From the NCBI GenBank assembly GCA_937125455.1, contig CAKZLK010000037.1:1-64000 (forward strand): 64,000 bases of DNA. The letters run 5' to 3'. Each line of letters opens with the position of its first letter. Within the stretch, counting starts at the first letter, position 1. The stretch is from an uncultured Aequorivita sp. (GTDB lineage: Bacteria > Bacteroidota > Bacteroidia > Flavobacteriales > Flavobacteriaceae). The notes under the pieces were generated by a model. It did not search any database and was not told where the DNA came from. It worked only from the letters and a program-made list of their open reading frames with translations. Below are positions 1 to 64,000 of this stretch, piece after piece. A program made the position numbers and the translations under genes.

Positions 1-1596
1 AAGACTCATGAATATAATGACTTTAATCGTTTTAATAAAGTTTTAAATGAAGATGCTTCATTTTCGGTTTTGCTAAACGAGCAAAGTGCGACTAATTTTG
101 GCAATGCAGTTTTTAATACCACAAGTGACACGTTTGCAAATGCTATGGCATTTGATTCTGATATGTCTCCAGACCAATTCGTACTTAATGGCGTGAGTAT
201 TAACAACAACTCTATTCAGGATTTTATAGATGTTTTTAAGAATACGATTCCGCAAGAAAACACCATTCAAAATATAGCACCATCAAGTAGTGACGGATTT
301 TTAAGCCTTACTTACAATGATTTTCAAACGCTGTACGAAAACCTGATGACCTATAAACAGCAGAGTCTTGATAGCACACAACATTTTGAACTTTTAGAAA
401 CGCTAAAAGAAGTTGGTGTAATTCGCCTTGAAAACAAGGATGCTTTGGTGTTAACATCTATTGACGCTTATAGCACTACTGAGGTTTTGAATAGTGAGGA
501 ACACAAAATTGACAGTTATAGAAATACTGATATTTTTTCGTTTGAAGATTCAGAATATTTTAAGAGCATATTTTCGCCAATTCTATCGTTTGACAATGCA
601 TCAACTTATATTACTATTGATGATTATTTTGTATTTGCCGATGATGATATTCTAAAAACCATTATCACCAATTTTCAAAACGGAAGCACTTATAGTAACG
701 ATTCTAATTACAAAAACCTTCAATCATCTTTAAGTGACGAAGCATCACTATTATCTGTTATAAAAACCAATACCATTACACCTATTCTAGAACAGGCGTT
801 TAATGATAGTATTAAAAAACTGGATATAAAAAACCATAAATATTCAGGTTTTCAAATGGTACAGGATGATGGGTTTGTGCATATTAATGGCGCTATTAAA
901 AAGAACAAATCCAAAGCACAACAAAACACTATAACCGAAGAATTTAGCGTAAGCTTAGAGGCTGATATTTTAACCAACCCTCACTTTGTAATCAACCATC
1001 GTACCAAGCAAAAAGAAGTGGTTGTGCAAGACATTAACAACAACCTATATTTAATTTCAAACAAAGGAAAAGTCCTTTGGAAAAAACAATTACTCGGCAC
1101 TATTCTAGGAACCATTGAGCAGGTAGATTTATATAAAAACGGTCGTTTGCAACTCGCTTTTGCAACTGCTAATCGTGTTTATATATTGGATAGAAACGGA
1201 AACGATGTATCTCCTTTTCCCTTAAAGTTCAACAACCTAATTACCCAACCTTTGAGTGTGTTTGATTACGACAACAACAAAAATTATCGTTTTCTTGTTA
1301 CACAAAATAATGTACTAAATATGTACGAGAAAAATGGTAAACGTGTCAACGGATTCAAATATGACAATACAGCCAATGATATTATTACACAGCCAAAACA
1401 CTTTAGAATAAACAATCAAGACTATATTGTATTTGCTGCCGGAAACTCTTTAAAAATCTTAAATCGTCGTGGACAATCGAGAGTAAGAGTTAACGAGACT
1501 ATTGACTTTTCAAGCAATGCTATTTATAAATATAATGACCAGTTTACAACTACCTCCAAAAGTGGCGATTTGGTTCAAGTAAATTTAAAAGAATAA
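1..1596 (+). CDS. Large beta-propeller-like protein, 3' part only
   Basis: The reading frame is open from the first base of the window, so the true start lies upstream; a TTG at position 70 is not a credible start. About 531 codons are visible. The C-terminal 200 residues contain repeated strands of the form '[15 protein letters not shown]', '[17 protein letters not shown]', '[14 protein letters not shown]' and '[15 protein letters not shown]', which is the pattern of PQQ/WD-like propeller blades (strand, short loop with D/N-x-x-G, strand). The part before it is alpha/beta with no motif I can name. Large proteins of this kind are known in Flavobacteriaceae, but I know of no function. Signal peptide or anchor cannot be judged because the N-terminus is missing. 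Confident that it is coding; function unknown. Confidence 0.85.
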
Positions 1597-1765
1597 AATA
1601 TCCCTCAGTCCATACATCTTTATCATCTTGTGCATTCAAAGCATTCAGTGCTTCCATACAAGCAGCAATTAGAGTATTGAAAGCATATCCATTTGCAAAA
1701 ACATCATTTGATTTTTTTAAAAGATATCCCAAATCAACCTCTTCCGATGAATTCTGCTGTGACAT
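1550..1765 (-). CDS. Small hypothetical protein with SEEVDLG N-terminus
   Basis: A 71-codon ORF starting with ATG 14 bases after the rfbD stop and running convergently into the last 47 bases of the propeller gene. The N-terminus ([18 protein letters not shown]) resembles the start of small Bacteroidota proteins and Wzz-like proteins that begin with an 'EEVDLG-L-K' motif, which is the main reason to take it seriously; the rest is probably helical and unrecognised. It could be the last gene of the rhamnose operon, or a truncated remnant that ends only because it runs into the opposite gene. No clear ribosome binding site is visible, which is usual in this phylum. Confidence 0.45.
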
Positions 1766-1779
1766 AACAACTATTATTA

Positions 1780-2640
1780 TTAATTAATGACTGTCTTTTT
1801 TAATACAGATTTTAGGCTTTCCCGCCAATCTATCTGCTTTAATTTTAACTTATTATGCGTCTTTGTATTATCCAACACACTATACTCTGGCCGTGCGGCA
1901 AAAGTACGGTAATGGTTGGTTTTTGCAAGATTTGTATCTTTTAATTTTTCCGTTTGCCTAAGTATCTCTTCTGCAAAGCCAAACCAAGTGGTTTCTCCCT
2001 GATTGCTGTAATGGTAAACGCCATAATCTGTTGAATCTTGTGCAATTACTTGCAATAGTGCGTTTGCTAAATCATTTGCGTTTGTAGGCGTTCCTGTTTG
2101 TTCGGTTGTAATTGTGAGTGGTTTTTCTGCTTCAGCATATTTTAAAATAGTTTTCAAAAAATTATGCCCGTATTGCGAGTAAAGCCACGAGGTTCGGAAA
2201 ATGAAAAAGCTATTGCAGATTTCTTGAATATACTGTTCACCTTTTAATTTCGAAGCCCCGTAAACATTGAGGGGGGGTGTTGAATCGGTTTCCAAATAAG
2301 GAGATTCCTTTTTTCCATCAAAAACGTAGTCAGTGGAAATATGTAACAGAACTACATTATTTTCATTACAGGTTTCAGCTAAATTTTTCACTGCTTCGGC
2401 GTTAATTGCAAATGCGCGATCCTTTTCGCTTTCTGCTTTCTCAACATTTGTATATGCCGCTGTATTGATGCAGTAATTAAAAGTATTTTTTCTAAAAAAA
2501 TCTCTTAGCAACCCGATGCTTTCAATATCAAGCTCTTCTTTTGAAGTAAAGACAAATTCAAGTTCAGGAAAACCGGCAGCCGCATCTTTTATGCATCTTC
2601 CCAATTGTCCGTTTGCGCCTGTAACCAGTATTTTTTTCAT
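1780..2640 (-). CDS. rfbD: dTDP-4-dehydrorhamnose reductase
   Basis: Last enzyme of dTDP-L-rhamnose synthesis: it reduces dTDP-4-dehydro-L-rhamnose with NAD(P)H. The 286-residue protein is a short-chain dehydrogenase/extended SDR with the N-terminal nucleotide motif '[10 protein letters not shown]', the '[10 protein letters not shown]' segment and the catalytic YGASK (Tyr-x-x-x-Lys). The ATG at 2640 (MKKILVTG) is preferred over an upstream TTG, because the six extra codons come from a G-rich repeat just upstream. It is the promoter-distal member of rfbB-rfbA-rfbC-rfbD, but is separated from rfbC by 157 bases of repeat and remnant sequence, so it may be expressed less tightly with the others. 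Confidence 0.95.
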
Positions 2641-2671
2641 ATCCCCTAAATCCCCCAAGGGGACTTTTGCC
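2641..2671. repeat. C/G-rich dispersed repeat with inverted arms
   Basis: The stretch just upstream of rfbD contains CCCCTAAATCCCCCAAGGGG, a C-tract/G-tract inverted arrangement in otherwise AT-rich DNA. It resembles the short CCCCTAAA/AAGGGGA repeats scattered through intergenic DNA of many Flavobacteriia. A related sequence lies at 2808-2842, at the end of rfbC. Confidence 0.55.
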
Positions 2672-2685
2672 TTTTCATTATAACA

Positions 2686-2797
2686 TTATATCTTCAATAA
2701 AGTTGAACACACTTTGAAAATTTGGCATTCAGGGATTCCAAAACCATAAGAATTTCGTTTTTCGGAAATATTATTTTCATCAACCTCATAATTAAAT
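2686..2797 (-). pseudogene. Possible 3' remnant of an unidentified gene
   Basis: Between rfbC and rfbD one minus-strand frame reads as protein-like sequence for about 37 codons (beginning around 'IFEFNYEVDENNISEK' and ending '...FKVCSTLLKI' then TAA at 2686-2688) without any start codon of its own. It is bounded on both sides by C/G-rich repeats (2641-2671 and 2808-2842). It may be the tail of a lost gene; I cannot assign a family, and a chance open frame of this length is possible. Confidence 0.25.
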
Positions 2798-3382
2798 TCA
2801 AATATTGTCCCCTTCACTTTGGGAAGGGCTGGGGATGGGATCCATTGCTTCCTCAAAAGTGGGAAGTTCCAAATCTTTTGCTGAAATAATGAATTCTTCC
2901 TTTGGAAGATGCCAATTCAACGCTAAGGTTGCGTCATTATAGATGATTCCGCTTTCTGAGGCTTTATTGTAAAAATTATCGCATTTATAGGAGAAAATAG
3001 ACTGCTCTGATAACGTAATAAAGCCGTGGGCAAAACCCCTTGGAACAAAAAGTTGAAGGTGCTCTACATCATCCAAAACGATGGAAAAAGATTTTCCAAA
3101 GGTTTCAGAACCCTTCCGAATATCCACCACAATGTCCAATACCATTCCTTTTACTACCCGAACGAGTTTAGCTTGTGCCATTTCTCCATTTTGAAAATGA
3201 AGACCACGCAATACGCCCTTTGATGAAATTGACTGATTGTCTTGAACAAAATCAATTTTGAGGCCTGTGGTTTTTTCAAAAACTTTTTGGTTATAGGTTT
3301 CATAAAATAAACCTCTTTCGTCGCGAAAAACATTCGGTTTTAAAATAAAGCAATCTTTTAAAGGTGTTTTTTGTAGTTCCAA
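2798..3382 (-). CDS. rfbC: dTDP-4-dehydrorhamnose 3,5-epimerase
   Basis: Converts dTDP-4-dehydro-6-deoxy-D-glucose to dTDP-4-dehydro-L-rhamnose. The 194-residue cupin-fold protein has the family hallmarks 'RDERGLFYE' (residues 20-28), 'GVLRGLHFQ' with the catalytic His62, 'VPRGFAHGF' and the 'IFSYKCDNFY' strand. It follows rfbA with only 2 bases between them. Oddity: the last residues (PIPSPSQSEGDNI) have no counterpart in the usual ending of this family and are encoded by a C/G-rich dispersed repeat (2808-2842), so the native C-terminus appears to have been replaced or extended by a repeat. The catalytic core is complete, so function should be intact. Confidence 0.95.
   Translation of the reverse strand: MELQKTPLKDCFILKPNVFRDERGLFYETYNQKVFEKTTGLKIDFVQDNQSISSKGVLRGLHFQNGEMAQAKLVRVVKGMVLDIVVDIRKGSETFGKSFSIVLDDVEHLQLFVPRGFAHGFITLSEQSIFSYKCDNFYNKASESGIIYNDATLALNWHLPKEEFIISAKDLELPTFEEAMDPIPSPSQSEGDNI
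2808..2842. repeat. C/G-rich dispersed repeat inside the rfbC 3' end
   Basis: The sequence GTCCCCTTCACTTTGGGAAG followed by GGCTGGGGATGGG is of the same C/G-block type as the repeat at 2641-2671. It is translated as the last residues of RfbC (about PIPSPSQSEGD). Confidence 0.5.
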
Positions 3383-3384
3383 AT

Positions 3385-4242
3385 CTAGTCTAATTGTAGT
3401 AAATGTTTTCCGTAACCACTTTTTAATAATGGTTCTGCCAAGGCTATTAATTGTTCTTTCGAAATGTAGCCCATTTCATAAGCTGCTTCTTCAATGGCAC
3501 CTATTTTAAGTCCTTGTCGCTCCTCAATAACCTCAACAAATTGTGCTGCTTGCATTAAGGAAGCAAAAGTACCTGTATCCAGCCAAGCCGTACCTTTATC
3601 GAGAATACTCACATTGAGTTTTCCCCGTTTTAAATACACATTGTTAACATCGGTTATCTCTAGTTCACCACGTGCGCTAGGCTGAATATTAGCAGCAATT
3701 TCAACCACGCTGTTGTCGTAAAAATAGATTCCGGGAACGGCGTAGTTTGATTTTGGGTTTGTCGGTTTTTCTTCTATTGAAAGTGCTTTTCCATTTTTGT
3801 CGAAGTCCACAACGCCATAGCGTTCGGGATCCAAAACGTGATAGGCATAGATTACGCCACCATCAGGGTTGTTGTTTGATTGTAAAAGTTCTTTCAAGCC
3901 AGAGCCGTAAAAAATATTATCGCCAAGTATCAATGCAACTTTATCGTTTCCTATAAAATCCTTTCCAATAATAAATGCTTCTGCAAGACCGTTGGGGTTT
4001 GCCTGCTCGGCATATTGAAAATTACAGCCCAACTTTCTGCCATCGCCCAAGAGTTGTTCAAAAAGAGGAAGATCCTGCGGGGTAGAAATAATCAAAATAT
4101 CCTTAATCCCTGCGTACATAAGTGTTGACAGCGGATAGTAAATCATTGGTTTGTCATAAACAGGCATCAATTGCTTGCTTACCGCCAAAGTAATTGGATG
4201 TAATCGTGTGCCAGAGCCACCTGCTAAAATTATTCCCTTCAT
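3385..4242 (-). CDS. rfbA: Glucose-1-phosphate thymidylyltransferase
   Basis: Catalyses dTTP + glucose-1-phosphate to dTDP-glucose, the first step of dTDP-rhamnose synthesis. The 285-residue protein has the nucleotidyltransferase signature '[11 protein letters not shown]' (residues 6-16), '[17 protein letters not shown]', '[10 protein letters not shown]' with the metal-binding Asp, and the 'EEKP' and 'WLDTGT' motifs of RmlA. Length and motifs match the short RmlA class. Its start codon overlaps the rfbB stop by 4 bases, which suggests translational coupling. Confidence 0.97.
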
Positions 4243-5249
4243 AATCTATCTTTATTATTCAAGTACCATCCAATAGTTTTGCGAATACCAGTTTCAAAAT
4301 TCTCTGCCGCTTTCCAACCCAATTCATTTTCTATTTTTGAAGCATCGATTGCGTATCTAAAATCGTGTCCTGGGCGGTCTTTTACAAAAGTTATCTGCTC
4401 TTTATAGGGTGCATCCTTAGGAAGCATTTCATCTAGCAATTCACAAATAACATCCGCAATATAAAGATTTTCGCGTTCGTTACGGCCACCGATATTATAG
4501 GTTTCTCCCAACTTACCTTTCTCCAAAGCTAAATAAATCCCGCTGCAATGGTCCATAACGTAAAGCCAATCGCGAACATTCTTTCCATCGCCATAAATTG
4601 GAATTGCTTCTCCTGAAATTGCTTTTCGAATAATGGTTGGAATCAATTTTTCCTTATGCTGATTGGGTCCGTAATTGTTGGAACAATTTGTGGTTACAAC
4701 TGGTAATCCATAGGTGTGAAAGTAACTGCGAACTATAAAATCTGAAGATGCTTTTGAAGCACTATATGGACTGTTGGGCGCATAGGATGTTTCTTCTGTA
4801 AAAAGCCCAGTTTCGCCTAAAGTGCCATAAACCTCATCGGTTGAAATATGCAGAAAGCGTGCATTCTTGAATTCAGTTTTTAAATCATTGGGACCATGCA
4901 TCCAAGTTTTGTAGGCGCTTTGAAGTAAGTTGAAGCTTCCCACAATATTTGTTTGAATAAACTCTGAAGGACCTGAAATGGAATTGTCAACATGGCTTTC
5001 CGCAGCAAAGTGAACTACTTTTTGGAATTGATGTTTTCTAAATAAATCTTGAACAAATGCGGCATCACAAATATCGCCTTTAATAAAAGTTATTTTATCT
5101 GAAACGGTTTCCAAATTCTTTAAATTTCCGGCATAGGTTAGCTTGTCCAGTACGAAAATTTCGTCTTCTGAATTTTTAAGGACATATTCCACATAATTGG
5201 AACCAATGAATCCTGCTCCTCCGGTAACCAGTACTTTATCGTTTTTCAA
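4239..5249 (-). CDS. rfbB: dTDP-glucose 4,6-dehydratase
   Basis: Converts dTDP-glucose to dTDP-4-dehydro-6-deoxyglucose with bound NAD+. The 336-residue extended SDR has '[15 protein letters not shown]' (NAD-binding), '[12 protein letters not shown]', 'ISTDEVYG' and the catalytic 'YSASKASSD' (Tyr-x-x-x-Lys), all typical of RmlB. It is the first gene of the rhamnose operon as seen here and lies 2 bases after the stop of the upstream DUF6909 gene, so the operon may extend upstream to that gene and the GH3-like gene. dTDP-rhamnose would feed surface polysaccharide synthesis. Confidence 0.97.
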
Positions 5250-5251
5250 AA

Positions 5252-6952
5252 TTAATTTTTAGAAGTGTCTAAAATCTGTTTTAACATCTTTTCGGTAATT
5301 AAATAGGTTGGCTTCACGCCTGTTGTTCCCAATCCACCGGAAGCCAAAGTACTCCCAGTTTCCAATGGATTATCAGAAGCATAATACGCATATCTAACCT
5401 TCACTTTTGAACTTATACTCCGGCGAATCTTGGATGCGGATTGTATCGCTTTTTGATAATGCGCACCTTCCATCTCAAGACCGATTACATTCCACGTAGA
5501 ATTGTGGAAAAACTTCAGTACGTCACGGTTTTGAAGCGAGGTTCCTAATACAGAAATCATGGTTCCTGTATATACATTAACGTCATCATCTTTAAAAAGG
5601 GACTTCTCTAGTTTATTTTTAAAGGGGTAATTATCCCCTGTACCTTCAAAAACATGGGCTGATGGTATCATTATATCTCCCTTTCCACCTTCCAAAATTC
5701 CTGCTTTTCCCATAATAGAAACGGAGACCACATTCAAAAAATGTCGCTCTTTATTTACGTCAAAGTATGGTTTCAAAAGCTCGTCCATGGTTTCGTAGGC
5801 TTGTTCGCCAAAAGCGTAGTCCATTACAATAATAACTGGCTTTTTGGAGTCTTCAACGTTTTTTAATCCTTCGATATATGGGCTTTGTTTTATTTTGGCT
5901 GTATCTATTATTTGAACATCGATGTTGGTTCCACTTTGATCTTCAATAAATGTCATGCCTTCTGCCAAAGCAGTTTTGTTTACTTTTTCGCGTAATTTTA
6001 GATTGGCGACATTGCTTAAAGCCTCAAAAACTTCCATCGGTTTTTTCTTTGAAAATTCTGTTGGAAGTGCTTTTGGGCCATAAAGACTATTCATTACACT
6101 GTGCATATTAGCACTGATAATGTCTATTGGCCTATCCAACAAACCTTTTTCCTGTAATTTTTGCTTAATGTGATAAGCCCATTGCTCTCCATGAATATGG
6201 TGGCCTAAGCTTTCGCGCAGCACTGGACTAAAGGTGATAATACGTTTATTGTCTTCAATAATTTCCTCTATCGCAATTTTTCCAAGAAAATAAATAATAT
6301 TGAAGAACCTGTTTTCATTCTTTTCACTTGCAAAAAAGGGATATACGCTCTTAACTTCTTCAAAAGTTCTTCCTAGGAAATTAGCAGTGTGTGTAAGTGC
6401 TATTTCTTTTTCTTCTTGCGTAAGCTTCCCTTTTTTTAGAACAGCCTGTTCAAGTTTTTTCCAATCGCGGATTACTTCGCCATTCTCATTAATGAGAACT
6501 TGCTTCATAATTTTGTGCGACTCGATGAAAAGAAAAGTCAAATGCGTTAAGATATCATAGATTTCCGAACGTCCGCGGGTTATCTCAATATTCATCTGTT
6601 CCGAATCAATTCGATAGCAGTTTCTGCGTCGTTTTAGTGGTATTATCGGCTCGAAATGTGAGTTTTTATATCCTTCGTCACTTGTTAAGTTTATGAATCG
6701 ACATTCCTCTATTCCATAGGGTAAACGGTCCATAACATACAACAAGCCTTGAAGTTCTACTTTATCTTCCTTTATAGAGCCATATATCTCAGGGCGTAAG
6801 GTTAATAATGATTCGCGAAGCGTTTCTCCGGAAACTCCCATGGGCTTATAAAATCCCCGATTAAAGAGGTGGCGCATAGTGATGTACAATCGCTCAATGG
6901 CCTGTGTGCTTTCCTGTGCACGTGTTCTGGTGTGTGATTTGAGTTTATTCAT
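5252..6952 (-). CDS. DUF6909 family protein, nucleoside-phosphorylase-like C-terminus
   Basis: A 566-residue cytoplasmic protein that I recognise as the Bacteroidota family annotated DUF6909. The N-terminal half starts 'RTRAQESTQAIERLYITMRH' and contains 'GRSEIYDILTHLTFLFIES'. The C-terminal half has 'IIVMDYAFGEQAYE', 'VSIMGKAGILEGGKGDIMIP', 'GTMISVLGTSLQNRD' and 'VIGLEMEGAHYQKA'; the last resembles the 'xMExxG' region of purine nucleoside phosphorylases and AMP nucleosidases. Function unproven. ATG at 6952 is chosen over an in-frame GTG at 6970, since MNKLKSHTRTRAQ matches the usual family start. A TATCTTTG element ends six bases before this ATG, so a leaderless transcript is possible. It follows the GH3-like gene by 17 bases. 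Confidence 0.85.
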   Translation of the reverse strand: MNKLKSHTRTRAQESTQAIERLYITMRHLFNRGFYKPMGVSGETLRESLLTLRPEIYGSIKEDKVELQGLLYVMDRLPYGIEECRFINLTSDEGYKNSHFEPIIPLKRRRNCYRIDSEQMNIEITRGRSEIYDILTHLTFLFIESHKIMKQVLINENGEVIRDWKKLEQAVLKKGKLTQEEKEIALTHTANFLGRTFEEVKSVYPFFASEKNENRFFNIIYFLGKIAIEEIIEDNKRIITFSPVLRESLGHHIHGEQWAYHIKQKLQEKGLLDRPIDIISANMHSVMNSLYGPKALPTEFSKKKPMEVFEALSNVANLKLREKVNKTALAEGMTFIEDQSGTNIDVQIIDTAKIKQSPYIEGLKNVEDSKKPVIIVMDYAFGEQAYETMDELLKPYFDVNKERHFLNVVSVSIMGKAGILEGGKGDIMIPSAHVFEGTGDNYPFKNKLEKSLFKDDDVNVYTGTMISVLGTSLQNRDVLKFFHNSTWNVIGLEMEGAHYQKAIQSASKIRRSISSKVKVRYAYYASDNPLETGSTLASGGLGTTGVKPTYLITEKMLKQILDTSKN

Positions 6953-6969
6953 TGGATACAAAGATAACA

Positions 6970-8472
6970 CTAATTTTGGGGCTGGATTTGTATTAAAGCA
7001 TCAGCAATTTTACGGTCGTTGGAAAGGCGCGGCACTTTGTTTTGACCGCCTAGCTTGCCTTGAGATTTCATAAATTTTTGAAAACTATCTTTTTTTAGAG
7101 AAGCAATTTTTAGTGGTTGAAGCACTTTCCCTTTAATCAAATCTTGATAATATGAGTTTTGTAGCTGCATTTCTACATCGAGGAATTCGGCTACTTTTTT
7201 TTGATTTTCTGGTGCACTTTCAAATTCAACAAGCCATTCGTGATAGGGCAGTTGTCCTTCCAATGGTGTAATTTGTGGTGCAACAGTGAATTCTGTAATA
7301 GAAAAATTGAATTTTGACATGGCTTTATGCATTGCCGCTTCCACTTCTTTGCCAATTACATGTTCGCCAAAGGCTGAAATAAAATGTTTTATCCTTCCAG
7401 AAACAATTACGCGATAGGGTTTGGTAGAAGTAAACTGTACGGTATCTCCCAGATTATAACCCCAAAGACCTGCATTTGTTGAAATAATCATCACATAATT
7501 AACACCTATTTCCACTTCACCAATAGTCAGTCGTTTAGAGTTTTCCTCAAAAAAAGTGTTGGCTTCAACGAATTCATAAAAAATTCCTGAGTTCAAAAGC
7601 AACAACATCCCCTTTTCTTTTTGTTTATCCTGAAAGGCAAAAAAACCTTCACTGGCAGGAAACAATTCAATACTATCCACTTTTCTTCCAATTAAACCTT
7701 CAAACTTGGCGCGATAAGGTTCAAAATTTACGCCGCCATAAATGAATAGGTTGAAGTTTTTAAAAAGATCGCCAACTTTCTTCCCTGTATTTTTCTGAAG
7801 TTTTTCAAAATACATTTGCACCCACGAGGGAATCCCGCTTATTACTGTCATATCCTCATTCTTGGTCTCTTCAACTATAGCATCCACTTTGGTTTCCCAA
7901 TCTTCAATGCAGTTGGCTTCCCAACTTGGCAAGCGGTTTTTTTGTAAATATGCAGGTACATAATGGGCCACAATTCCTGAAAGCCTACCTGTTTTAATAC
8001 CGTTTTTTTCATGCATTTCCGGGCTTCCCTGTAGAAAAATCATTTTACCATCTACAAAATCGGCTTTTCCAGTTTCGTTTATGTAGCATAAAATTGCATT
8101 TCGTGCTGCCTCAATATGATGAGGCATTGATTGTTTTGTGAGCGGAATGAACTTCGCGCCAGAAGTGGTACCAGATGTTTTAGCAAAATAGAGTGGTTTT
8201 CCTGGCCACATTATATTTTCTTCTCCCGAAACCACGCGTTCAACATACGGTTTCAACTCTTCATAGTCACGTATGGGAACTTGTTTTGCAAAAGTTTCAA
8301 AAGAATTAATGTTTTCAAAATTATGATCCTTACCAAAAGCAGTATCCTTTGCTTCAGAAATCAGTTTTGCAAAAACTTTTTGCTGCGTTTCAACAGGTGC
8401 GGACGACCACTTTTGGATTTTTGCTACGACTATTTTGGCAAATATTTTTGCTCCGATGGATTTTAAGGACAT
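6970..8472 (-). CDS. GH3 auxin-responsive promoter family protein (acyl-adenylate-forming)
   Basis: A 500-residue member of the GH3 family, which in plants conjugates amino acids to acyl acids through an adenylate; bacterial substrates are unknown. The ATP-binding motif 'AKTSGTTSGAKFIPLT' (about residues 97-112), 'YGGVNFEPY', 'ELFPASEGFFAFQ' and 'LWGYNLGDTVQFTS' with the later 'VSGRIKHFISAFGEHV' are all present, so the adenylation core looks intact. Bacterial GH3-like proteins are common in Bacteroidota. It precedes the DUF6909 gene in the same direction. Confidence 0.92.
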   Translation of the reverse strand: MSLKSIGAKIFAKIVVAKIQKWSSAPVETQQKVFAKLISEAKDTAFGKDHNFENINSFETFAKQVPIRDYEELKPYVERVVSGEENIMWPGKPLYFAKTSGTTSGAKFIPLTKQSMPHHIEAARNAILCYINETGKADFVDGKMIFLQGSPEMHEKNGIKTGRLSGIVAHYVPAYLQKNRLPSWEANCIEDWETKVDAIVEETKNEDMTVISGIPSWVQMYFEKLQKNTGKKVGDLFKNFNLFIYGGVNFEPYRAKFEGLIGRKVDSIELFPASEGFFAFQDKQKEKGMLLLLNSGIFYEFVEANTFFEENSKRLTIGEVEIGVNYVMIISTNAGLWGYNLGDTVQFTSTKPYRVIVSGRIKHFISAFGEHVIGKEVEAAMHKAMSKFNFSITEFTVAPQITPLEGQLPYHEWLVEFESAPENQKKVAEFLDVEMQLQNSYYQDLIKGKVLQPLKIASLKKDSFQKFMKSQGKLGGQNKVPRLSNDRKIADALIQIQPQN

Positions 8473-8478
8473 AGGCTA

Positions 8479-9342
8479 TTAATCAAAATCTATGAAACTG
8501 GTAGGGTTAATAGGATATCCATCACGCCAAAGTTCAAAATGTAGATGTGGGCCAGTGGTTAATTCACCGGTATTCCCAACAGTAGCAATTACTTCCCCTG
8601 CCTTTACTATTTCGCCCTGTTCTTTCGTGAGCATTGCATTGTGTTTGTATACTGAAATAAGATTGTTATTATGTTTCAAAATAATTACATACCCGGTCTG
8701 TGCTGTCCATTCAGCAAAAATTACGGTTCCGTCTGCCACAGCTTTTACTGGCGAGTCTTTTACAGTCACTACATCTACGGCATAATGTTTTGTTTTAGAA
8801 TTATAGGGTTCAGAAATAGTTCCCTTTACTGGGGCAAACAAGGAAAAATCTTGAGCTTGTGGTGCAATAAGGGGGTTGTATTTGTCTTCTTTAGCCACTT
8901 CAGCACGAAGGAGAGAGTCTTTTCTAGAGGTTCTAATTAAAACGGAGGGATCTGTTTTTGCTACCTCAATGATTGAATCCTTATTAAAATTGACCGTTTT
9001 TACATCGCCTGTAAGTACTTTTTTTATGGATGCGAGGTATTGTTCATTTACATCGAGAATCTTTTGAAGGGAGTCTGTTTCGTAGGCTAATTGTGTAGCT
9101 TGCTTTTTTAAGGCCGTAGATGAATATCCAGGGATGTATTCGCGAAGCGGTGTAAAAGCAATAATAAAAGTAGTGGTCAAGATTAGAAACAGGGCAAAAA
9201 GCGTGCTGAAAACAAACACATTCAGCCTGTTCAATTTAAACGAAAAACGTTCTTCAAAGGTTTCTTCGTTAAGGATTACCAATCGGTATTTGTGCAATAA
9301 TTTCTTTTTGAACCGCTTGGCGCCTTTTTCTTTCTTTGTCAT
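8479..9342 (-). CDS. Membrane-anchored M23 family metallopeptidase
   Basis: A 287-residue peptidoglycan hydrolase-like protein: basic cytoplasmic N-terminus, one transmembrane helix at about residues 41-63, a short spacer, and a C-terminal LytM/M23 domain (about 168-282). Zinc ligands are all visible: His186 and Asp190 in 'KHYAVDVV' and the 'GPHLHFELW' pair His266/His268. An intact catalytic set suggests an active endopeptidase rather than a regulator. The ATG at 9342 (MTKKEKGAKR) is preferred to an upstream TTG. It lies divergent from tatA, and its stop is 6 bases before the GH3 gene. Confidence 0.93.
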   Translation of the reverse strand: MTKKEKGAKRFKKKLLHKYRLVILNEETFEERFSFKLNRLNVFVFSTLFALFLILTTTFIIAFTPLREYIPGYSSTALKKQATQLAYETDSLQKILDVNEQYLASIKKVLTGDVKTVNFNKDSIIEVAKTDPSVLIRTSRKDSLLRAEVAKEDKYNPLIAPQAQDFSLFAPVKGTISEPYNSKTKHYAVDVVTVKDSPVKAVADGTVIFAEWTAQTGYVIILKHNNNLISVYKHNAMLTKEQGEIVKAGEVIATVGNTGELTTGPHLHFELWRDGYPINPTSFIDFD

Positions 9343-9411
9343 ACTGCGCAATTACTTTTTACAAATATAAAATAAACTATAGCCATAGAAGCTAAAGTTA
9401 TCTTGAAAACG

Positions 9412-9440
9412 TTGTATCTAAACATTTCTTGTTACATTTG
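9412..9440 (+). promoter_or_regulatory. Bacteroidota-type promoter of tatA
   Basis: TTG at 9412-9414 and TACATTTG at 9433-9440 are separated by 18 bases, close to the Bacteroidota consensus TTG-n19-TAnnTTTG. The tatA start lies 21 bases downstream. Confidence 0.7.
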
Positions 9441-9461
9441 CGTAATTAAATATTGAAAATC

Positions 9462-9653
9462 ATGAGTGCATTATTTATTCCTTTAGGTGTTGTAGGTCCT
9501 TGGCAGATCATATTGATTGTAGTAATTGTCTTGCTTCTTTTTGGTGGCAAGAAAATTCCAGAACTAATGCGAGGTTTGGGTAGTGGTCTTAAAGAATTTA
9601 AGGACGCCTCCAAAGACGATTCAACTGAAAAAAAGATTGACGAGAATAAATAA
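9462..9653 (+). CDS. tatA: Sec-independent protein translocase TatA/E
   Basis: A 63-residue membrane protein that forms the pore component of the twin-arginine translocon for folded proteins. It has a short periplasmic N-terminus, a transmembrane helix (about residues 8-24, '[20 protein letters not shown]'), the conserved '[21 protein letters not shown]' hinge and amphipathic helix, and a charged tail. ATG at 9462 (MSALFIP) is chosen over a TTG three codons earlier. It is monocistronic, with its own promoter and terminator; tatC is not in the window. Confidence 0.95.
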
Positions 9654-9670
9654 ATCTCGCTCTAATAATA

Positions 9671-9714
9671 AAAAAGAGCCTTTCGGTTTTGAAACTGAAA
9701 GGCTCTTTTTTATT
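9671..9714. terminator. Bidirectional Rho-independent terminator
   Basis: The inverted repeat GAGCCTTTC...GAAAGGCTC (9676-9705) is flanked by a T tract on the plus strand and an A tract upstream, so it can end tatA transcripts and also the convergent DUF4837 transcript. Confidence 0.9.
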
Positions 9715-9730
9715 TAACTATTATTGAAAG

Positions 9731-10708
9731 CTATTCAATTTTAGCCGAATCTAAGATGGATTCCAACTCAAATTGAAGGTCTCTTTTGGCCGCGGCAGGA
9801 GCATAGGTAAAGCCTTCCAATATTAAATAACGGTTGTTTTTTTCATCTCTAACTGCAAAGTTCACAAAAGGACCTCCCATCCAGGCACCTTTTACCTCCC
9901 AAGTGCCTTTGGTTTCATAGGCAAATTTTCCGTCAAGCTTAGTTTTAAAGATATAAGGTGCATAGGCATCTTCTGTAATAAATTGGCCTTCGTCTTCAAC
10001 TGGAAGCAATTTACTACCTATGGAATCACGGATTTTTATGATATCACCCACTGCAGTACTATCATTTTTTATCATTGTTAAAGGAACTTCATAGACAAGA
10101 ATATTGGTTGTGCCATCCTTTAAATCTTTCCGCATCCAGAAAAAACTGTCAGTAGCTTTAGCAATTCGATATGCGCTAGGAATTTTCATACTAACCCCCA
10201 TTACTTTCTTCAATGAGTCCGTTTTCATTAATGAAATAGCGGTTCTTCTTTGCCTTTCCTTTATTTCAGAAGCGTGAAAAGCTTCAATTATTTTTGGAGC
10301 GTTTTTATCTATCAATTCCACCAATTTTTCTTCGGAAGTAGCTTTAATGACAGCTCCTGCCTGTGGCTTGGCATATTCATCCTTGGCAATGGTTGCTTTA
10401 TCTTCATCGCTAAGAACCACATATAAAAAAAGTCGATTGCTTCGTGCAAAACCTGTAAATGCCTCAGGGGGCATTTGGTTCATAGAAAACAGTGGTTCAT
10501 CTTGAGGAAGACCATCTGTAGGTGCGGCAAAATTATTTCTAATCGCCTCGCCCACAATGCCATTCCACAAATCGTTTGGTATGATAATCTGTAGGGAGTT
10601 AATATTTCCTACAGAATTTGGAAGCAGGGTTTTGTCTTTTTTTCCACCTTCATTACAAGAAGTAAATAAAACAAAAAACGAAAATAATGCAATGTAAAAA
10701 GATTTCAT
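9731..10708 (-). CDS. DUF4837 family lipoprotein
   Basis: A 325-residue lipoprotein. ATG at 10708 gives a clear type II signal peptide (MKSFYIALFSFFVLFTSC, lipobox Cys18); the further upstream ATG at 10798 would bury the signal 30 residues inside and is rejected. Downstream features such as 'LPNSVGNINSLQIIIPNDLW', 'FWMRKDL', 'NILVYEVPL' and 'GPFVNFAVRDEKNNRYLILEGF' match the Bacteroidota DUF4837 family, whose role is unknown. It lies just downstream of the LysM transglycosylase gene in the same direction (110 bases between them), so it may be co-transcribed and act in the envelope. Confidence 0.88.
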   Translation of the reverse strand: MKSFYIALFSFFVLFTSCNEGGKKDKTLLPNSVGNINSLQIIIPNDLWNGIVGEAIRNNFAAPTDGLPQDEPLFSMNQMPPEAFTGFARSNRLFLYVVLSDEDKATIAKDEYAKPQAGAVIKATSEEKLVELIDKNAPKIIEAFHASEIKERQRRTAISLMKTDSLKKVMGVSMKIPSAYRIAKATDSFFWMRKDLKDGTTNILVYEVPLTMIKNDSTAVGDIIKIRDSIGSKLLPVEDEGQFITEDAYAPYIFKTKLDGKFAYETKGTWEVKGAWMGGPFVNFAVRDEKNNRYLILEGFTYAPAAAKRDLQFELESILDSAKIE

Positions 10709-10818
10709 CTGCCAATAATATTTGCTTTTGGGGATAGATGGAATATCCTTGTTTAATCTTTTAAGCGGTAATTCTAAATCTGATAATGGATATTTCATTA
10801 AAAGGATGTTTTTTGGAA

Positions 10819-12381
10819 CTATCCTTTATAGATTTTAAGTTTAGTTCCAGGCTTTAGGTTAGTACCACTAATATCGTTCCATTTTTTGATATTTTGTACC
10901 GAAACACCAGGAAATTTTTGAGAAATACTCCACAAGGAGTCTCCGTTGCGCACTGTATATGTTTTTTCGGAAGAATTTCCTTGCGAAACTGTATTGCTTG
11001 CAATATCTTGTGAAGTCTTTTTAGGATATATAATCAAGTTTTGACCTACCTTTACCGTGTTGCTGCGCATACCATTCCAACTTCTTATTTGGCTAACACC
11101 CACACCATATCTTTCAGCAATTCTACCTAAATAATCTCCTCTTTTTACTCGATAGCGAATTTTTTCAGGTTGTTCAATCAATTCTGGCAATGGCTTTTCT
11201 GCTTCTTGTTGCTCTTCTTGAGCAAAGGCATATATTGCATTTTCGTTGTTCACGAAAGCTCCCACAGAGGTTAGGGGAAGACGCAATACATAATTTTCAT
11301 CCTTAATTACCGGAATAACACCAAGTTTATAGGATGGGTTTAAAAACTCAAGCTCTTCTTTGTCAAGATTGGTAAGCTTTGCTACTTGATCAAGAGTAAT
11401 TTGTTGTTTTACTCTTATGGTGTCAGTGGCAACGAATGGAATTCTAGTGCCATGTTTCTTAAAACCATGCTCTTCAGCATATTCAAAAATATACATAGTG
11501 GCCAAAAAGGCAGGAACATATCCAGCCGTTTCACGTGGAAGATAGTCGCGTAGATTCCAGTAGTTCGTTTTTCCACCTGAACGACGAATGGCTTTTGAAA
11601 CATTACCAGGACCTGAGTTATAGGCTGCGAGCGCTAAATCCCAATCGTTAAAGCTATTGTTCAAACTTTTCAAATATTTACAGGCAGCCTCTGTAGCCAT
11701 AATTGGGTCGGAACGTTCGTCTACGTAAGAACTTACATCCAAGCCAAACATTTTGCCGGTAGTAAACATAAATTGCCAAAGACCTGTAGCGCCAACCCTT
11801 GATTGTGCGCGTGGGTTTAAGGCCGATTCAATTACGGCTAAATATTTTAATTCTAAAGGAAGATTATTTTTGTCGAGCTCCTGTTCAAACATGGGAAAAT
11901 AATATTCGCTCAAGCCCATCAATCGCTCCAGTGTTCCTCTTCGGTTTTTTAGATATTGTTTAATTACGCTTTCCAAAGATGGATTGTATTCTACCTTGAA
12001 AGGCGTTCGGGCATCAAGTTCTTTTAGCCGCTGTTTTAACACTTCGGTGGGAAGCTCATCATAATCAACAGCTTCGTAATTTTGATTTGCTACACTGCTA
12101 TATACATCTTCAAAAAGATCTGATTTATATAACTCTTTTAACCAAAGACTATCTTTTTTCCTGGCTATTGCCATATCCTTTAGGTCGTATATAGTGGAGT
12201 CTTTAATAGAGGTAGCAAGCACTGTGGAAGGTAATTCTTCAGCAATTTTAGATACTCTTATAGAATCAATAACTTGTACCTTTTTGGTATTAAGCTTCTT
12301 GCTATTCTTTTTACCCTGTTGGGCAAAACCCATGCTGAAGAAAAGCAACAGCATAAAGGGGAGGATTTTGTTTAGTTTCAT
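10819..12381 (-). CDS. mltD: Lytic transglycosylase with LysM domains (MltD-like)
   Basis: A 520-residue secreted murein hydrolase that cleaves the glycan strand. Signal peptide residues 1-20 (MKLNKILPFMLLLFFSMGFA). The SLT domain is at about 165-300, with catalytic Glu185 in 'AVIESALNP', followed by 'SRVGATGLWQFM', 'LALAAYNSGPGNV' and 'ETAGYVPAFLATMYI'. Two clear LysM peptidoglycan-binding modules sit at about 409-453 and 473-518, and a degenerate third at about 325-370. This domain order is that of MltD. An imperfect parS-like 16-mer lies within the gene (11527-11542). Confidence 0.93.
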   Translation of the reverse strand: MKLNKILPFMLLLFFSMGFAQQGKKNSKKLNTKKVQVIDSIRVSKIAEELPSTVLATSIKDSTIYDLKDMAIARKKDSLWLKELYKSDLFEDVYSSVANQNYEAVDYDELPTEVLKQRLKELDARTPFKVEYNPSLESVIKQYLKNRRGTLERLMGLSEYYFPMFEQELDKNNLPLELKYLAVIESALNPRAQSRVGATGLWQFMFTTGKMFGLDVSSYVDERSDPIMATEAACKYLKSLNNSFNDWDLALAAYNSGPGNVSKAIRRSGGKTNYWNLRDYLPRETAGYVPAFLATMYIFEYAEEHGFKKHGTRIPFVATDTIRVKQQITLDQVAKLTNLDKEELEFLNPSYKLGVIPVIKDENYVLRLPLTSVGAFVNNENAIYAFAQEEQQEAEKPLPELIEQPEKIRYRVKRGDYLGRIAERYGVGVSQIRSWNGMRSNTVKVGQNLIIYPKKTSQDIASNTVSQGNSSEKTYTVRNGDSLWSISQKFPGVSVQNIKKWNDISGTNLKPGTKLKIYKG

Positions 12382-12568
12382 CAGCTTTTTATTGCATTTG
12401 GGGATTTGGGTAAATTCGCCTGATTAATACGCTTTAATTAAGGGTAAAACTCAATATTCTTAAAAATTGTAACGCTTTTTAAAAAATAAAATTTTATCAA
12501 ATATAATAATTTGGCGAAATTACACAAATTTATATGCCAAAAGCCTAATATAGTGTTATTTAACTTTT

Positions 12569-13753
12569 CTACAACAAGGCCTTAATTCCTGGTAGGGTTT
12601 TCCCCTCAAGCATTTCAAGCATTGCGCCCCCACCTGTTGAAACATAGCTTACTTTATTTGATAGATCAAATTTGTGTACAGCCGCAACTGAATCACCACC
12701 TCCTACTAATGAATATGCACCATTTGCTGTTGCTTTTGCAATATTTTGCCCCAAAATTTTTGTTCCCTGAGCAAATTTATCCATTTCAAACACACCTACA
12801 GGACCGTTCCACAAAATGGTTTTGGACTGAGCCAGAACTTCAGCAAAAATTTTGTTTGTCTCTGGTCCTACATCAAGTCCCATCCAACCATCAGGAATAT
12901 TATTTGCGGGCGTAATTTTAGTATTTGCGTCTTCTGAAAAACGATCTGCTATCACAGCATCTACTGGCAAATGTATCAATACATTTTTCTTTTTTGCCTC
13001 CTCTAAAATTTCCAATGCAAGATCTTGCTTATCGTCTTCAACCAGAGAGCTGCCTATTTTTCCACCTTGTGCTTTTATAAAAGTAAAAGCCATTCCGCCA
13101 CCAATTATTAGATGATCTATCTTGTCTAAAATATTTTCAATTATAGTAATTTTTGAAGATACCTTTGCCCCGCCAATGATTGCTGTAACAGGCTTTTCAT
13201 TAGTTTCCAAAACTTTTTTTACATTTTCAATTTCTGAAGCTAACAATATTCCAAAACATTTATTTTCTGGAAAAAATTCAGCAATAATTGCAGTGGAAGC
13301 GTGAGCACGATGTGCTGTTCCGAAAGCGTCATTTACATATATATCCCCAAATTTTGATAGTTTTTCGGCAAAATCACGATCTCCCTTTGTTTCTTCCTCA
13401 TAATACCGAAGGTTTTCTAACAAAAGAATTTCACCAGACTTTAAGTTTGAAACTGCCTCGGCAACCTTTGGGCCAATACAGTCGTCCACAAACTTTACCT
13501 GGACCCCAATAATATCAGATAGGCACTTAACGATATGCTGTAGTGAAAATTCGGGCTCCTTATTTTTGGGTCTTCCAAGGTGTGACATTAACACACAGCT
13601 ACCGCCATCCTCCAAAATTTTTAAAATAGTCGGTTTGGCTGCACGTATTCTAGTATCGTCAGTTACGTTGAAATCCGCATCCAGAGGGACGTTGAAATCT
13701 ACCCGGATTAATGCCTTTTTTTCTTTAAAATTTATATCGTTTACCGTTTTCAT
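12569..13753 (-). CDS. pgk: Phosphoglycerate kinase
   Basis: Glycolytic enzyme transferring phosphate from 1,3-bisphosphoglycerate to ADP. The 394-residue protein has the N-terminal substrate motif 'RVDFNVPLD', 'MSHLGRPKN', '[13 protein letters not shown]', 'IGGAKVSSK' and the C-terminal nucleotide motif '[15 protein letters not shown]'. ATG at 13753 is chosen; a TTG seven codons upstream overlaps the -7 promoter element and cannot be the start. The gene stands alone between the transglycosylase and the divergent holB. Confidence 0.97.
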
Positions 13754-13771
13754 ATCAAAAATATTATGCTG

Positions 13772-13779
13772 CAAATATA
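13772..13779 (-). promoter_or_regulatory. -7 promoter element of pgk
   Basis: On the minus strand the sequence TATATTTG matches TAnnTTTG and ends 18 bases before the pgk ATG. No convincing TTG at the expected -33 position was seen. Confidence 0.5.
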
Positions 13780-13894
13780 GTTTTTTTGGTCTTTAATAAT
13801 AAGTTGATTTTTAAAGACAAAAACCATTAGCGTGTGGAAGTTTCATAAAAGTTATTTCAAAAATTTGTACAAGAAAATAACTCCCAAAAATGTT

Positions 13895-13902
13895 TAGATT
13901 TG
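13895..13902 (+). promoter_or_regulatory. -7 promoter element of holB, very close to the start codon
   Basis: TAGATTTG matches TAnnTTTG and ends only three bases before the ATG at 13906. If it is the active element, transcription would begin at or just after the start codon, so the mRNA would be essentially leaderless. Confidence 0.45.
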
Positions 13903-13905
13903 CGT

Positions 13906-15060
13906 ATGGATTTTTCAGAAATAATTGGTCACCAACATATAAAATCGCATCTTCAAAAGACCATTGAAAATGGTCGTATTCCACACGCACAACTATTTTC
14001 GGGTGTCAATGGGAGCGGGTTGTTACCGCTGGCTATTGCCTATGCATCAGAATTGTTGTGTATCCAATATGAAAAAGGAAGTGCTGAATATCTTTCCTCC
14101 AAAAACAAAGTTTCAAAATTAATTCATCCTGATTTGCATTTCGTTTACCCAGTAAATACAAGTGATGATGTAAAAAAGAATGCGGTTTCGGATAACTATG
14201 CAGAAGGGTGGCGCAGTTTTGTGATGAACAATCCCTACGCTTCGCTTTTTGAGTGGCTTCAAAGTATTGGAATCGAAAAAAAACAAGGCAACATAAGCAA
14301 ATTTGAAGCTGAAAATATATCCAAAAAACTTTCCCTTAAAGCATTTGAAGGCGGCTATAAAGTGATGATTATCTGGATGGCCGATAATATGAACGGCGAA
14401 TGTGCGAATAAAATTCTCAAATTAATTGAAGAGCCCTCAGACAAAACTGTACTTCTTTTATTAACTGAAAAAGAGGAGCAAATAATCACTACCATTCACT
14501 CGCGTTGCCAAAAACTTACTATTCCCCTACTTTCTGAAGCCGATATTGCTGAAAGTTTGATTGAAAAACAGTTCCTAAAAGAGTCATTGGCCTATCAAAC
14601 CGCCCGAAGATCAAGGGGTGACTACAATAAAGCACTACAACTACTGGACGAAACAGGTGAAGATGAGGTTTTTGAAAATTGGTTTATAAGTTGGGTTCGG
14701 ACCGCTTTTAGAGCAAAGGGAAATAAAGCGGCAATCAATAATTTATTGGATTGGAGTGACGAACTTGCTGGACAGGGTCGTGAAACCCAAAAGAAATTTC
14801 TTTTTTATTGTATTGAAGTTTTTAGACAAGCACTTTTGAAAAATTACAACGCAGAATCACTTTTATTTTTTGAAGCAAAAGATGAATCTTTCTCTTTACC
14901 AAAATTTGCGCCTTTTGTACATCAAAATAATATTTTTGAAATTAATACGGCTTTAGAAGATGCTTCCTATCATATTGAACGAAATGGAAATGCCAAAATA
15001 ATTTTTACAGATCTATCTATAAAACTAACACGCTTGATCCACAAACCAGAATTGATATAG
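13906..15060 (+). CDS. holB: DNA polymerase III subunit delta'
   Basis: Clamp-loader subunit that, with delta and tau/gamma, loads the sliding clamp at the replication fork. The 384-residue protein has the AAA+ N-terminus of this family ('FSEIIGHQHIKSHLQ', 'GRIPHAQLFSG', then a degenerate P-loop 'NGSGLLPLAIAYA'), 'HPDLHFVYPV', 'YKVMIIWMADNMN', 'ANKILKLIEEPSD' and the 'TIHSRCQ' sensor region. The degenerate P-loop fits a non-hydrolysing delta' subunit. ATG at 13906 is preferred over a TTG two codons earlier. Confidence 0.93.
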   Translation: MDFSEIIGHQHIKSHLQKTIENGRIPHAQLFSGVNGSGLLPLAIAYASELLCIQYEKGSAEYLSSKNKVSKLIHPDLHFVYPVNTSDDVKKNAVSDNYAEGWRSFVMNNPYASLFEWLQSIGIEKKQGNISKFEAENISKKLSLKAFEGGYKVMIIWMADNMNGECANKILKLIEEPSDKTVLLLLTEKEEQIITTIHSRCQKLTIPLLSEADIAESLIEKQFLKESLAYQTARRSRGDYNKALQLLDETGEDEVFENWFISWVRTAFRAKGNKAAINNLLDWSDELAGQGRETQKKFLFYCIEVFRQALLKNYNAESLLFFEAKDESFSLPKFAPFVHQNNIFEINTALEDASYHIERNGNAKIIFTDLSIKLTRLIHKPELI

Positions 15061-15139
15061 GTATTTTTTATTATAAATTTATATTTATAGAAAATAGCTA
15101 TGGAATTTGTCGTAATTAAAGCCCTATTTAAAAGGGAAA

Positions 15140-15195
15140 AATAAAAAACCCACCCATTTCCCCTTTAAAGCCCTCAATACGTCTTAGAGGTCGCT
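15140..15195. repeat. Probable dispersed repeat remnant
   Basis: The otherwise featureless 143-base gap after holB holds CCCACCCATTTCCCC and AAGCCCTC followed by a short non-coding tail. Its C-block composition resembles the repeats at 2641 and 2808. Low confidence, because only the composition is shared. Confidence 0.25.
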
Positions 15196-15203
15196 AAAAT
15201 TCG

Positions 15204-16049
15204 TTATTTCATCTTTTTGAAGCAATAGATATGCGAAGAATACTCCTTCGTGCTTTTAGCTTTTAAATTTGATAGAAATCCAATCCAAATTGCTTTTAGA
15301 GAAAATTTATTCCCAGATTTATATTTTTCAGAAAGTAGGCTCACGTAAAATGAATCAAAAATCATGGGATCTATTTTTTCAAGTTTAAAATTTTCCGAAA
15401 AAAGTTTTTGAATCGACTCTTTTGAAAAATGCCAAAGATGTCGAGGCACATCAAAAGCTGCCCAAAATTTGTCGTAATGGTTCGCATCAAAACTTTTGAA
15501 ATTGGGAACAGCAATAATTAATGTTCCGTTTGGTTTTACCAAGTTTGATAATGTTATGATTGTTTCTTCCAAATTTGGAATATGTTCTAAAACATGCCAA
15601 AGCGTAATTACATCAAACTGCTGTCCTTTAAAATCATTTAAAGAAGGTTTTAATTCAATTCCTTTTTCTGAAGCTAATTTTACGGCATTTTTATTTGGTT
15701 CCATTCCTTGAACTTGCCAACCGTTTTCTTTTGCAACTTTCAAAAAATCTCCTGTTCCAGCGCCAACATCCAGCAAAGAACCAAAACCATTATTTTGACT
15801 GAAAATTAATTTGACTTTTTTCTGAAGCGACCATTTTTTTACTAATTGGTACAGGCTCGAAAATAAACCACTCTTTTCATCTGTATGTGATATATAGTCT
15901 TCGCTTTCGTAATACTTCGAAAGATCTTCAATTTTTGGCTGGGGGAAAGTTTTCAAAAAATCCAATTCTGGATCATAAATCAAATCAAAAGATTCACCGG
16001 AAACCAAATAATCCTTTACTGATAAATATTTTTTCTCGTTATTTTTCAA
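15204..16049 (-). CDS. Class I SAM-dependent methyltransferase
   Basis: A 281-residue methyltransferase. Motif I is 'SLLDVGAGTGDFLKVA', the acidic end of strand 2 is 'VQGMEPNKNAV', motif IV is 'FDVITLWHVLEHIPN', and the post-motif 'NGTLIIAVPNFKSFDANHYD' plus 'AFDVPRHLWHFS' are typical of the Methyltransf_23 type found in cell-surface and small-molecule methylation. The substrate cannot be inferred. The gene lies downstream of mnmG on the same strand, with a parS-like site in the gap, so it may be transcribed from its own promoter. Confidence 0.85.
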   Translation of the reverse strand: MKNNEKKYLSVKDYLVSGESFDLIYDPELDFLKTFPQPKIEDLSKYYESEDYISHTDEKSGLFSSLYQLVKKWSLQKKVKLIFSQNNGFGSLLDVGAGTGDFLKVAKENGWQVQGMEPNKNAVKLASEKGIELKPSLNDFKGQQFDVITLWHVLEHIPNLEETIITLSNLVKPNGTLIIAVPNFKSFDANHYDKFWAAFDVPRHLWHFSKESIQKLFSENFKLEKIDPMIFDSFYVSLLSEKYKSGNKFSLKAIWIGFLSNLKAKSTKEYSSHIYCFKKMK

Positions 16050-16106
16050 GAATGAAACTTTTGTTTAGGGAAACTTAATTGTTGTTTATAATGAATACAG
16101 CTGAAG

Positions 16107-16122
16107 TGTTCCACGTGAAACA
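16107..16122. promoter_or_regulatory. parS centromere site (ParB binding), exact consensus
   Basis: TGTTCCACGTGAAACA is identical to the classical 16-bp parS sequence of Bacillus subtilis and fits the broadly conserved consensus TGTTNCACGTGAAACA. It lies in the short gap after the mnmG stop codon. ParB spreads from such sites and loads SMC. No parA or parB gene is in this window. Confidence 0.88.
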
Positions 16123-16128
16123 ATAAAA

Positions 16129-18000
16129 CTAACGCCCCATATACACTAATAGAACAGAAACATCATTCGGAGAAACCCCACTTATTCGAGATGCTTGTGA
16201 AACAGTAGCAGGTTTAATTTTTGTTAGTTTTTCGCGAGCTTCATAAGACAACGATTTCAACTTTGAATAATCAAAAGAGGATGGGATTTTCAATCCCTCC
16301 AACCTGTTTAATTTATCAGCATTGTTTTTTTCCTTGTCAATATATCCGGAATATTTAACTTGAATTTCTGCCTGCTCAATCATTTCAGTATCTAAATTAT
16401 TTTCCGCAATATAATTTTTTACCGAAGCTATCCCCTTCATATCTTCCATGGTTACTTCGGGACGAGAAAAGAATTTAAACATTTTATCGCTTTGTTCAAC
16501 CAAAGCAGATTCTCTCGCTTCAAAAATAGGGTTGATTTCTTCGGGAACGGCACTTGTTTCCTTAAAAAACTGAACAAAAGCTTCCGCTTTTTCTTTCTTT
16601 TCCTCCATCTTTCGCAGACGCTTTTCACTTGCTAAACCAATATCAAATGCTTTTGGCGTTAGTCTAAAATCAGCATTATCTTGACGCAATAAAGTTCTGT
16701 ATTCAGCCCGAGAAGTAAACATTCGGTAAGGCTCCTCTGTACCTTTTGTGATAAGATCATCAATTAAAACCCCAATGTAAGCTTCATTCCTTTGAAGGAT
16801 AAAAGATTCTTTTTCATGAACCTTTAAATGAGCATTAATCCCAGCCATTAATCCTTGCGAAGCTGCTTCTTCATAACCGGTAGTTCCATTTATCTGTCCA
16901 GCAAAATATAAACCCGAAACCAATTTTGTTTCAAGTGTGTGCTTTAATTGTGTTGGAGGAAAATAATCATATTCAATAGCATATCCTGGGCGAAAAAATT
17001 TGACGTTTTCAAAACCGGCCACTTGACGTAAAGCTTTAAACTGAATATCTTCTGGCAATGAAGTTGAAAAACCATTTATGTAATATTCAACGGTATCCCA
17101 ACCCTCAGGTTCTACAAAAAGCTGGTGTCTGTCTTTATCTGCAAAACGATTAATTTTATCTTCTATTGAAGGACAATATCTTGGCCCAAGACTTTGTATT
17201 GAACCGTTAAACATGGGCGAACGGTCAAAACCTTCGCGCAAAATATCATGAACCTCTAAGCTAGTGTAGCTCATGTGGCAGGAACGTTGACTCTTTAATG
17301 GAGTTGTTTCATCTGAATAGGAAAATTTCTCAGGAATTTCATCACCTGGTTGTTCAATCATTTTAGAAAAATCCAAAGAACGACCATCAACTCTTGGTGG
17401 AGTTCCGGTTTTCATTCTTCCAGATTCAAATCCTAAATCAAGCAAATCTTGGGTTATTCCTGTAGAAGCTCTTTCACCGGCTCGTCCTCCCCCAAATTGC
17501 TTTTCCCCAATATGAATTAATCCATTTAAAAAAGTACCATTTGTAAGAACAACACTTTTTCCCTTTATTTCCAAACCCAGGGAAGTTTTTACACCTCGAA
17601 TTTTACCATTTTCAACAATAATTCCAGCGATCATCTCTTGATAAAAATCCAAATTTGGAGTTTGCTCAAGCATTATTCTCCAAGTTTCAGCAAAACGCAT
17701 TCGATCACTTTGAACTCTTGGGCTCCACATAGCAGGCCCTTTTGACTTATTAAGCATTTTAAATTGTATTGCCGTCTTGTCTGAAACAATTCCGCTATAG
17801 CCGCCCATTGCATCAATTTCACGTACAATTTGCCCCTTAGCGATTCCACCCATAGCAGGGTTGCAACTCATTTGTGCTATTGTTTGCAAGTTCATTGTAA
17901 CCAATAAGGTTTTTGAACCCATATTAGCAGCTGCAGCTGCAGCTTCAGAGCCAGCATGGCCAGCACCAACAACAATTACATCATACTCGTTTTGAAACAT
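16129..18000 (-). CDS. mnmG: tRNA uridine-5-carboxymethylaminomethyl(34) synthesis enzyme MnmG
   Basis: FAD-dependent enzyme that, with MnmE, modifies the wobble uridine of several tRNAs. The 623-residue length is normal. N-terminal FAD motif 'VVGAGHAGSEAAAAAANMG'; 'SCNPAMGGIAKGQIVREIDAMGG'-type region; 'YCPSIEDKINRFADKDRHQ'; 'GQINGTTGYEEAASQGLMAG'; and the C-terminal 'AGVSPNDVSVLL'-like end (here 'ISGVSPNDVSVLLVYMGR'). It is flanked on both sides by parS-like sites (16107 and 18014). In many bacteria mnmG (gidA) is close to the replication origin. Confidence 0.97.
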   Translation of the reverse strand: MFQNEYDVIVVGAGHAGSEAAAAAANMGSKTLLVTMNLQTIAQMSCNPAMGGIAKGQIVREIDAMGGYSGIVSDKTAIQFKMLNKSKGPAMWSPRVQSDRMRFAETWRIMLEQTPNLDFYQEMIAGIIVENGKIRGVKTSLGLEIKGKSVVLTNGTFLNGLIHIGEKQFGGGRAGERASTGITQDLLDLGFESGRMKTGTPPRVDGRSLDFSKMIEQPGDEIPEKFSYSDETTPLKSQRSCHMSYTSLEVHDILREGFDRSPMFNGSIQSLGPRYCPSIEDKINRFADKDRHQLFVEPEGWDTVEYYINGFSTSLPEDIQFKALRQVAGFENVKFFRPGYAIEYDYFPPTQLKHTLETKLVSGLYFAGQINGTTGYEEAASQGLMAGINAHLKVHEKESFILQRNEAYIGVLIDDLITKGTEEPYRMFTSRAEYRTLLRQDNADFRLTPKAFDIGLASEKRLRKMEEKKEKAEAFVQFFKETSAVPEEINPIFEARESALVEQSDKMFKFFSRPEVTMEDMKGIASVKNYIAENNLDTEMIEQAEIQVKYSGYIDKEKNNADKLNRLEGLKIPSSFDYSKLKSLSYEAREKLTKIKPATVSQASRISGVSPNDVSVLLVYMGR

Positions 18001-18013
18001 ATATTATTTTAAT

Positions 18014-18029
18014 TGTTCCACGTGGAACA
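18014..18029. promoter_or_regulatory. parS-like centromere site, perfect palindrome
   Basis: TGTTCCACGTGGAACA is a fully symmetric 16-mer differing from the consensus parS at one position. It sits 14 bases upstream of the mnmG start, between mnmG and ybeY, 1.9 kb from the exact parS at 16107. Confidence 0.82.
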
Positions 18030-18111
18030 TTTAGTTTTATTTATTCTTAAAAGGGGTGCAAAATTACAATAAAATACTAATTTTAAAGGAATTAAGATGT
18101 ATAAATTACCG

Positions 18112-18528
18112 TTAAGGACTAGAAAGTCTTTTAAGACATTCGTCTTCCTTTTCTCGCATTAATTGTTCATCTAAAGTACTCTTGTCTTTATATCCACAAA
18201 AGTGAAGAATTCCATGAATCATAACTCGGTGTAATTCATCATTAAAATTTGTATTGAAATCGGTAGCATTATCTGAAACACGATCGACAGAAATATAAAT
18301 CTCTCCATTTATTTGTTTCCCTACTTTATAATCAAAACTAATTATATCAGTTAATGTATCGTGGTTTAAAAATTCCACATTCAGTTTATGCAAATATTCA
18401 TCATCACAAAAAATATAAACAATTTCGCCAAGTTCGAATCCTTCTGAAACGATACAATCAGCTATCCATTGTTTTAATAGAGCTTCGTTTTTTAAATCAA
18501 ATTTAGTTTCAAAATTAAAATCAATCAT
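18112..18528 (-). CDS. ybeY: Endoribonuclease YbeY (rRNA maturation factor)
   Basis: Metallo-RNase acting in 16S rRNA 3' processing and ribosome quality control. The 138-residue protein has the zinc-binding 'HRVMIHGILHFCGYKDKS' region: two of the three canonical histidines of HGxxHxxGxxH are present, and the third is replaced (GYKDKS), a deviation that I believe is usual in Bacteroidota sequences. The start overlaps the 3' end of the upstream DUF4175 gene by 8 bases, so they are probably co-transcribed. Confidence 0.92.
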   Translation of the reverse strand: MIDFNFETKFDLKNEALLKQWIADCIVSEGFELGEIVYIFCDDEYLHKLNVEFLNHDTLTDIISFDYKVGKQINGEIYISVDRVSDNATDFNTNFNDELHRVMIHGILHFCGYKDKSTLDEQLMREKEDECLKRLSSP

Positions 18529-21500
18529 TCGTTTCCTTAAAATATTCCTGAACCTTATTTTTATAATCTTGGCGCAAAGGTAAGGCCTCTCGATTCAATA
18601 TTTCGGTGGTGTTAAAGTATTTTTTAATTTCCTCAGGAGATAGTCTTACATTGTTTTGAAAATCTCTTTTGTTAGTTTGTGATTCTCTTCTGCTTTCCTG
18701 TCCTTGTTCAAGGTCAGCCTTATCCAATTTCAAAAGCTCATATTTCAAATTAAGCATCTGCTGAAGGGTGTTTTGATTAAAACCTTTGTCCAATAATTGT
18801 TGTTCAATACCTTCCATTTTCTTCAACAAATCTCCCCCATTTCCTTTTAAGCCTTCTTTACTCAACCTATCTTGAAGTTGATTGCGTAATTCTTGTTGTT
18901 GTTTGTAAATTTCAAAAATCTCACCATTCATATCTTCACTGTCGCCAGTACCTTCTTTATCGCCACCTTTTTCATTTCCTTTTTGACCATCTTTTCCATT
19001 CTCGCCATCCTGTCCATTTCCATCACCATCACCATCACCTTCTCCCTCTCCTTTACCTTCTCCTTTGGAACCCTTCTTACCTTTCTTCATACCTTCTTTC
19101 ATCTTTTCGCCGAGACTTTCTTGTTTTTCAATAATATCTGGAAGTTGAAATCCACCGCCACTTCCTTGTCCTGGGCTTGGTTTTCCCTTTCCAGAACCAG
19201 AACCCATAGCCATGGACATCTGCATCTGCATGTTGCCTAAAATATCACTCAATAAAACGGCTAAATCATTTGCTCCCGTAATTGTATATTGTTGATTACC
19301 AATACCTTGTCTTGTTTCATTTTGCGCCAATCGGTCCAAAGATTTATCAATATTATATTGAATTTCTGTAAGGGAAGTATTTATCTGTGAACCTATTAGA
19401 GGTTGACGGAGGGATAAAGCGAATATACTGTCGTCTATATGTTCAAAATTGATCTTAAGATCGTTTTGGATATTTAATTTCTTTCCAAAAACTGGATTTC
19501 CATATTCAATCTTTTTGAAAGTTTCCATTAAATCTTCCTGTTGAAATGAAAAAACCACAAGATTATCCACAATTTGACGAAGCATTTTAACGTCTTCCTC
19601 TATTGTTTCCATCTGTCCCGATTGCATTTGCATTTGCATACTTTTACTCATCTCCTTCATTTTCTGGCCAGCCTTCTTTTGATTTTTTTTAGCATCACTA
19701 GGTTTTTGTTCCTCTAGTTTATCTGTAGCTTTCTGTTGTTCTTCATCAATCTGCTTTTCCGTTGGTTTGTCTTCAGGAATGTCCATTGGTTTCTTTAAAC
19801 CTTCATTTTCCTTTTGGAGCTCTTCCATTTGTTTCTTGTAATCTTCAAACTTTTTGTTTAAATCATCCTGAGCTTCTTTGGTATTTTCATCTTCGGTTTT
19901 ATCAGCTAGTTTTTCTTGCTCTTCACCTAATTCGAACAATTCTTCAGCAAGTTTTTCAGCTTTCTTTTCTACATAATATCTTTTTGTCAACTCTAACAAT
20001 TGCTCAAGATTTTTCTCTTGGTTTTTGTTTTGTTTTGATAGTTTCTCCAACTTATCCGTTAGCTCTTCCTTCTGGATTTTATCCTGAAGTTTTTCGAGTT
20101 CATCAAGCAATTTCTCATTTTCTTTTAATCGCTCTTCGTTTTCGTCCAAACGTTTTTCTAGTTCCTCTTTAAATGGATCTTTCTCTTTATTCTCAGGCTG
20201 AAAATTTTGAAGCTCCTCTTTCATTTCCTTTGAAAAATTCTTCATCATTTCCTCCTGTTTTTGTTGGCGCTGGATGAAGTTTTCAAGTTTCTTTTTGTCG
20301 TTGTAATTAAGCTCGTTCTTTTCTTTCTGGGTTCGTGATAACTCTTCTAGCGTTTGCTTTCTATCTTTTAATTCTTCCAAAGATTTATCAAGCCCTTTTA
20401 TGGCATTTTGTTGGTTTTGTAACTGCTCGTCATCTAGCTCGTCTTTTGTAAATTTTCTAAAGGAATAAATTCCAGATTTAGAGGATTTGAAATTGTGAAT
20501 GGCATCGTTGTCAAAAACCTCAAAATAATATTCATATGAAACGCCTTCATCCAAAGAAATGGTGCCTGGAAAAGTATATGTGAATTGATCAAAATTGGTT
20601 TTATTTAGTGGTAAAGCCTGCGTTTTAGCTTGTTTTTCATCTCCTTCTGGAAAATATACCAATCTAAGTTTTGTAAGACCGTAATCATCTGAAATCTGGC
20701 CCAGAAAGAAAAATTGCTGTGCATCCGTACTGTCTTGTTTGGACTGTACATTTATTTCGGGGAATTGGTCTTTTACAACATTTAAAGTAAAGGCAAGGTT
20801 TTCGTAATCCTTCAGCTTTTCGTTGGAAGTGGTGATGGCATAATCGAGCTTGTTATAAATTCCTCTTTCAAAATTGAAGCTTTCTCCTGTTGAGGCAAAA
20901 GAAAATATTGTGTCCACGGTCTTTAAAGAAACTGCGTCCGTATTTTTTGTAGCTACACTCCATTTTACACGTGTTCCCTCGGGAATGGTAGCATTTCCAG
21001 TACTTTTTAAAGTTTCGTCTCTTTTTCCGGTATAAGAAGGATAGTGCAAAACCATTTCAAAATTGAGCAGTGTAGGTGTTTTTACAACATCCAATGTATA
21101 ATTACGGGAAGTGACTTTATTCGCCTTTAAGCTAAAATCAATAGATTCCACTGGTTGCTGAAAAGTATATTCAAACAAACCCGGTGCTGTTTGCTGTAGA
21201 TAATAAGTGTCTCCGTTATAATTAATGCTGGCATTTTCTGGAATAGCGGTCCCCTCGGTTCTAATTTTTAAGTTGAAAGGCTTGTTTTCAACAGCATTCA
21301 AATTATCGTTCATCACAATAAAAGAAAACGGTGCGGGCGGTTCAAAAGCGGTGTCGTAATTTACTACACGTTTATAGCTACTGGAAAAAATATCCATTCC
21401 TCCTAAAACACTAAAAAGTAAAAAAACCAAAACAGGAATGGCGGCGTATTTTAAATATTTGGCATTCTTTTTAAAATTTACAGCGCTTTTGAAGGGAACA

Positions 21501-21910
21501 GGTTGTAGCTCTGTTGCTTTTTGGTCGATACTTGCGGCTAGTAATTCACTTTCGCGTTGGTTTTGGTTGAGCTGAATTACATTGAGTAATTTATCACTTA
21601 CCTGTGGAAAATGGTTTCCAATTATTTTTGAAGCTTCTTCGTAATTAATCCCTTTTTGAAGTTTGAAAAGTTTTGCAAGTGGAAAGGCAATAAACCGAAC
21701 AAATAAACCCACTTCAACAATTACAAACGCCCAAAACAGTATGCGTCTTCCTAGTGGATTAAGCCATAGAAAGTATTCAACGAGCAACGTTATCAACAAA
21801 TACAGCAGCCCAATGGCGAAAAAAAGGATAGCTCCTTTTATAAGCTCATTGGTGTAGTATTTCTTAATAAACTCCTCCAGCTTTTGCTGGATGATATTGA
21901 AAGTGCTCAT
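18521..21910 (-). CDS. DUF4175 family membrane protein
   Basis: A 1129-residue protein known in Bacteroidota as DUF4175; function unknown. It begins with two close transmembrane helices (about residues 24-47 and 57-78) and a third at about 150-170, followed by a large extracytoplasmic region with beta-sandwich-like segments (about 190-480), a long highly charged coiled coil (about 490-760) rich in Glu, Lys and Gln, and a Gly/Lys/Asp-rich low-complexity linker ('GEGEGDGDGDGNGQDGENG', near residue 990). The C-terminal helical part includes 'QQQELRNQLQDRLSKEG'. The architecture suggests a scaffolding or tethering role in the envelope; that is inference. Its stop overlaps ybeY. Confidence 0.88.
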   Translation of the reverse strand: MSTFNIIQQKLEEFIKKYYTNELIKGAILFFAIGLLYLLITLLVEYFLWLNPLGRRILFWAFVIVEVGLFVRFIAFPLAKLFKLQKGINYEEASKIIGNHFPQVSDKLLNVIQLNQNQRESELLAASIDQKATELQPVPFKSAVNFKKNAKYLKYAAIPVLVFLLFSVLGGMDIFSSSYKRVVNYDTAFEPPAPFSFIVMNDNLNAVENKPFNLKIRTEGTAIPENASINYNGDTYYLQQTAPGLFEYTFQQPVESIDFSLKANKVTSRNYTLDVVKTPTLLNFEMVLHYPSYTGKRDETLKSTGNATIPEGTRVKWSVATKNTDAVSLKTVDTIFSFASTGESFNFERGIYNKLDYAITTSNEKLKDYENLAFTLNVVKDQFPEINVQSKQDSTDAQQFFFLGQISDDYGLTKLRLVYFPEGDEKQAKTQALPLNKTNFDQFTYTFPGTISLDEGVSYEYYFEVFDNDAIHNFKSSKSGIYSFRKFTKDELDDEQLQNQQNAIKGLDKSLEELKDRKQTLEELSRTQKEKNELNYNDKKKLENFIQRQQKQEEMMKNFSKEMKEELQNFQPENKEKDPFKEELEKRLDENEERLKENEKLLDELEKLQDKIQKEELTDKLEKLSKQNKNQEKNLEQLLELTKRYYVEKKAEKLAEELFELGEEQEKLADKTEDENTKEAQDDLNKKFEDYKKQMEELQKENEGLKKPMDIPEDKPTEKQIDEEQQKATDKLEEQKPSDAKKNQKKAGQKMKEMSKSMQMQMQSGQMETIEEDVKMLRQIVDNLVVFSFQQEDLMETFKKIEYGNPVFGKKLNIQNDLKINFEHIDDSIFALSLRQPLIGSQINTSLTEIQYNIDKSLDRLAQNETRQGIGNQQYTITGANDLAVLLSDILGNMQMQMSMAMGSGSGKGKPSPGQGSGGGFQLPDIIEKQESLGEKMKEGMKKGKKGSKGEGKGEGEGDGDGDGNGQDGENGKDGQKGNEKGGDKEGTGDSEDMNGEIFEIYKQQQELRNQLQDRLSKEGLKGNGGDLLKKMEGIEQQLLDKGFNQNTLQQMLNLKYELLKLDKADLEQGQESRRESQTNKRDFQNNVRLSPEEIKKYFNTTEILNREALPLRQDYKNKVQEYFKETND

Positions 21911-22039
21911 AATTCTATTTCTCTTTGTAGCAAACTTCTAAAATACAATAATATTTTGTTCTTCGCACGCCACAAATATTGCTCCAAAAAAAGAAAAAAC
22001 CACACTACGCAATAACTTTAAAATGCGGTTGCATAATTG

Positions 22040-22047
22040 TACCTTTG
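22040..22047 (+). promoter_or_regulatory. -7 promoter element of gltX
   Basis: TACCTTTG matches TAnnTTTG and lies 25 bases before the ATG. No clear -33 TTG at the right distance was found. Confidence 0.5.
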
Positions 22048-22072
22048 CACCTTCATAAAAAGAATACAGATT

Positions 22073-23584
22073 ATGTCTCAAAAAGTTCGTGTACGTTTTG
22101 CCCCAAGTCCAACAGGGCCTTTACATATTGGTGGTGTTCGCACTGCTTTGTTCAATTATTTGTTCGCAAAAAAACACGGTGGTGATTTTCTATTGCGAAT
22201 TGAGGATACAGACCAAAACCGTTATGTGGAAGGTGCAGAGCAATATATCATTGAAGCTTTGGATTGGCTTAATATTCCTTATGACGAAGGTCCCGGGAAA
22301 GAAAAAGACTGTGGCCCATACCGCCAAAGTGAACGGAAAGACCTTTATAAACAGTATGCAGATGCGTTAATTGAATCCGGAAACGCATATTTCGCTTTTG
22401 ATACTGCTGAAGAACTTGACGCACATCGAAAAGACCACGAAGCAAAAGGGAAGACTTTTATATACAATTGGCACAACCGTTTAAAACTGAAAAATTCCTT
22501 GGTTTTTTCTGTGGAAGAAACGCAGCAGAAAATAGCCAATGGTGAAGAATATGTAATTCGTTTTAAAACTCCCGAAGATGAAACGCTTTATTTAAATGAT
22601 ATTATACGTGGAGGAATGCAGGTAGAAACCAACATCCTTGATGACAAAGTTTTGTTCAAAAGTGATGGAATGCCAACCTACCATTTGGCAAATATTGTGG
22701 ACGATCATTTAATGAAGATTACACATGTAATACGGGGCGAAGAGTGGTTACCGTCTTTAGCACTGCACGTTTTATTGTATCGTGCCTTTGGTTGGAATGC
22801 ACCACAGTTTGCACATTTACCATTAATATTAAAACCAACCGGCAACGGAAAACTCAGCAAACGTGATGGCGATAAAATGGGGTTCCCTGTATTTCCTTTG
22901 GAATGGAAAACTGCGGATGGCGACTTGTTTTCTGGCTATCGCGAAGATGGATATTTACCAGAAGCCGTTATAAATATGCTTGCATTTTTAGGCTGGAACC
23001 CAGGAACGGAACAGGAAATTTTCAGTTTGGAGGAATTGGTTGAAGCTTTTGAATTAGAGCGCGTTCATAAAGCTGGTGCAAAATTCGATCCTGAAAAAAC
23101 GAAATGGTTTCAGCATCAATATCTTCAAAAGGTTGATGATGCAGAACTTGCAGAAGAGTTTAAAAAGTTTTTGGATACAAAAGAGGTTTCGACTGCGCTC
23201 AACCTGACATTAATCGTTTCATTACTTAAAGAACGAGCATCCTTTGTAAGCGATCTTTGGGAGCAGGGAAGTTTCTTTTTTGAAGCTGCTGAAAGTTACG
23301 ATTCTAAAGCTGCTGAAAAGGCTTTCAAAGCTGAAACACCAGCACTTTTACAGCATGTAGTTTCAATTTTAAAGATTTCCGGAGACTTTTCAGTAGAAAA
23401 CCTTTCAGAAAAAGTAAAAGGATGGATTACTTCAGAAAATATAGGTTTCGGAAAAGTGATGATGCCACTGCGATTGGCTTTGGTTGGTGAAATGAAAGGT
23501 CCAGATGTTTTTGATATTCTTTCAATTTTAGGAAAAGAAGAAAGTATTTCCCGTATTGAAAAGGCGATTGATTTTATGGGTTAA
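22073..23584 (+). CDS. gltX: Glutamate--tRNA ligase
   Basis: Charges tRNA-Glu. The 503-residue class I synthetase has the HIGH-type motif in 'RFAPSPTGPLHIGGVRTALF' and the KMSKS-type motif 'GKLSKRDGDKMGFPV', with 'YHLANIVDDHLMKITHVIRG' between them. ATG at 22073 (MSQKVRVRF) is the family start; the extra 12 upstream codons include the promoter region. Its stop overlaps the stop of the convergent barrel gene by 4 bases. glnS is also present in this window, so Gln-tRNA does not depend on mischarging by this enzyme. Confidence 0.97.
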   Translation: MSQKVRVRFAPSPTGPLHIGGVRTALFNYLFAKKHGGDFLLRIEDTDQNRYVEGAEQYIIEALDWLNIPYDEGPGKEKDCGPYRQSERKDLYKQYADALIESGNAYFAFDTAEELDAHRKDHEAKGKTFIYNWHNRLKLKNSLVFSVEETQQKIANGEEYVIRFKTPEDETLYLNDIIRGGMQVETNILDDKVLFKSDGMPTYHLANIVDDHLMKITHVIRGEEWLPSLALHVLLYRAFGWNAPQFAHLPLILKPTGNGKLSKRDGDKMGFPVFPLEWKTADGDLFSGYREDGYLPEAVINMLAFLGWNPGTEQEIFSLEELVEAFELERVHKAGAKFDPEKTKWFQHQYLQKVDDAELAEEFKKFLDTKEVSTALNLTLIVSLLKERASFVSDLWEQGSFFFEAAESYDSKAAEKAFKAETPALLQHVVSILKISGDFSVENLSEKVKGWITSENIGFGKVMMPLRLALVGEMKGPDVFDILSILGKEESISRIEKAIDFMG

Positions 23585-24240
23585 AAATAAATTACAGCTG
23601 CCACAATAATTGTGGAACTGTGCCCTTTAAAGTCTTCAATTTCCAAATTTTTACCATTCAGTTTACCCAACATGTTGGTCACACCGTATTGGTATTGTGC
23701 GCTTATCCGAAAATGTTCTAATCCAGCTGTAAACCCACCCGCAAGGCGAGCATTAAATCTGGAAATTTCTTGTATATCTTTTGCAGTAAGGGTATTGTAG
23801 CCCGTTAAAATGTAATCTTCGTACTCGTCTCTGTCCAATTTCATTTTTCCATTTATATTGAAAACAGGTCCAAATTCAATACTTAAATGCTTAACAATAA
23901 TGTTATAGCTTCCCAAAAAATTGATTTGTGCCCCTTGGATGGTATAACCAATATCTTGAGTATCTGTCCCTAAAAACCCACTTCCTTCCACTCCCACGGA
24001 AGCACTTTGAAAGCTTATTCCATAAACTAAATCAAAATCATTTCTAAAAGCTCCACGAGTTGTAAAACCAGCTATAAAGCCTTCTTTTTGCTTTGTTACC
24101 AAATCGTTTGTTTGAATATCGAAAAAAGTTATTCCGCCCTGTATTCCCAAAAAATTATAACCATCATAGTTACGTTGGGCAAAGGTTTGCTGAAAAAAGA
24201 AAAGACAAAAGGAAACAAAAATTAATTGTTTAAAATTCAT
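23581..24240 (-). CDS. PorT-like outer-membrane beta-barrel protein
   Basis: A 219-residue secreted protein with signal peptide MNFKQLIFVSFCLFFFQQTFA ending at Ala21 (cleavage before Gln). The mature part is made of alternating strands ('YNFLGIQGGITFFDIQTND', 'GFIAGFTTRGAFRNDFDL', 'YGISFQSASVGV', 'FRISAQYQYGVTNML') and ends in 'IIVAAVIYF' with a terminal aromatic residue, as expected for an 8-10 strand outer-membrane barrel of the PorT / outer membrane beta-barrel type. ATG at 24240 is chosen because it places the signal peptide at the N-terminus. PorT itself is a T9SS component, but this protein cannot be equated with it from sequence alone. Confidence 0.82.
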   Translation of the reverse strand: MNFKQLIFVSFCLFFFQQTFAQRNYDGYNFLGIQGGITFFDIQTNDLVTKQKEGFIAGFTTRGAFRNDFDLVYGISFQSASVGVEGSGFLGTDTQDIGYTIQGAQINFLGSYNIIVKHLSIEFGPVFNINGKMKLDRDEYEDYILTGYNTLTAKDIQEISRFNARLAGGFTAGLEHFRISAQYQYGVTNMLGKLNGKNLEIEDFKGHSSTIIVAAVIYF

Positions 24241-24322
24241 AGCTGGGGATATTTTGAGGGCGTGAAAATAGGTTTTATTTTTTGTATCTTCCACAATGTT
24301 TAATTATTAATATTTAAAAATT

Positions 24323-25315
24323 ATGGGTGGATTTATTTTTATACCACTGCTTATTGTTGGGTTTTTTATTCTATTGGCAGGATTTTTTACAGTAAAACAA
24401 CAAACCGCTGCAATTGTAGAACGCTTCGGAAAGTTTCAAAGTATCAGACACTCAGGATTGCAGTTAAAAATTCCTTTAGTCGATCGAATTGCAGGTCGTA
24501 TCAATTTGAAAATACAACAGTTGGATGTAATTGTAGAAACTAAAACCAAAGATGACGTTTTTGTGAGACTGAAAATTTCAGTACAGTTTCAAGTTTTGGA
24601 ACAGAAGGTTTATGACGCCTTTTACAAGTTGGAAAATCCACATGATCAAATCACTTCGTATGTTTTTGATGTAGTTCGTGCAGAAGTGCCTAAAATGAAA
24701 CTCGATGATGTTTTTGAACGAAAGGACGACGTTGCAATTGCCGTAAAAGCAGAATTGAATGAAGCGATGAGCACATACGGTTATGATATTATTAAAACCT
24801 TGGTTACGGACATTGATCCTGATATACAGGTAAAAGCTGCAATGAACCGAATAAACGCAGCAGAGCGTGAAAAAGTAGCTGCCGAGTTTGAAGCGGAAGC
24901 AGAACGAATTAAAATAGTAGCTAAAGCTCGTGCAGAAGCCGAAAGCAAGCGCTTGCAAGGACAAGGTATAGCAGATCAGCGACGTGAAATTGCACGTGGT
25001 TTGGAAGAAAGTGTAGATGTTCTGAACAATGTGGGTATTAATTCACAGGAAGCTTCCGCGCTAATTGTGGTAACACAACATTATGATACACTGCAGTCTA
25101 TTGGTGAAGCCACCAATACCAACCTCATTCTTTTACCAAACTCTCCGCAAGCTGGTAGTGAGATGTTGAATAATATGATAGCTTCGTTTGTAGCCAGCAA
25201 TCAAATTGGTGAAGAGATGAAGAAAAAAAACCTCGAAAAAGGAATAGTTAACAAAAAGAAACCAAAACGCCAATCTCCACCAAGACAAGAGGAGGGTGAC
25301 GATTTAAATTATTAA
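24323..25315 (+). CDS. SPFH/Band 7 domain protein (stomatin/HflK-C-like)
   Basis: A 330-residue membrane-anchored protein. An N-terminal hydrophobic helix (residues 4-22) is followed by the SPFH/PHB domain ('IVERFGKFQSIRHSGLQLKI', 'DDVFVRLKISVQFQVLE', 'YVFDVVRAEVPKMKLDDVFE', 'GYDIIKTLVTDIDPD') and a coiled-coil segment rich in Ala/Glu ('AEREKVAAEFEAEAERIKIVA', about residues 185-225). Stomatin-like proteins form ring-shaped oligomers in the membrane and scaffold proteases or other membrane proteins. The C-terminus is basic and proline-rich. It is a single transcription unit that ends in a strong terminator. Confidence 0.9.
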   Translation: MGGFIFIPLLIVGFFILLAGFFTVKQQTAAIVERFGKFQSIRHSGLQLKIPLVDRIAGRINLKIQQLDVIVETKTKDDVFVRLKISVQFQVLEQKVYDAFYKLENPHDQITSYVFDVVRAEVPKMKLDDVFERKDDVAIAVKAELNEAMSTYGYDIIKTLVTDIDPDIQVKAAMNRINAAEREKVAAEFEAEAERIKIVAKARAEAESKRLQGQGIADQRREIARGLEESVDVLNNVGINSQEASALIVVTQHYDTLQSIGEATNTNLILLPNSPQAGSEMLNNMIASFVASNQIGEEMKKKNLEKGIVNKKKPKRQSPPRQEEGDDLNY

Positions 25316-25335
25316 TACAAAAAATATACAATAGC

Positions 25336-25370
25336 AAAGCCCCCCTAAATTTAGGGGGGCTTTATTTATT
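25336..25370 (+). terminator. Strong Rho-independent terminator after the SPFH gene
   Basis: AAAGCCCCCCTAAATTTAGGGGGGCTTT is a near-perfect palindrome with a GC-only stem, followed by a T-rich run. It is placed between the convergent SPFH and DUF6327 genes and could serve both. Confidence 0.92.
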
Positions 25371-25402
25371 AATTAATCGAAGTTAGTTAAAATAAAAAGA
25401 TA

Positions 25403-25651
25403 CTAATCATCTTCATCATTCGTTTTTACGGTTTTGATACCTATCAATTTATCAACTACTTTTAGAACAAAAGCCTTTTTAACAATAGAAGCTACAGTAC
25501 CTGCTATCAAGTTGATTGGTGAAAATGTATCTCTTATTGTTTCCTTGCTTTCGTTCAGTCCCATTTTCATCTCCTCAAGGTCAATTTGTGATTTTAAGCG
25601 GAGGTACTTTAAGTCTCTGTCAATTTCTTCAAAGGTATTGTATCGCTTCAT
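25403..25651 (-). CDS. DUF6327 family small protein
   Basis: An 82-residue protein recognised as DUF6327. It has a helical N-terminus ('FEEIDRDLKYLRLKSQID') and a C-terminal hydrophobic-amphipathic segment ('FSPINLIAGTVASIVKKAF', 'VLKVVDKLIG') suggesting peripheral membrane association. Third gene of a cluster with the YtxH protein and the holin-like membrane protein, separated by 5 bases from the latter. The cluster is a recurring set in Flavobacteriaceae and is probably an envelope-stress or cell-surface module; the role is not established. Confidence 0.8.
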   Translation of the reverse strand: MKRYNTFEEIDRDLKYLRLKSQIDLEEMKMGLNESKETIRDTFSPINLIAGTVASIVKKAFVLKVVDKLIGIKTVKTNDEDD

Positions 25652-25656
25652 AAATA

Positions 25657-26103
25657 TTATTTTGAAATATTTGCTTCTCGAATAGCTTCATCTTGAAGTG
25701 TATGCTCATAATCAACTACCTCTTCTTCTAATTTAGATTTTGGATCTAAATCGCCGTCATCATACAGTATTCCAGAAAATTTATGGAGCATTTTTTGTTC
25801 TATAATCTTTCTTCCAAAGACAAACATAAATATTAAAATGATTCCGTATAAAGCACCAATCAGTAAAAAGCCTACATAAACATTTTCAAAAAAAGTAGCC
25901 AACCAAAAAGCAGCACCAATAGAGAGAAATAGTAGCACAAATAGGAAAAGGCTTCCGTAAACCAAAAGATTTACTAATGAAATGGCCCCTTTCATTGTAG
26001 ATTTAAACAAGCGCAGTTTATAATACTCCGCCATGCTAAGGGTATAATCTTCTATTCTATCCGTTACCTTGTGCAGGCTATCTGTTAGGCCTTTAAATGC
26101 CAT
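25657..26103 (-). CDS. Phage holin family-like membrane protein
   Basis: A 148-residue protein with two adjacent transmembrane helices ('LVNLLVYGSLFLFVLLFLSIG' region at about 43-68 and 'FLLIGALYGIILIFMFVFG' at about 78-97) flanked by charged amphipathic segments. This is the PF07332 (phage_holin_3_6) type, which is chromosomal in many bacteria and not evidence of a prophage. It is 1 base from the upstream YtxH gene and 5 bases from DUF6327, so the three are clearly one operon. Confidence 0.85.
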   Translation of the reverse strand: MAFKGLTDSLHKVTDRIEDYTLSMAEYYKLRLFKSTMKGAISLVNLLVYGSLFLFVLLFLSIGAAFWLATFFENVYVGFLLIGALYGIILIFMFVFGRKIIEQKMLHKFSGILYDDGDLDPKSKLEEEVVDYEHTLQDEAIREANISK

Positions 26104-26104
26104 A

Positions 26105-26482
26105 TTATGCAGTTACTTTTTTAGCTGAAGCTTTTGCTTTATCAACAGTAGAATCTATTTGAAGTTTTGCGTTTTGTTTTCTTAATGCTTCTAATTTATC
26201 CTCCATAGCCAACAAAATGTCATCTGCTTTATAGCTAGCTGAAGATAAAGTATCGTTCAACTTTTGCTCAAAACTATATTTAGCTTTTTGAGCTGTTTCG
26301 CTTAGCGTATGACTAGTTTCTTGAATTTGTTTGTTCAATTTTTTCTGGGCTTTTTTAGCTTCTTTGCTAAGTTTATCTCTTGTTTTTGAACCTTTTTCCG
26401 GTGCATATAGTATACCCAATCCCGCTCCAATCGCGGCTCCGGTTAATAATGCAATAAGTGTTTGACCAGTATTTGATGCCAT
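26105..26482 (-). CDS. YtxH domain-containing protein
   Basis: A 125-residue protein with the YtxH N-terminus: a short hydrophobic Gly/Ala helix ('LIALLTGAAIGAGLGILYAP') followed by 'EKGSKTRDKLSKEAKKAQKK' and a long Lys/Ala/Glu amphipathic helix resembling LEA/apolipoprotein repeats. YtxH proteins are membrane-associated stress proteins of unknown mechanism. It is first in the three-gene operon; the 167-base upstream gap before glnS presumably holds its promoter, but I found no clear TAnnTTTG motif there. Confidence 0.85.
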   Translation of the reverse strand: MASNTGQTLIALLTGAAIGAGLGILYAPEKGSKTRDKLSKEAKKAQKKLNKQIQETSHTLSETAQKAKYSFEQKLNDTLSSASYKADDILLAMEDKLEALRKQNAKLQIDSTVDKAKASAKKVTA

Positions 26483-26649
26483 TGTTTTAAGTTTTATTTG
26501 TTAATAATAACAAAGGTAGGCAACTCTATTTTGGTTAGCTGTTAACAACCGGTTAATAGTTAATTTTCAATATATAAATTTATCTTAAAAAGTATAATTT
26601 TTAGCCAAATTATCTTAAAAAAAGAAGTATATTATATTTAAAATGTTAA

Positions 26650-28329
26650 TTATTCGGATAATTTAGACCAAGAGTCGCGTAATGGAACCGTACGGTTGAA
26701 AACAATTTTTTCTGAAGTTGAATCTTTATCCACAACGAAATATCCCAAACGCTGAAACTGAAATTTATCTTCTGCTTTTGAATCTTTTACACTGGGTTCA
26801 GCGTAACCTGTAATTACTTTTAAGGAATCAGGATTTATGAATTCCATAAAATCTTTCGCTTTGTTAGTGTCTGGCGAAGCTTCTGTAAAAAGACGATCAT
26901 AAAGACGTACTTCAACTGGAAGTGCGTGTTCTGCAGAAACCCAATGTAGTGTTCCTTTTACTTTTCGCAATGAAGCTTCAGAACCACTACCACTTTTACT
27001 GTCGGGATCATAAGTACAATGAATTTCTGTAATATTTCCTTCCGAATCTTTAACAACGCTTTCGCCTTTAATGATATAGGCATTTTTTAAACGTACTTCT
27101 TTTCCAAGGGTCAATCGGAAAAACTTACGATTTGCCTCTTCAAGAAAATCTTCTCTTTCAATCAACAATTCTCTTGAAAATGGAACTTCTCGACTTCCAG
27201 CGCTTTCATCTTCTTGATTGTTTTCAGCCTCCAGCATTTCGGTTTTACCCTCGGGATAATTATCGATTATCAATTTCACAGGATCCAAAACTACCATTAT
27301 TCGTGGTGCTATTTTATTGAGATCTTCACGAACGTTAAATTCCAAATGAGAAACATCAATCAAATTCTCACGTTTTCCAACACCTATGCTGTCTGCAAAG
27401 TTTTTAATGGATTCTGGGGTATATCCTCTTCGACGCAAACCGGAAATTGTAGGCATTCTGGGGTCATCCCATCCTTTTACAACACCGCTATTAACCAATT
27501 GTGCAAGTTTACGTTTGCTTACAACCGTATGACTTAAATTTCTACGGGCAAATTCACGCTGTTTAGGACGTAATTTTTCAGATTCGTACACTTGGTCTAA
27601 AAACCAATCGTAAAGCTCTCTATGCGGCAGAAATTCAAGCGTACAGAAAGAATGTGATACTTGTTCTATATAATCGCTTTCGCCATGAGTCCAATCGTAC
27701 ATTGGGAATATTTTCCAATCAGTTCCGGTGCGGTGATGGGGTTTATTAATAGTTCGATACATAACCGGATCACGCATCAACATATTGGGAGATTCCATAT
27801 TTATTTTTGCACGAAGCACGTGTTCCCCTTCTTTGGTTTCGCCATTTTTCATCTTTTCAAGCAAGGCCAAATTTTCTTCTACAGAACGATTTCTAAAAGG
27901 ACTTGGTTTCCCTGGAGTATTGGGAGTTCCTTTTTGTTCTGCAATTGCTTCTGAGGTTTGGGAATCTACATAGGCTTTCCCATCTTTTATAAGCTGAACA
28001 GCCCAATCATACAACTGCTGAAAATAATCGGAGGCATAGCGTTCTTCAGCCCATTCATAACCCAACCACGAAATATCTCGTTTTATTGCATCCACAAATT
28101 CCTGTTCTTCTTTTGCAGGATTTGTATCGTCAAATCGAAGGTTTACCGGGGCATTATACCTTTCGCCCAAACCAAAATTCAAACAGATTGAAGAGGCGTG
28201 GCCAATGTGAAGATAGCCATTGGGTTCTGGTGGAAAACGGAAACACAATTGTTCTTTTTTATAACCTTTGGTGAGATCTTCCTCAATAATATGCTCAATA
28301 AAATTCAGCGGCGCGGCTTCGTTTGTCAT
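26650..28329 (-). CDS. glnS: Glutamine--tRNA ligase
   Basis: Charges tRNA-Gln. The 559-residue class I synthetase has 'CFRFPPEPNGYLHIGHASSI' (HIGH), 'RFDDTNPAKEEQEFVDAIKR', the KMSKS-type 'HTVVSKRKLAQLV' and the C-terminal anticodon-binding region ('FNRTVPLRDSWSKL'). Length and motifs match bacterial GlnRS. It is divergent from folB, with opposing promoter elements in the 107-base gap. Confidence 0.97.
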   Translation of the reverse strand: MTNEAAPLNFIEHIIEEDLTKGYKKEQLCFRFPPEPNGYLHIGHASSICLNFGLGERYNAPVNLRFDDTNPAKEEQEFVDAIKRDISWLGYEWAEERYASDYFQQLYDWAVQLIKDGKAYVDSQTSEAIAEQKGTPNTPGKPSPFRNRSVEENLALLEKMKNGETKEGEHVLRAKINMESPNMLMRDPVMYRTINKPHHRTGTDWKIFPMYDWTHGESDYIEQVSHSFCTLEFLPHRELYDWFLDQVYESEKLRPKQREFARRNLSHTVVSKRKLAQLVNSGVVKGWDDPRMPTISGLRRRGYTPESIKNFADSIGVGKRENLIDVSHLEFNVREDLNKIAPRIMVVLDPVKLIIDNYPEGKTEMLEAENNQEDESAGSREVPFSRELLIEREDFLEEANRKFFRLTLGKEVRLKNAYIIKGESVVKDSEGNITEIHCTYDPDSKSGSGSEASLRKVKGTLHWVSAEHALPVEVRLYDRLFTEASPDTNKAKDFMEFINPDSLKVITGYAEPSVKDSKAEDKFQFQRLGYFVVDKDSTSEKIVFNRTVPLRDSWSKLSE

Positions 28330-28387
28330 ATATTTTTAGTTTAAAGACGTGTAGGTCCTATAAATAATGCTTTTGTTTTAAGAGGTA

Positions 28388-28395
28388 CAAAGGTA
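28388..28395 (-). promoter_or_regulatory. -7 promoter element of glnS
   Basis: Minus-strand TACCTTTG matches TAnnTTTG, 58 bases upstream of the glnS start in the divergent glnS-folB gap. Confidence 0.45.
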
Positions 28396-28414
28396 ACCAA
28401 ATAACATAAAAAAG

Positions 28415-28422
28415 TATCTTTG
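28415..28422 (+). promoter_or_regulatory. -7 promoter element of folB
   Basis: TATCTTTG matches TAnnTTTG and lies 14 bases before the folB ATG. Divergent with the glnS element at 28388. Confidence 0.55.
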
Positions 28423-28436
28423 CGAAAACTAATTCT

Positions 28437-28793
28437 ATGGGAACCATTCGTTTAAAAAATATAAAGATTTATGCCTTTCACGGCTGCCTGACTGAGGAAG
28501 GACAAATAGGCTCTGATTATTTGGTGAATCTTTCTGTAAAGGCAGATTTAAATAAAGCCTCCAAAAGCGACGAGCTTGCAGATACCGTTGATTATGTGAT
28601 GCTTCAAAAAATTGTGAGAGAGGAAATGGCGATACGCGCCAAGCTTTTAGAGCACGTAGCAAAACGCATCATAGACAGTATTTTATTGAAGGTTGAAATG
28701 GTTAATGAAGTAAAAGTTACGGTTGCCAAACGCAATCCACCAATAGGCGGGGATGTCGAAGAAGTTAGTGTAACAATGAAGATGAAACGGTAA
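28437..28793 (+). CDS. folB: Dihydroneopterin aldolase
   Basis: Folate pathway enzyme that splits dihydroneopterin into 6-hydroxymethyl-dihydropterin and glycolaldehyde. The 118-residue protein has the family N-terminus 'IRLKNIKIYAFHGCLTEEGQIG', 'YLVNLSVKADL', 'DTVDYVMLQKIV' and the active-site Lys in 'VTVAKRNPPIGG'. The length is right and no other folate gene is adjacent. Confidence 0.95.
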   Translation: MGTIRLKNIKIYAFHGCLTEEGQIGSDYLVNLSVKADLNKASKSDELADTVDYVMLQKIVREEMAIRAKLLEHVAKRIIDSILLKVEMVNEVKVTVAKRNPPIGGDVEEVSVTMKMKR

Positions 28794-28830
28794 TTTGTTT
28801 TTTAAGTAGGAATTTTAAGTTTAATTTTTT

Positions 28831-28838
28831 TACATTTG
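28831..28838 (+). promoter_or_regulatory. -7 promoter element of tRNA-Cys
   Basis: TACATTTG lies 12 bases before the mature tRNA 5' end, the right distance for transcription to start just upstream of the tRNA. Confidence 0.55.
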
Positions 28839-28850
28839 CAACCCTAATAG

Positions 28851-28921
28851 GGCATCGTGGCCGAGTGGCTAGGCTCAGCTCTGCAAAAGCTGCTACAGCG
28901 GTTCGAATCCGCTCGATGCCT
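28851..28921 (+). tRNA. tRNA-Cys (anticodon GCA)
   Basis: Cloverleaf visible by eye: acceptor GGCATCG pairs with CGATGCC, D arm GCCGAGTGGCTAGGC, anticodon stem CAGCT/AGCTG with loop CTGCAAA giving anticodon GCA, T arm AGCGG-TTCGAAT-CCGCT, and discriminator T73 as expected for tRNA-Cys. The 3' CCA is not encoded. Short length (71 nt) is normal for this tRNA. Confidence 0.95.
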
Positions 28922-28928
28922 CAACAAA

Positions 28929-28957
28929 ACCTTCAGTTTAAACTGAGGGTTTTTTAT
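28929..28957 (+). terminator. Terminator of tRNA-Cys
   Basis: The palindrome CTTCAGTTTAAACTGAGG is followed by a run of T, eight bases after the tRNA 3' end. A degenerate copy of the whole tRNA-tail-plus-terminator unit follows at 28970. Confidence 0.85.
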
Positions 28958-28969
28958 TTATTAGAAATG

Positions 28970-29046
28970 CAGCGGTTCCCCCGAAGCGTCGGGGCGCTCG
29001 ATGTCTCAATAAAAGTTTTAGTTTAAACTGAGACGTTTTTATTTAT
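28970..29046 (+). repeat. Degenerate tandem copy of the tRNA-Cys 3' end and its terminator
   Basis: The sequence CAGCGGTTC...GCTCGATGTCTCAATAAAA...AGTTTAAACTGAGACG followed by T5 repeats, with changes, the block 28896-28957 (T arm, acceptor strand and terminator of tRNA-Cys). In place of the T-loop bases it carries a 16-base hairpin CCCCGAAGCGTCGGGG (28979-28994). It lacks the rest of the tRNA, so it is not a functional gene. Confidence 0.8.
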
Positions 29047-29061
29047 AATAATTTTCAAATT

Positions 29062-29502
29062 ATGAAGAATTTAAAAAACAGATTGTTAGCATTTGGAGCC
29101 TTATTATTTATTATCTCTTGTAAAACCTATACTATTCCAGTGGAGAGTTTTCGTGAGCAAATGATTAATGAAACTTCAGAAAATATGAAAAAGGTTAAGG
29201 TTAACAACCCTTTTTTCTATTCTAATATTAAATATACTTCTAACAATATAAAGCGAATAATTGTAATAGATAAAGACGGAAAAAGAACGTATTTGGACAA
29301 TTCTCCATCAATAGAAATGCGGGTGACGCACGTAAATGGGAAAAAATACCACCTTTATTTTGATACAGTTATTTTAGAAAATGATACTTTGAAAGGGGGT
29401 AGATCTCGGTTTGCCCAAGTTTTAGATAGACAAATACCTATGGATAGCATTGCTAAAATAGAAGTCCAAGATGGGGGAAAGAAATTTGAATATAAAAACT
29501 GA
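29062..29502 (+). CDS. Hypothetical lipoprotein
   Basis: A 146-residue protein with a lipoprotein signal (MKNLKNRLLAFGALLFIISC, lipobox Cys20). The mature part has predicted beta strands and the phrases 'FFYSNIKYTSNNIKRIIVI', 'HLYFDTVILENDTLKGGRSR' and 'IPMDSIAKIEVQDGGKKFEY', which I recognise as the style of small Bacteroidota lipoproteins with a conserved C-terminal 'GxRSR...IP-DSIxKIEVQDG' region; no function is known. It directly follows the tRNA-Cys repeat copy and has its stop 17 bases before the convergent LysE-type gene. Confidence 0.8.
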   Translation: MKNLKNRLLAFGALLFIISCKTYTIPVESFREQMINETSENMKKVKVNNPFFYSNIKYTSNNIKRIIVIDKDGKRTYLDNSPSIEMRVTHVNGKKYHLYFDTVILENDTLKGGRSRFAQVLDRQIPMDSIAKIEVQDGGKKFEYKN

Positions 29503-29519
29503 TATAATAGCCAATTAAC

Positions 29520-30233
29520 CTAAAGAGGTTCTTCTATCGGTGGAATAGGCTTTTCCAATGGATGTTGTTGACCAGGGATTTTTTCCAATCCAGCTTCAAC
29601 TCCTTTTGGAAAAACACCTTGAATTAGAAGTAAAATACCAAAACCCAATATTAAAATACTAACCCACTTTTTAGTTTTGAAAATAAAACGTGGTGTCATT
29701 TTATTTTTTAATTTTTTAGCCAAAAGCATTTTTAGAAGATCCGTAATGAAGAAGGTTGCAAGTACAGTAGCTATAAAAAGCAATACTCCGTTATGCGAAG
29801 TGGTTAAGGCATTTGCCATTATTAATGTACCTATCCAACCAGCTAAAACGCCAAAGTTTACAAAATTCAAAAGAAAACCCTTTAGAAATAAACCACCAAG
29901 ATTCTTTTTCACTTTTACAGCGTAATGTTCCCGGACAATTTTGAAAATGGATTTGTTGGTTCGAATGTATGAAATGATGCCGTAAGCAATAAGAATAGCA
30001 CCTCCAAAGATAAGTAGGCCGGGATCGTGTTTTACTTTTTCAAGAATTCTATTGGTGCTGAAAAAAGCGATCAATATAAAAATTATATCTGCAAAGAGCG
30101 CCCCGAGATCAAAAAATATAGCGGCTTTAATCCCTTTGGTTATAGCAGTTTCAATGAGTGTAAAAAACACAGGACCGACTGCAAATGCCAATAAAAATCC
30201 GTAGAATGCCGCATAGAGTAAACCGTCAAACAT
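29520..30233 (-). CDS. LysE family translocator
   Basis: A 237-residue integral membrane protein, with six likely helices: 'LLYAAFYGFLLAFAVGPVFF', 'IFFDLGALFADIIFILIAFF', 'LLIFGGAILIAYGIISYI', 'LNFVNFGVLAGWIGTLIMAN', 'LLFIATVLATFFITDLLKML' and 'WVSILILGFGILLLIQGVFP'. This is the LysE/RhtB amino-acid exporter fold; the substrate is not predictable. ATG at 30233 (MFDGLLYAAFY) is preferred to a TTG 11 codons earlier. Confidence 0.9.
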   Translation of the reverse strand: MFDGLLYAAFYGFLLAFAVGPVFFTLIETAITKGIKAAIFFDLGALFADIIFILIAFFSTNRILEKVKHDPGLLIFGGAILIAYGIISYIRTNKSIFKIVREHYAVKVKKNLGGLFLKGFLLNFVNFGVLAGWIGTLIMANALTTSHNGVLLFIATVLATFFITDLLKMLLAKKLKNKMTPRFIFKTKKWVSILILGFGILLLIQGVFPKGVEAGLEKIPGQQHPLEKPIPPIEEPL

Positions 30234-30279
30234 AGTAGGGTAAAAATACAAATTACTTTTACCCAATAACGGTAAAATT

Positions 30280-30957
30280 TTAATTTTTACTTTCTATTAT
30301 TTCAATATTTCCGCCTGCGAATTTCTTTTTCTTTACATCTTTTGGATTACCGTAAACAGCAATATACCCTCCAGCTGTAACTTTTGCCTCAACTTTGTCA
30401 TTTGCGTAAACAGTAGCAGAACCCCCTGCGGTTACGGTAACGTAAGCCTCAGAAGAGATTAAATCCTTTGCTTCATATGTTCCGCCAGAATTAATATTTA
30501 CATCTTGCTTTGTTGTTGTTCCTTTAGTTTTTACGAGACCCCCAGAAACAGATTTAACTTCAAGATTATCAGAAGCTATAACAATATTAATTTTACCACC
30601 TTCCTGGGTTTTAAGTTCCAATTTAGGTTGTTTTATTTCCGCTTCAGAATATATCTCAGAACCTTCGTTTGCGTCAATAATTGAAATATTTTTAAAGTAT
30701 ACAGTTACTGTAGTGGCATCCCCATCAAAACGTTCTTCCAATTCCATGCGTATTTTTAAAACGCCATTGTCATTGATTGTTTTTACAAATTCCGTATTCT
30801 CACCAGCTACAACAACACTATTCTCATCAGACGGAACAAGTTTTACTGTGATAAGATCATATACTTTTAATTCACTAAAATCTCCAACTTCTGTACTTCC
30901 CTGAGAAAATGATAAGGCAGAAATAGAAAGAATTGCTATAAAAATTAGTTTTTTCAT
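30280..30957 (-). CDS. GIN domain-containing (DUF2807) secreted protein
   Basis: A 225-residue protein with a Sec signal peptide (MKKLIFIAILSISALSFSQG, cleavage near residue 18). The mature part is a right-handed beta-helix-like repeat pattern ('GDFSELKVYDLITVKLVPSD', 'GGTYEAKDLISSEAYVTVTA', 'GGSATVYANDKVEAKVTAGG') typical of the putative auto-transporter adhesin head GIN domain family of Bacteroidota. Likely a periplasmic or outer-membrane surface protein; the precise role is unknown. It lies 10 bases after rnr in the same direction, so is probably co-transcribed with it. Confidence 0.85.
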   Translation of the reverse strand: MKKLIFIAILSISALSFSQGSTEVGDFSELKVYDLITVKLVPSDENSVVVAGENTEFVKTINDNGVLKIRMELEERFDGDATTVTVYFKNISIIDANEGSEIYSEAEIKQPKLELKTQEGGKINIVIASDNLEVKSVSGGLVKTKGTTTKQDVNINSGGTYEAKDLISSEAYVTVTAGGSATVYANDKVEAKVTAGGYIAVYGNPKDVKKKKFAGGNIEIIESKN

Positions 30958-30967
30958 CTTTATAAAT

Positions 30968-33175
30968 TTAATTTTTATAATCTTTTTCGTGTCCTAGCAT
31001 TGTAAAATCTAAGTGTTTTTTCACCAAATCAGCATTCTTTACTTTTACATATACTTCATCACCAAGTCTATAAACATTTTTAGTCCGCTGACCGATTACT
31101 GCAAACTCATCTCTATCAAATTCGTATCTGTCATCGCTCAAATCTTGTAAACGGACCATTCCTTCGCATTTATTCGACATAATTTCTACATAGATTCCCC
31201 ATTCAGTAACCCCGGAAATTACTCCTAAAAAGTCTTGGTCTTGATGATCCTGCATATACTTAACCTGCATATACTTGATACTATCGCGCTCAGCATTTGT
31301 AGCAAGATTTTCCATATCGCTGCTATGTCCGCACTTTTCTTCGTATTCTTCTTCTTTAACTGACTTTCCGCCATCTAAATAGTGCTGTAATAAACGGTGG
31401 ACCATAACGTCGGGATAACGACGAATGGGCGAAGTGAAATGGGTGTAATAATCAAATGCCAATCCGTAATGACCTATATTGTGCGTAGTATACATCGCTT
31501 TACTCATCGTTCGTATGGCAAGTGTATCTATCAAATTTTGTTCTTTCTTGCCATGAACATCCTTTAAAAGCTTGTTCATGGAAGTTGCAGTGGTATGACG
31601 GTCTTTGGTGTTCAGTTTATAACCAAAACGTTTAATTATATTTTCTAAGGCTGCAATCTTTTCATCATCCGGCTCATCGTGAACACGATATACAAAAGTC
31701 TTTTCTGGTTTTTGTTTTCCTATAAATTCAGCAACGCTTCTGTTTGCTAAAAGCATAAATTCCTCAATCAGTTTATTGGCATCTTTACTTTCTTTGAAAT
31801 AGACACCTTCTGGATTGCTCTTTTCATCCAAGATGAATTTTACTTCCACTTTATCAAAAGAAATTGCTCCAGCACGCATTCGCTTAGTTCTAAGTATTTT
31901 AGCTAAACGATCCATTTCAAGAATGGCTGCTGCTATTTCAGGTTTAACAGTGTATTCTTTATCTGTAATTGAAATGTTTGAAGGAATTGTGTGTGTTTCT
32001 TTGGAAGGATTTTCAATAACATGCTGCGCTTCTTCATAAGCAAAACGCGCATCACTATACGTTACGGTTCTTCCAAACCATTGCTTTACTACTTCAGCTT
32101 TTTGATTTATTTCAAACACTGCAGAAAAAGTATATTTTTCTTCGTTTGGACGAAGCGAACACGCATTGTTTGAAAGAATCTCAGGAAGCATGGGCACTAC
32201 TCTATCTACCAAATAAACTGAAGTTGCGCGCTCATAAGCTTCATCATCCAGTTCATTTCCTGGAGTGAGGTAATGTGAAACATCTGCAATATGGATTCCT
32301 ATTTCGTAGTTTCCGTTCTCCATCTTTTCAAAGGAAAGTGCATCATCAAAATCCTTTGCATCTTTTGGATCTATCGTAAATGTTAAAACATCGCGCATAT
32401 CGCGGCGTTTTTTTATTTCTGCAGCTTGTATTGAAGTGTCAATATTATTGGCATAATCTTCTACTTCCTTTGGAAATTCATACGGAAGACCGTATTGTGC
32501 AAGTATGGAGTGAATTTCAGTATTATGTTCGCCTGGCATTCCAAGCACTTTTATAACACTTCCGAAAGGAGAATCGGCTTTTTCAGGCCAATCTTCCATC
32601 GCTACCAATACTTTTTCTCCATTCTTTGCACCGTTTATTTTATTCTTTGGAACAAAAATATCGGTGTACATTTTATAATCGGTAACATCAACAAATGCAA
32701 AGTTTTCTTGCACTTGAATGGTACCTACAAATTCGGTGCGCTTTCGCTCAATAATTTTTGTGATTTCACCTTCTGTCTTACCACCTTTTTTGCGTTTAAA
32801 AACATAAACTTCAACAATATCGCCGTTTAAGGCTTTATTTAAATTTTTATTGCTTACATAAATATCATCTTCTAAATCCTCGACGATAATATAACCTTGG
32901 CCACGGCCAGCAATGTCAACTCTTCCTGTGTAGTAATTTTGAGAAGGTGTAAGTATATATTTACCGCGTTCAATTTCTTGAATGGTTCCTTTTCCCTGCA
33001 AATCCTTTAGTTTTTTAACTATTTGGTTTCTGCTACTGGGATCGTCCAGTTGAAGTTTTGCGGCAATTTGTTTGTAGTTGAAAGCTTGTGAATGATCTTT
33101 CCGAAGAATGTTTAATATAGTTTGGGAAAGATTTTCAATTTTATTGTTTTTCTTTTTTCTTTTTTGTTTTGGCAT
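30968..33175 (-). CDS. rnr: Ribonuclease R
   Basis: Processive 3'-5' exoribonuclease that degrades structured RNA and takes part in rRNA quality control. The 735-residue protein has an N-terminal basic/winged-helix region, cold-shock domains, the RNB catalytic domain ('FTIDPKDAKDFDDALSFE', 'GIHIADVSHYLTPGN', 'VPMLPEILSNNACSLRPNE', 'HYTHFTSPIRRYPDVMVHR'-type core) and a C-terminal S1 domain ('FLGVISGVTEWGIYVEIM'). ATG at 33175 (MPKQKRKKKNNK) is chosen over an ATG 19 codons upstream, because the basic start fits the family. Confidence 0.95.
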   Translation of the reverse strand: MPKQKRKKKNNKIENLSQTILNILRKDHSQAFNYKQIAAKLQLDDPSSRNQIVKKLKDLQGKGTIQEIERGKYILTPSQNYYTGRVDIAGRGQGYIIVEDLEDDIYVSNKNLNKALNGDIVEVYVFKRKKGGKTEGEITKIIERKRTEFVGTIQVQENFAFVDVTDYKMYTDIFVPKNKINGAKNGEKVLVAMEDWPEKADSPFGSVIKVLGMPGEHNTEIHSILAQYGLPYEFPKEVEDYANNIDTSIQAAEIKKRRDMRDVLTFTIDPKDAKDFDDALSFEKMENGNYEIGIHIADVSHYLTPGNELDDEAYERATSVYLVDRVVPMLPEILSNNACSLRPNEEKYTFSAVFEINQKAEVVKQWFGRTVTYSDARFAYEEAQHVIENPSKETHTIPSNISITDKEYTVKPEIAAAILEMDRLAKILRTKRMRAGAISFDKVEVKFILDEKSNPEGVYFKESKDANKLIEEFMLLANRSVAEFIGKQKPEKTFVYRVHDEPDDEKIAALENIIKRFGYKLNTKDRHTTATSMNKLLKDVHGKKEQNLIDTLAIRTMSKAMYTTHNIGHYGLAFDYYTHFTSPIRRYPDVMVHRLLQHYLDGGKSVKEEEYEEKCGHSSDMENLATNAERDSIKYMQVKYMQDHQDQDFLGVISGVTEWGIYVEIMSNKCEGMVRLQDLSDDRYEFDRDEFAVIGQRTKNVYRLGDEVYVKVKNADLVKKHLDFTMLGHEKDYKN

Positions 33176-33285
33176 AGTTTGTTTTGTAATAAATGTAAAA
33201 GTACTACTTCTCAAGGAATGACGTGTTTTCATTAGGAAAGATTTAGTACCTTAGTAAGGGTCTCTGATATTCATAAAAATCTAAA

Positions 33286-33525
33286 ATGAAGCATTTTAAA
33301 ACCATAGCAATATTTTCATATCCTGCAGAATATGCGGTACTTCAGCTTTTATTTGACCAAGAGGAAATTCGATACTTTTTTCAAAATGAAACAATGATCA
33401 GTGTTTTTCCTTTTTATTCAAACGCTATGGGTGGGATTAGACTGCAAGTGCATATTGATGACATAGCACAGGCAGAGGAAATTATAAAAAATTTAGATCA
33501 TCCTTCCAATCTTAAAATTGTTTAA
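33286..33525 (+). CDS. DUF2007 domain-containing small protein
   Basis: A 79-residue protein of the DUF2007 (putative signal-transducing) family: 'FKTIAIFSYPAEYAVLQLLF', 'QEEIRYFFQNETMISVFPFY', 'GGIRLQVHIDDIAQAEEII'. This is a ferredoxin-like alpha/beta fold of unknown function. It is the first gene reading away from rnr on the plus strand, and is followed by the large gene-free gap before rpiB. Confidence 0.82.
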   Translation: MKHFKTIAIFSYPAEYAVLQLLFDQEEIRYFFQNETMISVFPFYSNAMGGIRLQVHIDDIAQAEEIIKNLDHPSNLKIV

Positions 33526-34111
33526 GCAACTTTCAAAAAATCGTTTCAGTTACTTTTTATTGTTATCAACATATATATATACATCATTTCTTTTTTTTGA
33601 AATTTTAAAATAAAAAATGGTGATGATTATAGGGTGTTAATATGTACAATAACTTTTTGAAAATTTACTTTGAAATTAATTTATCTCCTTTTAGTAATAG
33701 GTTATTAACATATATTTAAGATTTAAAATCCTTAATAGTAAACAAATAGCATGCGTAGTTAACAACTGTGAATAACCTATTTTGATAAATGAAAACTTAT
33801 AAGTTTATATGGAAATGTTGTTTGAAACAGAAGAAATTTTGATAACAACTAACAAGTAAAAAATAGTTTAAATTTTTGGTGTTCTGTAATTTTAAAACCT
33901 ATTGTAAATAATTTTTACACTCGCAATTTTACTTGTCGTAATTCCGCAAACAAATATCAACAATGTTGTTAACTAAATAATGAAGTGTTCGTTAAGAAAT
34001 CGTTATCAATTGATTTTCAATATATATTGAACACAAACACTGGGGTAATTAAAATTATAATTACTCTTAAATAAAAACACGATGTTTTATCTTTGAAAAA
34101 AATTTAAAGTC
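33526..34111. other. 586-bp AT-rich gene-free region, candidate replication origin
   Basis: No ORF, tRNA or terminator is recognisable. The region is very AT-rich and has several DnaA-box-like 9-mers: TTATTCACA (minus strand, 33767-33775), TTATCAACA (33563-33571) and TTATTAACA (33702-33710), as well as AACAATGTTGTT and other TTAACAAC/GATAACAAC segments. The first fits TTATNCACA exactly; the other two differ from it at one position. A TATCTTTG element for rpiB lies at its right end (34088-34095). The region separates rnr (minus) and rpiB (plus). Calling it an origin is inference, supported only by the neighbouring parS sites and gene polarity. Confidence 0.4.
34088..34095 (+). promoter_or_regulatory. 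-7 promoter element of rpiB
   Basis: TATCTTTG matches TAnnTTTG and ends 16 bases before the rpiB ATG. Confidence 0.5.
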
Positions 34112-34543
34112 ATGAAAATTTCCATCGGTAACGATCACGCAGGTACAGAGTATAAGTTTGAAATCTTATCTTATTTAGAAAAGGAAGGTTATACAGTTAT
34201 TAACCATGGAACCGATACCGAAGCAAGTGTGGATTATCCAGATTTTGTGCATCCCGTTGCAAACGATGTTGAAAATGAAAATGTAGATTTCGGAATCATA
34301 ATCTGCGGTAGCGGAAATGGTGCCAATATGACCGCCAATAAACATCAAAAAGTACGGTCTGCACTTTGCTGGACCAAGGAAATTACAGAACTTGCACGCC
34401 AACACAACGATGCTAATATTTTAAGTATTCCTGCCCGTTTTACAAGTAAACCACAAGCTGTTGAAATGGTAAAAACTTTTTTGAGCACCAAATTTGAAGG
34501 TGGCCGCCACCAAAATCGCGTTGAAAAAATCGCGTGTTCATAA
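34112..34543 (+). CDS. rpiB: Ribose-5-phosphate isomerase B
   Basis: Interconverts ribose-5-phosphate and ribulose-5-phosphate in the pentose phosphate pathway. The 143-residue RpiB/LacA/LacB-type protein has 'KISIGNDHAGTEYKFEILSY', 'INHGTDTEASVDYPDFVHPV', 'FGIIICGSGNGANMTANKH' and 'LARQHNDANILSIPARFTS', all family hallmarks. It heads a plus-strand run with the CDF transporter and ElaA genes. Confidence 0.96.
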   Translation: MKISIGNDHAGTEYKFEILSYLEKEGYTVINHGTDTEASVDYPDFVHPVANDVENENVDFGIIICGSGNGANMTANKHQKVRSALCWTKEITELARQHNDANILSIPARFTSKPQAVEMVKTFLSTKFEGGRHQNRVEKIACS

Positions 34544-34552
34544 CCCCATACA

Positions 34553-35470
34553 ATGCCGCATAACCACGCACATTCCCATGACCATTCACATCCTGATTTG
34601 AAAGGAAAGAAACTTTTGCTTTCTATTCTTTTAAATATTGTTATTACTGTTGCTCAAGTAATCGGCGGATTGATTTCGGGGAGTTTATCTTTGCTTTCAG
34701 ATGCGCTTCACAATTTTAGTGATGTACTTTCTTTGATAGTAAGTTATATAGCCGACAGATATTCAAAAAAAGATGCTTCGGTAACCAAAACCTTTGGCTA
34801 TAAACGGGCCGAAATTATTGCTGCTTTCGTTAATTCTGCAACTTTGATTATTGTTGCTATCTATTTAATTTATGAAGCCATTGTTAGGTTTACAGATCCT
34901 CACGTCATTGAAAGCGGTTTGGTTATTTGGCTGGCAATACTCGGAATTGTCTTTAACGGCTTTAGTGTACTCTTGCTTTTTAAAGATTCAAAAAGCAATA
35001 TGAATATGCGGTCGGCTTACCTTCATTTGTTTACTGATATGGCTGCGTCCGTGGCTGTTTTGATTGGTGGTCTTTTGATGAAAAATTTCGAATGGTTTTG
35101 GGTGGATAGCGTCCTGACGGTTTTAATAGCGCTTTATTTATTGGTTATGGGATATGATCTATTAAAAAGGTCTTTTAAAGTTTTAATGCTTTTTACCCCA
35201 GATGACATAAATTTGGAAGTAATTCACGATGCGGTCTGTGAAATTCCAGAGATAAAAAATATACACCATATACACATTTGGCAACTCAATGAGCAAGAAA
35301 CACATTTGGAAGCACATGTGGACTTTTATAAAAACGTAACACTTTCAGAATTTGATTCAGTGCTTATTAAAGTTGAAGACGTACTTTTTCACGACTTCGG
35401 AATAAACCACGTAACTATTCAGCCAGAACATCAAAAAGATGACCCAAAAGATATAATTGTTCAAGATTGA
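34553..35470 (+). CDS. Cation diffusion facilitator family transporter (CzcD/ZitB-like)
   Basis: A 305-residue inner-membrane divalent-metal/proton antiporter, probably exporting zinc or cobalt. It has a His-rich N-terminus ('HNHAHSHDHSHPDLKGKK'), six transmembrane helices, the metal-site residues in 'LLSDALHNFSDVLSL' (TM2) and 'LHLFTDMAASVAVLIGG' (TM5), and a C-terminal cytoplasmic ferredoxin-like domain. Starts 9 bases after rpiB, so the two are probably co-transcribed; the functional link is not obvious. Confidence 0.93.
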   Translation: MPHNHAHSHDHSHPDLKGKKLLLSILLNIVITVAQVIGGLISGSLSLLSDALHNFSDVLSLIVSYIADRYSKKDASVTKTFGYKRAEIIAAFVNSATLIIVAIYLIYEAIVRFTDPHVIESGLVIWLAILGIVFNGFSVLLLFKDSKSNMNMRSAYLHLFTDMAASVAVLIGGLLMKNFEWFWVDSVLTVLIALYLLVMGYDLLKRSFKVLMLFTPDDINLEVIHDAVCEIPEIKNIHHIHIWQLNEQETHLEAHVDFYKNVTLSEFDSVLIKVEDVLFHDFGINHVTIQPEHQKDDPKDIIVQD

Positions 35471-35486
35471 TTTTATTTAAAAAGCT

Positions 35487-35927
35487 ATGGAAATTGAAGT
35501 AAAGAATTTTGAGGAATTAAGCACGAAGGAACTATACGATGTTTTGCAATTGCGAAGCGAGGTTTTTGTTGTGGAGCAGGATTGCGTCTATCAAGATGTT
35601 GATGGAAAAGATGATCGTGCCCTTCATGTTTTGGGAATGGAAGACGGAAAGCTTGTTGCTTATACACGCTGTTTTCAGCCAGGGGATTATTTTGATGAAG
35701 CAGCTATAGGAAGAATTTTGGTACGCGAAAACTATCGAAAACTTGGTTATGGACATGAAATCACCAAAGCGTCCATAAAAGCGATTAAAACAAAATATAA
35801 AGCCGATAAAATAAAGATATCGGCTCAAACTTATTTAGTTATTTTTTACGAAAGCCACGGTTTTAAAACCATTGGCGACCGTTACTTGGAAGATGGTATT
35901 CCACACATCGCGATGCTTAGAGCTTAA
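35487..35927 (+). CDS. elaA: GNAT family N-acetyltransferase, ElaA-like
   Basis: A 146-residue single-domain acetyltransferase. 'LYDVLQLRSEVFVVEQDCVY', 'DVDGKDDRALHVLG' and 'GRILVRENYRKLGYGHEITKA' (the acetyl-CoA loop is the R-x-x-G-x-G/A-like 'RKLGYGHE') mark it as the ElaA group, whose substrate is unknown. The 3' end overlaps by 11 bases the convergent gene at 35917. Confidence 0.88.
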   Translation: MEIEVKNFEELSTKELYDVLQLRSEVFVVEQDCVYQDVDGKDDRALHVLGMEDGKLVAYTRCFQPGDYFDEAAIGRILVRENYRKLGYGHEITKASIKAIKTKYKADKIKISAQTYLVIFYESHGFKTIGDRYLEDGIPHIAMLRA

Positions 35928-36288
35928 TAAGGTTCTTTTCCAAATTAAGATCTTTCAACATTTCATCTGTGAATTTGTAATGACCACGCCGTGTAATGAT
36001 TCTAAAGCGCTGGTTCCTCATGCGCGTTAACGTATCTAAAAACTGCCACTTAGATTTTAATAATCGCGGCTTTTCAGATTTTAAACTTATTTCAAAATAA
36101 TGCTTAATTCCAGCGCGATCTGCTACAATATCAGGAGTAATCACTACATCGCTATCTTTTTTGTGATAGGATTTTGGAGTTTCATAACCTTCCACATCGG
36201 CCTTAATGTGTTCAAAACCCCGGTTCTCTAAATAGGCCACAGATTCCTTCAGAATCTCTTTGTTTTCGTCTCTTTCTGTTTGTACCAT
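35917..36288 (-). CDS. Hypothetical protein, possible endonuclease-like fold
   Basis: A 123-residue cytoplasmic protein found in Flavobacteriaceae without an assigned function. The segment 'SDVVITPDIVADRAGIKHYF' followed by 'EISLKSEKPRLLKSKW' recalls the PD-(D/E)-x-K nuclease-like arrangement (PD, then E-x-S and nearby Lys), but the canonical ExK is not perfect. C-terminus is 'RFRIITRRGHYKFTDEML', a region with basic residues. ATG at 36288 (MVQTERDENKE) is chosen over a codon three upstream. It overlaps the elaA end by 11 bases. Confidence 0.7.
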   Translation of the reverse strand: MVQTERDENKEILKESVAYLENRGFEHIKADVEGYETPKSYHKKDSDVVITPDIVADRAGIKHYFEISLKSEKPRLLKSKWQFLDTLTRMRNQRFRIITRRGHYKFTDEMLKDLNLEKNLIKL

Positions 36289-36463
36289 AATTCCCAAGGT
36301 ACGATAATATTGATAAACAGTCGGTTAAGGTTTTGTTAAGTGAATTTTTGGAGTGTTAATTTTCTTTAAGGAAGGAATAGTAAAAACGATTTTTTATCCA
36401 AACAGGTATGGTTTTGAATAAGGTTGGGAAGGAGTTCGTTCATTAATAGTTTTTATTAAATAA

Positions 36464-36856
36464 TTAAAGCTCTTCACTCAAATAAGCATAATTGAATGTA
36501 CTGACCCTAATTCTCTCCTGCTTTTTTATTATAACATAAATCCAAACAGGCACTAATAAAATTAATGCTAGAGCATACAATCCCATTGGGCTTTTTGAAC
36601 TACTTAAAATTTTTGCCCAAAATATTAGAACTAAAACAGAACCAATCAAAAAAATAATACCTGCGAATAAATATGTGTGCTTTGATTCCTTGGCATATAT
36701 CTTATTTAATGGAATTTCTAAGTTTTTATTACAATTTTCGCAATTTAATTTCTTAATTTTTGTATTATGCTTCATAGCATATTCTATACGAGAAGTTACT
36801 TGAGATTTAAATGTATTCTCAAATTTACAATGAGGACATTTTAAGAAGAGTCTCAA
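36464..36856 (-). CDS. Zinc-ribbon membrane protein
   Basis: A 130-residue hypothetical protein with two CxxC pairs, 'CPHC' (residues 8-11) and 'CENC' (39-42), forming a probable zinc ribbon at the cytoplasmic N-terminus, followed by two transmembrane helices ('LFAGIIFLIGSVLVLIFWAK' and 'LYALALILLVPVWIYVII'). I recognise no family name. Expressed alone. Confidence 0.7.
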   Translation of the reverse strand: MRLFLKCPHCKFENTFKSQVTSRIEYAMKHNTKIKKLNCENCNKNLEIPLNKIYAKESKHTYLFAGIIFLIGSVLVLIFWAKILSSSKSPMGLYALALILLVPVWIYVIIKKQERIRVSTFNYAYLSEEL

Positions 36857-36912
36857 AATTAATTTTTTAATTAAAATAACTAGATCTCGATCGCACTCTA
36901 CCAGACATTAGC

Positions 36913-38535
36913 TTACTTTAAAATCTTATTATACCGCCCAGCATCATTCAAAACAGCAACAGCCTCCAAAATCTCTGGATTGTGCTCAATTTGATAATTA
37001 TACAAACCTTCGCGATAAAAATAACGCTTCAAAATTTCGTCGGTTAACAATGATTCTATTTCTACTTTTTTCTCCACAATGGCTTTGTCTTTGGCAGTAT
37101 CAATTGCTGCCATAAGTTGGTTGTATCCTTCAGTAATATCTTTATTTAAGTCATCATCTTCAGACATTTTTAAACCTTCGGCAAACTTCTTTTCGGTTTC
37201 GGTTTCGTATTCAAAATTGTTGTCTTTTAAAAATTTCAGAAAATCCTGAAAATCAGCTTCTCCGAATTTAAAGTTTTTCCAATCCGTCATTTGATGGTTG
37301 TAATAATACTTCGTGGCGTAATCAAAAATGGCGTTGTCCTTTAGCAAAGCTGTTGTAATCGGACTATAAACAGCAGATTTCAATTCCACATCTGGAAGGA
37401 TTCCGCCACCGTCATAAACCGTTCTGCCGCCTTTAGTTTTAAAGGCGTTGTATTCTTTAGCGTCTTTCCGAACGGGATCACCATTCTCGTCACGGTGCCA
37501 ATAATCTAAAGCTTGGATGCAACGGCCACTAGGTGTGTAATAGCGAGAAATAGTAACTTTTAACTGTGTTCCATATGTCAACTTTTTTGGACGCTGCACA
37601 AGCCCTTTTCCGAAACTTCGTGCACCCACAATCACAGCGCGGTCCAAATCCTGCAAACTGCCAGAAACAATTTCGCTGGCAGAAGCGCTTCTTCCGTTTA
37701 CCAAAACTACCAATGGAATTTCCTTATCCACAGGATCGAATCTGGTTTTATATATTTGATTGTATTTTTCGATAACAGATTTAGTGGTCGTGATCACTTC
37801 GCCTTTATCCACAAAAAGATTTACAACATTAATGGCTTCATTCAACAATCCTCCTGGATTTCCACGTAAATCTAGAATGATTTTTTTCGCCCCCTGTGAT
37901 TTTAAATCTACTAAAGCAGCTTTCGTTTCAACAGTTGTTCTGCTATTGAATTGCGAGAGAACAATGTATCCAATATCAGTATTCATCAATTTATAAAACG
38001 GAACAGCTTTAAGCTCTACCGCACCTCGAGTGATGGTTGTGGTTGCAGTTTTCCCCTGTCTTTTATAGGTTACATCAACTGTTGATCCTGGTGCGCCTTT
38101 CAGCAATTCCCCCGCATCGTCCTGCATATCTGCAATATTGATGTCGCCTATTTTGATTATTTCGTCACCAGCTTTCAATCCGGCTTTGTCTGCTGGATAA
38201 TCCTTGTATGGTTCAACGATAATAATTTTATCTTTTCTGCTTTGGGCAGAAGCGCCAATGCCTGTGTAAACACCGGAATTATTGATTTTTGCATCTTCCA
38301 CTTGTTGTTCGTTCCAATAAACTGTGTAGGGGTCCAAATCTTCCAACATGCCTTTTATTGCATTGTCCATAAGCGTTGCCGGCGTTACCTCATCAACATA
38401 ATTCATATTCAATTCCTTGAAAAGTGTGGTGAAAATTTCAATCTGTTTGGCAATTTCGAAGAAATCACTTTTGAAACTTACTGTGGTAAAAAATATGCCT
38501 AAGGCGACTAAGGGAATTAGGATTCTTTTTTTCAT
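36913..38535 (-). CDS. S41 family C-terminal processing peptidase (CtpA-like)
   Basis: A 540-residue secreted serine protease of the tail-specific protease family, likely acting in the periplasm on proteins recognised by C-terminal residues. N-terminal signal/anchor helix (1-20), PDZ domain at about residues 85-170 ('GIGASAQSRKDKIIIVEPYK', 'PADKAGLKAGDEIIKI'), catalytic S41 core with 'IILDLRGNPGGLLNEAINV', Ser287 in 'NGRSASASEIVSG' and Lys310 in 'SFGKGLVQ'. Both catalytic residues are intact. Followed upstream by the DUF4349-rnpA pair on the same strand. Confidence 0.93.
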   Translation of the reverse strand: MKKRILIPLVALGIFFTTVSFKSDFFEIAKQIEIFTTLFKELNMNYVDEVTPATLMDNAIKGMLEDLDPYTVYWNEQQVEDAKINNSGVYTGIGASAQSRKDKIIIVEPYKDYPADKAGLKAGDEIIKIGDINIADMQDDAGELLKGAPGSTVDVTYKRQGKTATTTITRGAVELKAVPFYKLMNTDIGYIVLSQFNSRTTVETKAALVDLKSQGAKKIILDLRGNPGGLLNEAINVVNLFVDKGEVITTTKSVIEKYNQIYKTRFDPVDKEIPLVVLVNGRSASASEIVSGSLQDLDRAVIVGARSFGKGLVQRPKKLTYGTQLKVTISRYYTPSGRCIQALDYWHRDENGDPVRKDAKEYNAFKTKGGRTVYDGGGILPDVELKSAVYSPITTALLKDNAIFDYATKYYYNHQMTDWKNFKFGEADFQDFLKFLKDNNFEYETETEKKFAEGLKMSEDDDLNKDITEGYNQLMAAIDTAKDKAIVEKKVEIESLLTDEILKRYFYREGLYNYQIEHNPEILEAVAVLNDAGRYNKILK

Positions 38536-38545
38536 TTTCTGAAAT

Positions 38546-39358
38546 TTAATGTGTTTTCTTTCTCTTCTTCAAAAATATGCGAAGAACAAAAACTGTAATT
38601 ATTGCAACGAGGAATAAAGGCCAAAGGTATAAAATGCCTAAGAAAAACACTGAAATTCCGTTCCAGCCACCCTGAAATGCATTTTTCATTTTTTGACCGT
38701 ACGATTGTGTGATGCCAGTTTCTGCGGTGGTCTTATAAAATTCAATATTTATGGTACTCATCGAAACTTGATTTTGAAGATACTGCAAACGGCCTTGTTT
38801 TGCTTCAATTTCTTCACGAATAATTGAAAGTTCACGTTCAATTTCCAGCATTTCTTTTACATTAGTTGCTTTTTTCAGTAATTCAAGATAACGCTCTTCT
38901 AGTGTGCGCTTGGCTTTAAGGCGTGCTCCCAGATCTATAAACTCCTCGGAAACATCCTGTCGTGAAATATCGCGTTGGTCAAAATAATCTACTCCTTCAG
39001 AAATACCGTCCACAAAGAGTTGAAAATTTTCCGTAGGGACGCGAACAAGTAAATTTCTAAAAATGCGATTATAAGATTTTCCACTATTGTCACTTTGAAC
39101 CAAACCTTTGTATTGTGAAGCGAGCTGAATTATCTTTTTATGAGTTGCTTCTACATTTTTGGTTTCAAAAACCAAATGCGCGGTTTTGATAATTTTTTGT
39201 TCTTCCACTTTAGCGGAAGGCATCAGCTGCTGTCTTACCTCTGTTTCTCCCGCTGGTTCCATTGGAACTAATCTAGACCCTGCATCGTAATTTTTCTCGG
39301 AACTTCCGTTTGAACATCCTAAAACGAACAATAAAAGTATACTGCTAGCTATTTTCAT
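38546..39358 (-). CDS. DUF4349 domain lipoprotein
   Basis: A 270-residue lipoprotein with an N-terminal signal and lipobox ('SSILLLFVLGCSN', Cys15), the DUF4349 region ('IIKTAHLVFETKNVEATHKK', 'FRNLLVRVPTENFQLFVDGI', 'VSEEFIDLGARLKAKRTLEE'), a coiled-coil portion ('LEIERELSIIREEIEAKQGRL'), and one C-terminal transmembrane helix ('LYLWPLFLVAIITVFVLRIFL'). Envelope protein of unknown function. It is translationally coupled to rnpA: the 5' end overlaps its 3' end by 14 bases. Confidence 0.85.
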   Translation of the reverse strand: MKIASSILLLFVLGCSNGSSEKNYDAGSRLVPMEPAGETEVRQQLMPSAKVEEQKIIKTAHLVFETKNVEATHKKIIQLASQYKGLVQSDNSGKSYNRIFRNLLVRVPTENFQLFVDGISEGVDYFDQRDISRQDVSEEFIDLGARLKAKRTLEERYLELLKKATNVKEMLEIERELSIIREEIEAKQGRLQYLQNQVSMSTINIEFYKTTAETGITQSYGQKMKNAFQGGWNGISVFFLGILYLWPLFLVAIITVFVLRIFLKKRKKTH

Positions 39359-39710
39359 CCCTTAATTTTTTAAGCAGCTTATCCATTGCTTTTTCAACTT
39401 CGGCGTACTGCGGTTTGACTTTTCCTAAAAAAAGAAAGAGCATCACAAATTTCTTGCCGTGAATTTCGTCAAGCAGTTGTTTGTTAAGCCGATATGCTTC
39501 GCGCAGTTGCCTTTTTACACGGTTTCTATCCACAGCAGATTTAAAATTTCGCTTGGGAACGGCGAATGCAGCGAGGTTGGTTTCAATGTTTTCCTGGGGA
39601 AGAAAAAAGACTTTTATGGGAAATTTGAAATAGGTTTTTCCCTCCAAAAACAAATTTTCGATTGTTTTCGTGCTTTTTAATTTTTCAGTTTTTGGAAATT
39701 TTTGATTCAC
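39345..39710 (-). CDS. rnpA: Ribonuclease P protein component
   Basis: Protein subunit of RNase P, which matures tRNA 5' ends. The 121-residue protein has the invariant 'FAVPKRNFKSAVDRNRVKRQ' region, followed by 'LREAYRLNKQ'. In many bacteria rnpA is beside rpmH and close to the origin; here the neighbour is the DUF4349 gene, and rpmH is not in this window. It begins after a terminator that separates it from the M1 peptidase. Confidence 0.95.
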   Translation of the reverse strand: MNQKFPKTEKLKSTKTIENLFLEGKTYFKFPIKVFFLPQENIETNLAAFAVPKRNFKSAVDRNRVKRQLREAYRLNKQLLDEIHGKKFVMLFLFLGKVKPQYAEVEKAMDKLLKKLRDENS

Positions 39711-39721
39711 AATGTAAATAT

Positions 39722-39762
39722 ATAAAAAGACCCCGCAGTATTCAGTACTTGCGAGGTCTCTT
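39722..39762 (-). terminator. Terminator after the M1 peptidase (minus strand)
   Basis: The arm AGACC(C)CGCA...TGCGAGGTCT (39728-39759), with a further GTA/TAC inner pairing, is followed on the minus strand by five T residues. It ends the S8-M1 peptidase transcript ahead of rnpA. Confidence 0.7.
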
Positions 39763-39782
39763 TAAAAAAAGGAAAGTAAAGA

Positions 39783-41618
39783 TTATTTGTTTTCGTAAAT
39801 ATTGTTTTCTGGATTAACGTCTGCCATTCGTTGTGTGGCGTCAATCATCATGTTTTTTACTTTTTTTCCGTTCTTTATTTCAAAAGTATAGGTTGGATAC
39901 GCCCATGGCCAGTCTTTTAATACGGTGCGTTTTAAATCTGTAAATGGGTTGGGTTTTTCACCCCACATCATTTGTAAGGGAATGTAAAATAATTCTTGTG
40001 AACCGTCTTCATAAGTAACATAAAGATCTATTGGCATTGGCATCAAGCCAATTCGTTCTAAAGTCACCTTGGTTTTCTCACCATCTGCTTCAACTGCTTT
40101 AATTCCGTAATCAATGGTATTTGTTGTTTGTGTCCAATCCGTCAAATACCAATCCAGTTCAAAACCGGAAACTTTTTCCGCAGTACGAATAAAATCATTG
40201 GGGGTTGGATGCTTGAATTTAAAATCGGAATAATATCTTTTCAATGTTTTTGAAAGGTTTTCTGGACCAATAACATATCCCAACTGTGCTAAAAATACTG
40301 CGCCTTTGCTATAGGCATTCACACCGTAAGCTCTGTTGGTAGCATATCGATCTGCATGTGTAGTTTGGGGTTGCTCTTTGCCACTATTAGCCATAAGAAG
40401 ATAACCTCTGTATGAACCAGCGTGGGGGTTTGGTTTTTTCTCATTCATTACATAATTCATTCCTTCGCTTGAAATGTAAGAAGTGAAACCTTCGTCCATC
40501 CACTCGTGTTTGCTTTCGTTGGTGGCCAAAACAAATTGAAACCAAGAATGTGCAAGTTCGTGTGCGGTTACGCCAACCAAACTTCCGAAATTTCGTTCGC
40601 CAGTAATCATGGTACACATGGCGTATTCCATTCCGCCGTCACCTCCCTGAATTACGGAATACTGCTCATATGGATATTGCCCCACATTTTCATTATAAAA
40701 CTCCATCAACTCAGCAGTTTTTGGCTGTAGTTTTTTCCAGTTTTCAGCAATTTCGGGATCATTTTTATAGAAAAAATGAAGTGTAACTCCGTTAGGTCCT
40801 GGATAGGTGTCGTGAACATAATTATTATCTGCTGCCCACGCAAAATCATGAACATCTGGCGCTAAGAAGTGCCAAGTGTATTTTCCTTTTACGGGATGCA
40901 TCGGTTTCTGACCCGGAACAGTATAACCGTGTCCTACTTCAGCAGGATTTTGAAGATATCCGGTGCCACCAATTGTATAACTTTCATCAATACTTATAGT
41001 AACATCAAAATCTCCCCAAACACCGTAAAATTCGCGGCCAATATAAGGATCGGCGTGCCAACCTTCAAAATCGTATTCGGCAAGTTTTGGGTACCATTGG
41101 GTCATTGTAAGCGCAACGCCATCGGCATTGTTTCTTCCAGATCGACGGATTTGCAGCGGCACTTGGGCATCCCAATTCATATTAAAAACAGTGCTTTCAC
41201 CGGGTAGTATTGGTTTATTCAAAATTACCTCCATCACGGTACCTTTAACCTCATATTTTGCAGTAGTTCCATCCTGAGTAAATAAAGTTGGTTTTATGTA
41301 ACCAATTTCTGAAGGTGAAAGCTTAGAAATCCTATCCATTACGCGGCTGTCTGGATCTGCTATGGTTCGTGATCGCACGTCCATTTCACTACCTGGTTGA
41401 AAGGCATTAAAATAAAGGTGATAGAAAACCTTATTTAAAGTATCGGGAGAATTGTTTGTGTATTTCAACTCCTGCGTTCCCTTATATTGAAAGGTTTTTA
41501 CATCCATTTGAACGTTCATTTTATAATCAACTTCTTGTTGCCAATAACTATTATTGTTTTGGGCAAAAGCCGAAAAAAATACCGCCGTTAAAAAGAATCC
41601 ATTTAAAATATACTTCAT
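39783..41618 (-). CDS. M1 family metallopeptidase
   Basis: A 611-residue secreted aminopeptidase-like zinc protease. Signal peptide at residues 1-19; the N-terminal M1 beta-domain (about 30-250) precedes the catalytic domain with 'GGDGGMEYAM' (the GxMEN-like motif is GGMEY), 'VTAHELAHSW' with zinc ligands His353 and His357, catalytic Glu354 and third ligand Glu376 ('WMDEGFTS'). Its start codon overlaps the stop of the upstream subtilase gene (TAATG), so the two proteases are translationally coupled. Confidence 0.92.
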   Translation of the reverse strand: MKYILNGFFLTAVFFSAFAQNNNSYWQQEVDYKMNVQMDVKTFQYKGTQELKYTNNSPDTLNKVFYHLYFNAFQPGSEMDVRSRTIADPDSRVMDRISKLSPSEIGYIKPTLFTQDGTTAKYEVKGTVMEVILNKPILPGESTVFNMNWDAQVPLQIRRSGRNNADGVALTMTQWYPKLAEYDFEGWHADPYIGREFYGVWGDFDVTISIDESYTIGGTGYLQNPAEVGHGYTVPGQKPMHPVKGKYTWHFLAPDVHDFAWAADNNYVHDTYPGPNGVTLHFFYKNDPEIAENWKKLQPKTAELMEFYNENVGQYPYEQYSVIQGGDGGMEYAMCTMITGERNFGSLVGVTAHELAHSWFQFVLATNESKHEWMDEGFTSYISSEGMNYVMNEKKPNPHAGSYRGYLLMANSGKEQPQTTHADRYATNRAYGVNAYSKGAVFLAQLGYVIGPENLSKTLKRYYSDFKFKHPTPNDFIRTAEKVSGFELDWYLTDWTQTTNTIDYGIKAVEADGEKTKVTLERIGLMPMPIDLYVTYEDGSQELFYIPLQMMWGEKPNPFTDLKRTVLKDWPWAYPTYTFEIKNGKKVKNMMIDATQRMADVNPENNIYENK

Positions 41619-43285
41619 TATCTAGACATTTTATCGGCCATAATAAGGGCGTTGTATAAGTTTACCATTTTTCCCGACTTCGAAATATTTGCGAAAGATT
41701 TTGTATTTGAAGTGTCGCCAGAAAGAATAACATCTGTGTTTGTTGTAAGTCCGCTATCCATAATAATTTGTTTTACTTGTTTTGCGGAAAGTTTAGGGTA
41801 ATAGGAACGGATCATTGCAGCAACGCCAGCAACTTCTGGAGATGCCATTGAGGTTCCTTGTAAATATTCATAGGTATTCAATGGTGTTGTTGACCAAATT
41901 TTTACACCTGGTGCAAAAACATCCACGTTTGTTTTTCCGTAGTTTGAAAAGTTCGCTACCATATCGCTTCCGTATTTAAAGTTAAGCGCTCCCACGGTCA
42001 AAAATGTGTCGGCCATTTCAGAACCATTGTCAAATTGATCATTTGGATAGATATTAACAGTATCTAAATCTAAACCATCGTTACCTGCTGCATTCACAAT
42101 CAAAACATCTTTTGAGGCAGCATATTTAATAGCATCATATACCCAATCTGAATGTGGGGAATAGTATTTTCCAAAACTGGTGTTTAATACTTTTGCACCA
42201 TTATCAACGGCATATCGAATAGCTAAAGCGATGTCTTTATCATACTCATCACCATCTGGTACGGCACGAACAGGCATAATTTTTACATTATTTGCAACAC
42301 CATCCATACCAATTTTGTTATTGCGTTGCGCCGCAATTATACCTGATACATGCGTTCCGTGTTTAACGTTCTCTCTAGTTGGATCAGGACCTGCCACATT
42401 ATTATCCCCGTATATATTATCTGCAATATCATCAGGATTATCACCCAAAACGCCACGGAAATCCTTGGTCATATTGAAATTATTGTTAAGTCTTCCATCG
42501 AAGTATTTAACACCATCCTCTAGTTCATTAATGACCTCTGGTACCGTATCGGCATAGTTCAACATCTGGCTGAGCATTGCAATTTGTTGTTGCTCTGGTG
42601 CTGAAGGATTTTTTATTGCGGCAAGATCTTCTTTAGTATAATCTGCTTTCCCAAGTTTTTTGGCCATTGCCTCATGGGTTGGCTTTAATTGTGAAAGAAT
42701 TTGTCCATAACGAGTTTTGTTAGCAATAATATCTGAAGACTCTTTTTCGTATTCAGCTTCAGCTTTTTGATAAAGGGCATATTCTTTTCTATCAGCAGCG
42801 CTTATAGAAGATTCATCTTTTCCTTCATATTTTGGCTTTAATTTTCTAATGATGCGAACATATTCCATGTTTTCATCTGTAATGTTACCAAGGAAATTCC
42901 ACCCGTGGACATCATCAATAAAACCATTATTATCGTCATCTATTCCATTACCGGCTATTTCGCCCGGGTTGGTCCAAATCACGTTTTTAAGGTCTTCATG
43001 ATCAATATCAACCCCACTGTCAATTACGCCCACAATCACCGTTTCGCCTTTTCGTTTTTTTATAATTTCGCTGTAAGCCTTATCAACACTCATTCCTGGA
43101 ACCGTGTCTTTTACCAAGTCCATTGCCGGCCAATGCTTAAGCTGCGCATCAACCAGAGGGGTTATTTTTAAGGGATTAGTGTCAATATTTTGGATGGGAG
43201 TTGCAATAATGGGAGCTCCGCTTCCACAGCTTGCTAAAACAGTTGACATTGCAACTGCAAAAAGAGTGATCTTAAAAAGTTTCAT
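41618..43285 (-). CDS. S8 family subtilisin-like serine peptidase, lipoprotein
   Basis: A 555-residue lipoprotein protease. The ATG at 43285 gives the signal 'MKLFKITLFAVAMSTVLASC' (lipobox Cys20). The subtilase triad is visible: Asp89 in 'VIVGVIDSGVDID', His309 in 'VKHGTHVSGIIAA' and Ser479 in 'LQGTSMASPEVAG', with the oxyanion Asn402 in 'VNAAGNDG'. Between Asp and His there is a long insertion (about 220 residues, highly charged: 'AEAEYEKESSDI'), against some 35 in subtilisin. ATG at 43333 would precede the signal by 16 residues and is rejected. Coupled to the M1 gene. Confidence 0.93.
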   Translation of the reverse strand: MKLFKITLFAVAMSTVLASCGSGAPIIATPIQNIDTNPLKITPLVDAQLKHWPAMDLVKDTVPGMSVDKAYSEIIKKRKGETVIVGVIDSGVDIDHEDLKNVIWTNPGEIAGNGIDDDNNGFIDDVHGWNFLGNITDENMEYVRIIRKLKPKYEGKDESSISAADRKEYALYQKAEAEYEKESSDIIANKTRYGQILSQLKPTHEAMAKKLGKADYTKEDLAAIKNPSAPEQQQIAMLSQMLNYADTVPEVINELEDGVKYFDGRLNNNFNMTKDFRGVLGDNPDDIADNIYGDNNVAGPDPTRENVKHGTHVSGIIAAQRNNKIGMDGVANNVKIMPVRAVPDGDEYDKDIALAIRYAVDNGAKVLNTSFGKYYSPHSDWVYDAIKYAASKDVLIVNAAGNDGLDLDTVNIYPNDQFDNGSEMADTFLTVGALNFKYGSDMVANFSNYGKTNVDVFAPGVKIWSTTPLNTYEYLQGTSMASPEVAGVAAMIRSYYPKLSAKQVKQIIMDSGLTTNTDVILSGDTSNTKSFANISKSGKMVNLYNALIMADKMSR

Positions 43286-43388
43286 CGGTATATAAAATTT
43301 GTTTTTTTGGAAGATGGAATGCCCAGGAAACACATCTTCATTTTTGTTTTAAATTTATTAATGGGCATTTCAATGTTTTTAAGAAGTA

Positions 43389-44249
43389 TTAATTAAAAAA
43401 CTCGTTAAGTGTAAAGGTTTCTTTTAGTCGAACCCCTTTATCAGTATTTTGAACTGTAATTATTGGATTGTGCGCATCGTGTTCTAGGAAAAGATAGAAG
43501 TTGTTTTCTGCTGCTTTGTTCAGAAATTTTTCCTTTTCGGGAAGTGTCAACAGTGGACGAGTGTCATATCCCATTACAAATGGTAGCGGCAAATGGCCTG
43601 CAGTTGGTAGTAAATCTGCCATAAAGACCAGTTTTTTCCCTTTATAATTTATATGTGGAATCATTTGTTTATCAGTATGCCCATCTACAAAAAGAATTCC
43701 GAAATCAAGTTCATTGGCTTCAGCAAAATCTGAATTGGGTTTTGATACAAACTTTAGTTGTCCACTTTCCTGCATTGGCAATATATTTTCTTTTAAAAAA
43801 GAAGCTTGTTCCCTTCTATTGGGCTCAGTGGCCCAATGCCAGTGATCTTTGTTGCTCCAGAAAGTTGCATTTTTGAAAGCGGGTTCATAACCTGTACGGT
43901 CTTTGTTCCATTGAATGCTTCCACCGCAATGGTCAAAATGGAGATGTGTCATAAAAACATCGGTAATATCATCTCTGTGAAACCCTTGTTTCTTTAAAGA
44001 TTCGTCAAGATTATAATTGCCCCAACGGTAATAGTAACAAAAGAATTTTTCACTCTGTTTGTTTCCCATTCCAGTATCTATCAACGTAAGACGATTGCCG
44101 TTTTCAATAAGAAGGCAACGCGCTGCAATGTCAATCATATTATATTCATCTGCTGGATTGGTTTTAGACCAAAGTGTTTTAGGCACAACGCCAAACATAG
44201 CGCCGCCATCAAGTTTAAAATTGCCAGCTTCAATAGGGAATAATCGCAT
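43389..44249 (-). CDS. MBL fold metallo-hydrolase
   Basis: A 286-residue metallo-beta-lactamase-fold hydrolase. Metal-binding motif 'FMTHLHFDHCGGS' (HxHxDH), 'LIDTGMGNK', 'FVDGHTDKQMIPHI' (third His) and 'FMADLLPTAGH' (Asp) are intact. Similar to the lactonase/arylsulfatase-like and hydroxyacylglutathione hydrolase-like MBL proteins; the substrate cannot be fixed. Start MRLFPIEAGNF. Confidence 0.88.
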   Translation of the reverse strand: MRLFPIEAGNFKLDGGAMFGVVPKTLWSKTNPADEYNMIDIAARCLLIENGNRLTLIDTGMGNKQSEKFFCYYYRWGNYNLDESLKKQGFHRDDITDVFMTHLHFDHCGGSIQWNKDRTGYEPAFKNATFWSNKDHWHWATEPNRREQASFLKENILPMQESGQLKFVSKPNSDFAEANELDFGILFVDGHTDKQMIPHINYKGKKLVFMADLLPTAGHLPLPFVMGYDTRPLLTLPEKEKFLNKAAENNFYLFLEHDAHNPIITVQNTDKGVRLKETFTLNEFFN

Positions 44250-44389
44250 ACCATGATAGAAATGAGCTGCAAATTAATAAAAGCGTTACACACGAGAGGT
44301 CGAAGTATAAATTAATTATACTATTTTTAACAAATCGTTAATGTTTTGAGGGAACTAAATATGTTTAATTTAGCCGAAAACCGAACCAA

Positions 44390-46252
44390 ATGGTAGAACT
44401 TGCAGGAATTATAATTTTAGGGATATTGGCTCAATGGGTAGCTTGGAAATTTAAAATTCCAGCAATTCTTCCTTTAATTTTAATTGGTCTTTTGGTGGGT
44501 CCGCTTTCTACGTTTATGTCGGAAGATGGAAATCAATGGCTTCAACCAATATGGAATGGCGATAAAGGTCTTTTTCCGGGTCAAAATCTTTTCTATTTTG
44601 TGTCTTTGGCAGTGGGAATTATCCTTTTTGAGGGTGGACTTACCTTAAAACGTGGTGAAATCTCAAAAGTTGGTCCAGTAATTGGGAAACTAATAAGTAT
44701 TGGTGCGGCCATCACATTTATCGGCGCGGGTATTGCAGCGCATTATGTTTTTGGACTCAGTTGGCGTATATCTTTTCTTTTTTCAGCTTTAATAATTGTA
44801 ACTGGACCTACCGTAATTACTCCAATTCTTAGAAATATTCCGCTTAAAAAAGACGTGGCTGCGGTGCTTCGATGGGAAGGAATTCTTATTGATCCTATTG
44901 GCGCTCTTGTGGCTGTACTTGTTTATGAGTTTATTAGCGTTGAGGGTGATTCGGGCTATACAAAACAAGCATTATTAGATTTTGGAAAAATTGTTTTAAT
45001 AGGCATGGCTTTTGGAATTTCGGCAGGATATGCACTCTACTTTTCCATAAAAAAGAAACTGGTGCCGCATTATCTGTCTAATGTGGTTTCACTTTCCATG
45101 GTAATGGCGGTTTTTGTAATTAGTGATCTATTTGCCCATGAATCTGGACTTTTGGCAGTAGTAGTTATGGGTATGTTCCTAGGAAATAGTGATTTGCCAA
45201 GTCTTAAAGAACTTCTTTATTTTAAGGAATCGCTCAGTGTATTATTAGTTTCCATACTTTTTATATTGCTTGCGGCAAACATAAGCGTTGAAGATCTTTT
45301 GTTAGTCTATAACTGGAAAACGGCAATTTTATTAGCCATTGTTATTTTTGTACTGCGTCCTTTAACGGTCTTTGCCAGTACCATTGGTTCTTCGCTTAAA
45401 ACAAATGAAAAACTCTTCATTAGTTGGGTTGGCCCCCGGGGAATTGTTGCTGCTGGTATATCTTCACTTTTTGGTACCCAACTGGTTTCAAAAGGCGTTG
45501 TTGGCGCAGAATATATTACTCCCTTGGTTTTTGCCGTGGTTTTGTTAACTGTGATCATAAACGCTACAACAGCTAGGCTTATGGCAGATTGGATGGGTGT
45601 CTTTTTAAAGAAATCTGAAGGCATACTTATGGTTGGGGCATCAAAAGCGTCTCGATTGATCGCTACTTACCTGCATAAAAATAATCGCCATGTTGTTCTA
45701 ATAGATTCCAACCAATTAAATATAAACAGAGCAAAAGAGCTAGGCTTGGAAGCGTTTACTGCAAACATTTATGCGGATGATCTAACCGATAATATAGAAT
45801 TGAACGATGTGGGTTATTTGCTAGCAATGACGGGCAGTGACGAAATTAACAAACAAGCTATTAATCGTTTTGGAAAGTTTTTTGGTGAAAACGGAACCTT
45901 TCGGTTGATGACTACGGAAGAAATGCGCCAACGTCAAAACCTTTCCGCAAAAGAATTATTTTCATACACCCACGATTATACTCGATTTACGGAAGTGGCT
46001 CACGACTTCCCATCAATTCAGGAAATTCCCGTGGAAAGTCATAACCAATTTTTACGTGTATTAAATATTATTGGCGAAAATGAAAATGCTATTCCACTGT
46101 TTATGAAAAGCCCGAATGGTTTCTTAGATTTAATTACTTCACCCACAGACTTGGAAGTTGAAGAAGGTAGTAGCTTGGTCTATCTTGGAAAACCGATGGA
46201 TTTTGAAGATGTTGTAAACGCAACCCGAACAGAAAACGAAGGGAAATCCTAA
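44390..46252 (+). CDS. Cation:proton antiporter of the CPA family with TrkA-N domain
   Basis: A 620-residue membrane protein: about 12-13 transmembrane helices in residues 1-395 ('IIILGILAQWVAWKFKIPAI', 'LLVGPLSTF', 'GIILFEGGLTL', 'ITGPTVITPILRNI'-like core, 'WEGILIDPIGALVAVLVYEF', 'WVGPRGIVAAGISSLFG') and a soluble C-terminal part with a Rossmann TrkA-N nucleotide-binding domain beginning 'GILMVGASKASRLIATYLHK' (about 410-530). This is the NhaP/CPA1 or KefB-like antiporter pattern ('GPTVITP', 'DPIGA'). Exchanges Na+ or K+ for H+. Confidence 0.9.
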   Translation: MVELAGIIILGILAQWVAWKFKIPAILPLILIGLLVGPLSTFMSEDGNQWLQPIWNGDKGLFPGQNLFYFVSLAVGIILFEGGLTLKRGEISKVGPVIGKLISIGAAITFIGAGIAAHYVFGLSWRISFLFSALIIVTGPTVITPILRNIPLKKDVAAVLRWEGILIDPIGALVAVLVYEFISVEGDSGYTKQALLDFGKIVLIGMAFGISAGYALYFSIKKKLVPHYLSNVVSLSMVMAVFVISDLFAHESGLLAVVVMGMFLGNSDLPSLKELLYFKESLSVLLVSILFILLAANISVEDLLLVYNWKTAILLAIVIFVLRPLTVFASTIGSSLKTNEKLFISWVGPRGIVAAGISSLFGTQLVSKGVVGAEYITPLVFAVVLLTVIINATTARLMADWMGVFLKKSEGILMVGASKASRLIATYLHKNNRHVVLIDSNQLNINRAKELGLEAFTANIYADDLTDNIELNDVGYLLAMTGSDEINKQAINRFGKFFGENGTFRLMTTEEMRQRQNLSAKELFSYTHDYTRFTEVAHDFPSIQEIPVESHNQFLRVLNIIGENENAIPLFMKSPNGFLDLITSPTDLEVEEGSSLVYLGKPMDFEDVVNATRTENEGKS

Positions 46253-46295
46253 AAATAATTTCCCAACAAAACCGTTCTCATAAAAACTTTTTTTG

Positions 46296-46523
46296 ATGAA
46301 AAAATCTACCTTGATTATAGCAATAGTTTGTAGCCTATCAATTTTTTCTTGTAAAAAAGATGATGGCATCAGTTGCACTAGTTGTTCTTCATCTGAAACT
46401 GCAGATTTTCAAGTTTGCAAAGAAAGGGATGGCAATGCATCGGTTAACGGACAAAACACCGGAACGCCTTATGATACTTATATATCTGGACTTGAACAGG
46501 CTGGAGCTAGCTGCGGAAATTAA
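46296..46523 (+). CDS. Small cysteine-containing lipoprotein
   Basis: A 75-residue hypothetical lipoprotein: signal 'MKKSTLIIAIVCSLSIFSC' (lipobox Cys19), then a mature part of about 57 residues rich in Cys ('CTSCSSSETADFQVCKERDG' and a final 'GASCGN') and Gly/Asn, with 'ASVNGQNTGTPYDTYI'. The pattern of C-x-x-C, VCxxxxG and a C-terminal C resembles a small Flavobacteriaceae lipoprotein family that I cannot name. The first ATG, 3 bases after a TTG, is used. It follows the antiporter by 43 bases and is convergent with lepA. Confidence 0.7.
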   Translation: MKKSTLIIAIVCSLSIFSCKKDDGISCTSCSSSETADFQVCKERDGNASVNGQNTGTPYDTYISGLEQAGASCGN

Positions 46524-46533
46524 ATCTAGAATT

Positions 46534-48330
46534 TTAATCGTTCAGCTTAAGTACGGCCATAAAAGCCTCCTGCGGAATTTCCACATTACCCACTTGACGC
46601 ATCCGTTTTTTTCCTTTTTTCTGCTTTTCCAATAGTTTTCGCTTTCGCGAAATATCACCCCCGTAACATTTTGCAGTAACATCTTTCCGAAGTGCTTTTA
46701 CAGTTTCACGCGCAATGATTTTTGCGCCAATGGCGGCTTGGATTGGAATATCAAACTGCTGCCGCGGAATAAGCTGACGTAATTTTTCGCAAATTTTCTT
46801 TCCAATATCATAGGCATTATCACGGTGAAGTAGCGCCGAAAGTGCATCTACAATGTTTCCGTTTAAAAGAACGTCAACTTTCACAAGATGTGATGTGCGC
46901 ATCCCGATAGGTGAATAATCAAAAGAAGCATATCCTTTTGAAACGGTTTTCAACCTATCGTAAAAATCGAAAACAATTTCTGCCAATGGCATATCAAAAG
47001 AAAGTTCAACTCTTTCGGTTGTTAAATAGGTTTGGTTGGTTATTTCACCTCTTTTTTCAATACAAAGTGACATCACGGAACCAACAAAATCTGATTTTGT
47101 AATGATTGTGGCCTTAATATAGGGTTCTTCAACACGGTTCAGTTTTGAAGGGTCTGGCAAATCTGAAGGATTGTTTACCAAAATTGGAACATCTGGCTCT
47201 TTATTGCTAAAAGCGTGATAGGAAACGTTTGGAACGGTTGTAATCACCGTCATATCAAACTCTCTTTCCAGTCTTTCCTGAATAATTTCTAAGTGAAGCA
47301 TCCCCAAAAATCCACAACGGAAACCAAAACCAAGTGCGGCGGAACTTTCAGGAATGAAAACTAAAGAAGCATCGTTCAATTGCAATTTTTCCATTGAGTT
47401 TCGCAACTCTTCGTAATCTTCTGTGTCCACAGGATAAATTCCTGCAAACACCATGGGTTTTACGTCTTCAAAACCTTCAATCATATTTACGGTTGGGCTT
47501 TTGGAATCTGTAATGGTATCGCCTACTTTTACTTCTTTGGCTTCTTTAATTCCGGTAATTAGGTAGCCAACATCGCCAGTTTTAATTACCTCCCTTGGAA
47601 ATTGCTTCAGCCTCAAAGTTCCTACTTCATCAGCATAATAGCTTTTTCCGGTAGCCATAAACTTGATGTGCTGTCCTTTTCGTATTTCGCCATTCAGAAC
47701 CCTAAAATAGGTTTCAACCCCGCGGAAAGGGTTGTAAACCGAATCAAAAATCAAGGCCTGCAATGATTCATCGGGATTGCCTTTTGGTGGCGGAATCCGT
47801 TCAATAATGGCACTTAATATTTCATCGATTCCAAGTCCAGTTTTGGCACTGGCGGGAATAACTTCTTCAGGCTTACAGCCCAAAAGATCAACAATATCAT
47901 CTGTTACTTCCTCTACGTTTGCAGAAGGAAGGTCTACTTTGTTCAAAACTGGAATTATTTCCAAATCGTTTTCCAAAGCCAAATAAAGGTTCGAAATTGT
48001 CTGCGCCTGTATACTCTGCGCTGCGTCCACAATCAGTAACGCGCCTTCGCAAGCGGCGATAGAACGGGAAACTTCATACGAAAAATCGACGTGTCCGGGA
48101 GTGTCTATCAGGTTGAGCGTATATTTTTCGCCTTTGTAAACATAATCCATCTGGATAGCGTGGCTTTTAATGGTAATGCCACGCTCGCGCTCCAAGTCCA
48201 TATTGTCAAGCAATTGGTCCTGTTTTTCGCGAGCGGTCACGGTGCCAGTTGCATCCAAAAGGCGATCTGCCAAGGTGCTTTTTCCGTGGTCAATGTGGGC
48301 AATAATACAAAAATTACGAATGTTCTTCAT
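46534..48330 (-). CDS. lepA: Elongation factor 4 (LepA)
   Basis: Ribosome-associated GTPase that remodels translocating ribosomes. The 598-residue protein has the P-loop '[17 protein letters not shown]', switch 2 '[18 protein letters not shown]', '[11 protein letters not shown]', and the LepA C-terminal '[19 protein letters not shown]'. ATG at 48330 ([10 protein letters not shown]) is selected; an ATG 21 codons upstream lies within the promoter sequence. Length and motifs are normal for the family. Confidence 0.97.
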
Positions 48331-48358
48331 ATAAGTTCCTTCAACGTAGTACAAGTTG

Positions 48359-48366
48359 CAAATATA
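48359..48366 (-). promoter_or_regulatory. -7 promoter element of lepA
   Basis: Minus-strand TATATTTG (CAAATATA on the plus strand) matches TAnnTTTG, 28 bases upstream of the lepA start. The nearest TTG is at a spacing longer than the usual 19. Confidence 0.45.
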
Positions 48367-48547
48367 GATTAAAAGAGTGATTATATTGTTCAAGATTAAT
48401 TCATCTAAAATAATTGCAAAAAGTATGTTTTTAATTAATAATTTTTTAACATATTTGTAATGATAAGCTGTATTTTAGCTATACTATTTGTTTTCTCCCC
48501 AGAAAAAATCATAGTAACGGGTGTCGCCCCAGATGTCTACTTATGTT

Positions 48548-50965
48548 ATGAAAAGACTTTTCATTTTATTCTCCTGCCTTTATGGTGGTATTATAATGGC
48601 GCAGGACCTAAATATTTCTGGGAAGGTCATTAATGCTGAAGATTCTCCTTTGTCTTATGTAAATGTATTGGTTTATAAAGCTAATACTGAAAATCCTTTA
48701 AAGGGAACAACAACTAATGAAGATGGCTCTTTCATTTTGGAAGGTATTGAAAAAGGGACATATAATATTAACTTCAGCTATATGGGTTTTGAGGATTTGG
48801 TAAAAACCTTAGAACTTACTTCAGATAAAAATCTTGGAAATATTGTTTTAAAGGAAAACAATGAAATACTGGATGAAGCTGTCATTACCGCAAAACTACC
48901 AACGATCAAGAAGACCGCCGGCAAACTGGTTTTCAATGTTGAAAACACCTCTTTTTCCGTTGGGAGCACAATGGATCTTTTGAAAAAAACACCAGGTGTT
49001 GTTGTAATTGGCGAAAATATACAAGTGAAATTTTCTTCGCCCATAGTTTATATTAATGGAAAAAGAGTCTATCTTTCCTCTTCTGAAGTGGTTTCACTAT
49101 TGGAAAATACCGATGCCGCAAACATAAAATCCATAGAGGTTATTACAAACCCCTCTTCAAAATTTGATGCCGAGTCGGGTACCGTACTCAATATCATTAC
49201 TGCAAAAGCTATTTCAATTGGGTACAAAGGATCGGTAAACGCAACTTATGAGCAGGGCATCTATCCAAAATACAAGTTTGGAACTTCACATTTCTACAAA
49301 AATAACTGGCTAAATGTTTATGCCAGCTATACCTACGACAAAAGAAAGGAATATAAAGAAGATGATAGCTATATCAGATTTTTTCAACCGGATGAGATAA
49401 GTACAAAATCTATTTTGGAAACAGACTTTAACCGCACTACACAGTATGAAAATCATAACGGAAATGTTGTTTTGGATTTTATGCTGAACGATAAAAATTC
49501 ACTTAGCCTTACTTCAAATATTTCCGTTACCCCTAAAGTAGACTATAGTAATAATGGAGAATCTTTGAGTTATAGTCCACAACGCCAAATAGATTCAACT
49601 ATCACCACATTAAGTCATATCAATTATGACAAAAACAACCTTAATTTTGCGCTGGATTACAACCGTGAGCTGAATGATAAAGGGGCTACGCTTTCAGTTT
49701 CAGGGAATTATATTTATTTTGATAACGCACAAAACCAAAGTGTTAACTCCGATTATTTCTTGGCGAATGGCGATTTAATAAGAAACACAAGTTTTTATAC
49801 AGATTCAAAACAGAAAAGCAACATTTTTACAGGACAAGCTGATGTTTCAACAGAACTTTGGGGTGGTTCTTTTGAAACTGGCCTAAAGTATAGCAACGTT
49901 ATAACAGAGAGCTTGCTGGATTTTTTTGACATCGAAAACAATACAAATGTCTTCAACAGTGCATTGTCTGATGATTTCAATTATAATGAAAACATCTTTG
50001 CTGAATATATAAATTATGAAAAAGATTGGGGAAAGTGGAGCTTTACCTTTGGACTTAGGGGAGAGTATACAGATATTACTGCCAATTCTCGTTCTTTAGG
50101 CCAGGTGAACAACCAACAGTATTTTGATTTTTTCCCATCGGCATCTTTTCATTACACTATAAATGATAACAATGGTATTGGGTTAAGCTATAGTAGAAGC
50201 ATTGAACGCCCTCGTTATCAAAGTTTAAACCCATTTAAATATTTTATAACCGAGCGGGACTTTAATAGCGGGAATCCAAATTTGGTTCCAGCAATTGAAG
50301 ATAAAATTACATTGACTTTTGATCACAAAAACAAATTGTTTTTTGAGCTCTATTATCAAAATGTTGAAAACAGTTTGGACGTGCTCACATTTCAAAACAA
50401 TAATAACAGCACTTTGGAAAGAATTGATGCCAATTTGATAAAAAGTTACCAATATGCTTTTGACATAACATATTTTAATTCATTGAACTCTTGGTGGTGG
50501 TTGCATATACAAACCTCTACTTTTTATTTGGCAAATGAGTTATATGCATTACAAAGCACACAGGATACATACACCAATGATACTTTTGGACAATATATTT
50601 TTGCTACAAACAATTTCACGCTTTCCAAAGACCGCTCTTTTACAGCAGATCTAACGGGTGTTTATATTTCAAATTTTGTATTTGGAAATAGGTCTTTCAA
50701 AAACCAAAACTATATTAATGTTTCTTTGCGAAAAGAGTTTTGGGACAAACGCGCCAGTCTGACTGTAGGCGTAGATGATGTTTTCGATACTTTGAAAGAT
50801 ATGGCTTCCACTTCACGATATTACAATCAAGACAACCACTTTTATACAAACTTGGAATATAGATTGTTTCGTGTAGGCTTCAGGTACAATTTCGGAAATG
50901 CGCGTCTTCACGATAATAGAAAGGAAATAAAAACCGACGAAGGCGATAGGCTGGAAGAGAAGTAA
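48548..50965 (+). CDS. TonB-dependent receptor / outer membrane beta-barrel family protein
   Basis: An 805-residue outer-membrane protein. Signal peptide MKRLFILFSCLYGGIIMA, then a carboxypeptidase-regulatory-like domain (about residues 20-105, 'ISGKVINAEDSPLSYVNVLV', 'GTYNINFSYMGFEDLVKTLE'), a plug-like region ('TMDLLKKTPGVVVIGENIQV', 'VEVITNPSSKFDAESGTVLN'-type), and a long barrel ('GLRGEYTDI', 'SYSRSIERPRYQSLNPFKYF') ending in 'VGFRYNFGNARLHD'. This is the OMP_b-brl_3 type, common in Bacteroidota for nutrient or signal uptake; no cognate SusD gene is adjacent. ATG at 48548 is chosen for the signal peptide. Confidence 0.88.
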   Translation: MKRLFILFSCLYGGIIMAQDLNISGKVINAEDSPLSYVNVLVYKANTENPLKGTTTNEDGSFILEGIEKGTYNINFSYMGFEDLVKTLELTSDKNLGNIVLKENNEILDEAVITAKLPTIKKTAGKLVFNVENTSFSVGSTMDLLKKTPGVVVIGENIQVKFSSPIVYINGKRVYLSSSEVVSLLENTDAANIKSIEVITNPSSKFDAESGTVLNIITAKAISIGYKGSVNATYEQGIYPKYKFGTSHFYKNNWLNVYASYTYDKRKEYKEDDSYIRFFQPDEISTKSILETDFNRTTQYENHNGNVVLDFMLNDKNSLSLTSNISVTPKVDYSNNGESLSYSPQRQIDSTITTLSHINYDKNNLNFALDYNRELNDKGATLSVSGNYIYFDNAQNQSVNSDYFLANGDLIRNTSFYTDSKQKSNIFTGQADVSTELWGGSFETGLKYSNVITESLLDFFDIENNTNVFNSALSDDFNYNENIFAEYINYEKDWGKWSFTFGLRGEYTDITANSRSLGQVNNQQYFDFFPSASFHYTINDNNGIGLSYSRSIERPRYQSLNPFKYFITERDFNSGNPNLVPAIEDKITLTFDHKNKLFFELYYQNVENSLDVLTFQNNNNSTLERIDANLIKSYQYAFDITYFNSLNSWWWLHIQTSTFYLANELYALQSTQDTYTNDTFGQYIFATNNFTLSKDRSFTADLTGVYISNFVFGNRSFKNQNYINVSLRKEFWDKRASLTVGVDDVFDTLKDMASTSRYYNQDNHFYTNLEYRLFRVGFRYNFGNARLHDNRKEIKTDEGDRLEEK

Positions 50966-51017
50966 TCAACTTCAAATCAACCAAAACAAGTAACACGTCT
51001 TATTTACTGATATTTAC

Positions 51018-51025
51018 TACTTTTG
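51018..51025 (+). promoter_or_regulatory. -7 promoter element of dus
   Basis: TACTTTTG matches TAnnTTTG and ends 19 bases before the dus start codon. Confidence 0.5.
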
Positions 51026-51044
51026 CACTTCTAAAGAAAAGAAA

Positions 51045-52037
51045 TTGCCAAAAATTGGAAACATACAATTGCCAGACTTTCCGTTGCTTCTCGCACCAAT
51101 GGAAGACGTAAGCGACCCACCTTTCCGGGCTCTTTGCAAAGAGCAGGGCGCTGATGTGGTTTTTACTGAATTTATCTCTTCCGAAGGGCTTATTCGCGAT
51201 GCGGCTAAAAGTGTGATGAAGCTTGATATTTATGAAAAGGAGCGTCCCGTGGGCATTCAGATTTTTGGTGCCGTTTTGGAATCTATGTTGCGCAGTGTTG
51301 AAATAGTCGAGGCCAGCGGTCCAGATATGATTGACATCAACTTTGGCTGTCCCGTGAAAAAAGTGGTTTCAAAAGGTGCTGGTGCCGGAATATTAAAAGA
51401 TATCGATTTAATGGTAAGCCTTACCGAAGCAATGGTGAAACACACCAAACTTCCCATTACCGTAAAAACCCGCTTGGGGTGGGATCACGATTCCATTAAA
51501 ATTATGGAAGTTGCCGAACGTTTACAGGATGTAGGCTGCCAAGCTTTGTCTATTCACGGTCGTACCCGCGCTCAAATGTATAAAGGCGATGCCGATTGGA
51601 AACCGATAGCAGAAGTGAAAAACAATCCACGTATGCACATTCCCATCTTTGGAAATGGCGATGTGGATACTCCTGAAAAAGCAATGGAAATGCGTGACAA
51701 ATACGGTTTGGACGGTGCAATGATTGGCCGTGCAAGTATTGGTTATCCTTGGTTTTTTAAAGAAGTAAAGCACTATTTTAAAACGGGAGAACACTTACCA
51801 GCACCAACAATGCAAGAACGCGTTGATGCCGCCAAACGTCATCTGCAAATGGCCATAGACTGGAAAGGGGAAACCCTTGGCGTTTTTGAAACCCGTCGTC
51901 ATTATACCAACTATTTTAAGGGTATCCCAAACTTTAAGGAATACCGAATGAAAATGGTAACGAGCGATGATTCTGCCTCTGTTTTTGAGGCTTTTGATGA
52001 AGTTTTAGAAACATTTGGGGATTATGAATTTGTTTAA
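51045..52037 (+). CDS. dusB: tRNA-dihydrouridine synthase
   Basis: FMN enzyme that reduces uridines in the tRNA D-loop. The 330-residue protein has 'LAPMEDVSDPPFRALCKEQG', 'VFTEFISSEGLI', catalytic Cys102 in 'DINFGCPVKKVVSKGAGAG', 'ITVKTRLGWDHDSI', 'LSIHGRTRAQMYKGDADW' and 'GLDGAMIGRASIGYPWFFKE'. TTG at 51045 is the likely start, since the protein (MPKIGNIQLPDFPLLLAP) matches the family from its first residue and no closer ATG exists. The last 88 bases are duplicated in divergent form at 53059-53146, and the last 20 or so bases again at 52061. Confidence 0.94.
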   Translation: MPKIGNIQLPDFPLLLAPMEDVSDPPFRALCKEQGADVVFTEFISSEGLIRDAAKSVMKLDIYEKERPVGIQIFGAVLESMLRSVEIVEASGPDMIDINFGCPVKKVVSKGAGAGILKDIDLMVSLTEAMVKHTKLPITVKTRLGWDHDSIKIMEVAERLQDVGCQALSIHGRTRAQMYKGDADWKPIAEVKNNPRMHIPIFGNGDVDTPEKAMEMRDKYGLDGAMIGRASIGYPWFFKEVKHYFKTGEHLPAPTMQERVDAAKRHLQMAIDWKGETLGVFETRRHYTNYFKGIPNFKEYRMKMVTSDDSASVFEAFDEVLETFGDYEFV

Positions 52038-52060
52038 GGTTACTGAGTGTAGTCGAAGTA

Positions 52061-52083
52061 TGGGGATTATGAGTTTGCTTAGG
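52061..52083 (+). repeat. Second copy of the dus 3' terminal sequence
   Basis: TGGGGATTATGAGTTTGCTT repeats, with small changes, the last 21 bases of dus (TTGGGGATTATGAATTTGTTTAAG). It follows a TACTGAGTGTAGTCGAAGTA repeat and lies 23 bases after the dus stop. Confidence 0.75.
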
Positions 52084-52097
52084 TTTTTGTGTAAATA

Positions 52098-52130
52098 AAA
52101 AAACCTTCCCCTAATAGAGGAAGGTTATAT
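52098..52130 (-). terminator. Terminator of the lipoprotein gene (minus strand)
   Basis: The inverted repeat AACCTTCC...GGAAGGTT (52102-52126) is followed by seven T residues on the minus strand. It closes the 52149-52919 unit. Confidence 0.8.
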
Positions 52131-52148
52131 TGATTACTCCAATTAATT

Positions 52149-52655
52149 TTACTTTTGGATGGTTATTTTCCAAGGTGCTTCTAAATTATTTAATCTTTTT
52201 ATCAGGCTATCGTTCTTATAGATATCAAAATAGCGAAAATCTGGATATCTCGCACTATCTCTACTACGAAGAGTATCAATTTCTGAAATACCTTGATAAC
52301 GTAACAATAATAATTGATTTGTTACCCATTCAGTATCTTCTTCTGGCTCTTGGCCAGACTCCCAGCCTATGCCTAAATCAAATGGCCCAAATACTCTTTC
52401 CCCAAAAACATCTGAATAATCCGAATCAATAGGCAATTGAAACCAGTCTCCTTGAAAAATCAATTCATCGCCTTCGTTGAGATATGCTCCTTTTGCTTCA
52501 ACTTCTCCTAAATTAAATGGAGATCCATCTGCTTTTTGAAGGTTCAAAAAGACATTATATTCTGCTGGAAGTCCATTTCTAGGGTTGTTTTCTTCTTTAT
52601 TGCAAGATGAAATCAGTAATAGAGAAAATATAGATATTAAATAAAATGATCTCAT
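52149..52655 (-). CDS. Hypothetical lipoprotein
   Basis: A 168-residue protein with a lipoprotein signal peptide (MRSFYLISIFSLLLISSC, Cys18). The mature part contains aromatic- and acid-rich strands ('NVFLNLQKADGSPFNLGEV', 'GDELIFQGDWFQLPIDSDYS', 'FGPFDLGIGWESGQEPEED') and ends 'NLEAPWKITIQK'. I know of no family. It follows the secreted small protein by 4 bases, so they form one unit, located between partial copies of the dus 3' end and therefore probably part of an inserted segment. Confidence 0.72.
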   Translation of the reverse strand: MRSFYLISIFSLLLISSCNKEENNPRNGLPAEYNVFLNLQKADGSPFNLGEVEAKGAYLNEGDELIFQGDWFQLPIDSDYSDVFGERVFGPFDLGIGWESGQEPEEDTEWVTNQLLLLRYQGISEIDTLRSRDSARYPDFRYFDIYKNDSLIKRLNNLEAPWKITIQK

Positions 52656-52659
52656 AACG

Positions 52660-52919
52660 TTATTTTTTTAAGATTAATTTTTTAGTAAAAATTCCTGTTT
52701 CTCCTTCAATGTTTACAGTATTATTTATTAGAATATCCACTAGTTCTTGATTTTTCACAAAAAATCTATCCAAAGTGTATTCTTCAGAATTTATTGTTGT
52801 ACCACATCCAATAGAAGGTTCTGGATTATTTTGAGCTAAAAGCACAAGAGGAATTGTTAATAAAAAAGACAGTAAACTTTTTTTAAAAAATGGTGGGGGG
52901 GGGGGGAATTTTTTCTCAT
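52660..52919 (-). CDS. Small secreted protein, reading frame broken at a poly-G tract
   Basis: From ATG at 52919 the frame runs MRKNS-PPP then into a 12-base C run (G on the plus strand) and stops early (about 20 residues). With a tract of 10 or 13 instead of 12, it would be continuous with the downstream frame, giving a signal-like 'FFKKSLLSFLLTIPLVLLAQ' followed by 'NNPEPSIGCGTTINSEEYTL' and ending 'GETGIFTKKLILKK', which resembles the last part of a T9SS type-A sorting domain. A GTG at 52845 gives only 61 residues with no complete signal. So this is either a phase-variable gene switched off, or a damaged remnant; the protein looks like an N-terminus joined directly to a tail. Confidence 0.5.
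52895..52906. repeat. Poly-G homopolymer tract (12 G)
   Basis: Twelve consecutive G residues in AT-rich DNA, at the start of the small secreted gene on the minus strand. Such tracts slip during replication, and the reading frame depends on their length. Confidence 0.9.
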
Positions 52920-53058
52920 AACTTAGAAAATTTAAAGATTAATAAAATTTCTGGGGAGTTAAGATTATTCAATAGTATAGATTTATCCGTTATAAACCAA
53001 AGTTTACCGATAAAAAACAAAGTAAATTTTTAGTTTTATCGTAATTTGCACTTCAATA

Positions 53059-53146
53059 GAAAATGGTAACAAGCGCTGATTCTGCCTCCGTTTTTGAGGC
53101 TTTTGATGAGGTTTTGGAAGTTTTTGCAAATTATGAGTTTGCTTAA
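53059..53146 (+). pseudogene. Divergent 3' fragment of a dus gene
   Basis: The 88 bases align without gaps to the last 88 bases of dus (51950-52037): I count 13 mismatches, about 85% identity. Translation would be 'KMVTSADSASVFEAFDEVLE' then 'VFANYEFA', against 'KMVTSDDSASVFEAFDEVLE' then 'TFGDYEFV'. Most changes are at third positions, so it evolved as coding sequence or came from a related strain, but the fragment has no start and no upstream portion. Confidence 0.85.
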
Positions 53147-53180
53147 TAAATATTAAGCGCCTTTATATATAAATCCTTTT

Positions 53181-53188
53181 TATCTTTG
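53181..53188 (+). promoter_or_regulatory. -7 promoter element of the 53206 gene
   Basis: TATCTTTG matches TAnnTTTG, 17 bases before the start codon. Confidence 0.5.
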
Positions 53189-53205
53189 AAGCTCAAACTA
53201 TCATA

Positions 53206-53862
53206 ATGCAGAGGCTCAAAATACTAAAGACCCATTATATTACCCACAACGTTAAGCGTTTTGTTCTAGAAAAGCCTTCAAATTTTGAATATAGTCCAGG
53301 GCAATCAGCATATATATCCATTGGCTTACCAGGCTGGGAGGACCAGAAAAGACCGTTTACCTTTTCTTCATTGCAACATTGGGATTATTTAGAATTTATC
53401 ATCAAAATATATGAAGACCACAAGGGAGTGACTGCACAATTGGGCAAGCTCAATACAGGTGACGAGCTGTTACTTCATGACATTTTTGGAACAATTCAAT
53501 ATAAAGGGCCCGGTATATTCATTGCTGGCGGAACAGGAATTACCCCTTTTATTGCAATCTTTAGAGCACTTTTTGAGAGTGGAAACCTGCGGAACCTTGC
53601 GCTTTTGTATTCAAATAAAACCAAGGATGACATCATTTTACACGATGAACTAACAAAGATGTTGGGCCCTGCCTATAGGAATGTATTCACCCAAGAAGGA
53701 GTAATTGGTTTTCGAGAGCGCAGAATTGACCGTAAATTCCTTATAGAGACCATTGGGGATTTTAGTTCTCGTTTTTATGTTTGTGGTCCTGAGATTTTTA
53801 CTGCAGAGATTTGTGATGCGTTGATAAGTTTGGGCGCAAATCCAGAATATCTGATCATTTGA
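53206..53862 (+). CDS. FAD-binding oxidoreductase, ferredoxin/flavodoxin reductase-like
   Basis: A 218-residue short flavoprotein reductase of the FNR family. N-terminal FAD-binding barrel: 'VKRFVLEKPSNFEYSPGQSA', then 'KRPFTFSS' (RxxT/S FAD motif). NAD(P)-binding half: 'GPGIFIAGGTGITPFIAIFR' (GxGxxP-like GGTGITP), 'NLALLYSNKTKDDIILHDEL' and the terminal 'FYVCGPEIFTAEICDALI'. There is no ferredoxin domain, so it needs a separate electron acceptor. It lies just after the dus fragment. Confidence 0.85.
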   Translation: MQRLKILKTHYITHNVKRFVLEKPSNFEYSPGQSAYISIGLPGWEDQKRPFTFSSLQHWDYLEFIIKIYEDHKGVTAQLGKLNTGDELLLHDIFGTIQYKGPGIFIAGGTGITPFIAIFRALFESGNLRNLALLYSNKTKDDIILHDELTKMLGPAYRNVFTQEGVIGFRERRIDRKFLIETIGDFSSRFYVCGPEIFTAEICDALISLGANPEYLII

Positions 53863-53902
53863 AGATGTGTTTAATAGCTCAAAAGCAATATGATTTTTAA
53901 TA

Positions 53903-55108
53903 TTAAACCACCAACTTCTCCCTCACTCTGCTCGATGCTATTTTTGAAGCAATAATCCCCAAGATACTTATTGTTGCAAAAACAATCACAACATTTATAA
54001 GCTTCAGTTTTACGGGATAGGCCAGCGTGCTTGTTATGGCCACAAATTCAAATTTTAGTTGTGCCAGTACGGCAAGTATTCCTAAGAAAATCCCAAACAA
54101 TCCACCAAGCAAAGTCATTAACGTTCCCTGCAGAAAAAAGATTCTGCGTATTTCGGGCAACGATGCGCCCATGTTATAGAGCGTTTTTATGTTTTTTCGC
54201 TTATCCAAAACCATCATTATTATTGAGCCAACCACATTGAAAAGCGCAATAATTAACACCAAAGTGAAGATTAAGTAAACTGCAATGTTTTCGGTATTCA
54301 GCATTTTATAAAGCGCATCGTTTTGTTGGATGCGGTTTTTGATAAGAATTTTCGAGGGAAAAATTTTATCAATTTCGTTGCGCACATTTTCTTCGGAAGC
54401 GGTTGGCAACAATTTCATTTCAACGGAAGAAATTTTTGTGCTATCCAACGATAACAGCTTTCGGGCGAAGTCCAAATCAGAAAAAACATACTTTGCATCC
54501 AAATCTTCATTTACTTGATATACTCCAGAAACCACAACATTTTCTTTATTAAAAGCGTCGGAAGGATTCAATGCGTTTAATTGTCCAGTTCCTGGTTTTG
54601 GCACATAAATTTCCAATAAACTTGAATAATCATTGACGCCCATGGATAGCTTTGCAATTGTGGAAAGTCCAACAACTACTTGGTGTTCGCCGGGAACGAA
54701 CCATTCTCCAAAATACATTATACTGTCAAGTTGGGTGACTTTTCCGTATAAAGAATCTACACCTTTAATGAAAGATATATGATTTTTGCCTTTATAATGA
54801 AGAAAAACACGCTCCTCAATTATTTCTGAAAAGCTTTCGATTCCTTTTATGTTCTTGAGTTGGTTTCTTTGCGCTTCTGAAAGCGTGATTGTTTTTCCAG
54901 TTTCGGGAAGTATTTTTAGATCGCTATCAAATTCGTCGGTAAACTGAAGGCTGAAATCCTTCAAACCTGAAAAACCAGAAAGCACTATAAATAATGACAT
55001 TGCTCCCACCACCACACCAACAGCAGCAATACCTGTAATAATGTTGATTGCATTGTTACTGCTTTTTGAAAACAAATAACGCTTAGCGATGTAGAGCGAA
55101 AAGTTCAA
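53903..55108 (-). CDS. FtsX-like permease, LolE/LolC-type lipoprotein release protein
   Basis: A 401-residue inner-membrane permease of the lipoprotein-sorting ABC transporter. N-terminal helix (about 24-46, 'IITGIAAVGVVVGAMSLFIV'), a large periplasmic domain (about 48-270), and three C-terminal helices ('AVYLIFTLVLIIALFNVVGS', 'LMTLLGGLFGIFLGILAVLA', 'LINVVIVFATISILGIIASK'). It is the LolC/E architecture with one N-terminal and three C-terminal helices. It follows rbfA by 1 base on the same strand. The cognate ATPase LolD is not in the window. Confidence 0.88.
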   Translation of the reverse strand: MNFSLYIAKRYLFSKSSNNAINIITGIAAVGVVVGAMSLFIVLSGFSGLKDFSLQFTDEFDSDLKILPETGKTITLSEAQRNQLKNIKGIESFSEIIEERVFLHYKGKNHISFIKGVDSLYGKVTQLDSIMYFGEWFVPGEHQVVVGLSTIAKLSMGVNDYSSLLEIYVPKPGTGQLNALNPSDAFNKENVVVSGVYQVNEDLDAKYVFSDLDFARKLLSLDSTKISSVEMKLLPTASEENVRNEIDKIFPSKILIKNRIQQNDALYKMLNTENIAVYLIFTLVLIIALFNVVGSIIMMVLDKRKNIKTLYNMGASLPEIRRIFFLQGTLMTLLGGLFGIFLGILAVLAQLKFEFVAITSTLAYPVKLKLINVVIVFATISILGIIASKIASSRVREKLVV

Positions 55109-55109
55109 G

Positions 55110-55505
55110 TTATGATTTTTTTCTTTTCGGAAGCAAGTCTGGGTTTTTCAGTGGATTTTCTTCGCCTTTTACCGCCTTGTCGATCTTTTCTATATATTCA
55201 AGAGAGTCGTCGTTATAAAATGAAAGATCAGGCATTTTACGCAGTTGATTTTTTGTAAGCTGCGCAATTTGATGTTTTATTTGAGGTTTTAAATTATTGA
55301 GTTCTTTCACTATACTTTCAGCTTTATCCGCAGGAAATACGCTAACATAAACTTTTGAAATGGAAAGATCTGTGGTCACACTTACTTTGCTCACTGAAAT
55401 AATAATACCCATCTGCCCCGCTTCGCGAAGCATATTTTGAAGGACGTTTGCAAGGTCGTTTTGTAAAACGCCGGCTATTTTCTTTTGTCTGTTACTTTCT
55501 ACCAT
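55110..55505 (-). CDS. rbfA: Ribosome-binding factor A
   Basis: Late-stage 30S assembly factor that binds 16S rRNA near the 5' end. The 131-residue KH-like protein has 'ESNRQKKIAGVLQNDLANVL', 'VSKVSVTTDLSISKVYVSVF' and 'QLTKNQLRKMPDLSFYNDDS', matching RbfA. The start is 105 bases from the divergent methylmalonyl-CoA epimerase gene. Confidence 0.93.
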   Translation of the reverse strand: MVESNRQKKIAGVLQNDLANVLQNMLREAGQMGIIISVSKVSVTTDLSISKVYVSVFPADKAESIVKELNNLKPQIKHQIAQLTKNQLRKMPDLSFYNDDSLEYIEKIDKAVKGEENPLKNPDLLPKRKKS

Positions 55506-55610
55506 ACTGCAAAAATAGAATATAAAACCTTACGGAATGTTAATGAAGTGGCAAGCTTATTGAAATTCAATAGAATTAAGTTTGTATTTTTGAACCATCA
55601 AGAAGAATTT

Positions 55611-56018
55611 ATGGAGAAAATTGAACATATAGGTATTGCGGTAAAGAGTATTACTGAAGCCAACAAAATTTATGAAGCTTTATTGGGAAGTGCGCCCTAC
55701 AAAAGTGAAAAAGTGGAAAGCGAAGGAGTGGAAACATCCTTTTTTCGCTGTGGAGAAAGTAAAATTGAGTTGTTGGAAGCTTCAATTCCAGATAGTCCAA
55801 TTGCGAAGTTTATTGAAAAAAAAGGGGAGGGAATTCACCATATTGCTTTTGCGGTAAAGGACATTAAAAAAGAAATGGAACGTCTAAAAAATGAGGGCTT
55901 TATATTGTTGAATGAGGTTCCAAAAAAAGGGGCAGATAATAAACTTGTTGCATTCCTTCATCCAAAATCCTCAAACGGAGTTTTGGTAGAGCTTTGCCAA
56001 GAAATCGAGAATAAGTAA
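55611..56018 (+). CDS. mce: Methylmalonyl-CoA epimerase
   Basis: Interconverts (R)- and (S)-methylmalonyl-CoA in propionate metabolism. The 135-residue vicinal oxygen chelate protein has its metal ligands in 'MEKIEHIGIAVKSI' (His6), 'KGEGIHHIAFAVKDI' (second His) and 'NGVLVELCQEI' (Glu). ATG at 55611 is chosen over a TTG-type start 42 codons upstream, which runs through non-coding sequence. A TATTTTTG -7 element lies at 55585-55592. Confidence 0.93.
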   Translation: MEKIEHIGIAVKSITEANKIYEALLGSAPYKSEKVESEGVETSFFRCGESKIELLEASIPDSPIAKFIEKKGEGIHHIAFAVKDIKKEMERLKNEGFILLNEVPKKGADNKLVAFLHPKSSNGVLVELCQEIENK

Positions 56019-56026
56019 AAATTGTT

Positions 56027-56056
56027 TTGTTGTATTTGCAAAGTGTTTTACATTTG
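56027..56056 (+). promoter_or_regulatory. Bacteroidota-type promoter upstream of tRNA-CAU
   Basis: TTG at 56027-56029, 19-base spacer, TACATTTG at 56049-56056: a perfect TTG-n19-TAnnTTTG match. The tRNA begins 71 bases further on, leaving a leader of about 60 bases. Confidence 0.65.
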
Positions 56057-56127
56057 CAATCCTGATATTTATTCTGAAGGCCACAAATGTATATAAAATG
56101 TGGTTGATGGAATTTTTAAACAGAAAC

Positions 56128-56201
56128 GGTCCCATAGCTCAGCTGGTTAGAGCATCTGACTCATAATCAGAGGGTCCATGGTTCGAGCCCATGTGGGACC
56201 A
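56128..56201 (+). tRNA. tRNA with anticodon CAU, probably elongator tRNA-Met
   Basis: Acceptor GGTCCCA pairs with TGGGACC, D arm with GTTAG, anticodon stem TCTGA/TCAGA with loop CTCATAA (anticodon CAT), T arm CATGG-TTCGAGC-CCATG, discriminator A; CCA not encoded. A CAU tRNA may also be tRNA-Ile2 (lysidine) or initiator; the sequence is closer to elongator tRNA-Met and lacks the initiator's C1-A72 mismatch and GGG/CCC stem. Confidence 0.9.
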
Positions 56202-56262
56202 CTTTTTTAAACGGCTTATAGAAAGCCAAAGTAAAATCGGTTAAAAAGACAATTTTCACGTT

Positions 56263-56301
56263 AAAAATGAGTTATTAAACATTCAATAACTCATTTTTTT
56301 A
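56263..56301 (+). terminator. Terminator after tRNA-CAU
   Basis: AATGAGTTATT...AATAACTCATT inverted repeat with a loop of AAACATTC and seven T residues. Confidence 0.75.
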
Positions 56302-56369
56302 TTTGAGGATAAAAAAAATTTATTACTTTAGGCGCACAAATACGATCCCCAAATCGTTAATGAATAACC

Positions 56370-56576
56370 ATGGCATCACTTATTTATAATGTAATTATGC
56401 TTGTTTTGCAAGCTACCTCTGGCAATCAGGGACCGCCGCCACCTGCTCATGGAGGTGGTACTAGAGGAGCCCAATTACCTATTGATGATAATATTTGGAT
56501 TTTGCTTGCCGCAGGTATTTTATTTGGAGCCTACATAATTTACAAAAGAAGCCGATCTACAAATAAGGTTGCATAA
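56370..56576 (+). CDS. Small membrane protein with Pro-rich segment and PID-type tail
   Basis: A 68-residue protein: a short hydrophobic start (residues 1-16), a Pro/Gly-rich spacer ('GPPPPAHGGGTRGAQ'), then 'LPIDDNIWILLAAGILFGAY' and a basic tail 'KRSRSTNKVA'. A LPID motif, one transmembrane helix and a basic C-terminus recall the PID-CTERM-like sorting signals described in Bacteroidota, but nothing here proves cleavage or anchoring. Convergent with ribE, overlapping it by 20 bases. Confidence 0.6.
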   Translation: MASLIYNVIMLVLQATSGNQGPPPPAHGGGTRGAQLPIDDNIWILLAAGILFGAYIIYKRSRSTNKVA

Positions 56577-57144
56577 GGTTTTTTACATACTTTCCAATAA
56601 TATCAAATTCTAAGTTTACTTCACTCCCCACTTCAAAAGTTTTAAAATTTGTATTTTCAAAAGTATAAGGGATAATTGCAACGGAAAACTCTCCTTTTTT
56701 AGAACCAACCACCGTTAAGCTAACGCCATTCACCGTAATAGATCCTTTTTCTACAGTATTGAACTCAGTATTTTTATATTGAAAAGTAAAAAGCCAACTA
56801 CCATTTTCTTCTTGTATGTGTTTACAAACTGCCGTACCATCTACGTGCCCCTGAACAATATGCCCGTCTAATCTAGCACCTAGTCTCATCGCTCTTTCCA
56901 AATTTACACGAGATCCCTTTTTTAAAGACTTTAAATTTGTTTTCTCCAAAGTTTCTTTAATAGCAGTAACCACATAAGAAGCTTCTTTTACTTCAACAAC
57001 CGTTAAACACACTCCATTGTGCGATACACTTTGGTCTATTTTTAGCTCTTGAGCAAGCGGACTGCTTATTTCTATATGAAGATTCTCGCCTTCTTGTGTA
57101 AGTTGGGCTATTTCGCCAACGCTTTCAATAATTCCTGTAAACAT
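56557..57144 (-). CDS. ribE: Riboflavin synthase (alpha subunit)
   Basis: Converts two 6,7-dimethyl-8-ribityllumazine molecules into riboflavin and pyrimidine product. The 195-residue protein starts 'MFTGIIESVGEI' and has two tandem lumazine-binding repeats: 'SVSHNGVCLTVVEVKEASYV' in the first and 'SITVNGVSLTVVGSKKGEFS' in the second, with 'LGARLDGHIVQGHVDGTAVC' between. Divergent from pdxA. Confidence 0.95.
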   Translation of the reverse strand: MFTGIIESVGEIAQLTQEGENLHIEISSPLAQELKIDQSVSHNGVCLTVVEVKEASYVVTAIKETLEKTNLKSLKKGSRVNLERAMRLGARLDGHIVQGHVDGTAVCKHIQEENGSWLFTFQYKNTEFNTVEKGSITVNGVSLTVVGSKKGEFSVAIIPYTFENTNFKTFEVGSEVNLEFDIIGKYVKNLMQPYL

Positions 57145-57157
57145 TGTAGTATTTAGT

Positions 57158-57178
57158 TACATTTGTAGTGCAAAAGTA
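57158..57178. promoter_or_regulatory. Overlapping divergent promoter elements for ribE and pdxA
   Basis: TACATTTG on the plus strand (57158-57165) precedes pdxA by 35 bases; TACTTTTG on the minus strand (57171-57178 in plus coordinates) precedes ribE by 26 bases. The two -7 elements are six bases apart, so polymerases would compete. Confidence 0.45.
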
Positions 57179-57200
57179 ACAATTTAAAAAGCCAAACATA

Positions 57201-58262
57201 ATGAGCAGAGAGGATAAAATAGTGGTCGGTATTTCCATTGGTGACATTAACGGGATTGGAAGCGAAATAATTCTGAAAACGTTTGAAGATTCACGCATGC
57301 TGGAGTTTTGTACGCCCGTTATTTTTGCTTCGGTAAAGTTGATGTCTTTCTTCAAAAAACATTTTGAGATAGATATTAATTTCCATGGAATTGATAAAAT
57401 AGAAGATCTTATTCCGAAGAAAATTAACGTACTTAATGTTTGGAAGGAACACGTTGATGTAACTTTTGGTGAGGAAACTCCAACTGGCGGAGAATATGCA
57501 ATAAAATCATTAAAAGCAGCTGTTGCAGCTTTAAAAGAAAAAAAAATAGATGTTTTGGTTACTGCACCAATCAATAAATCCAACATCCAATCCGAAAGTT
57601 TTAATTTTCCGGGTCATACAGATTATTTGGCGCAAGAGCTGGAAGGCGAAAGCTTGATGCTTTTAATTTCTGAAAATTTACGTGTTGGTCTCTTAACGGA
57701 CCACGTTGCGGTGAAAGATGTTGTGAAAAATATTACCCGTGAACGAATTGATAAGAAAATAAATACAATTTATCACACCTTGATTGAAGACTTTGGAATT
57801 GAAAAACCAAAAATTGCAGTTTTGGGAATCAATCCACACACGGGCGATAATGGGGTAATTGGCGATGAAGACGATACTCTTTTGCGTCCTGCTTTGGATA
57901 ATATTCGTAAAAACGGAAAAATGGTTTTTGGTCCTTATGCAGCAGATAGCTTTTTCGGATCAGGTAATTATAAAAACTTTGACGCTATTATTGCTTCATA
58001 CCATGACCAAGGTTTGATACCTTTTAAAACGCTTGCTTTTGGAAAAGGTGTAAACTTTACCGCTGGGCTTAACCGCATTCGTACTTCGCCCGATCACGGC
58101 ACTGCGTTTGATTTGGCTGGAAAAAAACAGGCGGATTTTGAATCTTTTCGCGAAGCAGTTTTCAGCGCTGTTTCTATTTTTGAAACCCGCGAGGAGTACA
58201 AGGAAAACTCAAAAAATCCACTGCAAACTTCACGTAAAAGAAGCTTCTCAAAAAAGAAATAG
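57201..58262 (+). CDS. pdxA: 4-hydroxythreonine-4-phosphate dehydrogenase
   Basis: Enzyme of pyridoxal-5'-phosphate synthesis. The 353-residue protein shows 'VVGISIGDINGIGSEIILKT', 'VLVTAPINKSNIQ', 'FNFPGHTDYLAQEL' (metal-binding His), 'VAVKDVVKNITRERI', 'VLGINPHTGDNGVIGDED', 'ADSFFGSGNYKNFDAIIASY' and 'HDQGLIPFKTLAFGKGVNFT'. Motifs and length match PdxA. Confidence 0.95.
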   Translation: MSREDKIVVGISIGDINGIGSEIILKTFEDSRMLEFCTPVIFASVKLMSFFKKHFEIDINFHGIDKIEDLIPKKINVLNVWKEHVDVTFGEETPTGGEYAIKSLKAAVAALKEKKIDVLVTAPINKSNIQSESFNFPGHTDYLAQELEGESLMLLISENLRVGLLTDHVAVKDVVKNITRERIDKKINTIYHTLIEDFGIEKPKIAVLGINPHTGDNGVIGDEDDTLLRPALDNIRKNGKMVFGPYAADSFFGSGNYKNFDAIIASYHDQGLIPFKTLAFGKGVNFTAGLNRIRTSPDHGTAFDLAGKKQADFESFREAVFSAVSIFETREEYKENSKNPLQTSRKRSFSKKK

Positions 58263-58271
58263 AAAAACTAA

Positions 58272-58299
58272 TTGCTATTCAAATAATTTTTTATCTTTG
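58272..58299 (+). promoter_or_regulatory. Promoter of the DUF177-rpmF-fab/acc run
   Basis: TTG at 58272-58274, 17-base spacer, TATCTTTG at 58292-58299. The 45-base leader contains a small hairpin, CCTTATCCGTAAGG (58306-58319), before the DUF177 start. Confidence 0.6.
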
Positions 58300-58343
58300 C
58301 ACCCGCCTTATCCGTAAGGTTAAGGTCTTAAATAGGTGTGGAA

Positions 58344-58889
58344 ATGAAGGATTTGAAAGAGTTTACAATCCCTTTTGTGGGGCTTAAATTAGGAAAACAC
58401 CAGTTTAACTTTGAATTAAAAAAAGCGTTCTTTGAGCATTTTGAGTATGACGAATTTAATGACGCTGCCATTAATCTCGATGTACTGCTGGAAAAAATGA
58501 GCACATTGCTAGAGTTCACATTAACATTTAATGGAACTGTAAATGTTGCTTGCGACATGACAAACGAGCCCTTTGATCAAGAGATATCGGGAACATATCG
58601 TTTTGTAGTAAAATTCGGTGAGGAGTATAATGATGAAAATGAAGATTTGCTCATTCTACCCCATGGAAGTTATGAAGTGAATATTCAGCAATATATTTAT
58701 GAATCCATCGTATTGGCTATGCCTTCACGAAGAATTCATCCCGGAGTAAAAGACGGTACATTAAAAAGTGACATACTCGACAAACTTGAAGAACTAAGTC
58801 CGAAAGCGATTGACGAAGAAGAAGCGCCCGAAGACGATAAAACAGATCCCCGATGGGATTCATTAAAAAAACTATTAACGGATAAATAA
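58344..58889 (+). CDS. DUF177 (YceD-like) protein
   Basis: A 181-residue protein of the DUF177/YceD family, which is usually encoded directly before rpmF and is linked to 23S rRNA and large-subunit assembly. 'DLKEFTIPFVGLKLGKHQFN', 'FTLTFNGTVNVACDMTNEPF' and 'YESIVLAMPSRRIHPG' fit the Bacteroidota form. ATG at 58344 is preferred to a GTG two codons upstream. It is 9 bases before rpmF. Confidence 0.9.
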   Translation: MKDLKEFTIPFVGLKLGKHQFNFELKKAFFEHFEYDEFNDAAINLDVLLEKMSTLLEFTLTFNGTVNVACDMTNEPFDQEISGTYRFVVKFGEEYNDENEDLLILPHGSYEVNIQQYIYESIVLAMPSRRIHPGVKDGTLKSDILDKLEELSPKAIDEEEAPEDDKTDPRWDSLKKLLTDK

Positions 58890-58898
58890 TAAATAGCA

Positions 58899-59096
58899 AT
58901 GGCACATCCTAAGAGAAAAATCTCGAAAACAAGAAGAGATAAGAGAAGAACGCATTACAAAGCTACTGCCCCTACAATTGCAATAGACCCTACAACAGGT
59001 GAGTCGCATCTTTTCCACAGAGCACACTGGCACGAAGGAAAAATGTACTACCGTGGTCAAGTTGTAATTGATGCAACTGAGCAAGTAGAAGCATAA
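58899..59096 (+). CDS. rpmF: 50S ribosomal protein L32
   Basis: A 65-residue basic ribosomal protein: '[20 protein letters not shown]' and '[20 protein letters not shown]'. The four zinc-binding cysteines of the C+ form are absent, so this is the zinc-independent form. It sits in the conserved DUF177-rpmF-fabH order. Confidence 0.96.
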
Positions 59097-59112
59097 TATT
59101 TTATAGTATATT

Positions 59113-59148
59113 AAAAAACTCTCACAGCAACGTGAGGGTTTTTTTGTT
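59113..59148 (+). terminator. Terminator after rpmF
   Basis: CTCTCAC-AGCAAC-GTGAGGG hairpin followed by seven T. Some readthrough to fabH would be expected, or fabH has its own promoter in 59149-59267; no TAnnTTTG was seen there. Confidence 0.85.
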
Positions 59149-59267
59149 TTTTAGCTTTGAAAAAAGTCAAAAACAACTTAATTAGTGCCGAATTTCAAGT
59201 AAAATTTAGTAATTTTCACTCTTTTTAAAAGATTTTTGGTCTTTTTAGTGAATTTTAATTCAGCTTT

Positions 59268-60266
59268 ATGAATAATATCACGGCAGCTATTACCGCTGTA
59301 GGGAGTTACGTGCCAGACTATATTCTCTCCAACAAAATTCTGGAAACAATGGTCGATACCAATGATGAATGGATCACCAGTAGAACAGGAATTAAGGAGC
59401 GGAGAATATTAAAGGATAAAGACAAAGGTACTTCCTATCTTGCCATTCAGGCGGCAAAAAACCTTCTTCAAAAAAGCAATACTGACCCAGCAGAAATTGA
59501 TTTGGTTATCATGGCAACCGCAACACCAGATATGCCCGTGGCGGCAACTGGAGTTTATGTAGCAACCCAGATAGGCGCTGTAAACGCTTTTTCATATGAT
59601 TTGGTCGCAGCTTGTTCCAGCTTTCTTTTTGGAATGTCAACCGCAGCGCGCTATATTGAATCTGGAAAATATAAAAAAGTACTTCTTATTGGCGCTGATA
59701 AAATGTCGTCAATCATTGATTATACAGATAGAACCACCTGCATCATTTTTGGTGATGGCGGTGGGGCAGTCTTATTTGAACCTAATACTGAAGATCTAGG
59801 AGTAAAAGATGAATACTTGCGTACCGATGGTGTAGGAAGACCTTTCTTGAAAATTGATGCTGGAGGTTCATTGCTTCCTGCTTCAATTGAGACCGTTAAT
59901 AACAAACAACATTATGTTTTTCAAGAAGGCAAAACAGTTTTCAAATTTGCTGTTTCAAATATGGCAGATGTTTGTGAAAAAGTGATGAAGCAAAACAACC
60001 TGACCAGCGAAGATGTAAATTGGTTAGTTCCGCATCAAGCCAATAAAAGAATTATTGATGCCGCCGCTTCGCGAATGAAACTTCCCGAAGAAAAGGTAAT
60101 GATGAACATACATAAATACGGTAACACAACTTCTGCAACCTTACCGCTGTGTTTGGCCGATTATGAAAAACAACTAAAAAAAGGAGATAATTTAATATTT
60201 GCTTCCTTTGGCGGAGGCTTTACTTGGGGCGCCGTTTACCTGAAATGGGCTTACGACTCAAAATAA
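59268..60266 (+). CDS. fabH: Beta-ketoacyl-ACP synthase III
   Basis: Starts fatty-acid synthesis by condensing acetyl-CoA (or a branched starter) with malonyl-ACP. The 332-residue thiolase-fold protein has the catalytic triad Cys116 ('DLVAACSSFLFGMSTAARYI'), His256 ('WLVPHQANKRIID') and Asn286 ('IHKYGNTTSATLPL'), with the C-terminal 'ASFGGGFTWGAVYLKW'. The choice of starter, probably branched in Bacteroidota, cannot be read from the sequence. Confidence 0.96.
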   Translation: MNNITAAITAVGSYVPDYILSNKILETMVDTNDEWITSRTGIKERRILKDKDKGTSYLAIQAAKNLLQKSNTDPAEIDLVIMATATPDMPVAATGVYVATQIGAVNAFSYDLVAACSSFLFGMSTAARYIESGKYKKVLLIGADKMSSIIDYTDRTTCIIFGDGGGAVLFEPNTEDLGVKDEYLRTDGVGRPFLKIDAGGSLLPASIETVNNKQHYVFQEGKTVFKFAVSNMADVCEKVMKQNNLTSEDVNWLVPHQANKRIIDAAASRMKLPEEKVMMNIHKYGNTTSATLPLCLADYEKQLKKGDNLIFASFGGGFTWGAVYLKWAYDSK

Positions 60267-60298
60267 TTTTAATCAACCAAAAGACTAAACTTTGAAAT

Positions 60299-60778
60299 AT
60301 GGATATAAAGGACATTCAAAATTTGATCAAGTTTGTGGCAAAAAGTGGCGCCAGCGAAGTAAAACTTGAAACAGAAGACATTAAGATCACAATAAAAACT
60401 GGATCTGAAGATGGTAGAGGTGAAACAACCTATATTCAACAAATACCAACAATGTCTCAACCGCAAATGCAAATGCAGCCACAAACTGCTGCAGCACCTC
60501 AGCCAGCTGCTCCTGCAACCGAGGAGGCAGATTCTAAACTGATAACTATCAAGTCACCAATCATTGGTACTTTTTACAGAAAACCTTCTCCTGACAAACC
60601 CGTTTTTGTTGAAGTGGGAAGTACCATAAACACAGGAGATGTGCTTTGTGTAATTGAGGCAATGAAACTTTTCAATGAAATTGAAAGTGAAGTTTCTGGA
60701 AAAATTGTAAAAGTTTTGGTTGACGATTCTTCTCCTGTAGAATTTGACCAACCATTATTTTTAGTAGATCCATCGTAA
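60299..60778 (+). CDS. accB: Biotin carboxyl carrier protein of acetyl-CoA carboxylase
   Basis: Carries the carboxybiotin in acetyl-CoA carboxylase. The 159-residue protein has an N-terminal helical segment, an Ala/Pro/Gln-rich linker (about 52-75), and the biotinyl domain (78-159) with '[19 protein letters not shown]', biotin on Lys123 (EAMKL instead of the common EAMKM). Followed by accC after a short repeat. Confidence 0.95.
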
Positions 60779-60785
60779 ATGTAAA

Positions 60786-60842
60786 CCCCAAATCTCAAAT
60801 CGCAAATTCCCAAAGTTTGGAATTTGGAATTTGGAATTTGTT
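60786..60842. repeat. AATTTGG-type repeat between accB and accC
   Basis: After AAACCCCAAATCTCAAATCG comes GTTTGGAATTTGGAATTTGG followed by AATTTG, in which the heptamer TTTGGAA occurs three times in tandem and AAATTCC appears in the opposite orientation at the 5' side. It resembles the AAATTCCAAA dispersed repeats of Flavobacteriia genomes. Confidence 0.6.
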
Positions 60843-60856
60843 ATTTAAGAAACATT

Positions 60857-62209
60857 ATGTTTAAAAAGATATTGATTGCAAATAGGGGCGAAATAGCACT
60901 GCGAATTATACGTACTTGTAAAGAGATGGGGATTAAAACTGTGGCTGTTTATTCAAAAGCTGATGAAGAAAGCCTGCACGTCCGGTTTGCTGATGAAGCA
61001 GTTTGCATAGGCCCCCCGCCAAGTAATCTGAGCTACCTTAAAATGTCTAACATTATTGCTGCTGCAGAAATTACCAACGCAGACGCAATTCACCCAGGTT
61101 ACGGATTTCTTTCCGAAAATGCCAAATTTTCAAAAATTTGTCAAGAACACGGTATAAAGTTTATTGGTGCTTCCCCTGAAATGATTGAGCGCATGGGCGA
61201 TAAAGCCTCTGCAAAAGCCACAATGAAAGCAGCTGGAGTGCCAACCGTTCCCGGAAGCGAAGGCATTATAGAATCTTACGAAAAATGCGAGAAGCTTGCA
61301 GAAGAAGTTGGCTATCCCGTAATGCTAAAAGCCACCGCAGGTGGTGGTGGAAAAGGCATGCGCGCCGTTTGGAAAAAGGATGAACTTAAAAAAGCTTGGG
61401 AAAGCGCCCGCCAAGAAGCTTCAGCAGCCTTCGGGAATGATGGAATGTATATGGAAAAGCTCATTGAGGAGCCACGCCATATTGAAATCCAAGTCGTTGG
61501 CGATAGCACAGGGAGAGCATGCCACTTAAGTGAGCGCGACTGTTCCATTCAACGACGCCACCAAAAGCTTACAGAAGAAACGCCTAGTCCATTTATGACT
61601 AAAAAACTTCGTACAGACATGGGGCTTGCTGCTGTAAAAGCTGCTGAATATATAAAATACGAAGGCGCTGGAACTATTGAATTTTTGGTAGACAAACATC
61701 GCAATTTCTACTTTATGGAGATGAATACGCGTATTCAGGTAGAACACCCAATTACTGAACAGGTAATTGATTATGATCTTATCCGTGAACAGATTTTGGT
61801 TGCAGCTGGAGTTCCTATTTCGGGGAAAAACTATACGCCTCAGCTACACGCAATAGAATGCAGAATAAATGCTGAAGACCCTTATAATGACTTTCGTCCT
61901 TCACCGGGTAAAATTACTGTATTGCATGCACCGGGCGGTCACGGAGTTCGTTTGGATACACACGTTTATGCAGGCTATACAATTCCGCCAAACTACGATT
62001 CTATGATTGCGAAGCTAATCACTACGGCACAAACCCGAGAAGAAGCAATCAGCAAGATGAAACGCGCTTTGGACGAATTTGTAATTGAAGGTATAAAAAC
62101 AACAATTCCTTTTCACCGTCAGTTGATGGACGAACCGGATTATGTAGCTGGAAATTACACAACGGCATTCATGAATACATTTAAAATGAACGAACCTGAG
62201 GAAGAATAG
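60857..62209 (+). CDS. accC: Biotin carboxylase, acetyl-CoA carboxylase subunit
   Basis: ATP-dependent carboxylation of biotin on AccB. The 450-residue ATP-grasp protein starts '[20 protein letters not shown]', with '[20 protein letters not shown]', '[20 protein letters not shown]' (ATP-binding Gly loop), '[11 protein letters not shown]', '[20 protein letters not shown]', '[20 protein letters not shown]' and 'DYDLIREQI'. ATG at 60857 is preferred over an in-frame ATG 11 codons upstream, which lies in the repeat. Confidence 0.97.
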
Positions 62210-62230
62210 TTCATCTAAATAATAAATTAT

Positions 62231-62277
62231 AAGCACCAAATTCCAAAAGATAATTTAATGGAACTTGGTGCTTTTTT
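62231..62277 (+). terminator. Terminator after accC
   Basis: AGCACCAAATTCC...GGAACTTGGTGCT with six T residues following; loop of about 16 bases. It also contains AAATTCC-type repeat bases. Confidence 0.75.
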
Positions 62278-62317
62278 GGTTTTGGAATTTATATATTGAC
62301 TTGTTATATAGTTTAAA

Positions 62318-63481
62318 ATGAATTTGAGTTTTTGGGAATATAAAACCTGGTTTTCTAACATCGATTTTGCTGTAATTGGCAGTGGAATTGTTGGATTGAA
62401 TTGTGCCCTGGAACTTCGCAAAAAATATCCTAAAAGTAAAATTGTAGTCTTTGAACGTGGCATGCTTCCCAGCGGAGCAAGTACCAAGAATGCTGGATTT
62501 GCTTGTTTTGGAAGTATTTCTGAAATATTGGAAGATTTAAAAAACCATTCCGAAGAAGAAGTAATCCAACTTGTAAAAAGTAGAGTTGATGGTTTAAAAT
62601 TACTTCGAAGCACTTTGGGAGATGAGCAGCTTGATTATAAAGAATACGGTGGCTACGAACTTTTTACTAAGGAAGATGGCGAACTTTTTAATACCTGTAA
62701 TGCACATATAAAATATGTAAATGAATTGTTGAAACCTATTTTCGGAGCGGATGTTTTTTCAGAAAGCGGAAATAATTTCGGGTTTAAAAACATTCAACCA
62801 AAACTGATTTATAGCAAGTTTGAAGGTCAGATTGATACGGGAAAAATGATGCTCGGACTTATTAAAAAAGCCTCTGAAGAACATATTTTGATATTGAATT
62901 CTTCAGAAATTACAGGCATTTCAGACAATGGAGAATGTGTTTCACTTCAACTAAATTCATCGGAAACACTTCAACACTTCGACTCCGCTCAGCACAGGCA
63001 AGATCAGTATAGCATAGCCGTAAAAAAAGTTTTTATTGCCACAAATGGTTTTGCAAAACAATTTTTAGATGAAGATGTAAAACCTGCAAGAGCACAGGTT
63101 TTGGTAACTAAACCTATTGAAAACTTACAAGTAAAAGGCACATTTCATCTGGACAAAGGCTATTATTATTTTAGAAATATTGACAATAGAATTCTTTTTG
63201 GAGGCGGTAGAAACTTAGATTTTAAAACGGAAGAAACCACCGAAATGGAATTGACACAATTAGTTCAAGAAAGGTTGGAGCAATTGCTTAAAACCGTAAT
63301 TTTACCAGACCAATCCTTTGAAATTGAACAACGCTGGAGTGGTATTATGGGAATTGGCAATCAGAAAAAACCAATTCTAAAAGCAGTTTCAAAAAACATT
63401 TTTTGTGGCGTCAGATTAGGTGGTATGGGCGTTGCCATTGGAAGTTCTATAGGAAAACAGTTAGCTTGTTTGTATGATTAA
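62318..63481 (+). CDS. FAD-dependent oxidoreductase (DAO family)
   Basis: A 387-residue flavoprotein of the D-amino-acid oxidase-like family: 'FAVIGSGIVGLNCALELRKK' (FAD dinucleotide motif), 'VVFERGMLPSGASTKNAGFA' and a C-terminal 'WSGIMGIGNQKKPILKAV' / 'GVRLGGMGVAIGSSIGKQLA'. Substrate unknown. Oddity: the stretch 'TLQHFDSAQHRQDQYSIA' (around residues 217-234) is encoded by a short dispersed repeat (62975-62998) that is in frame and adds residues to a surface position. The 3' end overlaps mtgA by 8 bases. Confidence 0.85.
   Translation: MNLSFWEYKTWFSNIDFAVIGSGIVGLNCALELRKKYPKSKIVVFERGMLPSGASTKNAGFACFGSISEILEDLKNHSEEEVIQLVKSRVDGLKLLRSTLGDEQLDYKEYGGYELFTKEDGELFNTCNAHIKYVNELLKPIFGADVFSESGNNFGFKNIQPKLIYSKFEGQIDTGKMMLGLIKKASEEHILILNSSEITGISDNGECVSLQLNSSETLQHFDSAQHRQDQYSIAVKKVFIATNGFAKQFLDEDVKPARAQVLVTKPIENLQVKGTFHLDKGYYYFRNIDNRILFGGGRNLDFKTEETTEMELTQLVQERLEQLLKTVILPDQSFEIEQRWSGIMGIGNQKKPILKAVSKNIFCGVRLGGMGVAIGSSIGKQLACLYD
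62975..62998. repeat. Dispersed ACTTCGACTCCGCTCAG repeat inside a coding sequence
   Basis: CACTTCGACTCCGCTCAGCA with a following CAGG, inside the FAD oxidoreductase, is of the type of a dispersed Flavobacteriia repeat (TTCGACTCCGCTCAGTG-like); the reverse complement of a similar repeat is visible at 52041-52060 (TACTGAGTGTAGTCGAAGTA), and a weaker one at 44290-44308. Confidence 0.65.
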
Positions 63482-64000
63482 AAAACTATTCAAATTCATT
63501 TTAAAGTTTTTCCTTTGGTTCATTGGCCTCACCGTATTATGGGTGCTTATCTATAAATTCGTCCCCGTCCCTTACACGCCATTGATGGCTATTCGCTCCT
63601 TTGAAGGCGATGAAAAATACCAAACACGCCACGATTGGGTTCCAATGGAAGATATTTCTCCTTATTTGCAACTAGCAGTTATCTGTGCCGAAGATCAAAC
63701 CTTTTTAAGCCATAGTGGGTTTGATCGTGAGGCCATAGAAAAAGCTTTAGAGAATAACGAAAAAGGAAAGAAACTACGGGGCGGAAGCACCATATCGCAA
63801 CAGACGGCGAAAAATGCTTTTTTATGGCCAGACAGAACTTGGTTTCGAAAGGGAATGGAAGCTTATTTTACCTTGTTAATTGAAACACTTTGGAGTAAAG
63901 AACGTATTTTGGAGGTCTATTTAAATAGTGTGGAAATGGGCAATGGCGTTTTTGGTGCTGAAGCGGCTTCACAATATTGGTTTAAAAAGTCTGCTAAGAA
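63474..64000 (+). CDS. mtgA: Monofunctional peptidoglycan transglycosylase, 5' part
   Basis: Starts with ATG at 63474 (overlapping the preceding stop by 8 bases) and is open to the end of the window, so 175 codons are seen and the C-terminus is missing. One N-terminal transmembrane helix ('FILKFFLWFIGLTVLWVLIY'), then the glycosyltransferase 51 core with 'VICAEDQTFLSHSGFD' (catalytic Glu) and 'RGGSTISQQTAKNAFLWPDR'. The final 'NSVEMGNGVFGAEAAS' is the third conserved motif. It polymerises glycan strands from lipid II. No penicillin-binding domain is expected in the monofunctional form, but the missing end is not seen. Confidence 0.93.
   Translation, partial: MIKKLFKFILKFFLWFIGLTVLWVLIYKFVPVPYTPLMAIRSFEGDEKYQTRHDWVPMEDISPYLQLAVICAEDQTFLSHSGFDREAIEKALENNEKGKKLRGGSTISQQTAKNAFLWPDRTWFRKGMEAYFTLLIETLWSKERILEVYLNSVEMGNGVFGAEAASQYWFKKSAK

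What the first reader, a model, noticed from the sequence alone, without database searches (positions are those of the whole stretch)
51950..53146. Accessory islet flanked by copies of the dus 3' end
The last 88 bases of dus are repeated, gap-free and with 13 mismatches, at 53059-53146, and the last 20 or so bases once more at 52061-52083. In between are two minus-strand genes (small secreted protein and lipoprotein), a terminator and a poly-G tract. Duplicated gene ends flanking unrelated cargo are the classic trace of an element that integrates at a gene 3' end and restores it. The substitutions are mostly third-position, so the second copy came from a related but different dus gene, not from recent duplication. 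No integrase is present, so it would be a remnant or a non-autonomous piece.
Basis: partly seen in the sequence, partly recalled or inferred. Interest (0 to 1): 0.7.

Follow-up and report, generated by a model that had tools for sequence, protein, structure and literature searches.

The report
Gene-end cassette with secreted protease remnant
A small gene cassette sits right behind a housekeeping gene in a marine bacterium; related species carry the same kind of cassette behind this gene or behind a different one, and in five of eight such places a piece of the host gene's end is repeated on the far side, which marks the cassette as an insertion although no recombination enzyme was found with it.

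Summary
In detail: the last 88 bp of dus recur at 53059-53146 (75/88), and ~21 bp at 52061. The insertion reading holds, with corrections. Of 28 same-genus genomes (Aequorivita), 27 dus sites were readable; 4 carry the cargo, 23 do not. The cargo is a secreted metalloprotease with a poly-C tract plus a lipoprotein; here the protease is an internally deleted remnant. In two other species (G008, G013) the cargo is 92-95% identical, while neighbouring core genes are 79-86% identical. Over their last 36 nt the two functional dus genes are 97% alike (rank 1 of 300 pairs), the distal copies 75%. So the gene end travelled with the cargo and the distal copy is the old resident end. The same cargo family also sits behind an RNase H gene in three genera, twice with that gene's tail repeated. 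Cargo phylogeny does not follow site. In the genus, tail copies occur at 4 of 6 cargo sites and 0 of 42 cargo-free sites. [quoted passage not shown] pylori restriction-modification genes). No integrase, fixed repeat length or transposon ends were found; the recombination step is inferred. The 21-bp third copy belongs to a separate REP-like insertion.

The parts
51045..52037 (+). dus, tRNA-dihydrouridine synthase (PF01207), intact; host gene of the insertion
   Evidence: 93-98% aa identical in 25 of the 27 other same-genus genomes (G017 86%, G018 partial)
51950..52037 (+). proximal dus tail (part of the functional gene); by analogy with G008/G013 inferred to be the end that came with the cargo
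52038..52060 (+). REP-like piece GGTTACTGAGTGTAGTCGAAGTA, independent of the cargo (present without cargo in G017 and G020)
52061..52083 (+). third, ~21-bp copy of the dus end, belonging to the REP-like insertion
52102..52126 (.). terminator-like hairpin at the 3' end of the cargo
   Evidence: read from the sequence
52149..52655 (-). cargo gene 1: lipoprotein, 168 aa, intact; no Pfam match; 64-65% aa to the dus-site homologues of G008 and G013
52660..52919 (-). cargo gene 2: remnant of a ~630-aa T9SS-type secreted metalloprotease; signal peptide and first ~70 residues joined in frame to the last ~15 residues
52895..52906 (-). 12-base poly-C tract (poly-G on +) in the 5' coding region of the protease; the ATG at 52919 is out of frame with the rest
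53059..53146 (+). distal dus tail; contiguous with the native dus-fdr intergenic flank seen in empty-site relatives; resident gene end
53206..53862 (+). fdr: FAD/NAD-binding oxidoreductase, native right-hand neighbour of dus
53903..55108 (-). FtsX-like permease gene ('abc' in the scripts), the next conserved neighbour

Best explanation
The islet is the decayed occupant of an insertion hotspot at the 3' end of dus. A cassette made of a poly-C-tract, T9SS-type secreted metalloprotease gene and a lipoprotein gene moves between Aequorivita species (and, at an RNase H gene, occurs in three genera). SHOWN by comparison: the site is empty in most relatives; in one species pair cassette and adjoining gene end travelled together, and the resident end was left as a copy on the far side; copies of 36 to ~150 bp flank the cargo at five sites; the cassette family uses two unrelated gene ends. 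INFERRED: it enters as DNA that carries the host gene's 3' end next to the cargo and recombines with the resident gene by a single crossover inside the shared tail (Campbell-type, host homologous recombination). This hands the gene a new functional end and displaces the old one. The reverse crossover between the two tails would remove the cassette cleanly and restore the empty site. INFERRED function: a phase-variable secreted protease whose lipoprotein partner may protect the producer. In this window the protease has been deleted internally and the lipoprotein kept.
For: Empty versus filled dus sites in 27 genomes. Tail copies of 30 nt or more at 4 of 6 cargo sites (one of the 6 a lone lipoprotein) and 0 of 42 cargo-free sites in the genus; in 4 of the 42 dus and the next gene overlap, leaving nothing to scan (Fisher p 8e-5). 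G008 against G013: protease 95% and lipoprotein 92% nt, but FtsX-like gene 79% and dus 86%; along the alignment identity is high in the dus tail and through the cargo, with a dip between them, and drops at the cargo's far end; last 36 nt of dus 97%, rank 1 of 300 pairs, distal tails 75%. Same cargo family at rnh with rnh tail copies in G013 and, in another genus, G312. Distal tails in G000, G008, G013 (dus) and G013 (rnh) continue into native flanks. Cargo tree rejects one clade of dus-site copies, AU p 3e-62. Own/distal tail codon differences 32 synonymous to 14 nonsynonymous over four loci, against decay of an in-place duplicate. No recombinase among the neighbouring genes scanned.
Against: No circular form, excision or intraspecific empty/filled pair was seen. 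Two cargo sites in the genus (G006 at dus; the lone lipoprotein of G008 at rnh) and G299 at rnh lack a tail copy. The second, broken protease copy of G312 has neither a tail copy nor a lipoprotein beside it. For the window itself the site-by-site test of which tail is foreign is mixed. The move between dus and rnh needs an extra step without homology. The tail-minus-body excess for G008-G013 is high but not extreme (rank 7 to 24 of 300). The distal tail may persist for another reason: in G008 and G013 it holds the stop codon of the convergent FtsX-like gene.
Confidence: 0.6

Rival explanations
1. Site-specific recombination: the cassette is a non-autonomous element, or the remnant of a larger island, moved by a tyrosine or serine integrase encoded elsewhere or lost; the tails are attL/attR.
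For: Gene-3'-end target with restoration of the gene is typical of integrases (established knowledge). Tails differ between donor and host as attP/attB would. In the G013 rnh tails the alleles of the three nearest relatives mostly side with the own copy upstream and with the distal copy in the last ~9 nt, compatible with a crossover close to the stop codon; counted over all 20 other genomes the last five differences are divided (3 to 2).
Against: No integrase among the scanned neighbours; repeat length varies from 36 to ~150 nt; two unrelated gene ends and opposite cargo orientation relative to the gene. No phage or plasmid record matched the tail-cargo region (two phage records matched only the middle of dus); in viral contigs the dus patterns matched nothing and the protease patterns gave no relative.
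Confidence: 0.2
2. One-ended, homology-facilitated illegitimate recombination of linear DNA taken up from a relative: homologous joint in the dus tail, random joint on the other side upstream of the resident tail.
For: Explains variable tail length, the cases without a tail copy (G006, G299, G008 rnh) and the absence of ends or recombinase.
Against: A random second joint should fall downstream of the gene at least as often as inside its last 150 bp; 5 of the 8 cargo sites at dus or rnh read here have it inside the tail. The number is small, so this is weak.
Confidence: 0.2
3. Ordinary duplication of the gene end followed by vertical inheritance: an old tandem duplicate flanks resident genes that most lineages lost.
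For: Loss by recombination between direct repeats would give clean empty sites; only four lineages keep cargo at dus.
Against: Cargo far more alike than core genes in G008/G013; cargo tree does not follow site; the same cargo family lies at rnh with rnh tails; distal tails 75% alike while cargo is 92-95% alike.
Confidence: 0.05
4. Function: the lipoprotein is not an immunity/inhibitor partner but an unrelated accessory or targeting lipoprotein.
For: No known domain; its structure prediction failed (pLDDT 40); the broken second protease of G312 has no lipoprotein beside it.
Against: Each of the five uninterrupted proteases found at dus or rnh, and the interrupted one of G006, has the lipoprotein beside it, and two lipoproteins persist where the protease is gone (window dus site, G008 rnh site), the pattern expected of a protective partner.
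Confidence: 0.5

Closest known systems
Insertion with long target duplication (Nobusato et al. 2000, Gene 259:99; not held; known here from passages of PMC1643837, PMC3031569, PMC4978471)
   Same: A gene block inserted between long, variable direct repeats of the target, found by comparing related genomes
   Different: Described there for restriction-modification genes, in Helicobacter pylori; here Flavobacteriaceae, a secreted protease/lipoprotein pair, repeats that are gene 3' ends, and (in the pair where it could be tested) a gene-side copy co-inherited with the cargo
Minimal mobile elements of Neisseria (definition read as a passage of PMC3082526; Saunders and Snyder 2002 not read)
   Same: Alternative whole-gene cassettes between two conserved genes, attributed to homologous recombination; the rnh-pfkB gap has five states in 21 genomes
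   Different: That definition does not include a duplicated gene end; here cassette and gene end travel together
dusA-targeting genomic islands and prophages (Farrugia et al. 2015, PMC4482086; start of abstract and one passage seen)
   Same: A dihydrouridine synthase gene as landing site, imperfect direct repeats
   Different: Those sit at the 5' end of dusA, are associated with a dedicated integrase family and have a 21-bp att consensus
Phase-variable (contingency) loci with homopolymer tracts (recalled)
   Same: Poly-C tract 13-16 nt after the A of the start codon, C10 to C12, start in frame in 2 and out of frame in 4 of the 6 tracts read
   Different: Variation inside one strain was not observed

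Membership tests
Insertion with long target duplication | Empty site with a single target copy in relatives | tested here: met
   23 of 27 dus sites lack the cargo; the dus end runs into the native neighbour region. Three of the 23 (G010, G017, G020) have a further ~20-bp copy from the REP-like insertion
Insertion with long target duplication | Long and variable direct repeat of the target flanking the insert | tested here: met
   88, ~149 and 36 nt at dus; ~90 and 54 nt at rnh; absent at three of eight cargo sites
Insertion with long target duplication | Both copies arise from the recipient's own target | tested here: not met
   In the one pair where it could be tested the gene-side copies travelled with the cargo: 97% against 75% for distal copies over 36 nt; codon differences 32 syn to 14 nonsyn. 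That this feature belongs to the original definition is my reading; the 2000 paper was not available
Integrase-driven genomic island | Integrase gene in or beside the element | tested here: not met
   No recombinase domain in the window genes scanned from lepA to pdxA; apart from overlapping reading frames the four inserts at dus hold only lipoprotein and protease genes
Integrase-driven genomic island | Fixed att core of one length and sequence | tested here: not met
   Repeat length 36 to ~150 nt; two unrelated genes. A shared short core inside the long repeats is not excluded
Integrase-driven genomic island | Target gene end restored by the incoming copy | tested here: met
   dus and rnh are intact at the tail-copy sites; gene-side tails of G008 and G013 co-inherited with the cargo
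Minimal mobile element | Different cassettes between the same two conserved genes | tested here: met
   rnh-pfkB: about 90 bp only (9), a 530-aa gene (9), protease+lipoprotein (1), lipoprotein alone (1) or ~0.7 kb other DNA (1) in 21 genomes
Minimal mobile element | Movement by homologous recombination of flanking genes | not testable with these tools
   Needs strain-level data or transformation experiments
Insertion sequence / transposon | Terminal inverted repeats and transposase | tested here: not met
   None of the 18 inverted-repeat pairs listed joins the insert borders; the insert holds only the lipoprotein gene and the protease remnant
Phase-variable locus | Homopolymer tract whose length sets the reading frame | tested here: met
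   C10 to C12 tract at 6 of the 7 protease loci at dus or rnh; frame ON in 2, OFF in 4. The broken G312 copy elsewhere has no run of 8 or more in its stretch
Phase-variable locus | Length changes within a clonal population | not testable with these tools
   No reads or replicate isolates available; homopolymer length in an assembly can itself be an error

The most novel reading that the evidence does not exclude
A class of small mobile cassettes without a recombinase of their own that carry a piece of a housekeeping gene's 3' end as their passport. They land by exchange inside that gene end, give the gene a new end, keep the old one as a scar, can leave cleanly by the same repeat, and spread a phase-variable secreted protease/protector pair between species and genera at more than one gene.
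Probability: 0.35. Interest if true: 0.72.

Novelty: new variant of a known kind. Interest (0 to 1): 0.52.

Why it matters
Much gene gain in bacteria is explained by phages, plasmids and integrases, yet many small islets show no machinery. Here a 1-3-kb islet with no visible recombinase leaves a readable footprint (new gene end, old gene end as scar) at two different genes and in two genera, with the same cargo family at the same gene in a third. The direction of gene-end replacement could be tested by sequence alone in one species pair. That makes the mode of entry of such machinery-free islets testable in harmless marine bacteria.

Tried and rejected
Full dus duplicate with internal deletion: 19 nt just upstream of the distal tail resemble the dus leader (17/19), but the promoter stretch TTTACTAC, TTCACTAC or similar that precedes the leader in the genus is absent there; left as unexplained.

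Third tail copy as part of the cargo insertion: rejected, because G017 and G020 have it without cargo.

REP-like insertions making ~20-bp duplications in general: tested on 21 sites of the own genome, 20 from the exact-pattern search and the dus site; only the dus site and one gene start (L117) stand above the control (the first run, read only part of them). Not a general rule.

Other gene-tail duplications: about 0.8 Mb scanned, no further clear case.

Lipoprotein structure: AlphaFold model too poor (pLDDT 40). The second structure job and the fold searches were not used.

Pattern scan for the protease in 84,980 genomes found only Aequorivita and the UBA3591 MAG. It is insensitive: the search of the other genome set later found relatives in G299 and G312.

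Rows dropped: G018 (contig ends inside dus) from all dus comparisons; G021 and G017 from dus-tail tables because of length differences (and the G008 table), and in the G000 and G013 dus tables only G021. In one search the G008 distal tail was set off by one codon; superseded. Gap lengths are a few bases too long for most genomes; exact values are. In one search the G312 protease was translated in the wrong frame for the identity table; corrected. Six rnh sites (G004, G010, G014, G020, G024, G027) were found but not fetched.

Changed on re-checking: gaps recomputed, four 'adjacent' gene pairs found to overlap at their stop codons, and the 530-aa gene confirmed in all nine genomes.
Full report
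OBSERVATION. The last 88 bp of dus (51950-52037) recur without gaps at 53059-53146 with 13 differences, and its last ~21 bp once more at 52061. The 88-mer has no third match at E <= 0.001 in the 3.73-Mb genome. A scan of 60-nt gene tails of 637 genes (54 in the window, 310 elsewhere in this genome, 273 in genome G013) for copies within 8 kb gave this case, one apparent pair of tandem paralogues and one hit at the 70% limit; gene starts, scanned the same way, gave two hits, one of them in the paralogue pair. The repeat is therefore not chance and not a common feature.

IDENTITY OF THE HOST. The genome belongs to one GTDB genus with 27 other held species. Three of those genomes have contigs of the same length as records of Aequorivita lipolytica Y10-2 (G008), A. 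echinoideorum JCM30378 (G006) and the MAG UBA3591 (G013), so the genus is taken to be Aequorivita (inference).

EMPTY AND FILLED DUS SITES. The stretch downstream of dus was read in 27 of 28 genomes; the 28th contig ends inside dus. In 19 cargo-free genomes dus is followed, after 49-296 bp, by the oxidoreductase fdr and then an FtsX-like gene. In four (G003, G007, G014, G015) the FtsX-like gene converges on dus and the two stop codons overlap. The window genome and G006, G008 and G013 carry a lipoprotein-plus-protease insert. The distal tail in the window continues into the same dus-fdr flank as in its empty-site relatives, and those of G008 and G013 into the same dus-FtsX junction as G007 and G015; in G008 and G013 the distal tail thus still supplies the FtsX-like gene's stop codon, which may be why that scar is kept.

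THE CARGO. In G008 and G013 the insert holds a ~170-aa lipoprotein and a ~630-aa protein. Scanned in the G013 copy, the latter has metzincin-type Pfam hits, PKD-like domains and a T9SS C-terminal sorting domain; a HEIGHNLGLRHTH zinc motif was read by eye. A poly-C tract lies 13-16 nt after the A of the start codon. At dus and rnh six of seven protease loci have it (C10 to C12): the start is in frame in two and out of frame in four, the window included. The lipoprotein is intact. dN/dS between the window copy and those of G008 and G013 is 0.11-0.13 by NG86, but dS is saturated, so this is only roughly purifying.

HORIZONTAL MOVEMENT AND GENE-END REPLACEMENT. Between G008 and G013 the FtsX-like gene is 79% and the dus body 86% identical in DNA, but the protease is 95% and the lipoprotein 92%. 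Identity is high in the dus tail and through the cargo, with a dip between them, and drops at the cargo's far end. Over the last 36 nt their functional dus ends are 97% identical, the most similar of all 300 pairs from the 25 genomes compared (median 83%), whereas their two distal copies are only 75% identical. Over 60 to 156 nt the pair ranks 3rd to 7th, and its excess over the gene body ranks 7th to 24th over all four lengths. So the gene-side end came with the cargo and the distal copy is what was there before. Summed over four loci, own and distal tails differ at 32 synonymous and 14 nonsynonymous codons; if a duplicate had simply decayed in place I would expect about one third synonymous (my own rough estimate). 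In G312 the three differences in the 54-nt rnh tails are all synonymous (read from the sequences).

A SECOND GENE END. G013 has another protease/lipoprotein pair (49-50% aa to its dus-site protease) directly behind an RNase H gene. The last ~90 bp of that gene are repeated on the far side of the cargo and continue into the native flank. Cargo orientation relative to the host gene is opposite to that at dus. Of 21 rnh-pfkB gaps read, nine have only ~90 bp, nine hold a 530-aa gene, one (G005) has ~0.7 kb, G008 has a lone lipoprotein gene and G013 the full cassette. In a family-wide sample of 397 genomes, three of them from this genus, the lipoprotein was found in three (the window genome, G299, G312; E <= 1e-8) and the protease in two (G299, G312; E <= 1e-45); only the 5 to 8 best candidates per genome were scored. 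G299 and G312 belong to other genera and carry the cassette at the same rnh site. In G312 the rnh tail (54 nt, 94%) is again repeated on the far side, followed by a 39% relative of the 530-aa gene. G299 has no such copy. Of eighteen genomes in the genera of G312 and G299, those two included, no further one carries the protease at E <= 1e-40.

ASSOCIATION. Within the genus, tail copies of 30 nt or more occur at 4 of 6 sites with cargo (dus of the window genome, G008 and G013; rnh of G013; not dus of G006 nor the lone lipoprotein at rnh of G008) and at 0 of 42 cargo-free sites, four of which leave nothing to scan because the genes overlap (Fisher p 8e-5; G013 and G008 contribute two cargo sites each, so the sites are not fully independent). 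Cargo phylogeny is split by site: G006 at dus groups with G013 at rnh, and G299 at rnh with G008/G013 at dus; a single clade of dus-site copies is rejected (AU p 3e-62; G006 was represented by a 416-aa piece). So the cassette has changed sites.

MECHANISM. Shown: insertion, co-transfer of cargo and gene end and displacement of the resident end in one pair, and use of two gene ends. Inferred: entry of DNA holding cargo plus a gene tail, with a single crossover in the shared tail by host homologous recombination; clean exit by the reverse exchange. An integrase acting in trans is not excluded, but repeat length varies, two unrelated genes and both orientations are used, and no recombinase lies among the genes scanned from lepA to pdxA. 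Which tail is foreign cannot be settled for the window itself; site-by-site support is mixed. The step that first brought the cassette from one gene to another is unexplained.

FUNCTION. A secreted, phase-variable metalloprotease with a lipoprotein partner is the best reading. The five uninterrupted proteases at dus or rnh, and the interrupted one of G006, have the lipoprotein beside them; in two places the lipoprotein stands without an intact protease (window dus site, G008 rnh site), as orphan immunity genes do. Against this, the broken second protease of G312 has no lipoprotein beside it, the lipoprotein has no known domain, and its predicted structure is not usable.

COMPARISON. [quoted passage not shown] seen here only as passages of citing papers, the 2000 paper itself not being held. 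The cassettes also fit the Neisseria minimal mobile element definition (passage read), except for the gene-end copy. The dusA islands carry an integrase and lie at the other end of the gene (listing and one passage). An integrase-driven 10-kb island with 53-bp att repeats at an Arg-tRNA is known in Riemerella anatipestifer (PMC6764341, passages), which shows what the integrase alternative would look like. A search for 'Aequorivita' with 'genomic island', and one for 'phase variation', 'Flavobacteriaceae' and 'homopolymer', found no paper; I make no wider claim about what is in print.

VERDICT. A real insertion with unusually readable footprints; a new variant of a known kind, with a decayed copy in the window and better copies in relatives.

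Noticed in passing
window 52038-52083; G017, G020 dus ends (L058, L041): A 23-25-bp REP-like piece followed by a second copy of the last ~21 bp of dus, present in three species, two of them without cargo; G010 has what looks like a decayed version.
   Followed up: partly
L117/L107 (G000:C17:155615): Another copy of the same REP-like motif lies between a 22-bp gene start and its near-copy; the 19 other REP-like sites tested besides this and dus show no such duplication.
   Followed up: partly
window 53045-53063: 19 nt just upstream of the distal tail match the dus leader (51022-51040) at 17 of 19 positions, the best match in the window; origin unknown.
   Followed up: partly
G003, G006, G007, G008, G013, G014, G015 dus loci: The oxidoreductase gene fdr is absent between dus and the FtsX-like gene in seven genomes; in four of them the two genes' stop codons overlap, and in G008 and G013 the distal dus tail still supplies the FtsX-like stop codon.
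   Followed up: partly
rnh-pfkB gap, e.g. L175 (G000): A 530-aa gene with a secretion-type N-terminus fills this gap in nine genomes (79-100% aa); a 39% relative lies behind the rnh tail copy in G312.
   Followed up: partly
L236 about 6013-8124 (G312:C2:142212): Broken second protease copy behind the 3' end of another metabolic gene, without a tail copy or lipoprotein.
   Followed up: partly
L230 5865-7014 (G299): Two different lipoprotein genes in tandem behind one protease, about 33% identical to each other.
   Followed up: no
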